Positions 1 through 51,200 of a stretch of DNA of 51,200 nt are shown here, one piece after another. The notes under the pieces are model-generated. The model saw only the letters and a program-made list of their open reading frames with translations, did no database searches and had not been told where the DNA came from. The DNA lies in NCBI GenBank assembly GCA_022071945.1, contig JAJVIN010000016.1:1-51200 (forward strand). Reading direction: 5' to 3'. The DNA comes from Thermoanaerobaculia bacterium. GTDB taxonomy: Bacteria; Acidobacteriota; Thermoanaerobaculia; UBA5066. How positions within the stretch are numbered: position 1 is the stretch's first letter; every line of letters begins with the position of its first letter. Position numbers and translations under genes: made by a program.

Positions 1-646
1 CCCGACGGGTCCCGAAGCGCAGTGCATCTGGGATCTGGCGAAGGCCCTCGACAGCTACATCCCCGACCCGCTGCGCGAGATCGACAAGGAATTCCTGATG
101 CCGATCGAGGACGTCTTCTCGATCTCGGGCCGCGGCACGGTGGTGACGGGCCGTGTCGAGCGTGGCCGCGTCAAGGTCGGTGACGAGGTCGAGATCATCG
201 GCCTGCGCGACACCCAGAAGAAGGTCGTCACGGGCGTCGAGATGTTCAAGAAGCTCCTCGATTCCGGCGAGGCGGGGGACAACATCGGCGTGCTCCTGCG
301 CGGCATCGAGCGGGACGACGTCGAGCGCGGTCAGGTTCTGGCCAAGCCCGGCTCGATCAAGCCCCACACGAAGTTCAAGGGCAAGGTCTACGTTCTCTCG
401 AAGGACGAGGGCGGCCGCCACACGCCGTTCTTCTCCAACTACCGCCCCCAGTTCTTCATCCGGACAACGGACGTCACCGGCGCGACGAAGCTCCCTTCTG
501 GAGTCGAGATGGTCATGCCCGGCGATGACGTCGAGCTCGAGATCGAGCTGATCGCGCCGATTGCCATCGAGAAGGGCCTGAAGTTCGCCATTCGCGAGGG
601 TGGCCGGACGGTGGGCGCCGGGACGGTCATCGAGATCATCGCCTGA
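1..646 (+). CDS. tuf: Elongation factor Tu, 3' part (5' end outside window)
   Basis: This is the C-terminal 214 residues of EF-Tu, the GTPase that delivers aminoacyl-tRNA to the ribosome. The frame is open from base 2 and ends at a TGA at 644-646. Visible parts are the end of the G domain (ALDSYIPDP), then domain II ([20 protein letters not shown]) and domain III ([20 protein letters not shown] and the closing VGAGTVIEI). The family is about 395 residues, so roughly the first 180 lie upstream of the window. The in-frame ATG at 98 is internal, not a start. The gene is the last of a str-type operon directly upstream of the S10 cluster, the usual arrangement, and is followed by a strong hairpin terminator. 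Confidence 0.97.
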
Positions 647-651
647 TCCGG

Positions 652-687
652 AAATCCGCGGGAGTGGCGACACTCCCGCGGATTTTT
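652..687 (+). terminator. Intrinsic terminator between tuf and rpsJ
   Basis: There is a perfect 14-bp stem (652-665 with 672-685) around the loop GGCGAC, running into ATTTTT at 682-687. It sits six bases after the tuf stop and about 44 bases before the rpsJ start. It should end str-operon transcripts, so the S10 cluster needs its own promoter in the short gap, or readthrough or antitermination. Confidence 0.88.
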
Positions 688-730
688 CGCCCGGCAGTTA
701 AGTTTCTGTAAAGAGAGCGAAAGGTTTCCC

Positions 731-1048
731 ATGGCAAACGACAAAATCCGGATCCGGCTGAAGGGCTACGACTACAGAATCCTCGACCAGTCGACGGGCG
801 AGATCGTCGAGACGGCGCGCCGGTCGGGGGCCAAGGTCGCCGGACCGATTCCTCTCCCGACGGCGATCTCCCGCTGGACGGTGAATCGCTCCGTCCACGT
901 GGACAAGAAGTCGCGTGAGCAATTCGAGATGCGGACCCACAAGCGGCTGCTCGACATCTTCGAGTGGACCCCGCAGACCGTCGAGGCCCTGACGAAGCTC
1001 GAGCTTCCGGCTGGCGTCGAGGTCGAAATCCGCACCATGGGCAAGTGA
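731..1048 (+). CDS. rpsJ: Ribosomal protein S10 (NusE)
   Basis: S10 is a 30S head protein and, as NusE, a partner of NusB in antitermination. The product is 105 residues, the normal length. It has the characteristic [18 protein letters not shown] opening, the loop [20 protein letters not shown] and the RTHKRLLDI segment. The start ATG follows AAAGG about ten bases upstream. It is the first gene after the tuf terminator and opens the ribosomal supercluster. Its role in antitermination makes the strong terminator just upstream notable. Confidence 0.97.
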
Positions 1049-1092
1049 GACGTTTCCCGTAAGCGCGGGGGACAGAACGAGACGGCACGAAG

Positions 1093-1740
1093 ATGATCAA
1101 GGGGATTTTGGGGCGCAAGATCGGCATGACCCAGGTGTTCGAGGCGGACGGGACCGTGGTCCCGGTGACCGTTGTCGAGGCGGGGCCTTGTCTGGTCGTC
1201 CAGCGCAAGACGAAAGAAAACGATGGGTACGACGCGGTCCAGCTCGGCCTCCCCGGACGGGTTTCCCCGCGGCGTTTGACGAAGGCGCAGAAGGGCCACT
1301 TCGAGAAGGCCGGTGTGCCTCCAGCGCGCACCGTGGCCGAGGTCCGTTGCGACGCGACCGACGAGGTCTCGCCGGGCGATCGCGTCCTATGCGACATCTT
1401 CGCGGCCGCTGAACAGGTCGACGTCGTCGGAATCTCGAAGGGCAAGGGCTTCCAGGGGTTCATCAAGCGCCACGGCTTTGCCGGCGGCGCGGCGACCCAC
1501 GGTTCCATGTTCCACCGGGCTCCGGGCTCGATCGGCCCCTCGGCCTATCCCTCCCGTGTCTACCCCGGGACCCGGTCTTCCGGCCGGCTCGGCGGCAAGC
1601 AGACGACCGTGAAGAACCTTCGCGTCGTCCGGGTGGATTCCGAGAACAATCTGATCTACATCCGGGGAGCCGTTCCAGGTGCCCGGAACGCGGTCATCAA
1701 GATCGTGAAGCGGCTGGCCGGCGCCCGGCCGGCGGCGTGA
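1093..1740 (+). CDS. rplC: Ribosomal protein L3
   Basis: L3 is a 50S assembly-initiating protein whose loops reach the peptidyl-transferase region. The product is 215 residues. The family start is visible ([16 protein letters not shown]), as is the diagnostic central stretch [13 protein letters not shown] followed by [14 protein letters not shown] and [11 protein letters not shown]. The length is slightly above the usual 205-210 because of a short Ala-rich end. It lies 44 bases after rpsJ, in normal S10-operon order. Confidence 0.97.
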
Positions 1741-1766
1741 CACGGGGCTGAAGGCGAGGACGAGTC

Positions 1767-2420
1767 ATGGACGATAGAAACACCGAAGCCCTGAAGGTGA
1801 TCGTGGTTCCGATCAAGAACCTGAAGAACGAGACGGTCGGCGAGGCGAGCCTGCCCGAATCGATCTTCGGCGTCACCTTCAAGTCGCACGTCGTGTGGGA
1901 GACGGTCAAGGCGATCCGCGCCGCTTCCCGCGCCGGCACGCACAAGACGAAGACCCGTTCCGAGGTTTCCGGAAGCGGCAAGAAGCCCTTCAAACAGAAG
2001 CACACGGGCCGGGCCCGCCAGGGAGGCGGACGTCCGCCGATTCACCGGCACGGCGGCACGGTTCATGGTCCGACCCCGCGGTCGTATGCCCTCGGCATCA
2101 ACCGCGGAACGAAAAAGGCCGCCCTGCGCTGCGTCCTGTCGGAGCGCCTGCGCGAGAACAAGCTCGTTCTCATCGAGAGCCTCGCGCTCCCGACCCACCG
2201 GACGAAGGACCTCGCGGAGATCGTGAAGGGTCTGGGGTTGACGGGCAAGGCGCTCCTGGTCGACCGCCACGGCAACAAGAACTTGGCGCTGGCGGCCGCG
2301 AACAACCCCAAGGTCGAGGCCATCGACGCACTGAGCCTGAATGCCTACAACGGGCTCAACGCCGAGACGATCGTCCTCACCGAAGAGGCGCTCCGCGCCG
2401 TCAGCGAGGTGCTCGGATGA
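1767..2420 (+). CDS. rplD: Ribosomal protein L4
   Basis: L4 is a 50S protein whose extended loop lines the constriction of the nascent-peptide tunnel. The product is 217 residues. The tunnel loop is recognisable at residues 63-100 (SGSGKKPFKQKHTGRARQ). The position normally occupied by Gly in the QKGTGRAR motif is His79 here, and the following GSIRSP-type segment is GGGRPP, so the loop is somewhat divergent. The C-terminal half is a typical L4 globular domain ending in [10 protein letters not shown]. The stop overlaps the rplW start by four bases (ATGA). Compare the unusual L22 hairpin, which meets L4 at the same tunnel constriction. Confidence 0.96.
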   Translation: MDDRNTEALKVIVVPIKNLKNETVGEASLPESIFGVTFKSHVVWETVKAIRAASRAGTHKTKTRSEVSGSGKKPFKQKHTGRARQGGGRPPIHRHGGTVHGPTPRSYALGINRGTKKAALRCVLSERLRENKLVLIESLALPTHRTKDLAEIVKGLGLTGKALLVDRHGNKNLALAAANNPKVEAIDALSLNAYNGLNAETIVLTEEALRAVSEVLG

Positions 2421-2722
2421 AGCCGGCCCAGTCCATCATCCTCAAGCCGATCGTGACCGAAAAGTCCGCGCGGATGACCCAGACCGCGCACCTCATCACG
2501 TTCGAGGTGGACCGCGACGCCAACAAGATCGAGATCCGAAAGGCCGTCGAGACCCTCTTCTCCGTCAAGGTCGCGGCCGTTCACTGCGTCAAGGTCCCCG
2601 GGAAGATCCGGAGGGTCGCGCGCACATCGGGCCGCTTCATCGGCAAGACGTCCGACAAGAAGAAGGCCTACGTGACACTCAAGGCGGGCGAGAAGCTGCC
2701 GCCGATCTTCGAGGGGGTGTGA
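2417..2722 (+). CDS. rplW: Ribosomal protein L23
   Basis: L23 sits at the tunnel exit of the 50S subunit and is the docking site for trigger factor and SRP. The ATG at 2417 overlaps the rplD stop (ATGA), which fixes the start and implies translational coupling. The product is 101 residues, a normal length. Family features are [14 protein letters not shown] near the N terminus, the central [17 protein letters not shown] and the late [18 protein letters not shown] longer open frame upstream is out-of-frame rplD coding sequence and was discarded. Confidence 0.95.
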
Positions 2723-2723
2723 C

Positions 2724-3545
2724 ATGCCGGTGAAAACCTACAAGCCGACCTCCCCCGGGATGCGCCAGCGTTCGACCTCCGACTTCGCCGAGATCACGAA
2801 GGCGACACCCGAGAAGTCGCTCACGCGCGGAAAGACCCGCACGGGCGGCCGCAACAGCCTCGGGCAGCTGACCTCGTGGTTCCGCGGGGGCGGACACAAG
2901 AAGCGCTACCGCGACATCGACTTCCTGCGCGAAAAGCATGGGATCCCCGCCAAGGTGGCCTCGATCGAGTACGACCCGAACCGCTCCGCCCGCATCGCCC
3001 TCCTCCACTATCGCGATGGCGAGAAGCGCTACATCGTGGCGCCGGTCGGCCTGACCGTCGGGCAGGAAGTGGTCTCGGGCCCCGGGGCCGACATCGTCGT
3101 CGGGAACGCGCTTCCCCTGAAGATCATCCCGGTCGGCACCAACGTCCACGCGGTCGAGCTGCAGCCCGGCCATGGAGCGCAGCTGGCGCGCGCGGCGGGG
3201 ACCTCGGTTCAGCTGATGGCGCGCGAGGGCGCTCACGCCCTCCTGCGTCTGCCGTCCGGCGAGCTCCGGAAGGTTCCCATCGACTGCTACGCGACCATCG
3301 GCCAGGTGGGCAACGTGGAGCACGAGAACGTGGCGGTCGGAAAGGCCGGCCGGAACCGCTGGCTGGGCTGGCGCTCCCACAACCGGGGCGTCGCGATGAA
3401 TCCGGTCGACCACCCGATGGGCGGCGGCGAGGGCAAGACCTCCGGCGGACGTCATCCGTGCTCCCCGTGGGGCTGGAAGACGAAGGGTTACAAGACCCGC
3501 AACAACAAGCGGACTGACAAGTTCATCGTGAAGCGCCGCAAGTAA
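2724..3545 (+). CDS. rplB: Ribosomal protein L2
   Basis: L2 is one of the most conserved 50S proteins and is needed for subunit association and peptidyl transfer. The product is 273 residues, the normal length. Typical segments are [11 protein letters not shown], the RNA-binding core around [11 protein letters not shown], and the C-terminal block [16 protein letters not shown] with the conserved His of the GGGEG loop region, ending [16 protein letters not shown]. The start is one base after the rplW stop, so the genes are almost certainly co-translated. Confidence 0.98.
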
Positions 3546-3578
3546 GCGACAGGCGTCAGAGAAGTCAGAGGAAGTTAG

Positions 3579-3875
3579 ATGTCCCGTTCGACAAAAAAAG
3601 GTCCGTTCATTGACGACCACCTGCTCGAGAAGGTCAACGCGCTGAACGAGACGCGCGAGAAGAAGGTCCTCAAGACCTGGTCCCGCCGATCGGTGATCGT
3701 GCCCGAGATGGTCGGCCACACGCTTGCGGTACACAACGGAAAGAAGTTCATCCCGGTCTACGTGTCGGAGAACATGGTCGGGCACAAGCTCGGCGAGTTC
3801 TCGCCGACTCGCACCTTCAAGGGCCACTCCGGCAAGAAGGTCGAGAAGGGTGCCGCTCCGGCGCCGCCGAAGTGA
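3579..3875 (+). CDS. rpsS: Ribosomal protein S19
   Basis: S19 is a 30S head protein at the A-site finger and S13 interface. The product is 98 residues and starts [19 protein letters not shown]. It contains the family signature region with [16 protein letters not shown] and [11 protein letters not shown] short Lys/Ala/Pro-rich tail follows. An AGAGGAAG ribosome-binding region precedes the ATG. It lies in the expected place between L2 and L22. Confidence 0.97.
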
Positions 3876-3885
3876 GGAAGCAGAG

Positions 3886-4434
3886 ATGGAAGCAAAGGCA
3901 AGACTGCGTCACTATCGCGGGGCCGCCCAGAAGGTGAGGCTGGTGGCCGACCTCGTCCGGATGAAGCCGGTCGGGCACGCCCTGGCCCTCCTGCGGACGA
4001 CGTCGAAGGCGTGCGGAACCGATCTGGCGAAGGTCCTCGAGTCCGCCGTCGCCAACGCGAAGCAAACGGACGCCACGATCGACGCGGACGCCCTCGTCGT
4101 CTCGGAGATCATGATCGACGGAGCCGGCAAGAAGCCGCTGCAGCAGAACATGATGCTTCGGTCGGTGTCGAACTACAAGAAGCGCTTTGCCCGGCCCCGC
4201 TTCATGAGCGGACCTCAGGGCCGCATGTGGCTGGTGCCGCGTCCCTTCTGCCACGTCACGATCGTCGTGTCCGACGATCCGGCGGTACGGAAGAAGGCGG
4301 GCCTGCCCGCCGAGACGGCCAAGCCGGTCGCCCGGCGCGGCCGGACATCGCGGATCGGAGCCGCCATCGCGGCGGCCGGCGCGCGTCCGCCCCGGGGCAA
4401 GAAGACCAGCGAGAAGAGCGAGAAGGCGGAGTAA
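3886..4434 (+). CDS. rplV: Ribosomal protein L22 with enlarged tunnel hairpin and C-terminal tail
   Basis: L22 is a 50S protein whose beta-hairpin lines the nascent-peptide tunnel opposite L4. The start at 3886 follows GAGGAAGCAGAG. The N-terminal 75 residues are normal ([27 protein letters not shown]). The segment from IDG (residue 77) to HVT (about residue 125) is 49 residues where E. coli L22 has 29. The extra residues fall before and within the hairpin (around [20 protein letters not shown] and [12 protein letters not shown]). The core ends at VTIVVSD, and a tail of about 50 Arg/Ala/Lys-rich residues follows, giving 182 residues against the usual 110. There is no frameshift sign, and the reading frame is clean into the short gap before rpsC. 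Confidence 0.93.
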
Positions 4435-4444
4435 AGGGACGACT

Positions 4445-5092
4445 ATGGGTCAGAAGGTACATCCGTACGGATTCCGGATCGGCTACAACCGGACGTGGCA
4501 CTCGCGCTGGTACTCTGAGAAGAAGTACCTCGGCTACCTCCACGACGATCTGAAGCTCAGGGACGAGTTGAAGCGGGAGCTCGCCAACGCCGCCGTCTCC
4601 GAGATCGAGATCGAGCGGGGCAACAAGCTCAAGATCAACATCATGACCGCGCGTCCGGGCGTCATCATCGGCAAGAAGGGGGCTTCGGTCGACCTTCTGC
4701 GCGACCGGCTCCAGCGCCGTCTCGGCAAGGACATCCAGGTCAACATCCTGGAGATCCAGCGTCCCGAGACCGACGCCCAGCTCGTGGCGGAGTCGATCGC
4801 GATGCAGATCGAGCGCCGCGTGGCCTTCCGCCGGGCGATGAAGAAGGGGATGGAATCGGCCTTTCGCTTCGGGGCCCAGGGGATCAAGATCCGCTGCTCC
4901 GGCCGCCTGAACGGGGCCGAGATCGCCCGGAGCGAGTGGTATCAGGAAGGCCGGCTGCCCCTGCACACGCTGAAGGCCGACATCGACTATGGGTTCGCCG
5001 AGGCCCGCACGACGTACGGGAAGATCGGCATCAAGTGCTGGATTTACAAGGGAGACCTGCACCGGGCGAAGTCGCGCCGCCGGGCGGCCTGA
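4445..5092 (+). CDS. rpsC: Ribosomal protein S3
   Basis: S3 is a 30S protein at the mRNA entry channel with helicase activity. The product is 215 residues and starts [18 protein letters not shown]. The KH domain is visible with [19 protein letters not shown], and the C-terminal S3 domain with [19 protein letters not shown] and the closing [14 protein letters not shown]. The length is normal. It starts ten bases after rplV. The 81-base gap to rplP contains a short GC-rich hairpin (CCCGGC/GCCGGG near 5117-5134) with no T tract, so probably not a terminator. Confidence 0.97.
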
Positions 5093-5173
5093 CGCAGGAT
5101 CTGTCCCAGCCCGTCCCGGCGGCACTGCCGGGGCGGCGGGGGCGGCGAGAGAGAGATTTGAGGTTTAACGACC

Positions 5174-5599
5174 ATGTTGATGCCGTCTAAAGTCAAGTAT
5201 CGGAAGCAGCAGAAAGGGCGCCGGCGGGGTACGGCTCTTCGCGGTTCTTCTCTCGCTTTCGGCGATTTCGCGCTGCAGGCCATGGAGTGCGGGTGGCTGA
5301 CCGCCCGGCAGCTCGAGGCGGGCCGTGTGGCCATCCAGCGCCACGTCAAGCGCGGTGGGAAACTCTGGATCCGGGTCTTCCCGGACAAGCCGATCACCAA
5401 GAAGCCCGCGGAAACCCGTATGGGCAAGGGGAAGGGCGCTCCCGAGGGTTGGGTCGCCGTGATCAAGCCGGCCCGGCTGATCTTCGAGATCGAGGGTGTG
5501 GACGAGAAGACCGCGCGAGAGGCCTTCGGGCTCGCGCAGGACAAGATCGGGATCAAGACCCGGTTCGTCACCCGGGAAGTTCTCGAGTCGGTGAGGTGA
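5174..5599 (+). CDS. rplP: Ribosomal protein L16
   Basis: L16 is a 50S protein near the A-site tRNA elbow, homologous to L10e. The product is 141 residues and starts [16 protein letters not shown], the usual MLMP opening, which supports the first ATG. Conserved parts are [20 protein letters not shown] and [19 protein letters not shown], which carries the GKGKG loop near the peptidyl-transferase centre. The length is normal. It is six bases from rpmC. Confidence 0.97.
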
Positions 5600-5604
5600 C
5601 CGGT

Positions 5605-5826
5605 ATGAAGATCGATCAGATGACCGAATGGGGAGACGCGGAGCGCGAGCAGAAGGAAAAGGAGTGGCGCCAGGCCCTCTTCAACCTCCGGATGCAGAAG
5701 GCGCAGGGACAGCTGGACAACCCGATGAAGATCCGTGAGCTCAGGCGGGACATCGCCCGCCTGAAGATGCTCGGATCGATGGCCGCCCGCCCAGAGGCGA
5801 AGCCGGCCAAGGGAGCGAAGGGATGA
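5605..5826 (+). CDS. rpmC: Ribosomal protein L29
   Basis: L29 is a small helical 50S protein next to L23 at the tunnel exit. The start ATG at 5605 lies six bases after rplP and follows GAGGTGACCGGT. The product is 73 residues. The family core is EWRQALFNLRMQKAQGQLDN followed by IRELRRDIARLKML. A short Ala/Lys tail follows. The stop overlaps the rpsQ start (ATGA at 5823). A longer frame that opens upstream is an rplP shadow. Confidence 0.95.
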   Translation: MKIDQMTEWGDAEREQKEKEWRQALFNLRMQKAQGQLDNPMKIRELRRDIARLKMLGSMAARPEAKPAKGAKG

Positions 5827-6146
5827 GCGAGACCACACCGGCCCTGCCGGCCCAGAGGAAGCGCCGCACGAAGAAGGTCGGCACGGTCGTGTCGACGAAG
5901 ATGGAGAAGACGGTCGTGGTCGAGGTGACCCGGACCGTCCGGGAAGCCCGCTACGGGCGTTACATGAAGCAGTCGAAGAAGTTCCTCGCGGACGACCGCG
6001 TTCTCGGCGCTCGCCTGGGCGACATCGTCGAGATCGAGGAGACGCGCCCCCTTTCCGCGCGGAAGCGCTGGAGGGTTCGGGCCATCGTCAAGAGGAGCGC
6101 GCAGCACGTGAGGGCGGCGGCCCCGGCTGCGGCTCCGGGCAACTGA
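5823..6146 (+). CDS. rpsQ: Ribosomal protein S17
   Basis: S17 is an OB-fold 30S protein that binds 16S rRNA early in assembly. The product is 107 residues, longer than the usual 80-85 because of about 12 extra residues at the N terminus and an Ala-rich tail. The core is clear: GTVVSTKMEKTVVVEVTR, YMKQSKKFLADD and GDIVEIEETRPLSARKRWRV. It is coupled to rpmC by a four-base overlap. Confidence 0.96.
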   Translation: MSETTPALPAQRKRRTKKVGTVVSTKMEKTVVVEVTRTVREARYGRYMKQSKKFLADDRVLGARLGDIVEIEETRPLSARKRWRVRAIVKRSAQHVRAAAPAAAPGN

Positions 6147-6175
6147 ATCCGAGAGCGAAGCGAGGAGGATGACCT

Positions 6176-6550
6176 GTGATCCAGATGGGAACGATCCTGG
6201 AGGTCGCGGACAACTCGGGAGCCCGCAAGCTCTCCTGCATCCGGCTAAAGGGCGGGTCGGTCGGCCTCTATGGCCGGCTCGGGGACATCATCACCTGCGC
6301 GGTGAAGGAGTCCAACCCTGACGCCCCGGACAACGTCAAGAAGGGGAAGGTCGTCAAGGCCGTGATCGTCAGGACGCGGAGGGAGCAGCGCCGCAAGGAC
6401 GGCAGCTACATCCGGTTCGACAACAACGCTGCCGTTTTGATCAACAACGACCGCGAGCCGATCGGCACGCGCGTGTTCGGACCCGTGGCCCGGGAGCTCC
6501 GCGAGAAGAAGTTCATGAAGATCATCTCGCTGGCCCCCGAGGTCATCTGA
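6176..6550 (+). CDS. rplN: Ribosomal protein L14
   Basis: L14 is a 50S protein at the subunit interface, contacting 16S rRNA and the target of the silencing factor RsfS. The start is GTG at 6176, nine bases after GAGGAGG, a near-ideal ribosome-binding site. The product is 124 residues and begins [19 protein letters not shown]. Conserved segments are [13 protein letters not shown] and the closing [20 protein letters not shown]. The length is normal. Confidence 0.97.
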
Positions 6551-6622
6551 AAGGGACGGGCTGACAAGCCCGAGGCTGCCGAGACGAGACGGGCGCGCAA
6601 GCGTCGAAGGTGAGATAAGGAA

Positions 6623-6982
6623 ATGAGGAAGAAAAAGGCGGAGTACACCGGCAAGTTCCGGATCCGGAAGGGAGACGAGGTCATCGTCATTTCCGGAAAG
6701 GACCAGGGGGCCAGCGGAAAGGTCCTCCGTTGCCTGCCTTCGAAGGGCCGGGTGATCGTCGAGGGCGTGAACATGATCAAGCGCGCCACGCGTCCGAACC
6801 CTCAGAAGAACATCAAGGGTGGCATCCTCGAGCGCGAGGCGCCCATCGCGGTCTCCAACGTCATGATCAAGGACCCGGGGACCGGCAAGGCCACCCGGAT
6901 CGGCGTCCGGGTCGAGGGGCAGGAGCGGGTTCGCTTCGCAAGGAAGAGCAAGTCAACGATTGCCTCGGGGGCCGAGAGGTAG
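6623..6982 (+). CDS. rplX: Ribosomal protein L24
   Basis: L24 is a 50S assembly-initiator protein near the tunnel exit. The product is 119 residues, slightly above the usual 105. It shows the KOW motif [20 protein letters not shown] and the conserved [18 protein letters not shown]. The start ATG follows AAGGTGAGATAAGG. It lies 72 bases after rplN and six before rplE. Confidence 0.96.
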
Positions 6983-6988
6983 AAGGTC

Positions 6989-7531
6989 ATGACGGCACGA
7001 CTGCAGGATAGGTACAAGAAGGAAGTGGTCCCGGTCCTGAAGAAGGAATTCGGGATCGAGAACGTGATGGCCATTCCCCGGCTGGAGAAGGTCGTCCTGA
7101 ACATGGGCGTCGGGGAGGCGATCACCAATGTCAAGATCGTCGAGGCCGCCGCGGACGAGCTGACGAAGATCGCCGGACAGAAGGCCGTCATCACGCGGGC
7201 CCGCAAGTCGATCGCGTCGTTCAAGCTGAGGGCCGGCATGCCGATTGGCTGCCGGGTCACGCTGCGCGGCGCGAGGATGTACGAGTTCCTCGACCGGCTC
7301 ATGAACATCGCCCTCCCGCGCGTCCGCGACTTTCGGGGCGTCGCTTCCCGGGCCTTCGACGGCCGCGGGAACTACACGCTCGGAATAAGGGACCACCTGA
7401 TCTTCCCCGAGATCGATCCGGCGAAGGTCGAGAAGTCGAAGGGCCTCAACATCACCATCGTCACCTCGGCGGGTTCGGACGACCGCGCCCGGGTTCTCCT
7501 TCGGGAACTCGGCATGCCGTTCGGGAAATAG
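6989..7531 (+). CDS. rplE: Ribosomal protein L5
   Basis: L5 is a 50S central-protuberance protein that binds 5S rRNA and contacts P-site tRNA. The product is 180 residues and starts [17 protein letters not shown]. Conserved blocks are [51 protein letters not shown] and [17 protein letters not shown]. The length is normal. AGAAGGTC lies upstream of the ATG. Confidence 0.97.
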
Positions 7532-7545
7532 GGAGAAAGTAATCG

Positions 7546-7731
7546 ATGGCTCGTCGTGCTTCGATCATCAAGGCGAACAGGAAACCGAAGTTTGCGGTGA
7601 GGCAGCACAACCGCTGCAAGATTTGCGGGCGGCCGCGCGCGTTCCTGAGGAAATTCGGCGCCTGCCGTATCTGCTTCCGCAACCTCTCGCTCGCGGGCTA
7701 CATCCCGGGCGTGACCAAGGCTTCCTGGTAG
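7546..7731 (+). CDS. rpsN: Ribosomal protein S14, zinc-binding type
   Basis: This is the short 61-residue type-Z S14 of the 30S head. It has an intact zinc ribbon: [20 protein letters not shown], two CxxC pairs fifteen residues apart. It ends ASW, as is typical for the type. It lies between rplE and rpsH. The C+ form tells against Gammaproteobacteria and fits Acidobacteriota, Firmicutes, Thermotogae and others. No zinc-free paralogue is in this window. Confidence 0.97.
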
Positions 7732-7743
7732 GAGAGAGTTCCC

Positions 7744-8142
7744 GTGAGCACCTCTGATCCGATTTCAGATCTCCTCACCCGTGTCCGCAATTCCCTCGTG
7801 GCGCGCCACGAGAAGATCGATGTCCCCTCCTCGCGCCTGAAGGTCGAGATCGCCCGGATTCTCAAGGAGGCGGGGTACATCAAGAACTACAAGGTTCTCG
7901 ATGACAAGGGAGCCGGACTGCTCCGCCTGTACCTGAAGTACGACGAGTCCGGCAATCCCGTCATCCATGGCGTCGCCCGGGTTTCCAAGCCCGGCCGCCG
8001 TCTGTACCGCGGGAAAACCGAGCTGCCGGAAGTCCTGGGCGGACTCGGCATCTCGATCATTTCGACGTCTCAGGGCCTCCTGACCGACCACGATGCGCGC
8101 AAGCGCGGCATCGGGGGCGAGGTCGTCTGCTCTGTGTGGTGA
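7744..8142 (+). CDS. rpsH: Ribosomal protein S8
   Basis: S8 is a 30S assembly protein and, in many bacteria, the feedback repressor of the spc operon. The product is 132 residues from a GTG at 7744, 12 bases after the rpsN stop and preceded by GGAGAGAG. It starts MSTSDPISDLLTRVRNSLVARH. The C-terminal signature SKPGRRLYRG is followed by GLGISIISTSQGLLTDHDARKRGIGGEVVCSVW at 7744+300 onwards, the classic S8 end. The length is normal. Confidence 0.97.
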   Translation: MSTSDPISDLLTRVRNSLVARHEKIDVPSSRLKVEIARILKEAGYIKNYKVLDDKGAGLLRLYLKYDESGNPVIHGVARVSKPGRRLYRGKTELPEVLGGLGISIISTSQGLLTDHDARKRGIGGEVVCSVW

Positions 8143-8203
8143 GGGATCACCCGCCACGCCGGACGGGAGTCCGGTTCTGCGGGGATCCGGGAGAGAGAAA
8201 GCG

Positions 8204-8761
8204 ATGTCGCGAATTGGAAAGAAACCGATCGTGCTCCCGAAGGGCGTCGAAGTGAAGGTCGAGGCGGGCGCGGTCATGGTGAAGGGCCCGAAGGGGTCGC
8301 TGTCGACGCCGGTCCTCGCCGGCATGCAGGTGGGCGTCAAGGACGGGAAGGTCGAGGTCACTCGTCAGGGCGACGAGAAGCAGGACCGCGCCTTTCACGG
8401 ACTCAACCGCGCCCTCCTGCAGAATGCCGTCCTCGGCGTGACCGAGGGCTACACGAAGAAGATCGACCTCGTGGGGGTCGGCTACAAGGCCGAGGTCAAG
8501 GGGAACGACGTGGTGTTCTCCTGCGGCTACTCGCACCCTGTCGTTTTTCCGATGCCCGCCGGGATCAAGATCGACGTGGCCGCGGACGCCAAGGCGAAGG
8601 AAGTCACCCACATCACGGTGACGGGGGCCGACAAGCAGAAGGTCGGCCAGGTCGCCAAGCAGATCCGCGAGATCAAGCCTCCGGATCCCTACAAACTGAA
8701 GGGTTTCCGGTTCGTCGGCGAGATCCTCAAGAAGAAGGCCGGCAAGGCCACTGGAAAGTAA
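8204..8761 (+). CDS. rplF: Ribosomal protein L6
   Basis: L6 is a 50S protein near the sarcin-ricin loop and factor-binding site. The start ATG at 8204 follows GGGAGAGAGAAAGCG and gives the standard opening MSRIGKKPIVLPKGVEV. The product is 185 residues. It ends with the conserved IREIKPPDPYKLKGFRFVGE; most bacteria have PEPYKGKG, so K-L for K-G is a small difference. The frame that opens at 8093 is upstream noncoding plus rpsH shadow. Confidence 0.96.
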   Translation: MSRIGKKPIVLPKGVEVKVEAGAVMVKGPKGSLSTPVLAGMQVGVKDGKVEVTRQGDEKQDRAFHGLNRALLQNAVLGVTEGYTKKIDLVGVGYKAEVKGNDVVFSCGYSHPVVFPMPAGIKIDVAADAKAKEVTHITVTGADKQKVGQVAKQIREIKPPDPYKLKGFRFVGEILKKKAGKATGK

Positions 8762-8779
8762 CGAGGGAGAGGAAGCCAA

Positions 8780-9148
8780 ATGGATAAGGCTCAAGCGCGT
8801 CGGGAGGCGCGGGAACGGGTTCACGAAAGGATCCGCCAGAAAGTCAGCGGGACGGCCGAACGCCCGCGCCTGGCGATCTGCCGGTCCCTCCGTTTCATCT
8901 CTGCGCAGATCATCGATGACACCGCCGGAAAGACGCTCGCTTCCGCTACCTCCCGGGAGACCTCGATCCTGGCTGGAAAGAAGAGCGCGTGCAACCGGGC
9001 CGCGGCGGAGGCCGTCGGCGCTCTCATCGCGGAACGCGCCCAGGAAAAGGGGATCACCGCGATCGTCTTCGACCGGGGTGGTCATCTCTATCACGGAATC
9101 ATCAAGGCACTGGCCGATGCGGCCCGGGGGAAGGGGTTGAAGTTTTGA
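8780..9148 (+). CDS. rplR: Ribosomal protein L18
   Basis: L18 binds 5S rRNA in the central protuberance. The product is 122 residues. Diagnostic features are [20 protein letters not shown] and the C-terminal [16 protein letters not shown], with [12 protein letters not shown] at the end. The start is preceded by GAGGGAGAGGAAG. The last bases (TTGA) overlap the chosen rpsE start. Confidence 0.97.
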
Positions 9149-9804
9149 GCACGAGCATTTCCAGATCCTCCCGTCCCGCCGGTAACCGCGGGCGCTCCGG
9201 AGAGCGCGGAGGCGGCCCGAACCAGGCCCCCATGCGTCCCTCCACCGCGCTCGGCGAGGGCCGCGCGGGCGCGGACCTGATCGACCACGTCGTCCACATC
9301 AATCGCGTCACCAAGGTCGTCAAGGGCGGCAAGAACTTCTCCTTCTCCGCGCTCGTCATCGTCGGCGACGGCAAGGGCCGCGTCGGCTACGGCGCCGGGA
9401 AGGCGAAGGAAGTCCCCGTCGCGATCAAGAAGGGGATCGAGCTCGCCAAGAAGACCATGATCGCGGTGCCGCTGAAGGGGACGTCCATTCCGCACCCGGT
9501 CGTCGGCCACTACGGCGCGGGACGCGTCCTTCTCAAGCCGGCCGCCGAGGGCACCGGCGTCATCGCGGGCGGAGCCGTCCGCGCCGTCCTGGAATCCGCC
9601 GGAGTGCAGAACATCCTGACGAAGTCGCTCGGGACGACGAATCCCCACAACGTCGTCAAGGCGACGTTCGACGCCCTCAAGAAGCTCTATCTCGAGGAGA
9701 CGATCCTCAAATCCAGAGGCCGCGGGAACGGTGTCGTTGAAGCCGTTGCCGAGCCGGCCGCCGCCGCCGTGGCCGTCCCGGCCGAGACGGAGGAGAACGG
9801 ATGA
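9145..9804 (+). CDS. rpsE: Ribosomal protein S5, TTG start
   Basis: S5 is a 30S protein important for decoding fidelity and mRNA unwinding at the entry channel. The core is unmistakable: [20 protein letters not shown] (double-stranded RNA-binding domain), then [19 protein letters not shown] and [11 protein letters not shown]. The TTG at 9145 overlaps the rplR stop and has AAGGGG about 12 bases upstream, giving 219 residues with a Gly/Arg-rich lead. The alternative ATG at 9232 would give 190 residues but has only a distant GGAGG. I favour the TTG because TTGA/GTGA junctions recur in this window; the start is uncertain. A short Ala/Val/Glu tail follows the core. Confidence 0.9.
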
Positions 9805-10142
9805 GCCAGGACAAGCCCGCCCAGAAGAAGCGCAAGGGCGTCGAGGAGCTCCTGACGGAGGTGGCCTCCGCCGCCAAGGTGAGTCCCGCCAAGGTCGCGG
9901 CGGCGGCGACCGCTCCGAAGAAGGAAGAAGTCCGCGCCGCCGAGCCTCCCGCTCCGGCCCCCCCGAAGTTCCTGAAGCTCAGGCAGATCAAGTCCAGCAT
10001 CTGCACCCCGATCGACCACAAGCAGACGCTCCGGGCGCTCGGCCTGCGCAAGATCCGTCAGGAAGTGACGGTGCAGGATAATCCCTCCGTGCGGGGCCTC
10101 ATGCTCAAGGTCCGCCACCTCATCGAGGTCGTGGCGGACTGA
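9801..10142 (+). CDS. rpmD: Ribosomal protein L30 with long N-terminal extension
   Basis: L30 is a small 50S protein, normally about 60 residues. Here the core occupies residues 56-113 ([20 protein letters not shown], then LRALGLRKI). It is preceded by about 55 residues rich in Lys, Ala, Pro and Glu ([20 protein letters not shown]). The ATG at 9801 overlaps the rpsE stop (ATGA), which supports the long form. There is no other in-frame ATG before the core; a GTG at 9879 (residue 27) is the only shorter alternative. The extension has no recognised domain and may be an rRNA-binding tail. Confidence 0.93.
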
Positions 10143-10187
10143 AGCCGGAACCAGAGTTCAAACGTCTTTTGACGAGAGGTTAACGCG

Positions 10188-10643
10188 ATGTCTCAAGGTC
10201 TCAATTCCCTCGCTCCGCGGAAGGGAGCGACGTCCAGCCGAAAGCGGGTCGGACGGGGTCCGGGCTCTGGGCTCGGCAAGACCGCCGGACGCGGTCACAA
10301 GGGTCAACAGTCCCGGACGGGGTACCACCGCCGCAAGGGAAACGAGGGCGGTCAGATGCCCCTGCACCGCCGGGTTCCCAAGCGCGGCTTCACCAACATT
10401 TTCCGCACGGAGTGGAACCTCCTGACGGTCGAGGCGCTCGAGCGGACCTTCGAGGCCGGCGCCGCCGTCACCGAGGCGAGCCTGAAGTCCGCGGGATTCA
10501 AGCTGAAGGGCGGCCTTCCCCTCAAGGTCCTCGGCACGGGTGACCTGAAGAAGCCGCTCACGGTCAGCGCTCACACCTTCACGGCAGGGGCTCGCAAGAA
10601 GATCGAGGCCGCGGGCGGCCGTTGCGAGGAAATCCCGGCGTGA
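10188..10643 (+). CDS. rplO: Ribosomal protein L15
   Basis: L15 is a late-assembly 50S protein. The product is 151 residues. The Gly/Lys-rich N-terminal tail is typical ([20 protein letters not shown] and FEGGQMPL-like [18 protein letters not shown]). The C-terminal domain ends with [32 protein letters not shown] precedes the ATG. The stop overlaps the secY GTG start. Confidence 0.96.
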
Positions 10644-12034
10644 GACTCCTAGAGGCCTTCCGCAATATTTTCGCGGTGCCTGACCTGCGCAAGCGGGTCC
10701 TTTTCACGTTCGGCCTGCTGGCGGTCTACCGGATCGGCTCGCACATCCCGACCCCGGGCCTGGATGCGAAGGCGTTTGAGGAGTTCTTCCGCTCCAACGC
10801 GGGAGGGCTTCTCGGATTCCTCGACATCTTCTCCGGGGGCGCTCTGCGGAGGCTGTCGGTCTTCGCGCTCGGCATCACGCCCTACATCACCGCGTCGATC
10901 ATCCTCCAGCTCCTGACGGTCGTCTGGCCGTACCTCGAGAAGCTCTCGAAGGAAGGCGAGCTCGGCCGCAGGAAGATCACCCAGTACACCCGTTACGGAA
11001 CGGTCCTTCTCTCCTTGATCCAGGGGTCGGGCATCGCGCTGTGGCTCTGGTCGACGACGGCCCCGAGCGGCGCCCGTCTGGTTCACGGCGACCTCGGAAA
11101 GGCTGCCTTCGTGGCCATGGCGATCCTGACGCTGACGACCGGCACGGCATTCGTGATGTGGCTCGGCGAGCAGATCACCGAGCGGGGGATCGGGAACGGC
11201 ATCTCGGCCATCATCTTCGCCGGCATCGTCGCCACGTTCCCGACCGCCGTCTGGCAATCGGTCCAGCAGATCATCCGAGGACAGCAGTCGCTTATCGTCA
11301 TGGCGATCCTGACGATCTTCATGCTGGGCGTCATCGCCGCGATCGTCTTCGTCGAGAGGGCGCAGCGGAGGATTCCGGTCCAGTACGCCAAGCGAGTCGT
11401 CGGCCGCAGAATCTACGGCGGGCAGAACACCTATCTCCCGCTGCGGGTGAACACGGGCGGCGTCATCCCCATCATCTTCGCGGTCTCGATCATCCAGTTT
11501 CCCCAGTACATGGCCTCGGCTTTCGAGAGCGATTTCATGAAGCGGATCGCCGAGCAGCTGGCCGTGGGGCAGCCCCTGTACAACCTGATGTACATGGCGG
11601 GCATCATCTTCTTCTGTTACTTCTACATCTCGATCATCTTCAACCCCAACGACACGGCTGAGAACATGCGCAAGTACGGCGGCTTCATCCCGGGCATCCG
11701 GCCCGGGAAGGCGACGTCCGAGTACATCGACTCCGTCTTGACCCGGATCACCCTCATCGGCGCCATTTACCTCGTGGTCGTTGCCCTCATCCCCGAATTC
11801 CTGTTGATGGGGTTCAAAGTCCAGGGCATCCCCTTCATCGGAGCCTGGCTCGATACCCATTTGCCGGCCTTCATCACGCAAGGGCTGGGGGTTACCTTCT
11901 ACTTCGGCGGGACCTCGACTCTGATTGTCGTGGGCGTGGCGATGGATACGATCCAGCAGGTCGAATCCCAGCTCGTGATGCGGAATTACGAAGGCTTCCT
12001 GAAGAAGGGCCGGATCCGCGGGCGAAGGGGGTAA
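10640..12034 (+). CDS. secY: Protein translocase subunit SecY
   Basis: SecY is the ten-helix channel of the SecYEG translocon in the inner membrane. The GTG at 10640 overlaps the rplO stop (GTGA) with GAGGA about ten bases upstream, giving 464 residues. Typical elements are [20 protein letters not shown], the plug region [27 protein letters not shown], the cytosolic loop [15 protein letters not shown] with [12 protein letters not shown], and the C-terminal [20 protein letters not shown]. An upstream TTG at 10622 is also in frame but less likely. Length and topology are normal. Confidence 0.97.
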
Positions 12035-12037
12035 CCA

Positions 12038-12634
12038 ATGGGCGGTGTGGCGATCGTTTTCTTCGGTCCTCCCGGTTCGGGTAAGGGCACCCAGGCTTCG
12101 CGCCTGGCGCAGAAGATGCAGCTTCCACAGATCTCGACTGGAGATCTGCTGCGCTACCACGTGGGCGCGGGAACGGAAATCGGGAAGATCGCCAAACCCA
12201 TCATGGAGTCCGGGAATCTCGTCCCGGACGAGCTCGTGACCCAGATGCTGAGGGAGCGTCTCAAGCAGGACGACGCGATCTGCGGCGCCCTTTTCGATGG
12301 CTATCCGCGGACCACCGCGCAGGCTCGCTCGCTCGATGCTCTCCTGGCCGAGACCGGCAAGAGCGTCCTCGTGGTCCTCCACGTCGACGTTCCCGACGAG
12401 GCCATCGTCGACCGGCTCGCCAAGCGTGCCCAGATCGAAGGGCGCGCGGACGACACCCCGGAGACGATCCGGGCCCGGCTGAGGGTGTACCGCGAAAAGA
12501 CCGCTCCCGTGGCCGGGTACTACGAGGCGCAGGGGCTGCTCGTGACCATCGACGGAGACCGGACGATCGACGAGGTCTTTTCGGAAGTCGACTCGGTGGT
12601 CTACCAGCGGCTGGTTCAACCGGCACCGGCATGA
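12038..12634 (+). CDS. adk: Adenylate kinase, short (LID-less) type
   Basis: Adenylate kinase converts ATP and AMP to two ADP. The product is 198 residues. The P-loop is GPPGSGKGT, the AMP-binding part includes QISTGDLLR, and the strand with FDGYPRT is present. The LID region is only RAQIEGRADDTPETIRARL, so this is the short form without the zinc-finger-like LID of about 30 residues. It starts three bases after secY. Its stop overlaps the map start (ATGA), the common secY-adk-map arrangement. Confidence 0.96.
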   Translation: MGGVAIVFFGPPGSGKGTQASRLAQKMQLPQISTGDLLRYHVGAGTEIGKIAKPIMESGNLVPDELVTQMLRERLKQDDAICGALFDGYPRTTAQARSLDALLAETGKSVLVVLHVDVPDEAIVDRLAKRAQIEGRADDTPETIRARLRVYREKTAPVAGYYEAQGLLVTIDGDRTIDEVFSEVDSVVYQRLVQPAPA

Positions 12635-13467
12635 TCACGTGTAAGTCGAAGGCCGAGATCCTCAAGATGGAGGCGGCGACGCGGATCGTCCAGGAAGCCC
12701 TGGCCGAGTGCGCCGCCGCCGTCGCCCCGGGGGTGACGACCGACGAAATCGACCAGATCGCGGCGGAAGGAATCCGGTCTCGGGGGGGCCGCCCGGCGTT
12801 CCCGGGCTACCGCGGGTACCCGAAGACCCTCTGCATCTCCATCAACGAGGAAGTCGTGCACGGGATCCCGTCGCGAAAGAGGAGGCTCAAGAGCGGCGAT
12901 ATCGTGGGACTGGATCTCGGGGCCTCGGTGGACGGGTACTTCGGGGACGCGGCGCGGACCGTGGCCGTCGGGACCGTCCCGGAGGAGCTCAGCCGCCTGA
13001 TGAGGGTCACGCACCAGGCGCTTCTGGCCGGCATCGAGGCCGTGCGGGTCGGAAACAGGATCGGAGACGTCGGAGCCGCCATCGAGGGCTTCGCCGTCAA
13101 GAATGGCTACGGGGTCGTACGGGAGTTCGTCGGGCACGGGATCGGGACCGCGCTCCACGAAAAACCGGAAGTCCCCAACTATGGACCAGCCGGGAAACGA
13201 GAGATCATCCGGGAGGGGTTGACGCTGGCCATCGAGCCGATGTTCAACCTCGGCACCCCGGAGGTCCGCATCGGCTCGGACGGGTGGACGGTCAGAACGC
13301 TCGACGGGAAGCAATCCGCGCACTACGAACACACGGTCGTGGCGACCAAGGCGGGACCCGTCGTCCTCGGTTTCGGAAGGTTCCGGACCGATGGTGTTAC
13401 AATCGGCCCTCCGGGCTTTGATGAGTACCCGGCTGCGTCATCCGCACGCTCCGGGGCGTCCAGTTAG
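12631..13467 (+). CDS. map: Methionine aminopeptidase, type I
   Basis: MetAP removes the N-terminal methionine from new proteins. The product is 278 residues. Metal ligands by position are Asp95 (GLDLG), Asp106 (FGDAA), the His of VGHGIG, the Glu of AIEPM and the Glu of YEHTVV. The substrate-binding His77 (VVHGIP) is present. The family usually has D-T/S after the second Asp where this has D-A-A. After the catalytic core comes an extra Gly/Ser/Ala-rich tail of about 20 residues. Translation is coupled to adk by a four-base overlap. Confidence 0.95.
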   Translation: MITCKSKAEILKMEAATRIVQEALAECAAAVAPGVTTDEIDQIAAEGIRSRGGRPAFPGYRGYPKTLCISINEEVVHGIPSRKRRLKSGDIVGLDLGASVDGYFGDAARTVAVGTVPEELSRLMRVTHQALLAGIEAVRVGNRIGDVGAAIEGFAVKNGYGVVREFVGHGIGTALHEKPEVPNYGPAGKREIIREGLTLAIEPMFNLGTPEVRIGSDGWTVRTLDGKQSAHYEHTVVATKAGPVVLGFGRFRTDGVTIGPPGFDEYPAASSARSGASS

Positions 13468-13494
13468 CGGAGTTTTTTCATTTGAGCGGAACGG

Positions 13495-13713
13495 ATGTCG
13501 AAGGAAGACGCCATCGAAGTCACGGCCACGGTCATCGAGCCGTTGCCCAACGCCATGTTCAAGGTTGAGCTGGAGAACAAACACCAGGTGCTCGCGCACA
13601 TTTCCGGGAAAATGCGCAAGCACTTCATCAGGATCCTGCCCGGGGACAAGGTGCTCGTTGAACTGAGCCCTTACGACCTCAATCGCGGGCGGATCATTTA
13701 CCGGTACAAGTAG
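13495..13713 (+). CDS. infA: Translation initiation factor IF-1
   Basis: IF-1 is a 72-residue OB-fold factor that occupies the ribosomal A site during initiation. It starts [20 protein letters not shown]. The conserved [20 protein letters not shown] and [20 protein letters not shown] are present, ending GRIIYRYK. The start follows TTGAGCGGAACGG. It lies between map and rpmJ, the usual order. Confidence 0.97.
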
Positions 13714-13788
13714 GATCGTGCCGGCAACAGCTCGGTAGGAGCGTGCCGGAAGCGGGCGCGGCCCCGCGCCTTGCCAGGGAGTGGAGTC

Positions 13789-13902
13789 ATGAAGGTTCGA
13801 ACATCAGTCAGGAAGATCTGTACGAAGTGCAAGATCATTCGGCGGGCCGGGGTGGTCCGGGTGATCTGCGACATCCAGAAGCACAAGCAGCGGCAGGGCT
13901 AG
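13789..13902 (+). CDS. rpmJ: Ribosomal protein L36, zinc type
   Basis: L36 is a 37-residue 50S protein, so it is easily missed by length-based gene finding. The sequence starts [15 protein letters not shown] and ends KHKQRQG. The zinc ribbon is complete: Cys11, Cys14, Cys27 and His32. The start is preceded by AGGGAGTGGAGTC. It lies 75 bases after infA and 79 before rpsM, the standard place. Confidence 0.96.
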
Positions 13903-13981
13903 TCCGCCCCCCATCCACACGCGGCTCGTGGAGACGGCGCCAGGCCGATTGAGAGACGACAGGGAGATCAGGAGAAAGTAG

Positions 13982-14365
13982 ATGGCTCGTATCGCCGGAG
14001 TCGACCTTCCCCCCAACAAGCGGGTGGAAATCGGTCTGACGTACATTTTTGGCATCGGGCGTCCCAGCGCGGCCAAGATTCTCGATACCGCGAAGGTCGA
14101 CGCCTCCGTCCGGGTGAAGAACCTTTCCGAGGACGAGGTGTCCCGGATCCGCAAGGTCATCCAGGACGAGTACCGCGTGGAAGGCGACCTCAGGAAAGAA
14201 GTCGCGCAGGACATCAAGCGTCTGATGGACATCGGCTGCTACCGCGGCCTTCGTCACCGGCGGAACCTGCCGGTCCGGGGACAGAGAACTCACACCAACG
14301 CCCGCACACGGAAGGGACCGCGGAAGGGCGCCATCGCCGGCAAGAAGAAGGCGACGAAGAAGTAA
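13982..14365 (+). CDS. rpsM: Ribosomal protein S13
   Basis: S13 is a 30S head protein that contacts P-site tRNA and forms inter-subunit bridges. The product is 127 residues and starts [21 protein letters not shown]. The helix-two-turn-helix motif includes [13 protein letters not shown]. The C-terminal signature is [20 protein letters not shown], followed by a basic tail. The start follows AGGAGAAAGTAG. The length is normal. Confidence 0.97.
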
Positions 14366-14384
14366 GGGGTAGGGACAAAGCGAA

Positions 14385-14783
14385 ATGGCAACGACATCGG
14401 CCAAAGGTAAGAAGGGGCCCAAGAAGGAGAAGAAGAACATTCCTCACGGCGTCGCAACCGTGCAGGCCTCCTTCAATAACACGATCGTCTCCATCACCGA
14501 TCCCCAGGGGAGCGTGGTGGCCTGGTCTTCCGCCGGGCGCATCGGCTTCAAGGGATCGCGCAAGGGGACGCCCTTCGCGGCCCAGCTCGCGGCCACCAAC
14601 GCCGCGCAGCTCGCGCAGGAGCACGGGGTTCGCACGATGGACGTGCGCGTGAGCGGTCCGGGAGCCGGCCGCGAGAGCGCGATCCGGGCCCTCGCCGCCG
14701 CCGGGATCGACATCCGGTCCATCAAGGACACGACCCCGATTCCCCACAACGGCTGCCGGCCTCGCAAGCGCCGCCGCGTCTGA
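14385..14783 (+). CDS. rpsK: Ribosomal protein S11
   Basis: S11 is a 30S platform protein near the mRNA exit. The product is 132 residues with a Lys-rich lead, then [40 protein letters not shown] and the C-terminal [20 protein letters not shown], all diagnostic. The length is normal. The 224-base gap that follows, before rpsD, is the largest inside the cluster. Confidence 0.97.
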
Positions 14784-14792
14784 GCGTCCCGC

Positions 14793-14881
14793 GGACCGTT
14801 CCAGAAGAGATCCCACCGGACGCCTCGCGGCCCCCCTTTCAACCGCGAGCCTTCCTCCGGAAACCGGATCCAGGACGGTCC
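14793..14881 (+). promoter_or_regulatory. Candidate structured leader upstream of rpsD
   Basis: In the rpsK-rpsD gap, a long-range stem (14793-14799 GGACCGT with 14875-14881 ACGGTCC) encloses two hairpins: CTCGCGG/CCGCGAG (14824-14830 with 14843-14849) and TCCGG/CCGGA (14856-14860 with 14864-14868). S4 is a known autoregulator that binds structured leaders in other bacteria, so this may be an S4-binding site. The pairing is read by eye only. Confidence 0.35.
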
Positions 14882-15007
14882 AGATGAGCGTGGACGGATC
14901 AGCAGACCGACCAGGATTGAATCCCGTAAACCGGCTCCCGATTCCGGGCCGGGACGAAGGGAAGGACGAAGAGACGGAATCGAAAAAGGAAGGACCCGAG
15001 TACCACC

Positions 15008-15634
15008 ATGGCACGGTATCGTGAATCTGTCTGCCGGCTCTGCCGGCGCGAGGGGATGAAGCTCTTCCTCAAGGGCGATCGCTGCTTCTCCAACAAGTGC
15101 GCCATCGAGCGGCGTAACTTCCCCCCCGGCCAGCACGGCAAGCGCCGCGCGAAGATCCTCGGCTATGGCATCCAGCTTCGCGAGAAGCAGAAGGTCAAGC
15201 GCTACTACGGCGTTCTCGAGAGCCAGTTCCGCATCACGTTCGGCAAGGCCGAGCGGATGAAGGGCGTGACAGGCGAGAACCTCCTCTCCCTCCTTGAGCG
15301 CCGGCTCGACAACGTCGTCCACCGCCTCGGCTTTGCCTCGTCCCGCTCGCAGGCGCGACAGCTGATCCGCCACGGACACGTGACGCTCAACGGCAAGAAC
15401 GTCAACGTCCCGAGCGTCATCGTCGGCCAGGGAGCCGTCATCACGGTCAAGGAGAAGAGCCGCAAGAACCCGCTCATCACGGCCGCCATCGACGCCGCCA
15501 AGAGCCGCGGCGTACCGGCGTGGCTGTCCCTGTCGGGCGACCAGTTCGAGGGAAAGGTCGTAGCCCTGCCCAAGCGGGAAGACGTCACAGTGCCGGTCAA
15601 CGAGAAGCTGATCGTCGAGCTGTACAGCAAGTAA
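15008..15634 (+). CDS. rpsD: Ribosomal protein S4, four-cysteine type
   Basis: S4 initiates 30S assembly and often represses its own operon. The product is 208 residues and starts [20 protein letters not shown]. Cysteines at 9, 12, 26 and 31 form the zinc-binding N-terminal motif of C+ S4. The S4 RNA-binding domain is visible around [20 protein letters not shown] and [19 protein letters not shown]. The C terminus ends IVELYSK. It sits between rpsK and rpoA, as in many bacteria with an alpha operon. Confidence 0.97.
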
Positions 15635-15679
15635 CGGAACAGCCGGCAAGAGCCTCAGCATCCACGGAGAAAAACACCC

Positions 15680-16657
15680 ATGACATCGCTTGGCTTTCAG
15701 CGCCCGAACCGCCTCGAGGTGGAAGAGGAATCCAAGGACAAGACGTTCGCCAGGTTTTCGGTCCAGCCGCTCGAGCGCGGCTGGGGTACGACGATCGGCA
15801 ACGCCCTCAGGCGGGTCCTCCTCTCGTCGATCGAGGGGGCGGCCATCACCAGCGTCCGGATCGAAGGCGTCGAACACGAGTTCAGCGCCATCCCTGGCGT
15901 GGTCGAGGACGTCACCGACATCATCCTGAACCTCAAGACGCTCGCCATCCGCCTTCACTCCGATTCGCCCCGCACCCTGACTCTCGACGCCAAGAGCAAG
16001 GGGCAGATCGTCGCCAACGACTTCGAGGATGATCCCCACATCGAGATCCTCAACTCCGAGGCCCTGGTCGCCCAGCTCGCCGAGGGGGGCCGCCTTCACA
16101 TCGAGGCGACCGTGGCCCTGGGCCGCGGCTATGTCTCGGCCGAGAGGAACACCGATCCCGAGGCGCCGATCGGGACCATTCCCGTCGATTCGGTCCATTC
16201 TCCCGTCAAGAGGGTGAATTACAAGGTCGAGTCCGCCCGCGTTGGCCAGGCCACTGACTTCGACAAGCTCGTGATCGAGGTCTGGACCAACGGCACGCTC
16301 TCCCCCCGGGAGGCCGTGAGCAAGGCCGCGCGGCTCCTGCGCGACCAGCTCGCCATCTTCGACAGCGAGGCAGCCGACGAGAAGACCGCCGCTGGCGGCT
16401 CGGACCGCCCCCAGAATGAACTCGAAGCCCTTCTCGACACCAACGTCGAGGAGCTCGAACTCTCCGTCCGCAGTGCCAACTGCCTGAAGAACGCTGGCAT
16501 CCGGACGCTCCGGGAACTGGTTCAGCGCTCGGAGAAGGAAATGCTCGAAACCAAGAACTTCGGGCGCAAGAGCCTGAACGAGATCAAGGAAATCCTGCGC
16601 GAGAAGGGGCTTGCCTTCGGCATGAAGTTCGAAGCCCCCGCCGGCGCGGGACGGTGA
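15680..16657 (+). CDS. rpoA: RNA polymerase alpha subunit
   Basis: RpoA dimerises to nucleate RNA polymerase assembly, and its C-terminal domain binds UP elements and activators. The product is 325 residues. The N-terminal domain includes ARFSVQPLERGWGTTIGNAL (the assembly region) and RVLLSSIEGAAITSVRIEGV. The C-terminal domain, about residues 250-315, has LELSVRSANCLKNAGIRTLR and TKNFGRKSLNEIKEIL. An acidic linker of normal size joins them. It starts 45 bases after rpsD and is followed by rplQ. Confidence 0.98.
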   Translation: MTSLGFQRPNRLEVEEESKDKTFARFSVQPLERGWGTTIGNALRRVLLSSIEGAAITSVRIEGVEHEFSAIPGVVEDVTDIILNLKTLAIRLHSDSPRTLTLDAKSKGQIVANDFEDDPHIEILNSEALVAQLAEGGRLHIEATVALGRGYVSAERNTDPEAPIGTIPVDSVHSPVKRVNYKVESARVGQATDFDKLVIEVWTNGTLSPREAVSKAARLLRDQLAIFDSEAADEKTAAGGSDRPQNELEALLDTNVEELELSVRSANCLKNAGIRTLRELVQRSEKEMLETKNFGRKSLNEIKEILREKGLAFGMKFEAPAGAGR

Positions 16658-16671
16658 GGTGAGAAGAGACC

Positions 16672-17289
16672 ATGCAGCACAATCGCGCGGGCCGGAAGCT
16701 CGGCCGTACCACGGCGCACCGGCAGTCCCTGTTCCGCAACCAGCTCTCGTCCCTCTTCACCCATGAACGGATCCGGACGACTCTGTACAAGGCCAAGGAG
16801 CTCCGGCCCCTCGCCGAGAAGATGATCACCCTCGGCAAGAAGGGCGGCCTGGCCGCCCGGCGCCTGGCCCTTTCCAAGCTCCCGGACAAGTCGGCCGTCG
16901 GACGCGTTTTCGACGAGCTCGCCCCGCGCTACAAGGAGCGCCAGGGCGGCTACACCCGGATCCTCAAGCTCGGGCGCCGCCAGGGCGACGCCGCCGAGAT
17001 GGCCATACTCGAGCTCGTCGACTACGACTTCGCTCAGCGCCGGGCCGAGAAGATCCAGGCGGCCAAGCAGTCGACCGAGACGAAGAAGGAATCCCTCCTC
17101 GAGAGAGCCAAGCGGCTCGTCACCGGCAAGAAGTCCGAGGAGAAGAAGGAAGAGGGCGGCACCGAAGCCTCGGCAGAGGAGAAGCCCAAGAAGGCCGCCA
17201 AGGCGCCCAAGGCCCCCAAGGCCAAGGTCTCCAGCACCCGCGCCAAGGGCGGAACCAAGGTCACGGCCCCTCGCAAGCAGGGCCAGTAG
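16672..17289 (+). CDS. rplQ: Ribosomal protein L17 with long basic C-terminal tail
   Basis: L17 is a 50S protein near the tunnel exit. The core, residues 1-122, starts [20 protein letters not shown] and includes [20 protein letters not shown] and [20 protein letters not shown]. About 83 Lys/Ala/Glu-rich residues follow with no recognisable fold, giving 205 residues against the usual 120-ish. Such tails occur in several high-GC phyla. It is the last gene of the supercluster, followed by a terminator. Confidence 0.95.
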
Positions 17290-17319
17290 CCTTTCCCCAT
17301 CTCTCCTGAAATGAAAGAG

Positions 17320-17345
17320 AAGGCCCCGCGGTGACGCGGGGCCTT
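17320..17345. terminator. Bidirectional terminator between rplQ and the symporter
   Basis: A perfect 11-bp GC-rich stem (17320-17330 with 17335-17345) surrounds the loop GTGA. On the + strand it is followed by CGTCTTCCC. On the - strand the downstream bases read TCTCTTTCATTTC. It lies between two convergent genes and probably ends both transcripts. Confidence 0.85.
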
Positions 17346-17368
17346 CGTCTTCCCTGCCGCCGGTTCTT

Positions 17369-18718
17369 TCAGCTCAGGGGTTCTTCCTTTTCGAGGTTTC
17401 CCTGCCAGAGGTACTCGTCAGTGCTCTTGACGATGACGCCGCTCAGGGCGATGAGGGAAATGAGGTTCGGAATCGCCATCAGCCCGTTGGCGATGTCGGC
17501 GAAGGTCCAGACCGCGTGCAGCGACGCGACCGAACCCACCATCACGGCCGCAACCCACAGGAAGCGGTAGGGCCGGATCACCCTTGGCCCCATCAAGTAC
17601 TCCGCGGCCTTTTCCCCGTAGTACGACCAGCCCAGGATGGTGGAGAAGACGAATGTGAGGAGGCCAACCGTCAGGACGGTGGGCCCCACGACCGGGATCT
17701 CCGAGAAGGCGCTCTTCGTGAGCGCGGCACCCGAGAGCCCCTTGGTCCAGTCACCGGAATTGACGAGGACGAGGCCCGTCATCGCGCAGACGACGACCGT
17801 GTCCCAGAAGGTCCCGGTCGAGGAGACGAGGGCCTGCCGGACCGGGTTCTTCGTCTGGGCGGCGGCCGCCACGATCGGGGCGCTGCCGAGGCCCGACTCG
17901 TTGGAAAAGAGGCCCCGGGCGACCCCGAAGCGCATGGCCTCGCGCATCCCCGCTCCCAGGAATCCACCCACCGCCGCCTGACCGGAGAAGGCGCTCGAGA
18001 CGATGAGCTTGATCGAGTCGAGGATCTTCCCCGGCTCCATCACGAGCAAGAGGGCGCAGCCCAGCACGTAGAAGACGGCCATGAAAGGCACGAGCTTCTC
18101 GCACACGCTCGCGATCCAGGTGATGCCCCCCAGGATCACCACCGCCGTCAAGACGGTCAGAACGGCACCCGTCAGCCAGGGGGAGATCTGGAACGTGTCG
18201 TGGGCGAGGGTCGAGATCGAGTTGGCCTGCACCATGCACCCGATCCCGAAGGCGGCGACGGCGGTGAGGATGGCGAAGAGCTGCCCGAGCCACTTCGCCT
18301 TCAGGCCTCGTTCGAGGGCGTACATCGGACCGCCGGCCATCTCGCCCGTGGCCGTCCGGACGCGATAGTGAACGGAGAGAAGCGCCTCGGCGTACTTGGT
18401 CGCGATGCCGAAAACTCCCGTCAGCCACATCCAGAGGACCGCCCCGGGACCTCCGGCGGCGACGGCCGTCGCGACGCCCACGATGTTGCCGGTCCCGATT
18501 GTCGCCGCGAGGGCTGTCGTGAGCGCGCCGAACTGGCTGACGTCTCCCGTGCCCTCCTTCTCCCGCCGAAAAGAGAGCCTGATCGCCAGCGGCAGGTACC
18601 TCTGGATCAACCTCAGCCTGAAGGTCAGGAACAGGTGCGTCCCCGTGAGCAGGATGAGGAGCGGGGGCCCCCAGACGAGGTCGCTGATCCGGCTGAGAAG
18701 AGCTTCGAGTTCCTTCAT
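17369..18718 (-). CDS. Sodium:alanine/glycine symporter (AGCS family)
   Basis: This is an inner-membrane Na+-coupled alanine or glycine uptake carrier of 449 residues, the normal family length, with about ten hydrophobic segments. Diagnostic parts are SQFGALTTALAATIGTGNIV, GGPGAVLWMWLTGVFGIATK with KYAE, GEMAGGPMYALERGL, and the late FSTILGWSYYGEKAAEYL. I chose the ATG at 18718 (MKELEALLSRISD) because the frame upstream of it (from 18799) is not hydrophobic or family-like. The ribosome-binding site is weak. It converges with rplQ. Together with the alanine-dehydrogenase-like gene 5 kb away it may serve alanine use, but they are not in one operon. Confidence 0.92.
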   Translation of the reverse strand: MKELEALLSRISDLVWGPPLLILLTGTHLFLTFRLRLIQRYLPLAIRLSFRREKEGTGDVSQFGALTTALAATIGTGNIVGVATAVAAGGPGAVLWMWLTGVFGIATKYAEALLSVHYRVRTATGEMAGGPMYALERGLKAKWLGQLFAILTAVAAFGIGCMVQANSISTLAHDTFQISPWLTGAVLTVLTAVVILGGITWIASVCEKLVPFMAVFYVLGCALLLVMEPGKILDSIKLIVSSAFSGQAAVGGFLGAGMREAMRFGVARGLFSNESGLGSAPIVAAAAQTKNPVRQALVSSTGTFWDTVVVCAMTGLVLVNSGDWTKGLSGAALTKSAFSEIPVVGPTVLTVGLLTFVFSTILGWSYYGEKAAEYLMGPRVIRPYRFLWVAAVMVGSVASLHAVWTFADIANGLMAIPNLISLIALSGVIVKSTDEYLWQGNLEKEEPLS

Positions 18719-18978
18719 TTCAAAACTTTGATTATGAACTCGGGAGGGGCTTTTTCCCACGCTTCGCTGCGTTCCCAGACCACGCCAGGGACCTCTCACG
18801 CGGGGGTCCGCCCCACCCTCTCCTCGCTCACGCGGGGCGAGGGGAAGAACCCACCATTTTCAGCCGTGCACCCCCGCGTTCCTTCCCCTTCCACCCGAGA
18901 AGACCCGGGGCCCTCGTAGAATCCCCGGTCAGGCAGCCTGGCCCCGGGTGAGGAGGCGAGGCTTCGGAGGTCTTGCTC

Positions 18979-20343
18979 TTGGCCGAGTCCACTCCGTCGC
19001 GATTCGTACCGATGACTGGGAGCGTCATCCTCGACTCCTTTCAGCTGCCCGCTTTTCTGACCGGGCTCGTCACGTGCGCCCCGTTCCTCGTTTCCTGGTG
19101 GGCGTTTCGGACCTTCTCGTCCTCCATTCCGGGTTCTCTCGGTCTCGGTCTCGGTCTTCTGGTCTTGCTCTTTGTCAGTTGCCGATTCGCCCTGGGCGGG
19201 CTGGCGGGAGACAGCCTGGGAGGTCTCCTGTCGGATTCGGGCTGGGAGCTGCGGGATGTCTTCGTCGTGTTCCTCCGGTACATCGCGCTCCTCGCGGCCT
19301 GGATCCTCCCGTTTGCCGGTCTGTGGTGGCTCTACTCTCCGAGGCTTCCCTGGAATCCCCGTCCGGGAGGGCTGCCGGGGGAGTTCCCGGCTCTCCTCTC
19401 TCTCTATGCCCTGAGCGTCATCGTGGCCCCGTCTGCTCTCCTGACGGCCGCGAGCGCCGCGAACCAGCTGCGGGACATGGTCTCGTCCGACCTCTGGCGA
19501 GGGCTCTTCAAGGAAAGGACGGGGGAGTTCTTCCTGGTGGTCTTCTCGGCCGTGGGCGCTCCGTTCTCCCTCCTTGTCCTGTTCCTCCCGTTCCTCGCGC
19601 TGGCATACAACCAAAGCCAGGCCTTTTTTCTGGCCCTGGCGGGCCTCGTGGGGATCTACGTGACGGGCGTGACCGTGGCCCTTCATGGAAGGCTCTGCGG
19701 GTTTTTCGCGCGCGCCGTCATGGCCGAGGCCGAAGCCGTCGAGCCCGGGGCCGAGGAGCCGGCGCCCGTCTCCACGGGGCCCGCACACACCGATCTGGAG
19801 AGCGAGCTGAAGTCCGCGCGCGACGAGTTCGAGATCGAGCCCGAGCGGGGAATCGCCAAGCTCGAAAGCCTGCTGGAAGCGGGGCGGGATCCCCGTATCG
19901 GCCACACGCTGGCAGAGATGTGCCAAAAGACCGGCAAGCAAGAGCTGGCTCTCAGATCGGCCCGCCACGCGATCACCCTCTACGTGCAGAAGGGGGAGGC
20001 CCGCAATGCGGTGGCTGTCTACCGGATGATGGGAGGGGCGGTCTCACAAGCAGGGCTGCCGGTCTCGGCCCTCATTGCCGTTGGAGAGGTCTTCCTCACC
20101 GAAGGGGACACGGCTGCCGCCTCGCACGCGCTGGGGTCGGCCCTCATCGCCGAGGCCGGAAACCTGAAGGCATTCAAGGGGTTGCTGAAGGTCGCCGATC
20201 AGTTCGCGGCCAGGCCGGAGACGGCAGGACAGGCGGTGAAGGTCTACGAGTTCCTTCTCCAGACGGCACCGAAGTCGCCCTTCATCGAGCACGCTCGCAG
20301 CGGTCTCGAGATGGCCCGGCGGAAGACCGGAAAGGACGCCTGA
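18979..20343 (+). CDS. Multi-pass membrane protein with cytoplasmic TPR-like region
   Basis: I do not recognise a named family. The first 240 residues hold about six hydrophobic segments (for example FLRYIALLAAWILPFAGLWW and FFLALAGLVGIYVTGVTVAL), with no clear signal peptide. A Glu/Pro-rich linker follows. The last 190 residues are helical with TPR-like spacing (ARDEFEIEPERGIAKLESLL, then ALRSARHAITLYVQKGEARN and AASHALGSALIAEAGNLKAF). The start is uncertain: TTG at 18979 lies eight bases after GGAGG, while the ATG at 19012 lacks a Shine-Dalgarno site. The layout (membrane region, then repeats counting 'layers') resembles scaffolds in envelope assembly or secretion, but no function can be assigned. 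Confidence 0.75.
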   Translation: MAESTPSRFVPMTGSVILDSFQLPAFLTGLVTCAPFLVSWWAFRTFSSSIPGSLGLGLGLLVLLFVSCRFALGGLAGDSLGGLLSDSGWELRDVFVVFLRYIALLAAWILPFAGLWWLYSPRLPWNPRPGGLPGEFPALLSLYALSVIVAPSALLTAASAANQLRDMVSSDLWRGLFKERTGEFFLVVFSAVGAPFSLLVLFLPFLALAYNQSQAFFLALAGLVGIYVTGVTVALHGRLCGFFARAVMAEAEAVEPGAEEPAPVSTGPAHTDLESELKSARDEFEIEPERGIAKLESLLEAGRDPRIGHTLAEMCQKTGKQELALRSARHAITLYVQKGEARNAVAVYRMMGGAVSQAGLPVSALIAVGEVFLTEGDTAAASHALGSALIAEAGNLKAFKGLLKVADQFAARPETAGQAVKVYEFLLQTAPKSPFIEHARSGLEMARRKTGKDA

Positions 20344-20358
20344 GCCGCGCTGGCCCCG

Positions 20359-21882
20359 TTATCGGGATGGCTTCTTTCCCCTGAGCTCGACGGCCGGAAT
20401 GTAGACCTCCGCGTCCGGTCTCGGCTCCCAGAGGATGGAATCGCTGATGGCGTAGCGGTCTTCCGGAATGAAGAGGGGAATCCAGGGCAGCTCCTCGACG
20501 AGGAGGGCCATGGCCCGCTGCAGGATGGCGGTCCGCTCGGCCGGGTCGAGTGAAGTGGCTCCTTCCCGGGCGAGCTCGTCCAGGCGCGGGTCCGAGTATC
20601 CGCAAGGCGAGACCGAATCGCCGGGCCGCTGGGTGAACGCTCCGTCCATCAGCTCGGCGCCGTCCCCTGTCGAGCAGATCCAGCCGAAGAGGGCCATCTC
20701 GGCCTTGCAGTTCGCCATGGCCTGGGTCAACTCCTCGGAATCGGCCGGGGCGGGCTCGGCCTCGAATCCCGAGACTCGAAGCTGTGCCGCAATCTCGTCG
20801 AAGACCTTCGTCGAGCTCTTGAGGTAGGAGAGGCGGAACCGGAGTCCCGAGCGGTGGCCGGCCTCGGCCAGAAGAGACTTCGCCAGTCCAGGGTCGTGGG
20901 CGGGTATGCCGAGGGCGGGGTTGAAGCCGACGATCCCGGGCGTGACGAACTGGCTGGCGGGCAGGACCGGCCCGAGCGGAGAGCTTTCCGAGAACCTGCG
21001 GTAGTCGAGCGCGGCCCGGAGGGCCTTTCTGACCCTCAAGTCGGAAAACGGGCTCCTGGGCTGCAGGTTCGGCACGAGGAAATGGACGCTGAGCCCCGGC
21101 CGGGTCGCGAAGACGACCCCCTTGCTGTCTTTCCGCTTCTCCCACCCGGCGACGGATGGTCCCACCAGGATCGAGGGCGGCTTCTCCAGGGCCGCTGTCC
21201 AGGCGGCGTCCTCGTCGTAGCGAAAGAGGAACTCGGCCCGGGCGAATCGGGGCTTCTGGCCCCAGTACTCCTCGAACCGCTCGAGTCGAAGGGAGTCCTT
21301 GGGAGAAAACTGCGCGACACGATACGGGCCCGTTCCGGAGGGACGTTCGAAGAACTTCTCGACACCGAGGGTCTCGACCTGCTTTCTCGGCAGCACGTAG
21401 ACGAAGGAGAGGACGGAAAGGAGGCCCGCGGGCCGGTCGGAGACGATCTCGACGCTGTCGGGCCCGGACACCCTGACGTCGGCGATGGGCTGCAGGTACG
21501 GGTGCAGTTCGAACTCGGGGTGCGTGAGAATGCGCCGGATCGAGAAGACCACGTCATCGGGCGTCAGGCGGGAGCCGTCGTGAAAAGAGACGCCGCTCCG
21601 GAGGGTGAACTTCCAGGTCCGGCCGCCGGAGTTCTCCCATCGAGTCGCCAGGACCGGCACGAAGGATGTCTGCCAGTCGAACCGGATCAGGGGTTCGAAG
21701 ACGTTGATGGCATAGGAGTCCGTGACGGTCTCGAACTTCGCGTGAGGGTCGAGTGTGAGGACTTCCGATCCGAACACGACCCTGAGCTCCGGGTCGGGTT
21801 TCCGGGTTTTCTTGCAGGCCAGGGGCGAGGCGGCCAGGAGGGCGGCGACGGCCACAAGAAGGAGTCGGAGAATTCCCCTCAT
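20359..21882 (-). CDS. Extracellular solute-binding lipoprotein, family 5 (second of pair)
   Basis: This resembles the oligopeptide/dipeptide binding proteins of ABC importers (SBP_bac_5). The product is 507 residues. The N terminus MRGILRLLLVAVAALLAAS is followed by the lipobox SPLAC, so it should be a lipoprotein. The family core appears as LTLDPHAKFETVTDSYAINV, RSGVSFHDGSRLTPDDVVFS and the late GYSDPRLDELAREGAT. It overlaps the upstream homologous gene by four bases (ATGA). No permease or ATPase gene lies next to the pair, so the transporter must be elsewhere, or the protein works otherwise. Confidence 0.9.
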   Translation of the reverse strand: MRGILRLLLVAVAALLAASPLACKKTRKPDPELRVVFGSEVLTLDPHAKFETVTDSYAINVFEPLIRFDWQTSFVPVLATRWENSGGRTWKFTLRSGVSFHDGSRLTPDDVVFSIRRILTHPEFELHPYLQPIADVRVSGPDSVEIVSDRPAGLLSVLSFVYVLPRKQVETLGVEKFFERPSGTGPYRVAQFSPKDSLRLERFEEYWGQKPRFARAEFLFRYDEDAAWTAALEKPPSILVGPSVAGWEKRKDSKGVVFATRPGLSVHFLVPNLQPRSPFSDLRVRKALRAALDYRRFSESSPLGPVLPASQFVTPGIVGFNPALGIPAHDPGLAKSLLAEAGHRSGLRFRLSYLKSSTKVFDEIAAQLRVSGFEAEPAPADSEELTQAMANCKAEMALFGWICSTGDGAELMDGAFTQRPGDSVSPCGYSDPRLDELAREGATSLDPAERTAILQRAMALLVEELPWIPLFIPEDRYAISDSILWEPRPDAEVYIPAVELRGKKPSR

Positions 21883-23390
21883 CGGTTGCTGTCTCCCGGC
21901 TGGACGTCAATCGCCCGGATCCTCCGGTCTCGCCTTGGAGTCCACTCCAGGCCGGGCCGGATCGCATAGTGGCTGGCCCGGACGACGAGGGGGATGACCC
22001 TGACCTCTCTTTCGATCTCGGCGACCGCCTTGGAAATGCTCTCGAGACGTGTGTAGGGGTCCATGTTCCGGTTCGACTCCTCGATCAGCCGATCTAGGGA
22101 CGGGTTGGGCGCGCCACTGAAGTTGAAGGCGCCGAATCCGGACCCTGGGGAGTGGAAAACGGCGTCCAGAACATCCGAGATGTCTCCCGTGGAGGCCGTG
22201 AAGTTGAAGAGTACGGCGGTCACCTTTCCCTCGGAGAGCTTCCGGTAGAAGTCCGGCCAGCTGAGCGCCTCTGGTTGGAGCTCGACCCCGGCCGATTTCA
22301 GCTGCGGGGCAAGCGCGTCGGCGAGCGCGCGCGAAGAGCCGGAGAAGAGAACGGGCAGGGTGAGCCCGTTCTTGAATCCCGCTTCGAAAAGGAGCTGGTG
22401 AGCCCGCGCGGGGTCGGGGGGACGAGCCGGTGAAGTACTGACGTGGCCGAAGACGGAGGGAGGCACGAGAGCCGCCATCGGGATCACGAGCCCCTTGCGC
22501 TCGGGCGGAACGAGCCGGGCCCGGTTGATGACGGCGGAGATGGCCTGGCGAACGCGGAGGTCGGCGCACGGCGTCCCGGGCCGGAGCGAAAAGCCCAGCA
22601 TCGTGACACCGAGGCCCTCGTGAACCTCCATCCGGCTGTTCGGGAGGGACTTTCCCCACGCCCACGTGTCTTCCGCGAGGCGGCCGGCGAGGTCCGCCAG
22701 CCCGCGCGACACGGCCGAGGTCCGCTCCTGCTCGTCGGGGAAGGGAACGATCTTGACCAGGGGAAAGGCGGGCTGGCGGCCCCAGTAACGCGGGTTTCGC
22801 TTGCCCTCCACGTCCTTTCCGGGATGCCCCGATGTGAAGACGTACGGCCCCGTCCCGACCGGCTCCGAGATCGGGTGGTTTTCCATTCCCCGCGGGACGA
22901 TTCCGATGAACACGAGCTTGTTGAGCAGGACGGGGGTCGGGAAGCGCGTGACGACCTCGAGGGTATGGGCATCGACGGCCCGTGCGGTCTCGACGGCCTG
23001 CAGGTAATACGCCACCTTCGACCCGGGAATCCGCATGGCCCTTCGAATGCTCGCCGCGGCATCCTCTGCCTCGAAGGGCTGGCCGTCGTGAAAGAAGACG
23101 TTCGGCCGGAGCTGGAACCTCCAGAGCGTTTCTGTCGGGTTCTGCCACGAGATGGCCAGCTCGGGCAGGAGCTCCATGTCGGGGCTGAAGCCGACCAGCG
23201 TGTTGTAGAAGTGCGCCAGGGTCGAATACCCCGATTCCTCATCGTGCAGATGAGGATCGAACGTCACGCCGCTCGAGGCCAGCCCGATGACGAGCTGATG
23301 CGGAGCCGCCTGTTGCCTGTGGCAACCGGTGGAAAGCCCCCACGCGAGGAGGGTGGCGAGAAGGGTCCGGCGCATCATGCCGGGGAGCAT
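21879..23390 (-). CDS. Extracellular solute-binding lipoprotein, family 5 (first of pair)
   Basis: This 503-residue protein is homologous in layout to its downstream neighbour. A short signal ends in the lipobox LSTGC. The core includes GVTFDPHLHDEESGYSTLAH, LRPNVFFHDGQPFEAEDAAA and VIPRGM-like IVPRGMENHPISEPVGTGPY. The start is the ATG at 23390; ATGs at 23378 and 23375 are equally possible, and none has a clear ribosome-binding site. The two genes are probably one transcript from the divergent region at 23391-23567. The ligand is unknown; peptides, nickel or opines are all bound by relatives. Confidence 0.88.
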   Translation of the reverse strand: MLPGMMRRTLLATLLAWGLSTGCHRQQAAPHQLVIGLASSGVTFDPHLHDEESGYSTLAHFYNTLVGFSPDMELLPELAISWQNPTETLWRFQLRPNVFFHDGQPFEAEDAAASIRRAMRIPGSKVAYYLQAVETARAVDAHTLEVVTRFPTPVLLNKLVFIGIVPRGMENHPISEPVGTGPYVFTSGHPGKDVEGKRNPRYWGRQPAFPLVKIVPFPDEQERTSAVSRGLADLAGRLAEDTWAWGKSLPNSRMEVHEGLGVTMLGFSLRPGTPCADLRVRQAISAVINRARLVPPERKGLVIPMAALVPPSVFGHVSTSPARPPDPARAHQLLFEAGFKNGLTLPVLFSGSSRALADALAPQLKSAGVELQPEALSWPDFYRKLSEGKVTAVLFNFTASTGDISDVLDAVFHSPGSGFGAFNFSGAPNPSLDRLIEESNRNMDPYTRLESISKAVAEIEREVRVIPLVVRASHYAIRPGLEWTPRRDRRIRAIDVQPGDSNR

Positions 23391-23414
23391 TATGAAGCCA
23401 GGGGCCAGGCCCGA

Positions 23415-23435
23415 TGACTCACGCGCGATGAATCA
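23415..23435. promoter_or_regulatory. Paired TGANTCA palindromes in a divergent gap
   Basis: The 177-base gap between the binding-protein pair and the divergent dehydrogenase contains TGACTCA at 23415-23421 and TGAATCA at 23429-23435, each a 7-bp palindrome, 14 bases centre to centre. Two such sites at this spacing could be an operator, but the motif is short and no matching regulator gene is next to it. Confidence 0.25.
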
Positions 23436-23567
23436 TTCGACTCATGGCGGCGGGGAGCGCCAGAGTGATAGCGTTACGCGCGAAAACGCAGGGGTTCGAT
23501 CGATGTTCCCCCCTGCCCGAATGACAGTAGCGGGAGCCCCCGCGGGATCCCGGGATCGGAGTCGAGC

Positions 23568-24656
23568 GTGAACATCGGAATCCCGAAAGAACATCGTCCT
23601 TTCGAGTACCGAACAGGCCTTTCGCCCGTTGGAGTCCGCGTCCTGACGGAGGCGGGAAACATCTGCTACGTGGAACGCGGGACCGGGCTCGGCGCCGGGT
23701 TCTCCGACGAGGACTACGTGCGGGCCGGCGCCAAGATCGTTTACACCTGCGAGGAGGTCTTCGGGAGGGCGAAGGTCATCTTGAAGGTCAGTCGCCCCAC
23801 CGCCCAGGAGATCGGCTGGATGGTGCCGGAGCAAGTCCTGATGGGCTACTTGAACCTGTCCGCGGCGCATCCGAGCAAGGTGGACGCGCTCCTGGCCAAG
23901 AAGGTGACGGCCATTGCTTATGAGCAGATCCGGTTGCCGGACGGGACGCATCCCGTTCTCAAGCCGCTGAGCCAGATCGGTGGCCGGATGTCGGCCCACC
24001 TGGCCGCCTCGCTCTTGCAGAACAACCACAAGAGCAAGGGTGTCCTTCTGGGCGGAGTGGCGGGAGTGGCCCCCGCCGAGGTCGTCGTCGTTGGCGGCGG
24101 GGTGGCTGGCGAGGCGGCGGCCAAGGCCTTCCTCGGCCTCGGAGCCCATGTGACGATTCTCGACAAGGACCTCTCGCGGCTTCAGGAGCTGGCGGAGATC
24201 TTCCGCGATCAGGTCGTCACGCTCCTGGCGTATCCGTTCCACATCCTCCGGGCGTGCTCCTACGCTGACGTGGTGATCGGGGCGATCATGGTTGCGGGGG
24301 AGAGGTCCCCCGTCATCCTCCCGAGGCCGGTCTTCCAGAAGATGAGGCCGGGTTCGGTCTTCATCGATCTGTCGATCGACCACGGCGGGTGCGCCGAGAC
24401 GTCGAGGCCGACGAGCCACGACGACCCGACGTACGTCGAGATGGGCGTCATCCACTGCTGCATCCCGAACCTGCCGGGTGTGGTGGCCCGCACGGCGACC
24501 CACGCGTTCCTGAATGCCGCGGGGCCGTACATCGAGAGCATCGTTTCCCGCCCCGCCGCCGAGGCGATTGCGGCGGACCCTTCCCTTGCGGCCGGCGTCG
24601 TCACCTTCGAGGGCGAGCTCCGAAACCACAGCACGATCTCTTACGAGAAGAAGTGA
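23568..24656 (+). CDS. ald: Alanine dehydrogenase family protein, catalytic His replaced by Asn
   Basis: Alanine dehydrogenase interconverts alanine with pyruvate, ammonia and NADH. The product is 362 residues, close to the usual 370. It starts with GTG at 23568 (MNIGIPKEHRPFEYRTGLSP). Substrate-binding Arg15 and Lys73 (ILKVSRP) are present, as is the Rossmann motif VVVGGGVAGEAAAKAFLGLG and the conserved SIDHGGCAETSRPTSHDDPT. The family's catalytic His (FLHLAAS in the mycobacterial enzyme, His96) is Asn96 here (YLNLSAA), so activity may be altered. The CoA-transferase gene starts ten bases downstream, which implies one transcript. The symbol reflects family membership, not proven activity. 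Confidence 0.85.
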   Translation: MNIGIPKEHRPFEYRTGLSPVGVRVLTEAGNICYVERGTGLGAGFSDEDYVRAGAKIVYTCEEVFGRAKVILKVSRPTAQEIGWMVPEQVLMGYLNLSAAHPSKVDALLAKKVTAIAYEQIRLPDGTHPVLKPLSQIGGRMSAHLAASLLQNNHKSKGVLLGGVAGVAPAEVVVVGGGVAGEAAAKAFLGLGAHVTILDKDLSRLQELAEIFRDQVVTLLAYPFHILRACSYADVVIGAIMVAGERSPVILPRPVFQKMRPGSVFIDLSIDHGGCAETSRPTSHDDPTYVEMGVIHCCIPNLPGVVARTATHAFLNAAGPYIESIVSRPAAEAIAADPSLAAGVVTFEGELRNHSTISYEKK

Positions 24657-24666
24657 GCCACGACAC

Positions 24667-25974
24667 ATGAGCTGGTTCAAGGAATACCACTCCCGCATCA
24701 CGCCGGTCGACAAGGCGATCTCCCTCATCGCGCCCGGCAGCCGGATCTTCATGACGGGGAACTGTTCGGTTCCCCAGACTCTCTTGCAGGAACTCGTCAG
24801 GCAGGCCGACCGGCTCACGCCGCCGGTGGAGATCTGCCAGGTGCTGACGATCGGAAACGACGAATACGTCAAGCCCGGCATGGAAAAGCACATCCGGGTC
24901 AACAGCCTCTTCATCTCGGACAATGTGCGCCCAGCGGTCAACGAGGGCCGGGCGGACTACACGCCCTGCCGCCTCTCCGAGATCCCGCTCCTCTTCTCCT
25001 CGGGCGCGCTTCCGCTCGACGTCGCGATGATCTCGGTCTGTCCGCCGGACGAGCACGGCTTCTGCTCCTTGGGAGTCGAGGTCGGCGTGACCCGCAACGC
25101 GGCCCTCAACGCCAAGCTCGTCATCGCCGAGGTGAACCTGCAGATGCCGAGGACCCTCGGGGACTCGTTCATCCACGTGAACCGGATCCAGCACTTCGTC
25201 CCCGTGGACTACCCCCTTCCCGAGCGCCCCATGGGCGCCCCCAACGAGATCAGCAAGCAGATCGGCAAGCACATCGCCGACATGGTCGAGGACGGGTCGA
25301 CCCTTCAGATGGGCATCGGCGCAATCCCTGATGGCGTCCTCTATTTCCTCAGGGACAAGAAGGACCTCGGGATCCACACAGAGATGTTCTCCGACGGCGT
25401 CGTCCAGCTCTACGAGATGGGCGTCATCACGAATGACCGGAAGACCCTCCATCGAGGGAAGATGGTCGCGGGGTTTCTCCTGGGGACGAAGAGGCTCTAC
25501 GACTTCGTCGACAACAACCCCGTCGTCGAGCTCCACCCCTCCGAATACGTCAACGATCCGTTCGTCATCCGCCAGAACGACAAGATGGTGGCGATCAACT
25601 CGGCCCTGGAAGTCGACCTGACCGGCCAGGTCTGCGCCGACAGCATCGGTCCCCGCCTCTATTCCGGGGTGGGAGGACAGCTCGACTTCATTCGCGGCGC
25701 GGCACGCTCCAAGGGGGGGCTTCCCTTCATCGCGCTCCCATCGACCAGCACCACCAAGTCCGGACAGAAACTGAGCCGGATCGTCTCCATGCTCAAGCCG
25801 GGCGCGGGGGTCGTTACGACCCGCAACGACGTCCATTACATCGTCACGGAATTCGGAGTCGCGAATCTCTACGGCAAGTCGATCAGGCAGCGCTCGCGGG
25901 CCCTCATCGACGTCGCCCACCCGGACTTCAGGGCGGAGCTCGAGGAAAAAGCTCACGAGCTCCGGTACCTCTGA
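24667..25974 (+). CDS. Acetyl-CoA hydrolase / 4-hydroxybutyrate CoA-transferase family
   Basis: These enzymes move CoA between acyl groups or hydrolyse acyl-CoA through a glutamyl-CoA thioester. The product is 435 residues from the ATG at 24667 (MSWFKEYHSRITPVDKAISL). Family marks are GIGAIPDGVLYFL, the catalytic Glu239 in GIHTEMFSDG, ELHPSEYVND and GVGGQLDFIRGAARSKGG. The C-terminal RSRALIDVAHPDFR is typical. The closest types are acetate- or butyrate-forming CoA-transferases. Co-transcription with an amino-acid dehydrogenase suggests a fermentative or acetate-handling route; the real acyl substrate cannot be told from sequence. Confidence 0.9.
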   Translation: MSWFKEYHSRITPVDKAISLIAPGSRIFMTGNCSVPQTLLQELVRQADRLTPPVEICQVLTIGNDEYVKPGMEKHIRVNSLFISDNVRPAVNEGRADYTPCRLSEIPLLFSSGALPLDVAMISVCPPDEHGFCSLGVEVGVTRNAALNAKLVIAEVNLQMPRTLGDSFIHVNRIQHFVPVDYPLPERPMGAPNEISKQIGKHIADMVEDGSTLQMGIGAIPDGVLYFLRDKKDLGIHTEMFSDGVVQLYEMGVITNDRKTLHRGKMVAGFLLGTKRLYDFVDNNPVVELHPSEYVNDPFVIRQNDKMVAINSALEVDLTGQVCADSIGPRLYSGVGGQLDFIRGAARSKGGLPFIALPSTSTTKSGQKLSRIVSMLKPGAGVVTTRNDVHYIVTEFGVANLYGKSIRQRSRALIDVAHPDFRAELEEKAHELRYL

Positions 25975-26079
25975 CCGCTCCGTCTCTATTCCGGCCGGCT
26001 GGCCGGTCCCGGCTGGCCTCTCCCGGCCCGCCGGCTCTTTGCCTTCTCTTCCCGCGGCGGGGATAATGCGCCAACTGCC

Positions 26080-26523
26080 GTGAACCTGAAGGATCTGGAG
26101 GTCTTCAACGACAGCTACGAGCGGTGCTCCGCCTCGCCGGAGTTCGTCGCCCGCTTCTACGAGCTGTTCGTCGCGTCATCGCCGGAAGTCGCGGAGAAGT
26201 TCCGACACACCGACTTCCGCAGGCAGAAGCGCGCTCTCAGGGCCTCTCTCTACCTGATGATGGTGGCCGTCCAGGGTTATCCGGAGGGAGTCGCCCACCT
26301 GGAGCGTATGGCCGATCTGCACGGAGCGGGAGCAGGAAAACTGGACATCGGCCCTCACCTCTACGCGCTCTGGCTCGACTGCCTGTTGCGGGCCGTTCGC
26401 GAGTCGGACCCCTTCTTCGACGATAACGTCGAGCGCGCCTGGAAGGCGGTCCTGACGCCGGGCATCGAGTTCATGAAGGCCCGCTACGAGGGCCGCGAGG
26501 TCGAGCTGCGCGGTCCGGAGTAG
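26080..26523 (+). CDS. Small globin-family haem protein
   Basis: The product is 147 residues, single-domain and all-helical. Features fit a bacterial globin: an A/B-helix FYELFVASSPEVAEKFRHTD, an E-helix stretch RRQKRALRASLYLMMVAVQG, and an F-helix region ERMADLHGAGAGKLDIGPHL where His81 is the likely proximal haem ligand, followed by YALWLDCLLRAV (G helix) and AWKAVLTPGIEFMKARYEG (H helix). It lacks a reductase or signalling domain. The GTG start at 26080 has no clear ribosome-binding site. Role could be NO or O2 handling; no neighbour settles it. The 105-base gap upstream is full of GC-rich GGCCGG repeats. Confidence 0.75.
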   Translation: MNLKDLEVFNDSYERCSASPEFVARFYELFVASSPEVAEKFRHTDFRRQKRALRASLYLMMVAVQGYPEGVAHLERMADLHGAGAGKLDIGPHLYALWLDCLLRAVRESDPFFDDNVERAWKAVLTPGIEFMKARYEGREVELRGPE

Positions 26524-26567
26524 GCCTCTCGAGCGAGATCGCTCTCCCCGAAGCGAGAGAGCCTCAC

Positions 26568-26605
26568 GGAGAAAGAAACGGCCCGGGCGCCTGAGGCCCG
26601 GGCCG
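26568..26605 (-). terminator. Terminator after isocitrate lyase
   Basis: A perfect 10-bp stem CGGCCCGGGC/GCCCGGGCCG (26579-26588 with 26596-26605) with a 7-base loop lies just past the isocitrate lyase stop. Read on the - strand it is followed by TTTCTTTCTCC, a fair T tract. On the + strand there is no T run, so it mainly serves the - strand gene. Confidence 0.8.
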
Positions 26606-26630
26606 CGATGTTCGAGCGGGTAGGTGGGGA

Positions 26631-27917
26631 TCAGTGCGGGTGGAACTGCTCTTCCTCGGTCGAGCCCTTCAGGGCCGCCGTGGAGACCTCGGCTCCGTGC
26701 ACCGTCGTCTGGACGAGGTCGAAGTAGCCGGCGCCGACGAAGCTCTGGTGCTTGATCGCCTTGAAGCCGATCTCGCGCTCCATCGTGAACTCCCTCTCCT
26801 GCAGCTGGACGAAGGCGCTCATTCCCGTCAGGTTGTAGCCGTGCGCGAGCTCGTACATCGAGGAGTTGAGGGTGTGGAAGCCGGCAAGGGTGATGAACTG
26901 GAACTTGTAGCCCATCTCGCCCAGCTGCTCCTGGAAACTCGCGATCTCGGAGTCCGAGAGCTTCCGCTTCCAGTTGAAAGACGGTGAGCAGTTGTAGGCC
27001 AGGATCTTGCCGGGGAACTTCTCGTGGACGCCCTGCGCGAACTCGCGGGCTTCCCCGATGTCGGGGGTCCCCGTCTCGCACCAGACGAGATCGACGTAGG
27101 GGGCGAACGCGACCGCTCGCGCGATGGCGTACTCGATGCCGCCCTTGAGGATGAAGAAGCCGTCCTCGGTCCTCTCCCCGGTGAAGTAGTCGCGGTCGAC
27201 CTTGTCGATGTCGCCACGGATGAGGTTGGCGCCGAGGGAGTCGGTCCGGCCGACGAGAACGGTCGGGACGCCCATCACGTCAGCCGCGAGCCTCGCCGCG
27301 ATCAGCTTCTGGATGAAGTCGTGGATCGGGACGAGGACCTTGCCGCCCATGTGTCCGCACTTCTTCAGCGAGGACAGCTGATCCTCGAGGTGGATCCCGC
27401 CGGCTCCCGCCTCGATCATCGACTTGATCAGCTCGAAGGTGTTGAGCGGTCCGCCGAAGCCCGCCTCGGCGTCGGCGACGATGGGGGCGAAGTAGTAGAT
27501 GTCCCCCTTCCCCTCCATGTGCTGGATCTGGTCGGCCCGCATCAGGGCGTTGTTGACTCTCCGGATCACGTTCGGAACGCTGGTGACGGGGTAGAGACTC
27601 TGATCGGGGTACATCGTGAGGGCATCGTTGGCATCTCCGGCGACCTGCCAGCCGCTCAGGTAGATCGCTTTCAGACCCGCCTGAACCTGCTGAACGGCCT
27701 GGTTGCCCGTCAATGCCCCGAGGGCTCTCACGAACGGTTCGGTGTGAAGGAGGTTCCAGAGACGCTCGGCACCCATCCGGGCGATGGAGTGGTCCAGCTG
27801 GATCGTCCCCCGCAGCTTGTCGACGTCGCGGGGGGTGTAGGGACGGATGATGCCTTTCCAGCGAAGGTCATTGGCCCAGGATCGCTCGAGTTCTGCGATG
27901 GACTGAGTGCGGTACAT
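26631..27917 (-). CDS. aceA: Isocitrate lyase
   Basis: Isocitrate lyase splits isocitrate to succinate and glyoxylate in the glyoxylate shunt, allowing growth on acetate or fatty acids. The start at 27917 ([14 protein letters not shown]) has GAGGAG eight bases upstream; an in-frame ATG at 27950 lacks this. The product is 428 residues, the usual bacterial size. The active-site loop KKCGH is at residues 185-189. Other marks are [33 protein letters not shown] and HLEDQ. No malate synthase is in the window. It is divergent from the TauE/SafE permease. Confidence 0.96.
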
Positions 27918-28096
27918 GGAGTTACTCCTCTGCAGATCTGTGTCACTCACGACGCCTCTACTTTAATCCCTTTCCGACAGTTTCGGCTCGCAGGGAGTGC
28001 ACTTGCCCGGCGCGAGCGGTCAATTTGGTGTATTTGAGGGGTTTGGAAGAGAAGGACCCTCTCCTAGCCACGTATTGCGGCCATTAAGATAGGTCC

Positions 28097-28864
28097 GTGA
28101 CAGTCGGAGTCGTCCTCGCCCTCCTCCTTTCCTCCCTCGGGGCGGGAGTGATGAACGCAATGGCCGGCGGCGGGACCATCGTGACATTCCCGACCCTCAT
28201 TTTCCTTGGACTTCCCGCCATCGAGGCGAACGCGACGTCGACAGTTGCCCTCCTGCCCGGGGCAGCATCGAGCCTGGCTGGCTACTGGAACGAGGTGTCA
28301 ACGCACAAGCACTGGTTCAGGGTTCTGCTCCTGCCAAGCCTCGCCGGGGGGGCGCTCGGATCAGTGGCCCTGCTCATGACGCCCGAAAAAGTGTTTGCGC
28401 ATCTCGCCCCATTTCTCGTCCTCTTCGCCACCCTCCTCTTCGCGCTTCAGACAGTCAGGGCTCTCCGCGTAAGTGACAGTGAAGTGCATAAACACACGAT
28501 CCCTCTGTCGGGTGCCTGGCTGTATCAGTTCGGAGTCGCCCTCTACGGAGGGTACTTCGGCGCCGGCATCGGGATCCTGATGCTCGTGGTCCTGGGCGCC
28601 ATGGGCCTTCGCGACATCCACGCGATGAACGGACTGAAGAACTTCTTCGGGATGGCGATCAACAGCGTCGCGGCCCTGTACTTCATCGTCCGCGGAGTGG
28701 TTCACTGGCCCGAAGCTGCGGTCATGATCGCGGGGGCGACCCTCGGCGGCTACGCCGGGGCCAGGTTCGCAAGGAAGATCGGCAAGGAGAAGGCCAGGGG
28801 AGCCGTGATCGTCATTGGACTCCTCGTGGCCGTCCTCCTCTACCTCTACCAGAACCGCCGCTGA
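28097..28864 (+). CDS. TauE/SafE family membrane transporter
   Basis: This is a 255-residue protein with about eight hydrophobic segments, the normal size for sulfite/organosulfonate exporter or permease (TauE/SafE) proteins. Family signatures are NAMAGGGTIVTFPTL near the N terminus, then NATSTVALLPGAASSLAGYW, and the repeat GGYFGAGIGILMLVVLGAMG with DIHAMNGLKNFFG. The start is GTG at 28097. Substrates of the family include sulfite, sulfoacetate and taurine, but most members are uncharacterised. It points toward the sulfate-uptake operon that follows in the opposite direction, which may be coincidence. Confidence 0.9.
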   Translation: MTVGVVLALLLSSLGAGVMNAMAGGGTIVTFPTLIFLGLPAIEANATSTVALLPGAASSLAGYWNEVSTHKHWFRVLLLPSLAGGALGSVALLMTPEKVFAHLAPFLVLFATLLFALQTVRALRVSDSEVHKHTIPLSGAWLYQFGVALYGGYFGAGIGILMLVVLGAMGLRDIHAMNGLKNFFGMAINSVAALYFIVRGVVHWPEAAVMIAGATLGGYAGARFARKIGKEKARGAVIVIGLLVAVLLYLYQNRR

Positions 28865-28891
28865 TACCCGCCGGCCTCGAAGGGAGGCGGC

Positions 28892-30778
28892 TCAGCCCGC
28901 TGCCCGGGATCTCTCGGCGGCGGCTTCCTGGTCCTTCAGCTGCAGGGCGTAGAGCCGGGCGTAGAGACCGTCTCTTTCCAGAAGCTCCTGGTGCGTTCCG
29001 CGCTCGCGAATCTCACCATGAGCCAAGACGAGGATCTGGTCCGCTCTCACGATCGTCGAGAGACGGTGGGCCACCACGATCGAGGTCCGGCCCGAAAGGA
29101 GCCGTCCGATCGCGGCCTCGATCTGGTCCTCCGTCTCCGGGTCCACGCTCGATGTCGCCTCGTCGAGGATCAAGATTCTCGGATCGTGGACGAGGGCTCT
29201 GGCAAAGGAGACGAGCTGCTTCTCGCCCACCGACAGGCCCCCGCCCCTCTCCGTCAGCTTGTAGTCGAGGCCCTCTTTGAGCCTCGCGAGGAGCGGGCCG
29301 AGCCCGACCTCGCGGCAGGCGGCCTCGATTTTCTCGCGGGGGATCGAGGCGTCGAAGAAGGAGACGTTCTCGGCGATCGTGCCGGTGAAGAGGAACGTGT
29401 CCTGAAGGACGATGCCGAAGTGCTTCCGGTAGGCCACGGGGTCGAATCTCGTCACGTCGATCCCGTCGACCCGGACCTCGCCGGAGCCCGTCTCGTAGAA
29501 CCGCAAGAGGAGGTTCAGGATGGTGGTCTTGCCCGATCCGGTCGCCCCGACGAGGGCGATCGTCTGACCCGGGCGGGCGGTGAAGGTCACGCCCTTGAGG
29601 ACGTCCTCGCCTTCCTTGTAGCCGAAGTGGACGCCTGTGAGAGCGACTTCACCGCGGAAGGGGTCCGGGACGGGAACCGGGTCTTTCGGCGCGACGATTC
29701 TCGGCTCGGTGTCGAGGAGCTTGAAGATGCGCTCCGAGGACGCCATCGCCGCCTGCAGGATGTTGTACTTCTCCGAGAGATCCATCAGGGGGCGGTAGAA
29801 GCGCTTGGAGTACTGGACGAACGCCACCACGGCCCCGATGGTCATGGAGCCGGTCAGAACCTGGTAGCCCCCGAGCAAGACGATGGCACCCAGCCCGACC
29901 GAGGACAGGAGGTCGAGCGCGGGGTAGAAGACCGCGTAATAGTGAATCGACTTGATGTTCGCGATCCGGTGCTCGTCGTTGACCCTCGCGAACTGGGAAA
30001 GCGCCCGCTCCTGCCGCCTGAAGAGCTGGACGACGGAGATGCCGCTCAGATGCTCCTGCAGAAACGAGTTGACCCGGGCGATCTTCGTCCTCACGTCCCG
30101 GTAGGTGTCGCGAGCGCCCTTCCGGAACCAGTTGGTCACGAAGAACATCGGGATCAAGATCCCGAACGTCACCGTGGCCAGGAGCGGGTTGATGTAGAAG
30201 AGCATGGCGACGATCCCCGCCAGGATCACGACGTCTCCCGTCAGGGCCACGAACCCGGACGTGAAGAGCTCGTTGAGCGCGTCCACGTCCGTCGTCAGCC
30301 GCGTCATGAGTCTCCCGACGGGGGTTTTGTCAAAAAGGGAGATGTCGGCTCTCTGGAGGTGGCCGAAGATCCTCGTCCGAAGGTCGTACATGACTCCCTG
30401 GCCCATCCGGGACGTCCAGGAGACCATCAGCATGGTCAGAAGGAAGGTGGCGGCGACAGAGACGAGGAACAGGGAGGTCATGGCGGCAAGCCCCTGAAGG
30501 CCAGTGACAGGGGCCCCCATTGCCTCCAGGGCTCGGCGGGTCAGCTCGGATGCCCTGTTCTTCTCGCCGCTCCTGGGGGAGAGGATCAGGTCGATCGTGG
30601 CCGCCGTCAAAAGCGGGCCTGCGAGCTGGGTGAACGACTCGAGGAGGAGAAGACACAGAGCGCCGATTCCGTACCACTTGTGGGGCAGGACCAGCGAGAA
30701 GAGCCGCCTGACGAGTCGCGGCTCGAATGCCTTCCCCAGAGCGTCGTCTTCGTGAGCGGGAGTCTCGTTGACCGCCAT
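28892..30778 (-). CDS. ABC exporter half-transporter, consensus-ATPase subunit
   Basis: This 628-residue protein joins a six-helix type I exporter membrane domain (residues ~20-330) to an ATP-binding domain. Walker A is GATGSGKTT, Walker B is LILDEA with the catalytic Glu, and the H-loop is VAHRLSTI. The signature is altered to LSVGEKQ instead of LSGGQ. Its upstream neighbour has the reverse pattern, so the two should form a heterodimer with one active site (this Walker A/B plus the partner's LSGGQ) and one degenerate site. It is the last gene of the Rrf2/sulfate operon, starting three bases after its partner. The substrate is unknown; lipids, peptides or drugs are exported by relatives such as TM287/288. 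Confidence 0.92.
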   Translation of the reverse strand: MAVNETPAHEDDALGKAFEPRLVRRLFSLVLPHKWYGIGALCLLLLESFTQLAGPLLTAATIDLILSPRSGEKNRASELTRRALEAMGAPVTGLQGLAAMTSLFLVSVAATFLLTMLMVSWTSRMGQGVMYDLRTRIFGHLQRADISLFDKTPVGRLMTRLTTDVDALNELFTSGFVALTGDVVILAGIVAMLFYINPLLATVTFGILIPMFFVTNWFRKGARDTYRDVRTKIARVNSFLQEHLSGISVVQLFRRQERALSQFARVNDEHRIANIKSIHYYAVFYPALDLLSSVGLGAIVLLGGYQVLTGSMTIGAVVAFVQYSKRFYRPLMDLSEKYNILQAAMASSERIFKLLDTEPRIVAPKDPVPVPDPFRGEVALTGVHFGYKEGEDVLKGVTFTARPGQTIALVGATGSGKTTILNLLLRFYETGSGEVRVDGIDVTRFDPVAYRKHFGIVLQDTFLFTGTIAENVSFFDASIPREKIEAACREVGLGPLLARLKEGLDYKLTERGGGLSVGEKQLVSFARALVHDPRILILDEATSSVDPETEDQIEAAIGRLLSGRTSIVVAHRLSTIVRADQILVLAHGEIRERGTHQELLERDGLYARLYALQLKDQEAAAERSRAAG

Positions 30779-30781
30779 GTG

Positions 30782-32515
30782 TCAGGCCGCCTCGACTTCT
30801 TCCTCGATCCGCTGCCGTTCGGCGAGTTCCGAGTAGACGCCGCCCCGCGCCAGGAGCTCTTCGTGGGTCCCACTCTCGGCGATCCGTCCGCCGTCCAGAA
30901 CGACGATCCGGTCCGCGTTTCTGAGCGTGGACATCCTGTGGGACACGAGGAGAACGGTCTTCCCGAAAGCGGCCTCCCGCAGACCCGAGAGGATCCGGGC
31001 CTCGGTCTCGGTGTCGACGGACGCGAAGGAGTCGTCCAGGAGCAAGACGGGCGCGTCGCTGATCAGGGCCCGGGCCAGCGCCGTCCTCTGCTTCTGGCCT
31101 CCCGAGAGGGTGATGCCGCGCTCTCCGACCCGGGTGGCCAGGCCGTCGGGGAATCGCTCCAGATCCGGACCCAGACCCGCCGCGAGGGCCGCTGCCTCGA
31201 TTTCGCCGGCCGAGGCATCGGGCCGGCCGAATGCAATGTTGCCGGCCAGGGTTTCCGAGAAGAGGAACGTCTCCTGGGGCACGACCGAGACGAGCCGTCT
31301 GAGGGTGGGCAGCGGGATATCGAGGACGTCGATCCCTCCGAGCTGGATCGCGCCGGGAGGCGGGTCGTCGAGCCGCAGGATGAGAGAGAGGATGGTCGAC
31401 TTCCCCGAGCCGGTCTTCCCGACCAGGGCCACGACCTCTCCAGGCGCGACGCGGAAGGTGGCGCCGGACAGAATCTGGCGTTCTGGGACGTAGCCGAACG
31501 AGAGGCCCCTGACCTCCAGGGAGGGCGACAGGGAGATCGGGGCGTCCTTCTCCTCGGGGAGCGGTGGCACGTCCCAGAGCTCCATCATCCGGTTCCACGA
31601 CGCCGTCCCGCGCTGCCAGAGGTTGACGACCCACCCGAGCGCGATCGCGGGCCAGATGAGTTCCAGCATGTAGAGGTTGAACTCGACGAATCGGGCAATC
31701 GTCAGCTTCCCGGAGAGGATCTGGCGTCCCGCGACGTAGAGGACGAGCGCGAATCCGGCTCCCACGAAGAACTGCAGGAGCGGGAAGTAGAGGGAGTTCA
31801 GCCGGGCGAGCGCCAGGTTTCTCCTCAGGAATTCGCGGTTGCGCTCGGCAAACCGCCTCTCCTCTGTCCCCTCCTTCGCAAAAGCCCTCACGAGCCTCAC
31901 GCCGGAGAAGTTCTCCTGGGCCGAGTTCGAGATCTCGCTGAAGAACTCCTGGATCTCGGTGAAGCGCTTGTGCGTGATCTGGCCCATGACGTTCGTCGCC
32001 AGCGCGATCGCCGGAAAGACCGAGAGGGCGACGAGCGTGAGGGGAGTGGAGACCCTGAACATCAGGAAGATGGCGACCGTGCCCACCACGATCGTGTTCG
32101 CCATCTGCATGACGCCCGGGCCGATCATCATCCTGACAGCGGACAGGTCGTTCACGGCGCGGCTCATCAGGTCCCCGACGCGGTTCTTTCGAAACCAGGG
32201 CGGGGGGAGCCTCAGCAGATGCGCGAAGAGATCCTGACGCATCTCGTACTCGATGTCTCTCGAGGCGCCGATCAGGATCTTCCGGGTGAAGTAGAACGAG
32301 ATCGCGTCCCCGGCGGCCAAAAGGACGATGAAGCCCGACGCGCGAAAGAGCGTGTCGACGGTCACCCCGGTGCGCTCGAGGTCCTCGAAGGCCCGCCTCA
32401 CGAGACCCGGAATGGTGAGGAAAAGGGCAGTTGAAAGAAACAGCGTTCCCACGCCGGCCGCGAAAACGCCCGGCCGGCGAGAGAAGTAGGCGAAGAATCG
32501 ATCCGTCCCCTTCAA
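30782..32515 (-). CDS. ABC exporter half-transporter, degenerate-ATPase subunit
   Basis: This 577-residue type I exporter half has a six-helix membrane domain followed by an ATPase domain with Walker [10 protein letters not shown], signature [15 protein letters not shown] and H-loop VSHRMSTL. Walker B reads LLLDDS, with Asp where the catalytic Glu should be, typical of the inactive half of heterodimeric exporters. The start is a TTG at 32515 overlapping the CysA stop (TTGA) and giving [18 protein letters not shown]. The long open frame continuing upstream is a cysA shadow with no family match. It is coupled to the importer genes by this overlap. Confidence 0.9.
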
Positions 32516-33606
32516 GTTTCGGGTGGCCTTTCCGTCAGAGTTCCGTCCTCGTGACCGGGGAATACTCTCATCTCCGAGGGCATGACAAAGAGGCGGTCGC
32601 CGATCCGGGGGTTCAGGGCCTCGAATCGCTCCCGGGAGAGCTCGACCCTCGTCGAGGGCAGCTCGCCGTCCGAAAGATCGATTCTCACGAGCGCGCCGCT
32701 CGGTGAGACGTGCTTCACGACGGCCCAGAACCCGCTCTTCTGGCCTTCCCCCCGCGCCAGATCGAACCGGTGAGCCCGCACGTACCCCGCGACGGGCACG
32801 GAGGGACGGCCCGCGTGCTCGGGATACTCGATGGCGAGCGGTCCGAAGTGAGCCCGGCCGTCCTCGGCCCGTCCGCGGAAGATCGTCACGTTGCCGAGAA
32901 AGTCCATGACGAAGGCCGATGCCGGTCTCTCGAAGAGGTCTTCCGGCGCTCCAGCTTGCTCCACCCGGCCTTGATTGAGGAGGACGACCCGGTCGGCGAC
33001 CTCCAGAGCTTCCTCCTGATCGTGGGTGACGAAGACGCTCGTCAGCTCGATCTCGTCGTGCAAGCGCCTGAGCCACCTGCGAAGCTCCGTCCTCACGCGC
33101 GTGTCGAGCGAGCCGAACGGTTCATCCAGGAGCAGGACTCTGGGCTCGACCGCCAGCGCCCGGGCCAGAGCCACGCGTTGACGCTGACCACCCGAGAGCT
33201 CGGAGGGATAGCGGTCCTCGAGCCAGTCGAGCTGGACGAGGCGGAGAAGCTCCTTCACGCGAGCGCGGATCTCGTCTCGAGACAGGCGTTCCTTCCTGGG
33301 TTTGACCTTCAGGCCAAAGGCGACGTTCTCGAAGACCGTCATGCGCCTGAACAGGGCGTAGTGCTGAAAGACGAAGCCGACCTGACGCTCCCTCACGTCT
33401 CGCCGTGTGGCGTCCTCCCCGTCGAAGAGGACGTGTCCGGAGTCCGGGTTCTCCAATCCGGCGATGATCCGAAGGAGACTCGTCTTGCCCGATCCGGAGG
33501 GCCCGAGGAGCGCGACGAGCTCGCCCGGATCGACCGTGAGCGAGATCCCCGAGAGGGCCAGAAAAGAGCCAAAGCTCTTGGTGATGCCGCAAGCCTCGAT
33601 CCTCAA
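32512..33606 (-). CDS. cysA: Sulfate ABC transporter ATP-binding protein CysA
   Basis: CysA powers sulfate/thiosulfate import. The TTG at 33606 overlaps the cysW stop (TTGA) with AGAGGGGG upstream, giving 364 residues that begin [20 protein letters not shown]. Walker A is GPSGSGKTS, the signature is [15 protein letters not shown], Walker B is [11 protein letters not shown], and the H-loop is [10 protein letters not shown]. The C-terminal TOBE-like part includes [18 protein letters not shown], as in CysA, and is unlike the phosphate-type PstB. The start before the overlap is shadow coding of cysW. Confidence 0.93.
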
Positions 33607-34526
33607 GCGAGCCCCCTCTTCGCGGTGCCAGTGAGGCGTTTCTTCTCGAGAAGAACATGAAGGGCGAGAGAGATCACGGCGAACAGAGAGAGGAGGGAGG
33701 CGACGGCGAAGGCGGGCTGGAACTGGTACTCGTTGTAGAGGATCTCGATATGCAAGGGGAGCGTGTTCGTCTCGCCCCGGATGTGGCCCGACACGACGGA
33801 GACGGCCCCGAACTCGCCGACGGCGCGGGCAGCCGCCAGGAGGCTTCCGTAAAGGAGCGCCCACTTGACGTTCGGAAGCGTCACCCGGAAGAAGATCGGC
33901 CAGAACCCCGCCCCGAGAACCCGCGCGGCTTCCTCTTCCTCGTTGCCCGCCGACTCCATGAGCGGAATGACTTCACGCGCGACGAAGGGAAGGGTGACGA
34001 AGAGCGTGGCCAAGACGACTCCTGGTACGGCAAAGATCACTTTGAGGTTGTGGTCAAAGAGCCACGGGCCGAAGAGACCGGTGCGCCCGTAGAGGAAGAC
34101 GAAGAGCATCCCGGCCACCACCGGAGAGACCGCAAAGGGGAGATCAAGGAGTGTGACGAGAACGCTCCGGCCGGGGAATCTGAACTTCCCGATCGCCCAT
34201 CCCGCCGCGAGACCGAAAAGGACGTTGACGGGGAGAGTCACGGCCACGACCAGCGCGGTCAGCTTCATTGCGGCCACCGTTTCCGGCGAGCGGATCGCGT
34301 CGAGATAGGCACGGACACCCAGCTTCAGGGCCTCGCCGATGACAACGGCAAGCGGCAGGATCAAGAGCCAGCCCATGACGAGGATGGCCGCCAGGATGAG
34401 GCCCCCCCTGACGGCTGCAGCGGATGCAGCCCTGCTTCTCCGCATCCCGGTGGAGTCCGAGGTTTCCCGGCTCTTGCCGCCGGTCGCCTGGACTCTCTGG
34501 AGCGGCTCCCGCGTCGCGTTCATCAC
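33603..34526 (-). CDS. cysW: Sulfate ABC transporter permease CysW
   Basis: CysW is one of two inner-membrane permease subunits of the sulfate importer. The product is 307 residues with six membrane segments after an N-terminal tail of about 40 residues. The cytoplasmic loop contacting CysA is [20 protein letters not shown]. Typical CysW text is [20 protein letters not shown] and RTGLFGPWL. The start is GTG at 34526 (or the adjacent ATG at 34523), overlapping the cysT stop. The longer N-terminal lead than in E. coli is odd but without features. Confidence 0.93.
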
Positions 34527-35413
34527 GCTCCACGCCTTCCCAGACGTTCGGCCCAGCCTTGCAGCCGGTTGATCAGGAAAAGAAGGGCGAACGAGAGGAG
34601 GAGGAGCACTGTGGCGAGGGCGGCGGCCCCCGCGTAGTCGTACTGCTCGAGCTTGGTCATGATCAGAAGCGGCGCGATCTCGGTCTTCATCGGGACGTTT
34701 CCCGCGATGAAGACGACGGATCCGTACTCGCCGAGGCCCCGGGCGAATGCCATCGCGAACCCGGTCAGGAGGGCCGGGAGGATCTCGGGCAGAAGAACTC
34801 TGAAGAATGTCTGCAGCGGGGTCGCTCCCAGGCTCCTGGCGGACTCCTCGACCTCGGGTTCGAGATCCGCCAGGACGGGCTGAATGGTCCTCACGGCGAA
34901 GGGAAACCCGATGAAGACGAGGGCCGCGACGATTCCAAGGGGTGTGTAGGCCACCTCGACCCCGAGCCCCGCCAGCCGTTTCCCGAGGAGCCCGGAAGGG
35001 GCGTAGAGCGTCGTCAACGCTATTCCCGCCACCGATGTGGGGAGCGCAAACGGCAAGTCGACGAGCGCGTCCAGGAGCCTTCGGCCCGGGAACTCGTAGC
35101 GCGTGAGGACCCAGCTGACGAGAAGTCCCGAGACAGAGGCGAGGACGGCGGCCAGGAGTGACGTCGAAAGCGTCAACCGCAGGGAGGCCAGGACTCTCTC
35201 GTCGTGCAGGGTGGCGAAGAGCTTCGGGACCCCTGTCCGTCCCGCGAAGACCAAGAGGGAGGACAGTGGCAAGAGGACGAGGACGCCCGTGATCGCCAGC
35301 GTGAGTCCGAGCGCCGCCTCGAACCCGGGAAGAACACGGGGTCGCGCGGCTTTACTCGCGCCGCGCGCGGCGGCCGGGAACCCGGATTTCGGAGTCCCCT
35401 GGCTCCGCGTCAC
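34523..35413 (-). CDS. cysT: Sulfate ABC transporter permease CysT
   Basis: CysT (CysU) is the partner permease of CysW. The product is 296 residues with a basic N-terminal lead and six membrane segments. Marks are [20 protein letters not shown], the EAA-like loop [20 protein letters not shown] and [16 protein letters not shown], which is typical of sulfate permeases. The GTG start at 35413 overlaps the sbp stop (GTGA). This gives Sbp-CysT-CysW-CysA, the standard order. Confidence 0.93.
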
Positions 35414-36426
35414 TTCCGCGAGATCTCGTCGAAGATCCCGCCGTCGGCGAAGTGCTTCTTCGTCGCGGCAGCCCAGCCGCCGAAGACCTGATCGATCGTG
35501 AAAAGTCCGGTCTTCGGGAACTTCGCCGCGTACCGCGCCATCACCTCCGGATCACCCGGTCTGAAGTGGTGCCGCGCGGCGAGCTCCTGGCCCTCCTTGC
35601 TGTAGAGGAAGTTCAGGTAGGCCTCGGCCTGAGCGCGGGTCTTGCGTTTCTCGACGACCGCGTCGACGAGAGCGACCGCGGGCTCCGCCAGGATCGACCG
35701 TGGCGGCACGACGATCTCGAGCCCGGAACCGCCCGGCAGCTCTTTCGCCATCAGGGCCTCGTTTTCCCATGCGATCAGGACGTCTCCCATCTTCCGTTCG
35801 ACGAACGTCATGGTGGACCCCCGGGCACCGGTGTCGAGAACGGGTGCGTTCTTGAAGATCGAAGCGAGGAGAGCCTTCGCGTCGGACTCCGTCTTTCCGG
35901 CCTTCAGGGTGGCGCCCCAGGCGGCGAGGTAGTTCCAGCGCGCCCCTCCGGAGGTCTTCGGGTTCGGGGTGATCACCGAGATCCCAGGCCTGGCGAGATC
36001 CGCCCAGTCGTGGATGCCCTTGGGATTCCCATTCCTCACGACGAACACGATGGTCGAGGTGTAGGGCGAGCTGTTTCTCGGGAGCCGCTTCTGCCAGTTC
36101 CTGAAGATCAGGCCCGATTTCTCGGCAATCATGTCGATGTCGTGAGCGAGAGCGAGTGTCACCACGTCAGCCTCCAGGCCGTCGATGACGGACCTCGCCT
36201 GTTTCCCCGACCCGCCGTGTGACTGCCGGATCTCGATTGTCTGTCCCTTTTCCGAGAGCCACTTCTTCTGGAAGGCGAGATTGACGTCCCGGTAGAGCTC
36301 GCGAGTCGGGTCGTAGGAGACGTTCAGCAAGGTGACGGCCGGGTAGGTCTGGGCGAAGGAGGCGCCTGGCGCAATCGCCGTGAGAAGGGCCAGGATGGAG
36401 AAGAGTGTGCGGGGCTTCAGAATCAC
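35410..36426 (-). CDS. sbp: Periplasmic sulfate-binding protein
   Basis: This is the receptor for sulfate or thiosulfate import. The product is 338 residues. A Sec signal peptide ([17 protein letters not shown]) lies at about residues 9-25, with cleavage likely after ASFA. The family signature [17 protein letters not shown], then [20 protein letters not shown] and [16 protein letters not shown], are present. The GTG start at 36426 overlaps the Rrf2 stop (GTGA). Sbp and CysP relatives differ in thiosulfate preference, which I cannot distinguish here. Confidence 0.93.
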
Positions 36427-36872
36427 GATTTCTCCCTGGTTGACCGGCTCTCGAGGATCTTCTGGTCCCGCTCGAGAAGGTCGGCGAGGGACGTGTGATC
36501 CAGGATCGAGGCGGCAGCGTTTCGGACGTCCAAGAGAAGGTCGAAGAGGGCGGGATGCCGGGTCTCGGAAGCCACCCTGGCCGAAAGCCCGCGGGCGTCG
36601 CTGAACGGCGCGAGCGGGCCGTCGACGAGCCGGACGATGTCCCCGACGAGGATCTCGGACGGGGCGTGGTAGAGGCGGTATCCGCCCAGCCGTCCTCTCG
36701 TGCTGGTGACGAACCGGGCGTTCCTGAGGGTCGCCAGGATGCTCTCGAGGAATTTGACAGGTATTCCCTCGGCCGCGGCGATCTCCTGAACCGAGGCGAG
36801 CCCCTCGCCGTGCTTCTGGGCGAGGAAGACCATGGCTCGGAGAGCGTAGAGACCGCGGTGCGAGACCTTCAA
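36423..36872 (-). CDS. Rrf2-family transcriptional regulator, no Fe-S cysteines
   Basis: Rrf2 proteins are winged-helix dimers. The product is 149 residues and starts at a TTG at 36872 ([20 protein letters not shown]). The wing region [20 protein letters not shown] is typical. It contains no cysteine at all, so it cannot carry the [2Fe-2S] cluster of IscR, NsrR or RsrR; this resembles the CymR class that controls sulfur metabolism. It is the first gene of the sulfate-transport operon and probably regulates it. A TATCC-N5-GGATA site lies only five bases upstream of its start codon. Confidence 0.88.
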
Positions 36873-36876
36873 GAAA

Positions 36877-36891
36877 TATCCCTATCGGATA
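36877..36891 (-). promoter_or_regulatory. Candidate Rrf2 operator, TATCC-N5-GGATA
   Basis: The inverted repeat TATCC-CTATC-GGATA lies 5 bases upstream of the Rrf2 start codon, with a further GGATA at 36896-36900. An AT-rich block of this kind stands out in the GC-rich sequence. On the - strand it reads TTATCC...GATAGGGATAT, which may combine a -10 element and a repressor site. If the TTG start is right, the leader is very short. Confidence 0.45.
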
Positions 36892-36958
36892 AGTAGGATA
36901 ACACTGCCGCGGTGCGGGCGGTCAACAGGCAGCAAGGGCGGGGCGGGCCGCCGAGCGG

Positions 36959-38416
<1,458 letters not shown>

Positions 38417-38426
38417 GGTGCCGCGC

Positions 38427-39305
38427 TCAGTTTCCTTCCTCGAGCATCGAGATGGCCTTTTTCAGGCTGATCTTCATACGAGAAAACGAGCTCGCCAGCA
38501 TCGCCACTTCGTCCTTGCCAGAGATAGCGACGTCTTCGGCCTCGAAGTTGCCGAGGGAGACCTCGTCCGCCGTCCTCGCGAGCCGCCGGATGGGACGGAC
38601 CACGATGAAGTGGAGGAGCAAGTTCATGACGACGAGAGTGAAGACGAAGATGACGAGCAGGGAGGTGATGAGGGCGCGCATGGCATCCTCCGCCATCTTC
38701 AGAGGCACCGACATCGGGACGGAAACGAGCTGAGCGCCGATCACCTCGTTCAGCTTCCAGCCGAACCCGTTGTTCGCCCCGTACATCTTGATCATCGAAG
38801 CCGGGGCCGCCTCGGGCGTCGAGTGGCAGGTCAGGCACTTGGCGTCCTTGATCTGGATCGGGTGGCTGAGGTAGAGCGACCGGCCCTGGGGGGTGTCGCG
38901 TTCACCCACGATCTCCTTCTTCTTCTCGTCGTTGCGGAAGGCATTGACGATATCGGCCTCCCACTCGACGGTCCGGTCCCGGGGATTCGTCGGGTTGAGC
39001 GTCGCTTCCTTGTAGGCGTATTCGGGGTTGGTCTGCCTGAGGTAGGCGAAGATCTCGGTCGCCGAGTAGGCGGGCACGGTCTGGGGAATGAACTTCTCGG
39101 CGAGCTGGTACTCGACCAGGGGTTTGACCTGGTTCACGGTGTAGCTGCGGACGGCCTGAGCGGTTTCCATCATGATCCGGGCGTTCGCCAAGACCTGTTC
39201 CCTCGCGTTCCTCTGCATGGTCTTCGAGGAGACGATTCCCGCGGGGATGAGAGCCCCGCAGAAAACCAGAAGAAGGATCAGATTGAACTTGACCAGGAGG
39301 TTCAT
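38427..39305 (-). CDS. Membrane haem-c sensor (DUF3365/Tll0287-like) with HAMP and no output domain
   Basis: The product is 292 residues. A first membrane segment lies at about residues 8-26, a periplasmic sensor domain at 27-205, a second membrane segment at 211-235 and a HAMP domain at 236-285 (VVRPIRRLARTADEVSLGNF). CLTCH at 157-161 is a covalent haem-c motif, and the surrounding TVNQVKPLVE and YLSHPIQIKDAKCLTCHSTP fit the DUF3365/Tll0287 family of redox sensors. The protein ends soon after HAMP with no kinase, cyclase or chemotaxis output. The kinase gene starts 10 bases downstream. Ligand could be O2, NO or redox state. Confidence 0.88.
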   Translation of the reverse strand: MNLLVKFNLILLLVFCGALIPAGIVSSKTMQRNAREQVLANARIMMETAQAVRSYTVNQVKPLVEYQLAEKFIPQTVPAYSATEIFAYLRQTNPEYAYKEATLNPTNPRDRTVEWEADIVNAFRNDEKKKEIVGERDTPQGRSLYLSHPIQIKDAKCLTCHSTPEAAPASMIKMYGANNGFGWKLNEVIGAQLVSVPMSVPLKMAEDAMRALITSLLVIFVFTLVVMNLLLHFIVVRPIRRLARTADEVSLGNFEAEDVAISGKDEVAMLASSFSRMKISLKKAISMLEEGN

Positions 39306-39454
39306 TCCGCGATCTCTCTTTCTCGAAAGATGAAGCGCCCTTGCCCCCAGAAGCGGCCAGGGCGGAACTCTATTTCGATACCAAACCTAACAAAATACCC
39401 GGTCCCTCGCTTGGAGGGAAGAAAAACCTGTCAGGTCCGGGAGAGGGAAGGAGG

Positions 39455-39733
39455 TCAGAACCCCCAGAGCGCGAGCTCGTCGATGAGGCGGGCGATCTTC
39501 GGGTGCTGGACCATTTCGGAGTGAAGCCAGGAATTGGCCTTGGCCAGAACGTCGAGATGCTCCCTCACCTCGGTGGCGTCTTTTCGAAGGGCCGCTTCCC
39601 TGAGCTTCTCGATGGTCTCGGCATCGCCGCCGGCGGCCCGATCGCCCAGGTCGGCCTTCAGGGTATCGAACGCCTCGTGGACCCGCTGCTCGTGGTCAGC
39701 CTTTCCGGCTCCCTTTTCCTCTTGATCCGTCAT
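39455..39733 (-). CDS. Small acidic helical protein, unknown function
   Basis: The product is 92 residues with no signal peptide or membrane segment. It is rich in Glu, Asp, Ala and Leu and should be almost wholly alpha-helical (TIEKLREAALRKDATEVREH, then LDVLAKANSWLHSEMVQHPK). It has no cysteine and I do not recognise the family. AGGAGAGAACGG lies just upstream of the ATG, so translation is likely. It lies 149 bases upstream of the haem-sensor gene on the same strand and may belong to that transcript. The ~200 bases on its other side (39734-39935) hold one CCGAAGG/CCTTCGG hairpin and no gene I can support. Confidence 0.6.
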   Translation of the reverse strand: MTDQEEKGAGKADHEQRVHEAFDTLKADLGDRAAGGDAETIEKLREAALRKDATEVREHLDVLAKANSWLHSEMVQHPKIARLIDELALWGF

Positions 39734-39935
39734 CCGTTCTCTCCTTCGATGGCTCCGCGAAAAAGACTAGCACCTGCCGGCGGAAACCCCGCCCCTGGAT
39801 GATGCCGATAGGGCTTCCCCCCACGAGGCGCTCCTCCCGCGGCGACCCTGCCGATCGACTCTGCCGAAGGGCCTTCCCTTCGGATCGTGCGTGAAACTCT
39901 CTTTTCGCGCCCGGCAGCCAAGCTGGCCGGTTGAA

Positions 39936-41813
39936 TCAGCGTTTCCGGCCGAACTCCTCCCGCAGAGACTCCGCGTCCCACCCAGCATCCCGGCTCAGCC
40001 CCGGCTGGTCCCGGTCTGCCCGCAGCATCCGTTCGAGGTCCTCGATTCGTCTCCGCACGGCGCTGAGATAGCCAACGTCTCTTCGCTGGGCCGTGAGTTC
40101 CCGCAGCGACTCTTCATCGTGCTCGAGGAACTTCTGCGCCGCCCGCCGGCTTTCGTAGGCGCGGAACCCGAGGAGACGCATCGCATCCGTACCCAGCCGG
40201 AGCGAGGTGTCGAGGGACTCGCGATAGACGTGATCCACCCCGGCCTCGATGAGATCGTGAGCGTCCGCCCAGTCGAACGCCCGCGCGAGGATGACGAGCT
40301 GTGGAAAGTGCTTCCTTGCCAGGTGAACGAGAGCGAGAGTCTTCTCCGGACTGTCGAGCGCGATCACCAGGAGCCTTGCCCTCTCCGCACCCGCCGTGTG
40401 CAGCAGGTCGTGGCGGGTGGCGTCTCCGTAGTAGACCGTCAGTCCCATCCGCCGGAGCAAGTCGACACGGTCCGAGTCGTGGTCGAGCACGGTCGTCTCC
40501 ACTCCGTTGGCGCGGAGCAGACGCCCTACGGTCGCTCCGAAGCTCCCGAATCCCGCGATGAGAACTGGGGACTCTCCCTCCACTCTATCGTGCTCGCGCC
40601 GCGGTCCCTCCCGGGTGCCCAGCCGCGGCTGTACCAGGCGCTCGTTGAGGAGAAGGAGAAGCGGAGTGATGGCCATCGAGAGGGCCACGACCGCAACGAG
40701 CGGAGAGGTGATCTCCCTTGCGAGCACGCCCTGCTGCGTCGCAAACGAGAAGAGTACGAAGGCAAACTCGCCGACCTGTGGCAGGCCGAAGGCGAAGAGG
40801 AGGGCTTGGTCTTGGCTGAGCCCAAACGCCCGGGCGAGGATCAGCAGAACAGCGAACTTCACCGCGACCACCCCTCCCACGAGACCGAGGATCAACCCTG
40901 GACGCGCACCGATGAGGGCAAAGTCCACGGACGCTCCGACGGAGATGAAGAAGAGCCCGAGCAGGAGCCCCTTGAATGGCTCGATGTCGCTCTCGAGTTC
41001 GTGGCGGTACTCGCTGTTGGCGAGGACGACACCTGCCAGAAACGTCCCGAGGGCCGGGCTCAGGCCGACCTGAGTCATCAAGAGCGCGATCCCGATGACC
41101 AGCAGGAGAACGGCGGCGGTGAAGATCTCACGAAGCCTCGTCCGTGCCAGGGCGCGGAAGAGCGGACGCCCCAGGTAGCGTCCTCCCAGGACGATGACCG
41201 AGACGGCGGCGAGAACCATCAACGTCTTCGCCCATCCGGGGAGCCCGGCTGAAAGCCCGGAAGCGTCGTGCGCGACTCCGGCCGCCGAAGTCTTCGCGGT
41301 GGAAAGCAACGGGACGATCGCCAGCATCGGGATCACCGCGATGTCCTGGAAGAGAAGGACCGAGAACGAACTCTGACCGCCCGCCGTCTTCAGCAGCCCC
41401 TTCTCCTGCAGGGTCTGGAGAACGATGGCCGTCGAGGAGAGGGAGAGCGTCATGCCAGCGGTCAGGGCTGCCTGCCAGGGAAGACCCGCCGCCACCCCGA
41501 TTCCCGCCAGGACCAGCGTCGTCGAGAGGACCTGCAGGCCACCCAGACCCAGGATCGGGGCGCGGAGCCTCCAGAGGAGATTCGGCTCGAGTTCGAGACC
41601 GATGACGAAGAGCATCATCACGACACCGAACTCGGCGAAGTGCATCACGTCCTGCCCCTCGCCGCCGAGGAGTCGAAGACCGAAGGGCCCGATCACGACG
41701 CCCGCGAGGAGGTAGCCCAGGACCGAACCGAGACCGAGCTTCTTGGCCAGCGGAACCGTCACGACCGCCGCGAGGAGGTAGACGAATGCCTGGAAGAGAA
41801 GACCGCCACTCAT
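39936..41813 (-). CDS. kefC: Glutathione-regulated K+/H+ antiporter, KefC type
   Basis: Kef systems release K+ in exchange for H+ during electrophile stress, gated by glutathione adducts. The start ATG at 41813 overlaps the kefF stop and gives 625 residues. The CPA2 exchanger domain has about 12 membrane segments; the regulatory loop YRHELESDIEPFKGLLLGLF matches KefC (ESDIE) more than KefB (EIAIE). The C-terminal NAD/glutathione-binding KTN domain starts PVLIAGFGSFGATVGRLLRA. A cytoplasmic tail of about 60 residues follows. The frame that opens at 42191 is kefF shadow. Confidence 0.9.
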   Translation of the reverse strand: MSGGLLFQAFVYLLAAVVTVPLAKKLGLGSVLGYLLAGVVIGPFGLRLLGGEGQDVMHFAEFGVVMMLFVIGLELEPNLLWRLRAPILGLGGLQVLSTTLVLAGIGVAAGLPWQAALTAGMTLSLSSTAIVLQTLQEKGLLKTAGGQSSFSVLLFQDIAVIPMLAIVPLLSTAKTSAAGVAHDASGLSAGLPGWAKTLMVLAAVSVIVLGGRYLGRPLFRALARTRLREIFTAAVLLLVIGIALLMTQVGLSPALGTFLAGVVLANSEYRHELESDIEPFKGLLLGLFFISVGASVDFALIGARPGLILGLVGGVVAVKFAVLLILARAFGLSQDQALLFAFGLPQVGEFAFVLFSFATQQGVLAREITSPLVAVVALSMAITPLLLLLNERLVQPRLGTREGPRREHDRVEGESPVLIAGFGSFGATVGRLLRANGVETTVLDHDSDRVDLLRRMGLTVYYGDATRHDLLHTAGAERARLLVIALDSPEKTLALVHLARKHFPQLVILARAFDWADAHDLIEAGVDHVYRESLDTSLRLGTDAMRLLGFRAYESRRAAQKFLEHDEESLRELTAQRRDVGYLSAVRRRIEDLERMLRADRDQPGLSRDAGWDAESLREEFGRKR

Positions 41814-42424
41814 GACCGGGCCCCCGCAGGCTCCGTTTTGGGGCGGATCGCGTCCAGGCTGGGCGCGGAACGCCACGCCTGAAGGTCGACTCGATCGTCG
41901 AGGAGAGCCTCGAGCATCTTCGAATAGGCGCGTGCGGCCTCCTCGATGTCCGCCTCGGTCATCCGGTGCGTTCCCTGGATCAGATAGGGCGGCAGGAACT
42001 CCATGCCGCAGAGAGATGCTGTCTGCTCGATCGGGGCGAGGAACTCCCGGATGGTGTGCCGGTTGAAGCCGTCCCGCCGGTACGCCTCCGCCCCACCGCC
42101 GGTCGACAGGACATTCGCCATGCGCTTGCCTCGCAGGGCCGTGCCCGCGGTCCCGTACGCCCAGCCGTGCTCGAGGACGAGGTCCTGCCACTGCTTCAGG
42201 AGCGCGGGCGTGCTGTACCAGTAGAACGGGTGCTGCAGAAGCACCAGGTCGCTTAGAAGCAGGAGTTCCTGCTCCTTGCGGACGTTGACGTTGAAGTCCG
42301 GGTAGCGCTCGTAGAGATCCTGGAAGGTGATTCCGTCGCGGCGGGGAATCCGCTCGATCAGCTTCCGGTGCACGCGAGAGCGTTCCAGGGCCGGGTGCGC
42401 GAAGAGCAGGAGGATGCGGGGCAT
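41810..42424 (-). CDS. kefF: Kef ancillary flavoprotein (KefF/KefG-like quinone oxidoreductase)
   Basis: KefF binds FMN and activates its KefC partner, and reduces quinones. The product is 204 residues with a flavodoxin-like fold: ILLLFAHPALERSRVHRKLI at the N terminus, YPDFNVNVRKEQELLLLSDL, the FMN-contacting HPFYWYSTPALLKQWQD and HGWAYGTAGTALRGKRM, then STGGG. These match KefF closely. The stop overlaps the kefC start by four bases (ATGA), so the pair is co-translated. KefG belongs to the same family; KefC as neighbour favours KefF. Confidence 0.88.
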   Translation of the reverse strand: MPRILLLFAHPALERSRVHRKLIERIPRRDGITFQDLYERYPDFNVNVRKEQELLLLSDLVLLQHPFYWYSTPALLKQWQDLVLEHGWAYGTAGTALRGKRMANVLSTGGGAEAYRRDGFNRHTIREFLAPIEQTASLCGMEFLPPYLIQGTHRMTEADIEEAARAYSKMLEALLDDRVDLQAWRSAPSLDAIRPKTEPAGARS

Positions 42425-42534
42425 GGTGCGATGGTATCGAGCCTGCGCCGCTCTTTCACGCTGCCGTCCCGAACGGACAACGCTCGTTCAGGTCCTCTTC
42501 GCGAGGGGACCGTGGAGTGGATCCGAGGTCAGTC

Positions 42535-43329
42535 CTACGACGGACCTCGAGGTCTGCGCTTGATCTGAGCCTGCACGTGCTGGCCCCATTCCCGGGCCGA
42601 GACTCCTCCGGGATACGCGACACGCACGCGCCCCTCGAAGTTGAACGGTATGTAGCCCTCGTTTTGCGAATACTGCGTCTTCGTGCCTCCCTCGGCGGGC
42701 CGTCTGACGGAATCGGCCATCCGCTGCATCAGGAGGGCCCCGTTTGTCCCGCCGCCCACGGAGCACCCCATCAGGTCGACGCATCCGAAGGCAGCCAGGA
42801 TGTCTCCGAGCTGAGAGAAGGTCCCGGAGAGCTGGGGCATCATCGCCGCCGTGAATCCGGCCTGGTGCTCGAACATCGTGCCGTCGTGGCCGGCGGCCAC
42901 GTTCTGCGCCCCCTCGCCCCCGTGCGAGTAGAAGCGCACCATCGCACAGACGCCGCTGGCCCCGGCCAGATCCAGAGCCTGCCCCACGGCCGAGGCGATG
43001 GCGTTGCACTGTCCCCACATGGTGATCACGTCTCGGGCTCCGGCACGGTTCAAACCGGCTGTTACCCTTTCTCGCTGAGCGGGGTCCTCGGCGTCGACGA
43101 TGTTGATGACCCGATACCCCGTGATTCTCTCGATCGCCTGCCAGGTACTGATTCCCACTTGGCCATCCGCCGTCAGGCGAACGTCGGACCGCCGCTGAAA
43201 TGCCCGAACGGCTTCTGCTGTCTTCGGACCGAACGAACCATCGATTGAAAGATCCGCGCCCAGCTCACGCAAGATTCCTTGGATCATGATGACACGTGGA
43301 CCCGTGTTGCCAGACTTGATCAGAAACAT
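42535..43329 (-). CDS. Peptidoglycan-binding domain fused to a caspase-like (DUF4347-like) domain
   Basis: The product is 264 residues with no signal peptide or membrane segment. Residues 5-70 look like a peptidoglycan-binding (PG_binding_1) domain (DGSFGPKTAEAVRAFQRRSD). The rest has a clan CD-like pattern: a strand ending in FYSHGGEG with His136, and LMGCSVGGGTNGALLMQRMA with Cys189 about 53 residues later, as in DUF4347, CHAT and related caspase-fold domains. That His/Cys pair would be a catalytic dyad. Substrate and location are unknown; PGBD modules without signal peptides also occur in contractile-injection effectors. Function is inferred from pattern only. Confidence 0.65.
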   Translation of the reverse strand: MFLIKSGNTGPRVIMIQGILRELGADLSIDGSFGPKTAEAVRAFQRRSDVRLTADGQVGISTWQAIERITGYRVINIVDAEDPAQRERVTAGLNRAGARDVITMWGQCNAIASAVGQALDLAGASGVCAMVRFYSHGGEGAQNVAAGHDGTMFEHQAGFTAAMMPQLSGTFSQLGDILAAFGCVDLMGCSVGGGTNGALLMQRMADSVRRPAEGGTKTQYSQNEGYIPFNFEGRVRVAYPGGVSAREWGQHVQAQIKRRPRGPS

Positions 43330-43416
43330 GCTCTGATTTTAGTCCAATCGCGGATAGTGCGGACTCGTGAGGTACAACGTCCGGGTGACCTCAGCCGTGG
43401 GTGAGCCCGGGCTGGC

Positions 43417-44454
43417 CTAGCTCGCTTCTCTCAGTTCCTCCATCGCCACGGGCGCCGCAACGCTCACGCCTCCTCTTTCGGCACGGACCACCCGGGACCA
43501 GAGCGAAAGGCTCGGATCGAAGAGGAATCGGAAGAGGAGGCGCGTCCAGGACCGGTGACTGAAGAGCGCGTCATAGACCTCTGGCACTTCCCTCTTGACC
43601 GCCGGGAGCCTGTTCCAGGGTACCGACGGGAAGTCATGGTGTTCGTTGTGGTAACCGACGTTGAGCGCCAGCACGTTCAAGAATCCGTAGTAGCTCGTCG
43701 TCTCCTGGCTCCCATGAACGAGATAGTGCTCCTGGATCCACCTGGCTCCCAGGGGGTGCAGTCCGACGGAGAAGAAGAAGGATGCGCCCAGGAACAGAAG
43801 TGCCTTGGGTCCCAGGAGGAAGAAGACGAGGGCGTCGTACGCGAGCTGCGCCGCGATGTTGACGGCGACCCACCCGTCGAAGAGCCGGATTTCCTTCAGC
43901 CGTGCGGGCCTCGTGACCTGGAAGACCGGGAACAGGAAGAGCCACAGAGCCTTCCCGATCGCCGTCCTTCCAACGAGCCGCGCCTCCCAAACGCCCGGTA
44001 TGTCCGCATCCAGCTCGTAGACGCCCTGAAAGGCGTGATGCTTGAGGTGGTATTTCTGAAAGGAGACCGCGCTCGGCAGGAGGTGAGGGAGATTCGCCAG
44101 GATGGCGAGCGCCCGGTTCCAGACGCCGCCGCGGAAGACCAGATTGTGAGCACACTCGTGGATGAGGACCCAGAGCGTGTGGCTGACGAAAGCCCCGCAG
44201 CAGAACGCAGCGAGGAGAATCAACCAGATGGACTCCTCTCGAAGAAGCCACGCCGCTCCCGTCTGAACGCCGACGAGGAGCAACACGAGCAGAGCGCTCC
44301 ACGGATTGCGTCCGGCCAGGCCCCGGATCGCCGGGTGCTTCCGGAGGAGCTCCCGGCCACGAGGCGCGTGCGGTTCTCGCGTGGTGGAACGGGTGAAGTC
44401 CCTTCGGGTAGGGCCGGATGGCTCCGGAACTGGCGGGCCGGCGGAATCGGGCAT
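43417..44454 (-). CDS. Fatty acid desaturase close to sphingolipid delta-4 desaturase (DEGS)
   Basis: This is a 345-residue integral membrane di-iron desaturase. The three His boxes are HECAH (99-103), HLKHH (136-140) and HNEHH (269-273). Far beyond the boxes it follows animal dihydroceramide desaturase DEGS1: EPHAPRGRELLRKHPAIRGL, then HPLGARWIQEHYLVHGSQET and NVGYHNEHHDFPSVPWNRLP correspond to DEGS1 text such as QETYSYYG and NVGYHNEHHDFP. Several hydrophobic segments are present. It could add a trans double bond to a dihydroceramide-like base or hydroxylate it. No sphingolipid synthesis gene (SPT, CerS) is in the window. It is transcribed alone. Homology is strong; the substrate is inference. 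Confidence 0.88.
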   Translation of the reverse strand: MPDSAGPPVPEPSGPTRRDFTRSTTREPHAPRGRELLRKHPAIRGLAGRNPWSALLVLLLVGVQTGAAWLLREESIWLILLAAFCCGAFVSHTLWVLIHECAHNLVFRGGVWNRALAILANLPHLLPSAVSFQKYHLKHHAFQGVYELDADIPGVWEARLVGRTAIGKALWLFLFPVFQVTRPARLKEIRLFDGWVAVNIAAQLAYDALVFFLLGPKALLFLGASFFFSVGLHPLGARWIQEHYLVHGSQETTSYYGFLNVLALNVGYHNEHHDFPSVPWNRLPAVKREVPEVYDALFSHRSWTRLLFRFLFDPSLSLWSRVVRAERGGVSVAAPVAMEELREAS

Positions 44455-44697
44455 GCTTTGGTCCTAACCAGGGCATTCTAGCTGCCTCATGCGGGCGCCG
44501 GGCGTTCTGGCCATCACCGGTGGAGAACGGAGGCGCAACCGAGCGACCATCGAATCGATGAATACGAACTCCACGCCTTCACCCTCGAGTGCAGCCGGCA
44601 CGTGCCGCGCTACACCGACGGTCCTGTCAGCTCGTCTTCCAGAGGATACTGGCGGGCCACCTCGTGGCTGGCCTGCTATCGTGACGGAGATAAGTCC

Positions 44698-45297
44698 ATG
44701 CTGTCCTCAGGTCGTCTTCTCTCCGCCCTCGTGCTCTCGCTCGCCCTCATGCTCGCGGCCGTCGCGGGCTGGTGGGTGGGACGGCGAGCAAGCACGCGAG
44801 TGGAGCCCTCGATTTCCTCCGCTCCGGTCGTGACGGCTGTTCGCGACATTGCCAGGCTCGCGACCGTGGAAGTGGAGGTCGCCGACGTGATCCGGTACGA
44901 GGAAGTCCGGACGATCGTCGTCTTCGACATCCCGAAGAACGCGACCCTCAGGCTTCGCGGAACGGTGACGGGAGGCTTCGATCTGGCGAAGGGGTTTCGC
45001 GTGGACGTCGAGGAGAAGACGCGGCTTCTCCGCGTCCATTTACCGCCGCCGGAGATCCTCACGGTGGATGCGCGCATCGAGTGGTTCGACGAGAAGTCGG
45101 GCTGGCTCAACCCGATCACGCCAGAGGACCGGACCCGCTGGAGCACGTGGGCGCGCGGAGCCCTCGGACGTGCTGCGAAAGACGCCGGGATCCTCGAGCA
45201 AACGAACCGCCGCGGAAGAGAACTGCTCTCCCGCGCGGCGGGCGCCTTCGGCTGGACCGTACGCTTCGAGCCCCCCGGGCCGGTTCCGAAAGGCTGA
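44698..45297 (+). CDS. DUF4230-family membrane-anchored protein
   Basis: The product is 199 residues from the ATG at 44698, eight bases after GGAGA. An N-terminal membrane anchor (LLSALVLSLALMLAAVAGWW) is followed by a periplasmic domain. The DUF4230 pattern is present: RLATVEVEVADVIRYEE, then LRLRGTVTGGFDLAKGFRVD and LRVHLPPPEILTVDARIEWF. Function of the family is unknown. The frame from 44602 extends upstream but without a ribosome-binding site or match. It is divergent from the desaturase; the 243-base gap between them holds no other gene I can support. Confidence 0.82.
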   Translation: MLSSGRLLSALVLSLALMLAAVAGWWVGRRASTRVEPSISSAPVVTAVRDIARLATVEVEVADVIRYEEVRTIVVFDIPKNATLRLRGTVTGGFDLAKGFRVDVEEKTRLLRVHLPPPEILTVDARIEWFDEKSGWLNPITPEDRTRWSTWARGALGRAAKDAGILEQTNRRGRELLSRAAGAFGWTVRFEPPGPVPKG

Positions 45298-45417
45298 GAG
45301 CGGGTACGGACGCGGGAATCAGCGCACCCGGAAGATAGAATCGGAGAAAACCAGGTTGCCTGCTCCCTCCATCCGGCGAGACCGGGCTGCCTCACCGACA
45401 CCCGTAAGGAGATCGCG

Positions 45418-45891
45418 ATGGGATTCTTCAGCAAGATCCTCAACACGCTCGGATTCGGCGGTTCTGCGGGAGCTCAGGCTCCCGCGGGAGCTCAGGCTCC
45501 CGCCGCCGCTCAGGCTCCCGCGGCAGCTCCGGCCCCCGCGGTAACGCCCGCGGCTCCGGCGCCCGCTCCGGCAGCGGCCGCGCCCGCGACTCCGGCGAGT
45601 CCCGTCCCCGCTCCGCCGGCTCCGGTCACGGTGATCGATGTGGTCGGGCAGCTGGAGCAGCGCGCAGCGGCGAATCCGCAGAAGTTGAACTGGCGGACCT
45701 CGATCGTCGACCTGCTCAAGCTCCTGGAGATCGACAGCAGCTTCGCGGCTCGCAAAGAGCTGGCGGTGGAGCTGGGCTGTCCGGCCGAGCTCATGGCGGA
45801 TTCCGCGAAGATGAACATGTGGCTGCACAAGACCGTGCTCGCGAAGCTCGCCGCCAACGGCGGAAACGTTCCGGCCGATCTGCTGGATTGA
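45418..45891 (+). CDS. DUF3597-family protein with Ala/Pro-rich linker
   Basis: The product is 157 residues. It starts MGFFSKILNTLGFG, continues with an Ala/Pro repeat region (residues 17-70) encoded by 18-base repeats, and ends with a helical C-terminal domain (VIDVVGQLEQRAAANPQKLN, WRTSIVDLLKLLEIDSSFAA) ending GGNVPADLLD. This matches the DUF3597 pattern, which is often next to stress-related small proteins; function is unknown. No signal peptide. A GGAGATCGCG ribosome-binding region precedes the ATG. A YidB-type gene follows 38 bases later. Confidence 0.8.
   Translation: MGFFSKILNTLGFGGSAGAQAPAGAQAPAAAQAPAAAPAPAVTPAAPAPAPAAAAPATPASPVPAPPAPVTVIDVVGQLEQRAAANPQKLNWRTSIVDLLKLLEIDSSFAARKELAVELGCPAELMADSAKMNMWLHKTVLAKLAANGGNVPADLLD
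45466..45519 (+). repeat. 18-bp tandem repeat in the DUF3597 gene
   Basis: The unit GCGGGAGCTCAGGCTCCC occurs perfectly twice (45466-45483, 45484-45501) and once diverged (45502-45519). Each unit contains the inverted repeat GGGAGC-TCAG-GCTCCC and encodes AGAQAP. It can expand or contract in frame. Confidence 0.85.
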
Positions 45892-45929
45892 GCCCGCCTG
45901 GCATTCACCAAAGAGAGGGGAACAAGACA

Positions 45930-46532
45930 ATGCAGATCATGGACACTCTCGTCGAGATGGGCGGCATCGACTCGATAGCGCGAGAACTGGGCGTCAGCCC
46001 GGAACAGGCACAGAGCGGCGCCGCCGCGCTCGTCCCCGCGATCCTGGGCGGGTTCAAGAAACAGGCTCAGGCGCAGCCCGAGGGCTTCGACGCCCTGGGC
46101 GGGCTCCTCGGACAGCTGGGGGGCGGCGGCCTGCTCGATGACGTGATGTCCCCCCAGCCGACGAACGTCGACCGCGGGAATGACGTTCTCGGGCAGATCT
46201 TCGGATCCAAGGATGTGAGCCGCGCCGTCGCGCAGAACGCTGCGTCGCAGTCAGGCCTCGACCCTTCGCTTCTCAAGAAGATGTTGCCGATGCTGGCCAT
46301 GCTGGTCACGGGCTTCATGGCGAGAGGCAGCGGCGCCGAGCCGGCAGCGGGCGCCACGGGGCAGGCAGCCCCGCAGGGGGGCGGCCTCGGAGATCTGCTG
46401 GGGGGCCTGCTCGGTTCACAGCCTGGCGGCGCCGGAAATGCGGGCGGCGGACTCGCCTCGATCCTCGACGCCAACGGCGACGGTAATCCGCTGGACGACA
46501 TCCTGAAGATGGCCGGAAAGATGATGGGCTAG
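45930..46532 (+). CDS. YidB / DUF937-family protein
   Basis: The product is 200 residues from the ATG at 45930, with GAGAGGGG about ten bases upstream. The DUF937 core is MQIMDTLVEMGGIDSIAREL, then GVSPEQAQSGAAALVPAILG, VLGQIFGSKDVSRAVAQNAA and the Met-rich MLPMLAMLVTGFMARG. The C terminus is Gly-rich and ends with an acidic calcium-site-like ILDANGDGNPLDDILKM. The function of the family is unknown; it is cytoplasmic in other bacteria. It follows the DUF3597 gene on the same strand, probably one transcript. Confidence 0.82.
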   Translation: MQIMDTLVEMGGIDSIARELGVSPEQAQSGAAALVPAILGGFKKQAQAQPEGFDALGGLLGQLGGGGLLDDVMSPQPTNVDRGNDVLGQIFGSKDVSRAVAQNAASQSGLDPSLLKKMLPMLAMLVTGFMARGSGAEPAAGATGQAAPQGGGLGDLLGGLLGSQPGGAGNAGGGLASILDANGDGNPLDDILKMAGKMMG

Positions 46533-46681
46533 CCAGAGGCCCAGTCCGGAGAAATACGAGTATCGGGCCAGGGAGGAAAGGCCGGGCACGGGGCCGGATT
46601 CCCGAGGTCCCCTCGTGAGGATGACCTGCCGGCCCTTGTACCGCGAGTCTCCACGGCGATAGAGTCCCGTCCGATATCTCC

Positions 46682-48424
46682 ATGACTGGGACAGAGCCTT
46701 CGCAGCCGCAGGATCTGCGCGAGCGAGTCGGCGCTGGCACGCGCATCGCGGAGCTCTACCAAGTCGAAAAGGACCTGGGCGTGGGGCAGTACACGGTCTC
46801 GCGCCTCGGTTTCCACCGCGAGAACAAGACGCTCTGCGTCATCAAGTCCCTGCCCCTGCAAGGTCTTGGCGATGCAAAGGTCGTGGAGCTTTTCGAGCGC
46901 GAGGCGAGTGTGCTGGCCCGGCTGGAACACCCGGGGATTCCTCGGTTCGTCGAACTGGTCCGGGAAGAGACGCCGGGCGGAAGACTCCTCCATCTCGTCC
47001 AGGAGTACGTGGAAGGAGAGAATCTCGAACAGGCCATCCAGCGCGGACTCCGGTTCACGGAATCCGATGTGAAGAGGATCGCGCGTGACCTCCTTTCGAT
47101 CGTCACCTACCTCCATGGCTTCCATCCGCCGCTGATCCACCGGGACATCAAGCCGAGCAATGTCATCCTCTCCCCCCGGGGCGAGATCTGGCTGGTCGAT
47201 TTCGGCGGCGTTCGGGACAAGCTCATGCTGGATGCCGCCAGCGAGGGGCATGGGTTCACGGTCGTCGGCACCTATGGATACATGCCGTTCGAGCAGTTCG
47301 AAGGCCGGGCCCTGCCCGCGTCGGACCTCTACGCCATCGGCGTGACCCTCATCTACTTGCTCTCTCACAAGGAACCCGTCGATTTCGAGCGGAAGGGAAT
47401 GAAGATCGATTTCCTTCCTTCGATCAATGTCGCGCCGGAATTCGGAAGGATTCTCGAGAAGCTCGTCGAGCCGCATCTCCAGGACAGGTATTCCTCCGCG
47501 GAAGAGGTCCTCCGAGATCTCGATCGAGGTCCGGGAACCCGGAAGAAGCTCCTCGGTCCGATCTCCGCCGCACTTGCGGCCGGGGTCGTCCTGGCACTCT
47601 GGCTCGGTCGCACCGTCACTCCGGGGGGAGGATCCGCCCCGAGAGAAACACCTTTACCGGCAAGAGGAGAGGCCCGGCTCGTCGACGGGCTCGAGACCGC
47701 CTCGGAGGGCGAGGGTTCATCTGGCGGTGGTGCAGCCGAAAAGAGGATGCTCCCAGAGCCGGGGGGGCCCCCGTCGGTGCGCGGGACCGTGCTCTATGAC
47801 GGCCGTCCCATCTCGGAGGTCACGAAGGTCTCTCCGAAGTTCTGGTTTCGAAACGAAAAGACGGGGAAGGCCGCCACCGCCATCGCACGATTCAGGGACG
47901 GAGCCGTGGCGATTCACGGCCTCTCTCCGGGGACCTACGGGATCAACCTGAGCTTCGACGCCGTTCTTGACAACCGGAGCGGGTTCCCCGGTGACCTCTA
48001 CGCCTGGAAGATCTTCGAGGTTCCCGAATCCGGCACCGCCGAGATCTCGGTCGATGTCCAGCGGCTCATCCACCTCCTCGAGCCGCAGGACAACAACAGC
48101 GTCCAGGACGGCTGGGGAGAGGCGTGTGAGGGAAAACCCTCTCATTCGACTCCTCTTCTCTTCGCCTGGAAGCCCGTGGAGCCCGGCGCGATCTACGACT
48201 GGGAGGTCCTGCGCGTCCAGTGCCCCTACAAGGAACAGACGCGCGTCGCCTCGGGACAGACACCCGAGACGCGCGTCCGGGTCTCTCTGGCTCCCAGCAA
48301 GCCGGGCGAGTTCTACCTGTTCAACCTCCATGCTCGCAAGAACGGGCGCGGCGTGGGCCTGCTCATGACCTACGGGTCATTCGGCCATGGCTGGGACTAC
48401 CGCTTCGTCGTGAGGCAGAGATGA
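46682..48424 (+). CDS. Receptor-like Ser/Thr kinase with novel ectodomain (first of tandem pair)
   Basis: The product is 580 residues. The kinase domain spans about 25-285: the Gly loop is degenerate (LGVGQYTVSRLG, lacking the third Gly), but Lys55, Glu74, HRD (153-155) with DIKPSN, and DFG (173-175) are intact. GTYGYMPFEQFEGRALPASD is the activation segment. One membrane helix lies at about 290-309 (PISAALAAGVVLALWLGRTV). Beyond a Gly/Glu linker, residues 360-580 form two beta-rich modules, a regulatory-peptidase-like part (SVRGTVLYDGRPISEVTKV) and a last module with LLFAWKPVEPGAIYDWEVLR. The two Cys of the second module may form a disulfide. Its stop overlaps the second kinase by four bases. 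Confidence 0.88.
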   Translation: MTGTEPSQPQDLRERVGAGTRIAELYQVEKDLGVGQYTVSRLGFHRENKTLCVIKSLPLQGLGDAKVVELFEREASVLARLEHPGIPRFVELVREETPGGRLLHLVQEYVEGENLEQAIQRGLRFTESDVKRIARDLLSIVTYLHGFHPPLIHRDIKPSNVILSPRGEIWLVDFGGVRDKLMLDAASEGHGFTVVGTYGYMPFEQFEGRALPASDLYAIGVTLIYLLSHKEPVDFERKGMKIDFLPSINVAPEFGRILEKLVEPHLQDRYSSAEEVLRDLDRGPGTRKKLLGPISAALAAGVVLALWLGRTVTPGGGSAPRETPLPARGEARLVDGLETASEGEGSSGGGAAEKRMLPEPGGPPSVRGTVLYDGRPISEVTKVSPKFWFRNEKTGKAATAIARFRDGAVAIHGLSPGTYGINLSFDAVLDNRSGFPGDLYAWKIFEVPESGTAEISVDVQRLIHLLEPQDNNSVQDGWGEACEGKPSHSTPLLFAWKPVEPGAIYDWEVLRVQCPYKEQTRVASGQTPETRVRVSLAPSKPGEFYLFNLHARKNGRGVGLLMTYGSFGHGWDYRFVVRQR

Positions 48425-50034
48425 TCGAGCGGCTCGAGTTTCGAGAGGAGTTGGGCCGAAGTCCTCATGCGCTGACGACACTCCGTTTCGATGCGGTGAG
48501 CGGAAAGCTGTGCGTCGTGAAGTCTCTCGATCTCGGGAAGGTGACCGATCTTCGGATCATCGAGATGTTCCGGCGCGAGGCGAAGGTCCTTCGCGGGCTG
48601 GACCACCCGCGAATCCCGAAGCTCCTCGACATGTTCGAGGAACGGGGGCCGGCGACGCTTCGGCTGCACCTCGTTCAGGAGTATGTCGAGGGGGAGAACC
48701 TCGCCCTCGCGCGTTCAAAGCGGAGCTTCAGCGAGGAAGAGGTGATCGGCATCGCACGCGATTTACTCGGTGTTCTGCGGTACCTGCACTCGTTCTCGCC
48801 CCCCATCATCCACCGCGACATCAAGCCCGGCAATGTCGTTCTGTCGAAAACCGGAGTCCACCTGATCGATTTCAGCGGTGTCCGCGACACGCTGAAGCAA
48901 GACAGGGACGAGAAGGGCGGATTCACGATCGTCGGCAGCTACGGTTACATGCCCTTCGAGCAGTACGAGGGGAGAGCCCTGCCGGCTTCCGACATCTACG
49001 CGCTCGGGATGACGCTCGTCTTTCTCGTCACCGGGCTCGAGCCCTCGGATCTGGAACGTCAGGGGATGAGGCTCGCCATCCCGTCCGAGGCAACCCTGTC
49101 GCCCCGTTTTCGCGCCGTCCTGTCGCGGATGATCGAACCGGATGCCAGAAACCGCTACCAGAACGTCGAAGAGGTCGAGAGTGCACTCACCGCCTCGAAG
49201 AGAGTCAGGCATCCACGCCGGAGAGCAGCCGCGTTCGCCGTCCTCGGGACGCTGGCCCTGGCGGCAGCGGTGCTGCTGTTCCTCGAAAGGCGCCCCCGTC
49301 CTTCCGACGCGGCGGTGCCGCCACCGGGTCCGGTCCGGAAGGCGAGACCGGCACGCGGGGCGAGCCTCGAGAGAACTGCCAGAACGCCCGTCCGTGAGAC
49401 GTTCGAGCTGACTCCGCCAGATCCGGTGACGTCGAAACTGGTTGCCCGCGGCCTCATCACCTACGCCTCGGAGCCTGTTCACCTGACGTTTCCCGAAACG
49501 CCTGGGATTCGGATCAATGCCGCCGGGGGAGGCGAGTTGAACCCTCCGATGCGCTACGAAAAGAGCACGCTCGAGATCTTCGACTTGAAACCCGGTGGCT
49601 ACTTCGTCTCGGCCCTTCGCGGTTCAGGGGAGGCTCTCTACCACGGCGGACTGGAGATCCTCGTCGAGGAAGGCCGGGTCGTCGAGTTCGAGTTCCACGT
49701 GTCGAGGCAGATCCAGTTCGAGCGTCTGGAGAGGGAAGAGGGCGTCCAGCCGCTTTGCGAGACCCCGGTTCGGTCTCCCGTGAAAGTGCAATGGAAGCCC
49801 TTCGAACCCGGCACGTTCTATGACTACGACGTCTACGAGAACCGCTGCGATGGAAAGGGCCGGGCCCGCCCACTGCTGTCTGGCTCGACCCAGAAGACGA
49901 TGCTCACTCTCGAGCTTCCGGAAAGCGGCTCCGGGATGCGCTACCAGGTGAACATCGGAGCTCGCCGCGGCGGCACCTGGGCCGGGAACGGAGGGATCCT
50001 GTTCGTCGTCGCAAAAGGACCCGAGGCAAGGTGA
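48421..50034 (+). CDS. Receptor-like Ser/Thr kinase, second of tandem pair, degenerate loop and DFS
   Basis: The product is 537 residues, paralogous to the gene before it, from which it is inseparable by overlap (ATGA at 48421). It starts about 25 residues later in the alignment. The Gly loop is lost (ELGRSPHALTTLRF), and the DFG motif is DFS (residues 150-152); Lys34, HRD (131-133) and GYMPFEQYEGRALPASD are kept. A membrane helix lies at about 269-288. The ectodomain matches the neighbour, including VQWKPFEPGTFYDYDVYENR and two Cys, but is shorter. With a missing Gly loop and DFS it may be a weak kinase or pseudokinase acting with its partner. The extended frame before 48421 is kinase-1 shadow. 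Confidence 0.87.
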   Translation: MIERLEFREELGRSPHALTTLRFDAVSGKLCVVKSLDLGKVTDLRIIEMFRREAKVLRGLDHPRIPKLLDMFEERGPATLRLHLVQEYVEGENLALARSKRSFSEEEVIGIARDLLGVLRYLHSFSPPIIHRDIKPGNVVLSKTGVHLIDFSGVRDTLKQDRDEKGGFTIVGSYGYMPFEQYEGRALPASDIYALGMTLVFLVTGLEPSDLERQGMRLAIPSEATLSPRFRAVLSRMIEPDARNRYQNVEEVESALTASKRVRHPRRRAAAFAVLGTLALAAAVLLFLERRPRPSDAAVPPPGPVRKARPARGASLERTARTPVRETFELTPPDPVTSKLVARGLITYASEPVHLTFPETPGIRINAAGGGELNPPMRYEKSTLEIFDLKPGGYFVSALRGSGEALYHGGLEILVEEGRVVEFEFHVSRQIQFERLEREEGVQPLCETPVRSPVKVQWKPFEPGTFYDYDVYENRCDGKGRARPLLSGSTQKTMLTLELPESGSGMRYQVNIGARRGGTWAGNGGILFVVAKGPEAR

Positions 50035-50147
50035 GCCAGGCGAGGCTCAAGAACAGTCAGGACTTCGCCAGGTTCTCTCTCTTGGGGCCTCCTGATCGCC
50101 GAGGAACCCGTGGCCGGTCTGGGTCCGCGATCGACGTGGAACGCCGG

Positions 50148-50900
50148 TCACTTGGCCGAGGGCGGAGGAAGCCTGGACGTGATCTCCTCTCGCAGGGCCG
50201 CGATCTCGCTCCGCAGGAGAGCGATCTCGCCGGAGTCCTCCTTCTGTTCGGGCTTGAGAAACCACGAGGCGACGAAGCCCGAGAAGGTTCCGAAGAGTCC
50301 CACTCCCGCGGTCATCAGGAGCGAGGCGACCAGGCGGCCCTCGGTCGAGATGGGGTAGCGATCGCCGTAGCCCACGGTGGTGACCGTGACGAAGGCCCAC
50401 CAGAGTGCGTCCTCGGGCGTCTTGATGTTGGCGTCCGGGCTGTTCTCGAAGTGAAGGACGGCAATCGCCGCGATGATGGACAGGAGCAGGGAGACGAGGG
50501 ACGCGGTCAAGAAGGCCCCTTCCGCCCTCCTTCGAATGATGAACTCGGCCAGCGTCTTCGTGGACCGGATCCCGCGCAGGACCCTCACGATTCGCAGGAT
50601 CCTGCCCGTTCTCCCCAGACGGAGCGCGTCGACGGCGGGAATGCTCGAGAGGAGGTCGAGCCATCCCCAGGTCGTCATGTAACGCAGCTTGCTCTCGGCC
50701 CGGTAGAACGAGCGAAGGAAATCGAGGAGGAAAAAGACGCAGATCAGGTTGTCCGCGTATTCGAGGATCTCCTCGGTCTTTTGATCGAGGGGCGCCAGGA
50801 CCTGCACTCCCAGGATGACGAGCGCCGTGAAACTGATCATGAGCAAGAAGACCAGGTAGGGGCTGGGCCGGTCGTGCTCCGGATCGTGGTCGATCTTCAT
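50148..50900 (-). CDS. Voltage-gated potassium channel (six-helix)
   Basis: The product is 250 residues, the size of bacterial voltage-gated K+ channels such as KvAP-like proteins. The selectivity filter TVGYGD is present in FVTVTTVGYGDRYPIS. The voltage sensor S4 is RLGRTGRILRIVRVLRGIRS with Arg every three or four residues, after LLSSIPAVDAL. S1 to S6 hydrophobic segments are visible, with the last AGVGLFGTFSGFVASWF. A short coiled coil (GEIALLRSEIAALREEITSR) ends the protein and may help tetramerise. It is convergent with the kinase pair, and an inverted repeat lies 120 bases upstream of its start. Confidence 0.9.
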   Translation of the reverse strand: MKIDHDPEHDRPSPYLVFLLMISFTALVILGVQVLAPLDQKTEEILEYADNLICVFFLLDFLRSFYRAESKLRYMTTWGWLDLLSSIPAVDALRLGRTGRILRIVRVLRGIRSTKTLAEFIIRRRAEGAFLTASLVSLLLSIIAAIAVLHFENSPDANIKTPEDALWWAFVTVTTVGYGDRYPISTEGRLVASLLMTAGVGLFGTFSGFVASWFLKPEQKEDSGEIALLRSEIAALREEITSRLPPPSAK

Positions 50901-51018
50901 GAGAAAAAAGCCAAATGCTACCAGCGGACACCGGGGCAGAGGCTCTGGGTGCCTGCCGTTCAGCGAAAGATGGCGGTTGGAGCTAGGCCGCTCTGCGGAC
51001 GCGACCGGCTAAGCTAAT

Positions 51019-51050
51019 CCCAATTCGCTGTCAAGTCGAGACGAATTGGG
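51019..51050 (-). promoter_or_regulatory. Inverted repeat and possible promoter upstream of the K+ channel
   Basis: A perfect 9-bp inverted repeat, CCCAATTCG (51019-51027) and CGAATTGGG (51042-51050), is separated by 14 bases. Within it, read on the - strand, is TTGACA, an ideal -35, but no good -10 stands 16-18 bases beyond. The gap from 50901 to 51200 shows no other open frame I can support. Confidence 0.4.
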
Positions 51051-51200
51051 CGAAGGGAGGTCTACGAGAGGCCCCTCACCCGGCCTCACGGCCACCCTGT
51101 ACCTTTTTGGTGTGAGCAGAATGGAAGGGGTCGGCGGTTTGGGGCGTAAGGAACAAAGGCGTAAGAGAGACGTAGTAGTGGGAGTTTCTCTTTGCTTCTT

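Follow-up and report, generated by a model that had tools for sequence, protein, structure and literature searches.

Receptor-like kinases can work in asymmetric pairs, as in HER2/HER3, a eukaryotic receptor pair of an active kinase and an impaired paralog. Two overlapping Ser/Thr kinase genes on a contig of a Thermoanaerobaculia bacterium (JAJVIN010000016.1; the window, meaning the whole stretch analyzed here, comprises 51,200 nucleotides) had been likened in a preliminary description to a receptor pair of this kind. The locus thus raises the question of whether the second kinase is a pseudokinase serving the first, an altered but functioning partner, or an independent receptor.

A tandem pair of paralogous receptor kinases

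The two genes have the sequence ATGA in common, the start codon of kinase 2 lying within the stop of kinase 1 (Table 1). Both proteins are Hanks-type Ser/Thr kinases, scoring over the Pkinase cut-off of 31.7 bits (kinase 1, 113.4; kinase 2, 100.3) and containing the beta-3 Lys, alpha-C Glu, HRD, Asn and DFG Asp. Kinases are abundant in the host genome, with 106 Pkinase stretches, among which the two are mutual best paralogs (38% identity over almost the full length); the next-best kinases of the same genome reach 31-33%, in the kinase part only. Hydropathy analysis revealed a single strong hydrophobic segment in each protein, and the two ectodomains align at 29-30% identity with two cysteines in common. 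The reciprocal paralogy, the 4-base overlap, the single membrane helices and the related two-cysteine ectodomains all agree with what had been read from the locus before.

Table 1. Coordinates of the two kinase genes and their features in the window
Feature	Position	Strand	Details
Kinase 1	46682..48424	+	580 aa; N-terminal Ser/Thr kinase, one membrane helix, C-terminal ectodomain
Kinase 1 Pkinase domain PF00069	46757..47494	+	residues 26-271
Kinase 1 Gly loop GVGQYT	46778-46795	+	alignment
Kinase 1 HRD	47138-47146	+	alignment
Kinase 1 DFG	47198-47206	+	alignment
Kinase 1 predicted membrane helix	47549..47605	+	residues 290-308, hydropathy only
Kinase 1 ectodomain, first beta sandwich, carboxypeptidase-regulatory / Cna-B-like fold (predicted)	47762..48076	+	model
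Kinase 1 ectodomain, second domain, FN3-like (predicted), with Cys482 and Cys514	48077..48385	+	model, alignment
Kinase 2	48421..50034	+	537 aa from overlapping ATG; paralog with altered Gly loop and DFS
Kinase 2 Pkinase domain	48448..49161	+	profile match
Kinase 2 loop GRSPHA	48454-48471	+	alignment
Kinase 2 HRD	48811-48819	+	alignment
Kinase 2 DFS	48868-48876	+	alignment
Kinase 2 predicted membrane helix	49228..49284	+	residues 270-288, hydropathy only
Kinase 2 ectodomain, first beta sandwich (predicted)	49420..49713	+	model
Kinase 2 ectodomain, second domain, FN3-like (predicted)	49768..50004	+	shared Cys 446, 476 around domain start; model, alignment

Glycine loops and catalytic residues

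For a census of loop residues, 100 stretches surrounding Pkinase matches in this genome were aligned with both kinases, yielding an alignment of 105 rows; 4 to 6 gap rows per column were set aside, and 99 to 101 rows were scored per site. Of 99 rows, 30 have lost the third Gly (both window kinases counted) and 10 the first, a single one, that of kinase 2, has lost the second, and the DFG Gly is changed in 5 of 100. A second alignment, which took in 96 rows of the same genome longer than 220 residues, gave the same picture except for one other row with Thr at the second Gly position. In kinase 1, DFG is kept and the third Gly is indeed replaced, by Thr, as noted earlier; however, the loop must be regarded as ordinary, because nearly a third of the scored kinase domains of this genome lack the same residue, and an impaired kinase 1 is rejected on this ground.

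The earlier view that kinase 2 lacks the loop and has DFS for DFG holds in part. Its second Gly is replaced by Ser, its third by Ala, and DFG reads DFS, but the first Gly and the full catalytic set are kept. Since positioning of the ATP phosphates and movement of the activation segment are normally aided by the second loop Gly and the DFG Gly, a reduced activity of kinase 2 is likely from its sequence; altered-loop kinases can still be active. Loss of the beta-3 Lys, the HRD Asp or the DFG Asp marks a bacterial pseudokinase in a review of such families (PMC12599244). Both window kinases and the kinase 2 ortholog described below retain all three residues, and, judged by these residues, kinase 2 is not a pseudokinase by the usual definition; on this definition the proposed likeness to a pseudokinase is not supported.

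Three other kinases of the same genome (L146, L148 and L150; C14, C25 and C17) have changed catalytic residues. In two of them the beta-3 Lys is replaced by Arg and DFG reads DFD; in one, which is weakly aligned, HRD reads HCN and DFG reads DWS.

Conservation of the pair and selection on kinase 2

The pair was sought in 60 relatives and in 148 genomes of the class, and it is present in 2 of the 148, the one other genome (G031) belonging to another family. There the kinases stand in the same order, spaced by 15 nt instead of overlapping, and kinase 1 is truncated by the contig edge. The G031 kinase 2 ortholog also has GRSPHA and DFS, with K, E, HRD, N and D intact. That a second family has this pair, in identical order and with identical changes in kinase 2, argues that the pairing is beyond chance, and bears out the earlier reading of tandem receptor-like paralogs of which the second is asymmetrically altered.

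The two kinase 2 orthologs are 69.5% identical over their kinase domains and 51.5% over their ectodomains. Codon-change counts gave dN 0.22 and dS 1.8 for the kinase domain (dN/dS about 0.12), and dN 0.47 and dS 1.9 for the ectodomain, with dS near saturation in both. A ratio of this size together with the conserved frame indicates, at the level of codon changes, that the loop-altered kinase 2 domain is under purifying selection, stronger than that on its own ectodomain.

A wider conserved operon was rejected as a candidate, since only the two kinases matched as orthologous neighbours within 17.7 kb of G031; further matches in this comparison fell to an ABC-ATPase-like frame and to frames running antisense to the kinases. 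Directly upstream of kinase 1 in the window, DUF4230, DUF3597 and DUF937 genes stand in a row (44602-46529, +), a row that was not found beside the pair in G031. An Ion_trans / Ion_trans_2 channel gene (50148-50900, -) is convergent with the pair, and a fatty acid desaturase gene (43420-44454, -) has an N-terminal match to Lipid_DES (sphingolipid delta-4 desaturase), an unusual enzyme type in a bacterium.

Distribution of the ectodomain module

A phyletic search for the ectodomain refutes the idea of a kinase-bound module. With the kinase 1 ectodomain as query, 11 of 148 class genomes match (E 1e-4): three with kinases, one with a weak-MORN_2 protein (G069) and seven with secreted-looking proteins, which by eye have an extra C-terminal region, the one in G129 beginning at a contig end. 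A 13-row profile matches 8 of 396 genomes drawn from the phylum (E 1e-6), with the module carried by a Sel1-repeat protein in G025 and by kinases in G172 and G205, the latter with a Laminin_G_3 domain as well. Of 294 genomes from the phylum of a named planctomycete MAG, 9 match (E 1e-5); here the module sits twice in HEAT-repeat proteins, and it also occurs in proteins that look thioredoxin-like by eye and in the kinases of G563. The secreted and repeat-protein carriers found in the class, phylum and planctomycete searches rule out a module exclusive to these kinases.

In two genomes of the planctomycete set (L180:1-1824 and L181:2-1687, both -), a kinase-like protein adjoins the two-copy HEAT-repeat module protein. 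It scores over the Pkinase cut-off and by eye lacks HRD and DFG (HHGRLHPGDV); on sequence grounds, these are likely true pseudokinases with a conserved neighbour.

Fold of the ectodomain

The ectodomains of both kinases were modelled from two sequences each, with mean pLDDT values of 74.8 and 76.3, and both models consist of two beta sandwiches. Structural matches to the first domain of kinase 1 comprise a putative adhesin, DUF4876 and DUF3823 proteins, a rhamnogalacturonan lyase domain and pilin domains (Z 8.0-8.9, rmsd 2.5-5.1, 79 to 96 residues). The second domain matches FN3 domains and similar sandwiches with Z of about 6-7, a range commonly met. Whole-model Foldseek matches stay under TM 0.36, because the two domains are set differently. 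Among 13 ectodomain members scanned singly, the CarboxypepD_reg profile matches one (E 0.034) and the fn3 profile two (best E 0.0014), both weak signals, the latter in none of the window proteins; a profile of the 13 members against solved structures gave a best E of 0.0059. The WKPxEPGxxY core aligns with W-x-PVPxAxxYxV of secreted homologues, which we take to be the B-C strand signature of FN3.

The models thus suggest two known folds, a carboxypeptidase-regulatory/Cna-B-like sandwich followed by an FN3-like domain, and a wholly new ectodomain is not supported in view of these models, the weak profile hits and the aligned core. The claim that it is unlike PASTA is upheld: a Pfam scan found no PASTA match in either kinase and no family at cut-off in the window ectodomains, the only signal being sub-threshold MliC (E 0.06-0.14), and the NCBIfam PknB_PASTA_kin scores of kinases 1 and 2 are 104.9 and 92.9 bits against a cut-off of 450. 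By these profile searches, it is a receptor-kinase ectodomain without its own Pfam family at cut-off and common to secreted proteins. Its two cysteines are invariant in the 13 members but missing in G563 and in three relatives from the planctomycete set; a disulfide in the second, FN3-like domain is probable.

Single kinases, a second tandem pair and the kinase tree

Kinases with the module also occur singly. G172 and G205, of the same phylum, each have one, with loops GEGGFA and GRGGFA and with DFG. The single module kinase of G061, a genome from the genus of G031, was read across two contigs with an 11-nt overlap; its second and third Gly are absent (GESNYA) and its DFG is intact. A kinase tree was built and then repeated with other rows, with moderate supports given as two figures. 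The two kinase 2 proteins group together (100/100), the G061 kinase joins them (93/89; repeat 87/88), and kinase 1 lies outside this group (97/95; repeat 91/94). The placement of G061 is unsure, because its ectodomain resembles that of kinase 1 (39%) more than that of kinase 2 (25%). The stem branch of the kinase 2 ectodomains measures 2.29 changes per column, as against 0.40 for the kinase domains (first tree). The simplest reading of the tree would be a canonical-loop ancestor, a duplication, loss of the second Gly before the split of G061 and kinase 2, and then DFS and fast ectodomain change in kinase 2.

Two kinases side by side in G563, a genome of the planctomycete set, combine Reg_prop repeats with the module, both with GEGGFA (third Gly replaced by Ala, otherwise canonical) and DFG. 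They group by themselves in the repeat tree (99/98) and therefore stem from a separate duplication. This independent tandem pair suggests a recurrent use of such kinases in pairs.

Comparison with known systems

PknB/StkP-type Hanks kinases, which include the closest solved kinases by sequence (StkP and PknB), likewise have the kinase inside, one membrane helix and an extracellular sensor; the window pair differs in having a beta-sandwich module in place of PASTA, in its tandem, co-translated arrangement and in the altered loop of kinase 2. The closest named kinase domains are those of Cyanobacteria/Ktedonobacteria kinases (31-40% identity), in which, unlike kinase 2, the first two loop Gly and DFG are kept in all rows examined. 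Six of 13 such loci (L001, L002, L003, L004, L008 and L011, from Ktedonobacteria and a cyanobacterium) hold two neighbouring kinase genes, their loops all being canonical. The ectodomain was not found in six genomes of this group, an empty result being uninformative in this search.

Periplasmic propeller and Y_Y_Y sensors are a known architecture of two-component systems. In the G563 kinases the module comes after Reg_prop repeats, and one HEAT-repeat relative has a weak Y_Y_Y match, features that recall these sensors, whereas here a Ser/Thr kinase provides the output, the FN3-like domain lies far C-terminal and the window proteins have no propeller match. The sequence relation to HER2/HER3 is limited to the kinase fold; kinase 2 keeps its full catalytic set, and a pairing of the two proteins is putative. 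The bacterial pseudokinase families ActPs1-3, DLHK, GLW, CP1 and DYD, reviewed in PMC12599244, resemble kinase 2 in having altered nucleotide-site motifs, but they lose the Lys, the HRD Asp or the DFG Asp, while the losses in kinase 2 are confined to loop glycines and the DFG Gly. A literature search on bacterial pseudokinases, tandem receptor kinases, the ectodomain and kinase heterodimers, with thin coverage of subscription journals, returned no report of the pair or the module.

Possible functions of the pair

The reading that we favor, tentatively, is a co-translated receptor pair in which an ordinary kinase 1 and a conserved, loop-altered kinase 2 probably heterodimerise. Each kinase would be cytoplasmic, connected by one helix to a two-domain beta-sandwich module outside that may bind a ligand or a partner. 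Kinase 1 would be the ordinary catalytic subunit and main enzyme. Kinase 2 probably still binds nucleotide, its changed loop and DFS causing low or specially regulated phosphotransfer, and the co-made proteins probably meet through their ectodomains and kinase N-lobes, with kinase 2 acting mainly as an activator, receiver or tuner of kinase 1. The fast divergence of the kinase 2 ectodomain suggests that it may sense something different or form the other half of a binding site. This asymmetric-pair reading seems weakened most by the symmetric G563 pair, whose two canonical loops and DFG motifs indicate that pairing needs no altered partner, and by the lone G061 kinase, whose altered loop indicates that loop loss is not tied to partner status. 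The narrow occurrence of the pair, in 2 of the 148 class genomes, also counts against it.

It is also possible, if somewhat doubtful, that both kinases are active, separate homodimerising receptors, with kinase 2 tolerating its loop and DFS and the overlap just equalising expression after tandem duplication. The full catalytic residue set in both, the strong conservation of the kinase 2 kinase domain and the canonical-looking G563 pair all fit such receptors, and ectodomains as far apart as 29% identity would suit different ligands. However, loss of the second Gly is almost unique in the genome, a change of the DFG Gly is rare (5 of 100), and the loop and DFS changes are fixed together in two families. 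The joint, conserved loss of loop and DFG glycines and the co-translation with an ordinary paralog would likewise suit a functional pseudokinase in the HER3 sense, a catalytically silent allosteric partner of kinase 1; yet this is improbable, as the beta-3 Lys, alpha-C Glu, HRD Asp, Asn and DFG Asp are kept in two orthologs and HRDIKPxN, unneeded by a silent partner, is intact. That kinase 2 is a decaying, functionless duplicate is barely credible: conserved loop residues have been lost, but the open frame, the kinase-domain identity across families and the selection estimate argue against a decayed gene, a reading that was rejected.

A broader proposal built on the asymmetric heterodimer is rather unlikely as a whole. 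It would see here a bacterial counterpart of asymmetric receptor heterodimers, an obligate transmembrane Ser/Thr kinase pair in which one paralog has long been held with a broken Gly loop and DFS as an allosteric partner, within a receptor family that has a beta-sandwich ectodomain and several sensor inserts, spans two phyla and has seen tandem pairs arise at least twice.

The observed kinase pair is genuine, conserved and slightly odd, an unusual form of a receptor type that is itself common. If the asymmetric heterodimer is true, bacteria would have built receptor kinase pairs of the animal and plant kind, and the locus would offer a small system for asking how loop-altered kinases signal. 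The ectodomain, without a Pfam family of its own at cut-off and common to secreted proteins, may lead to its ligand.
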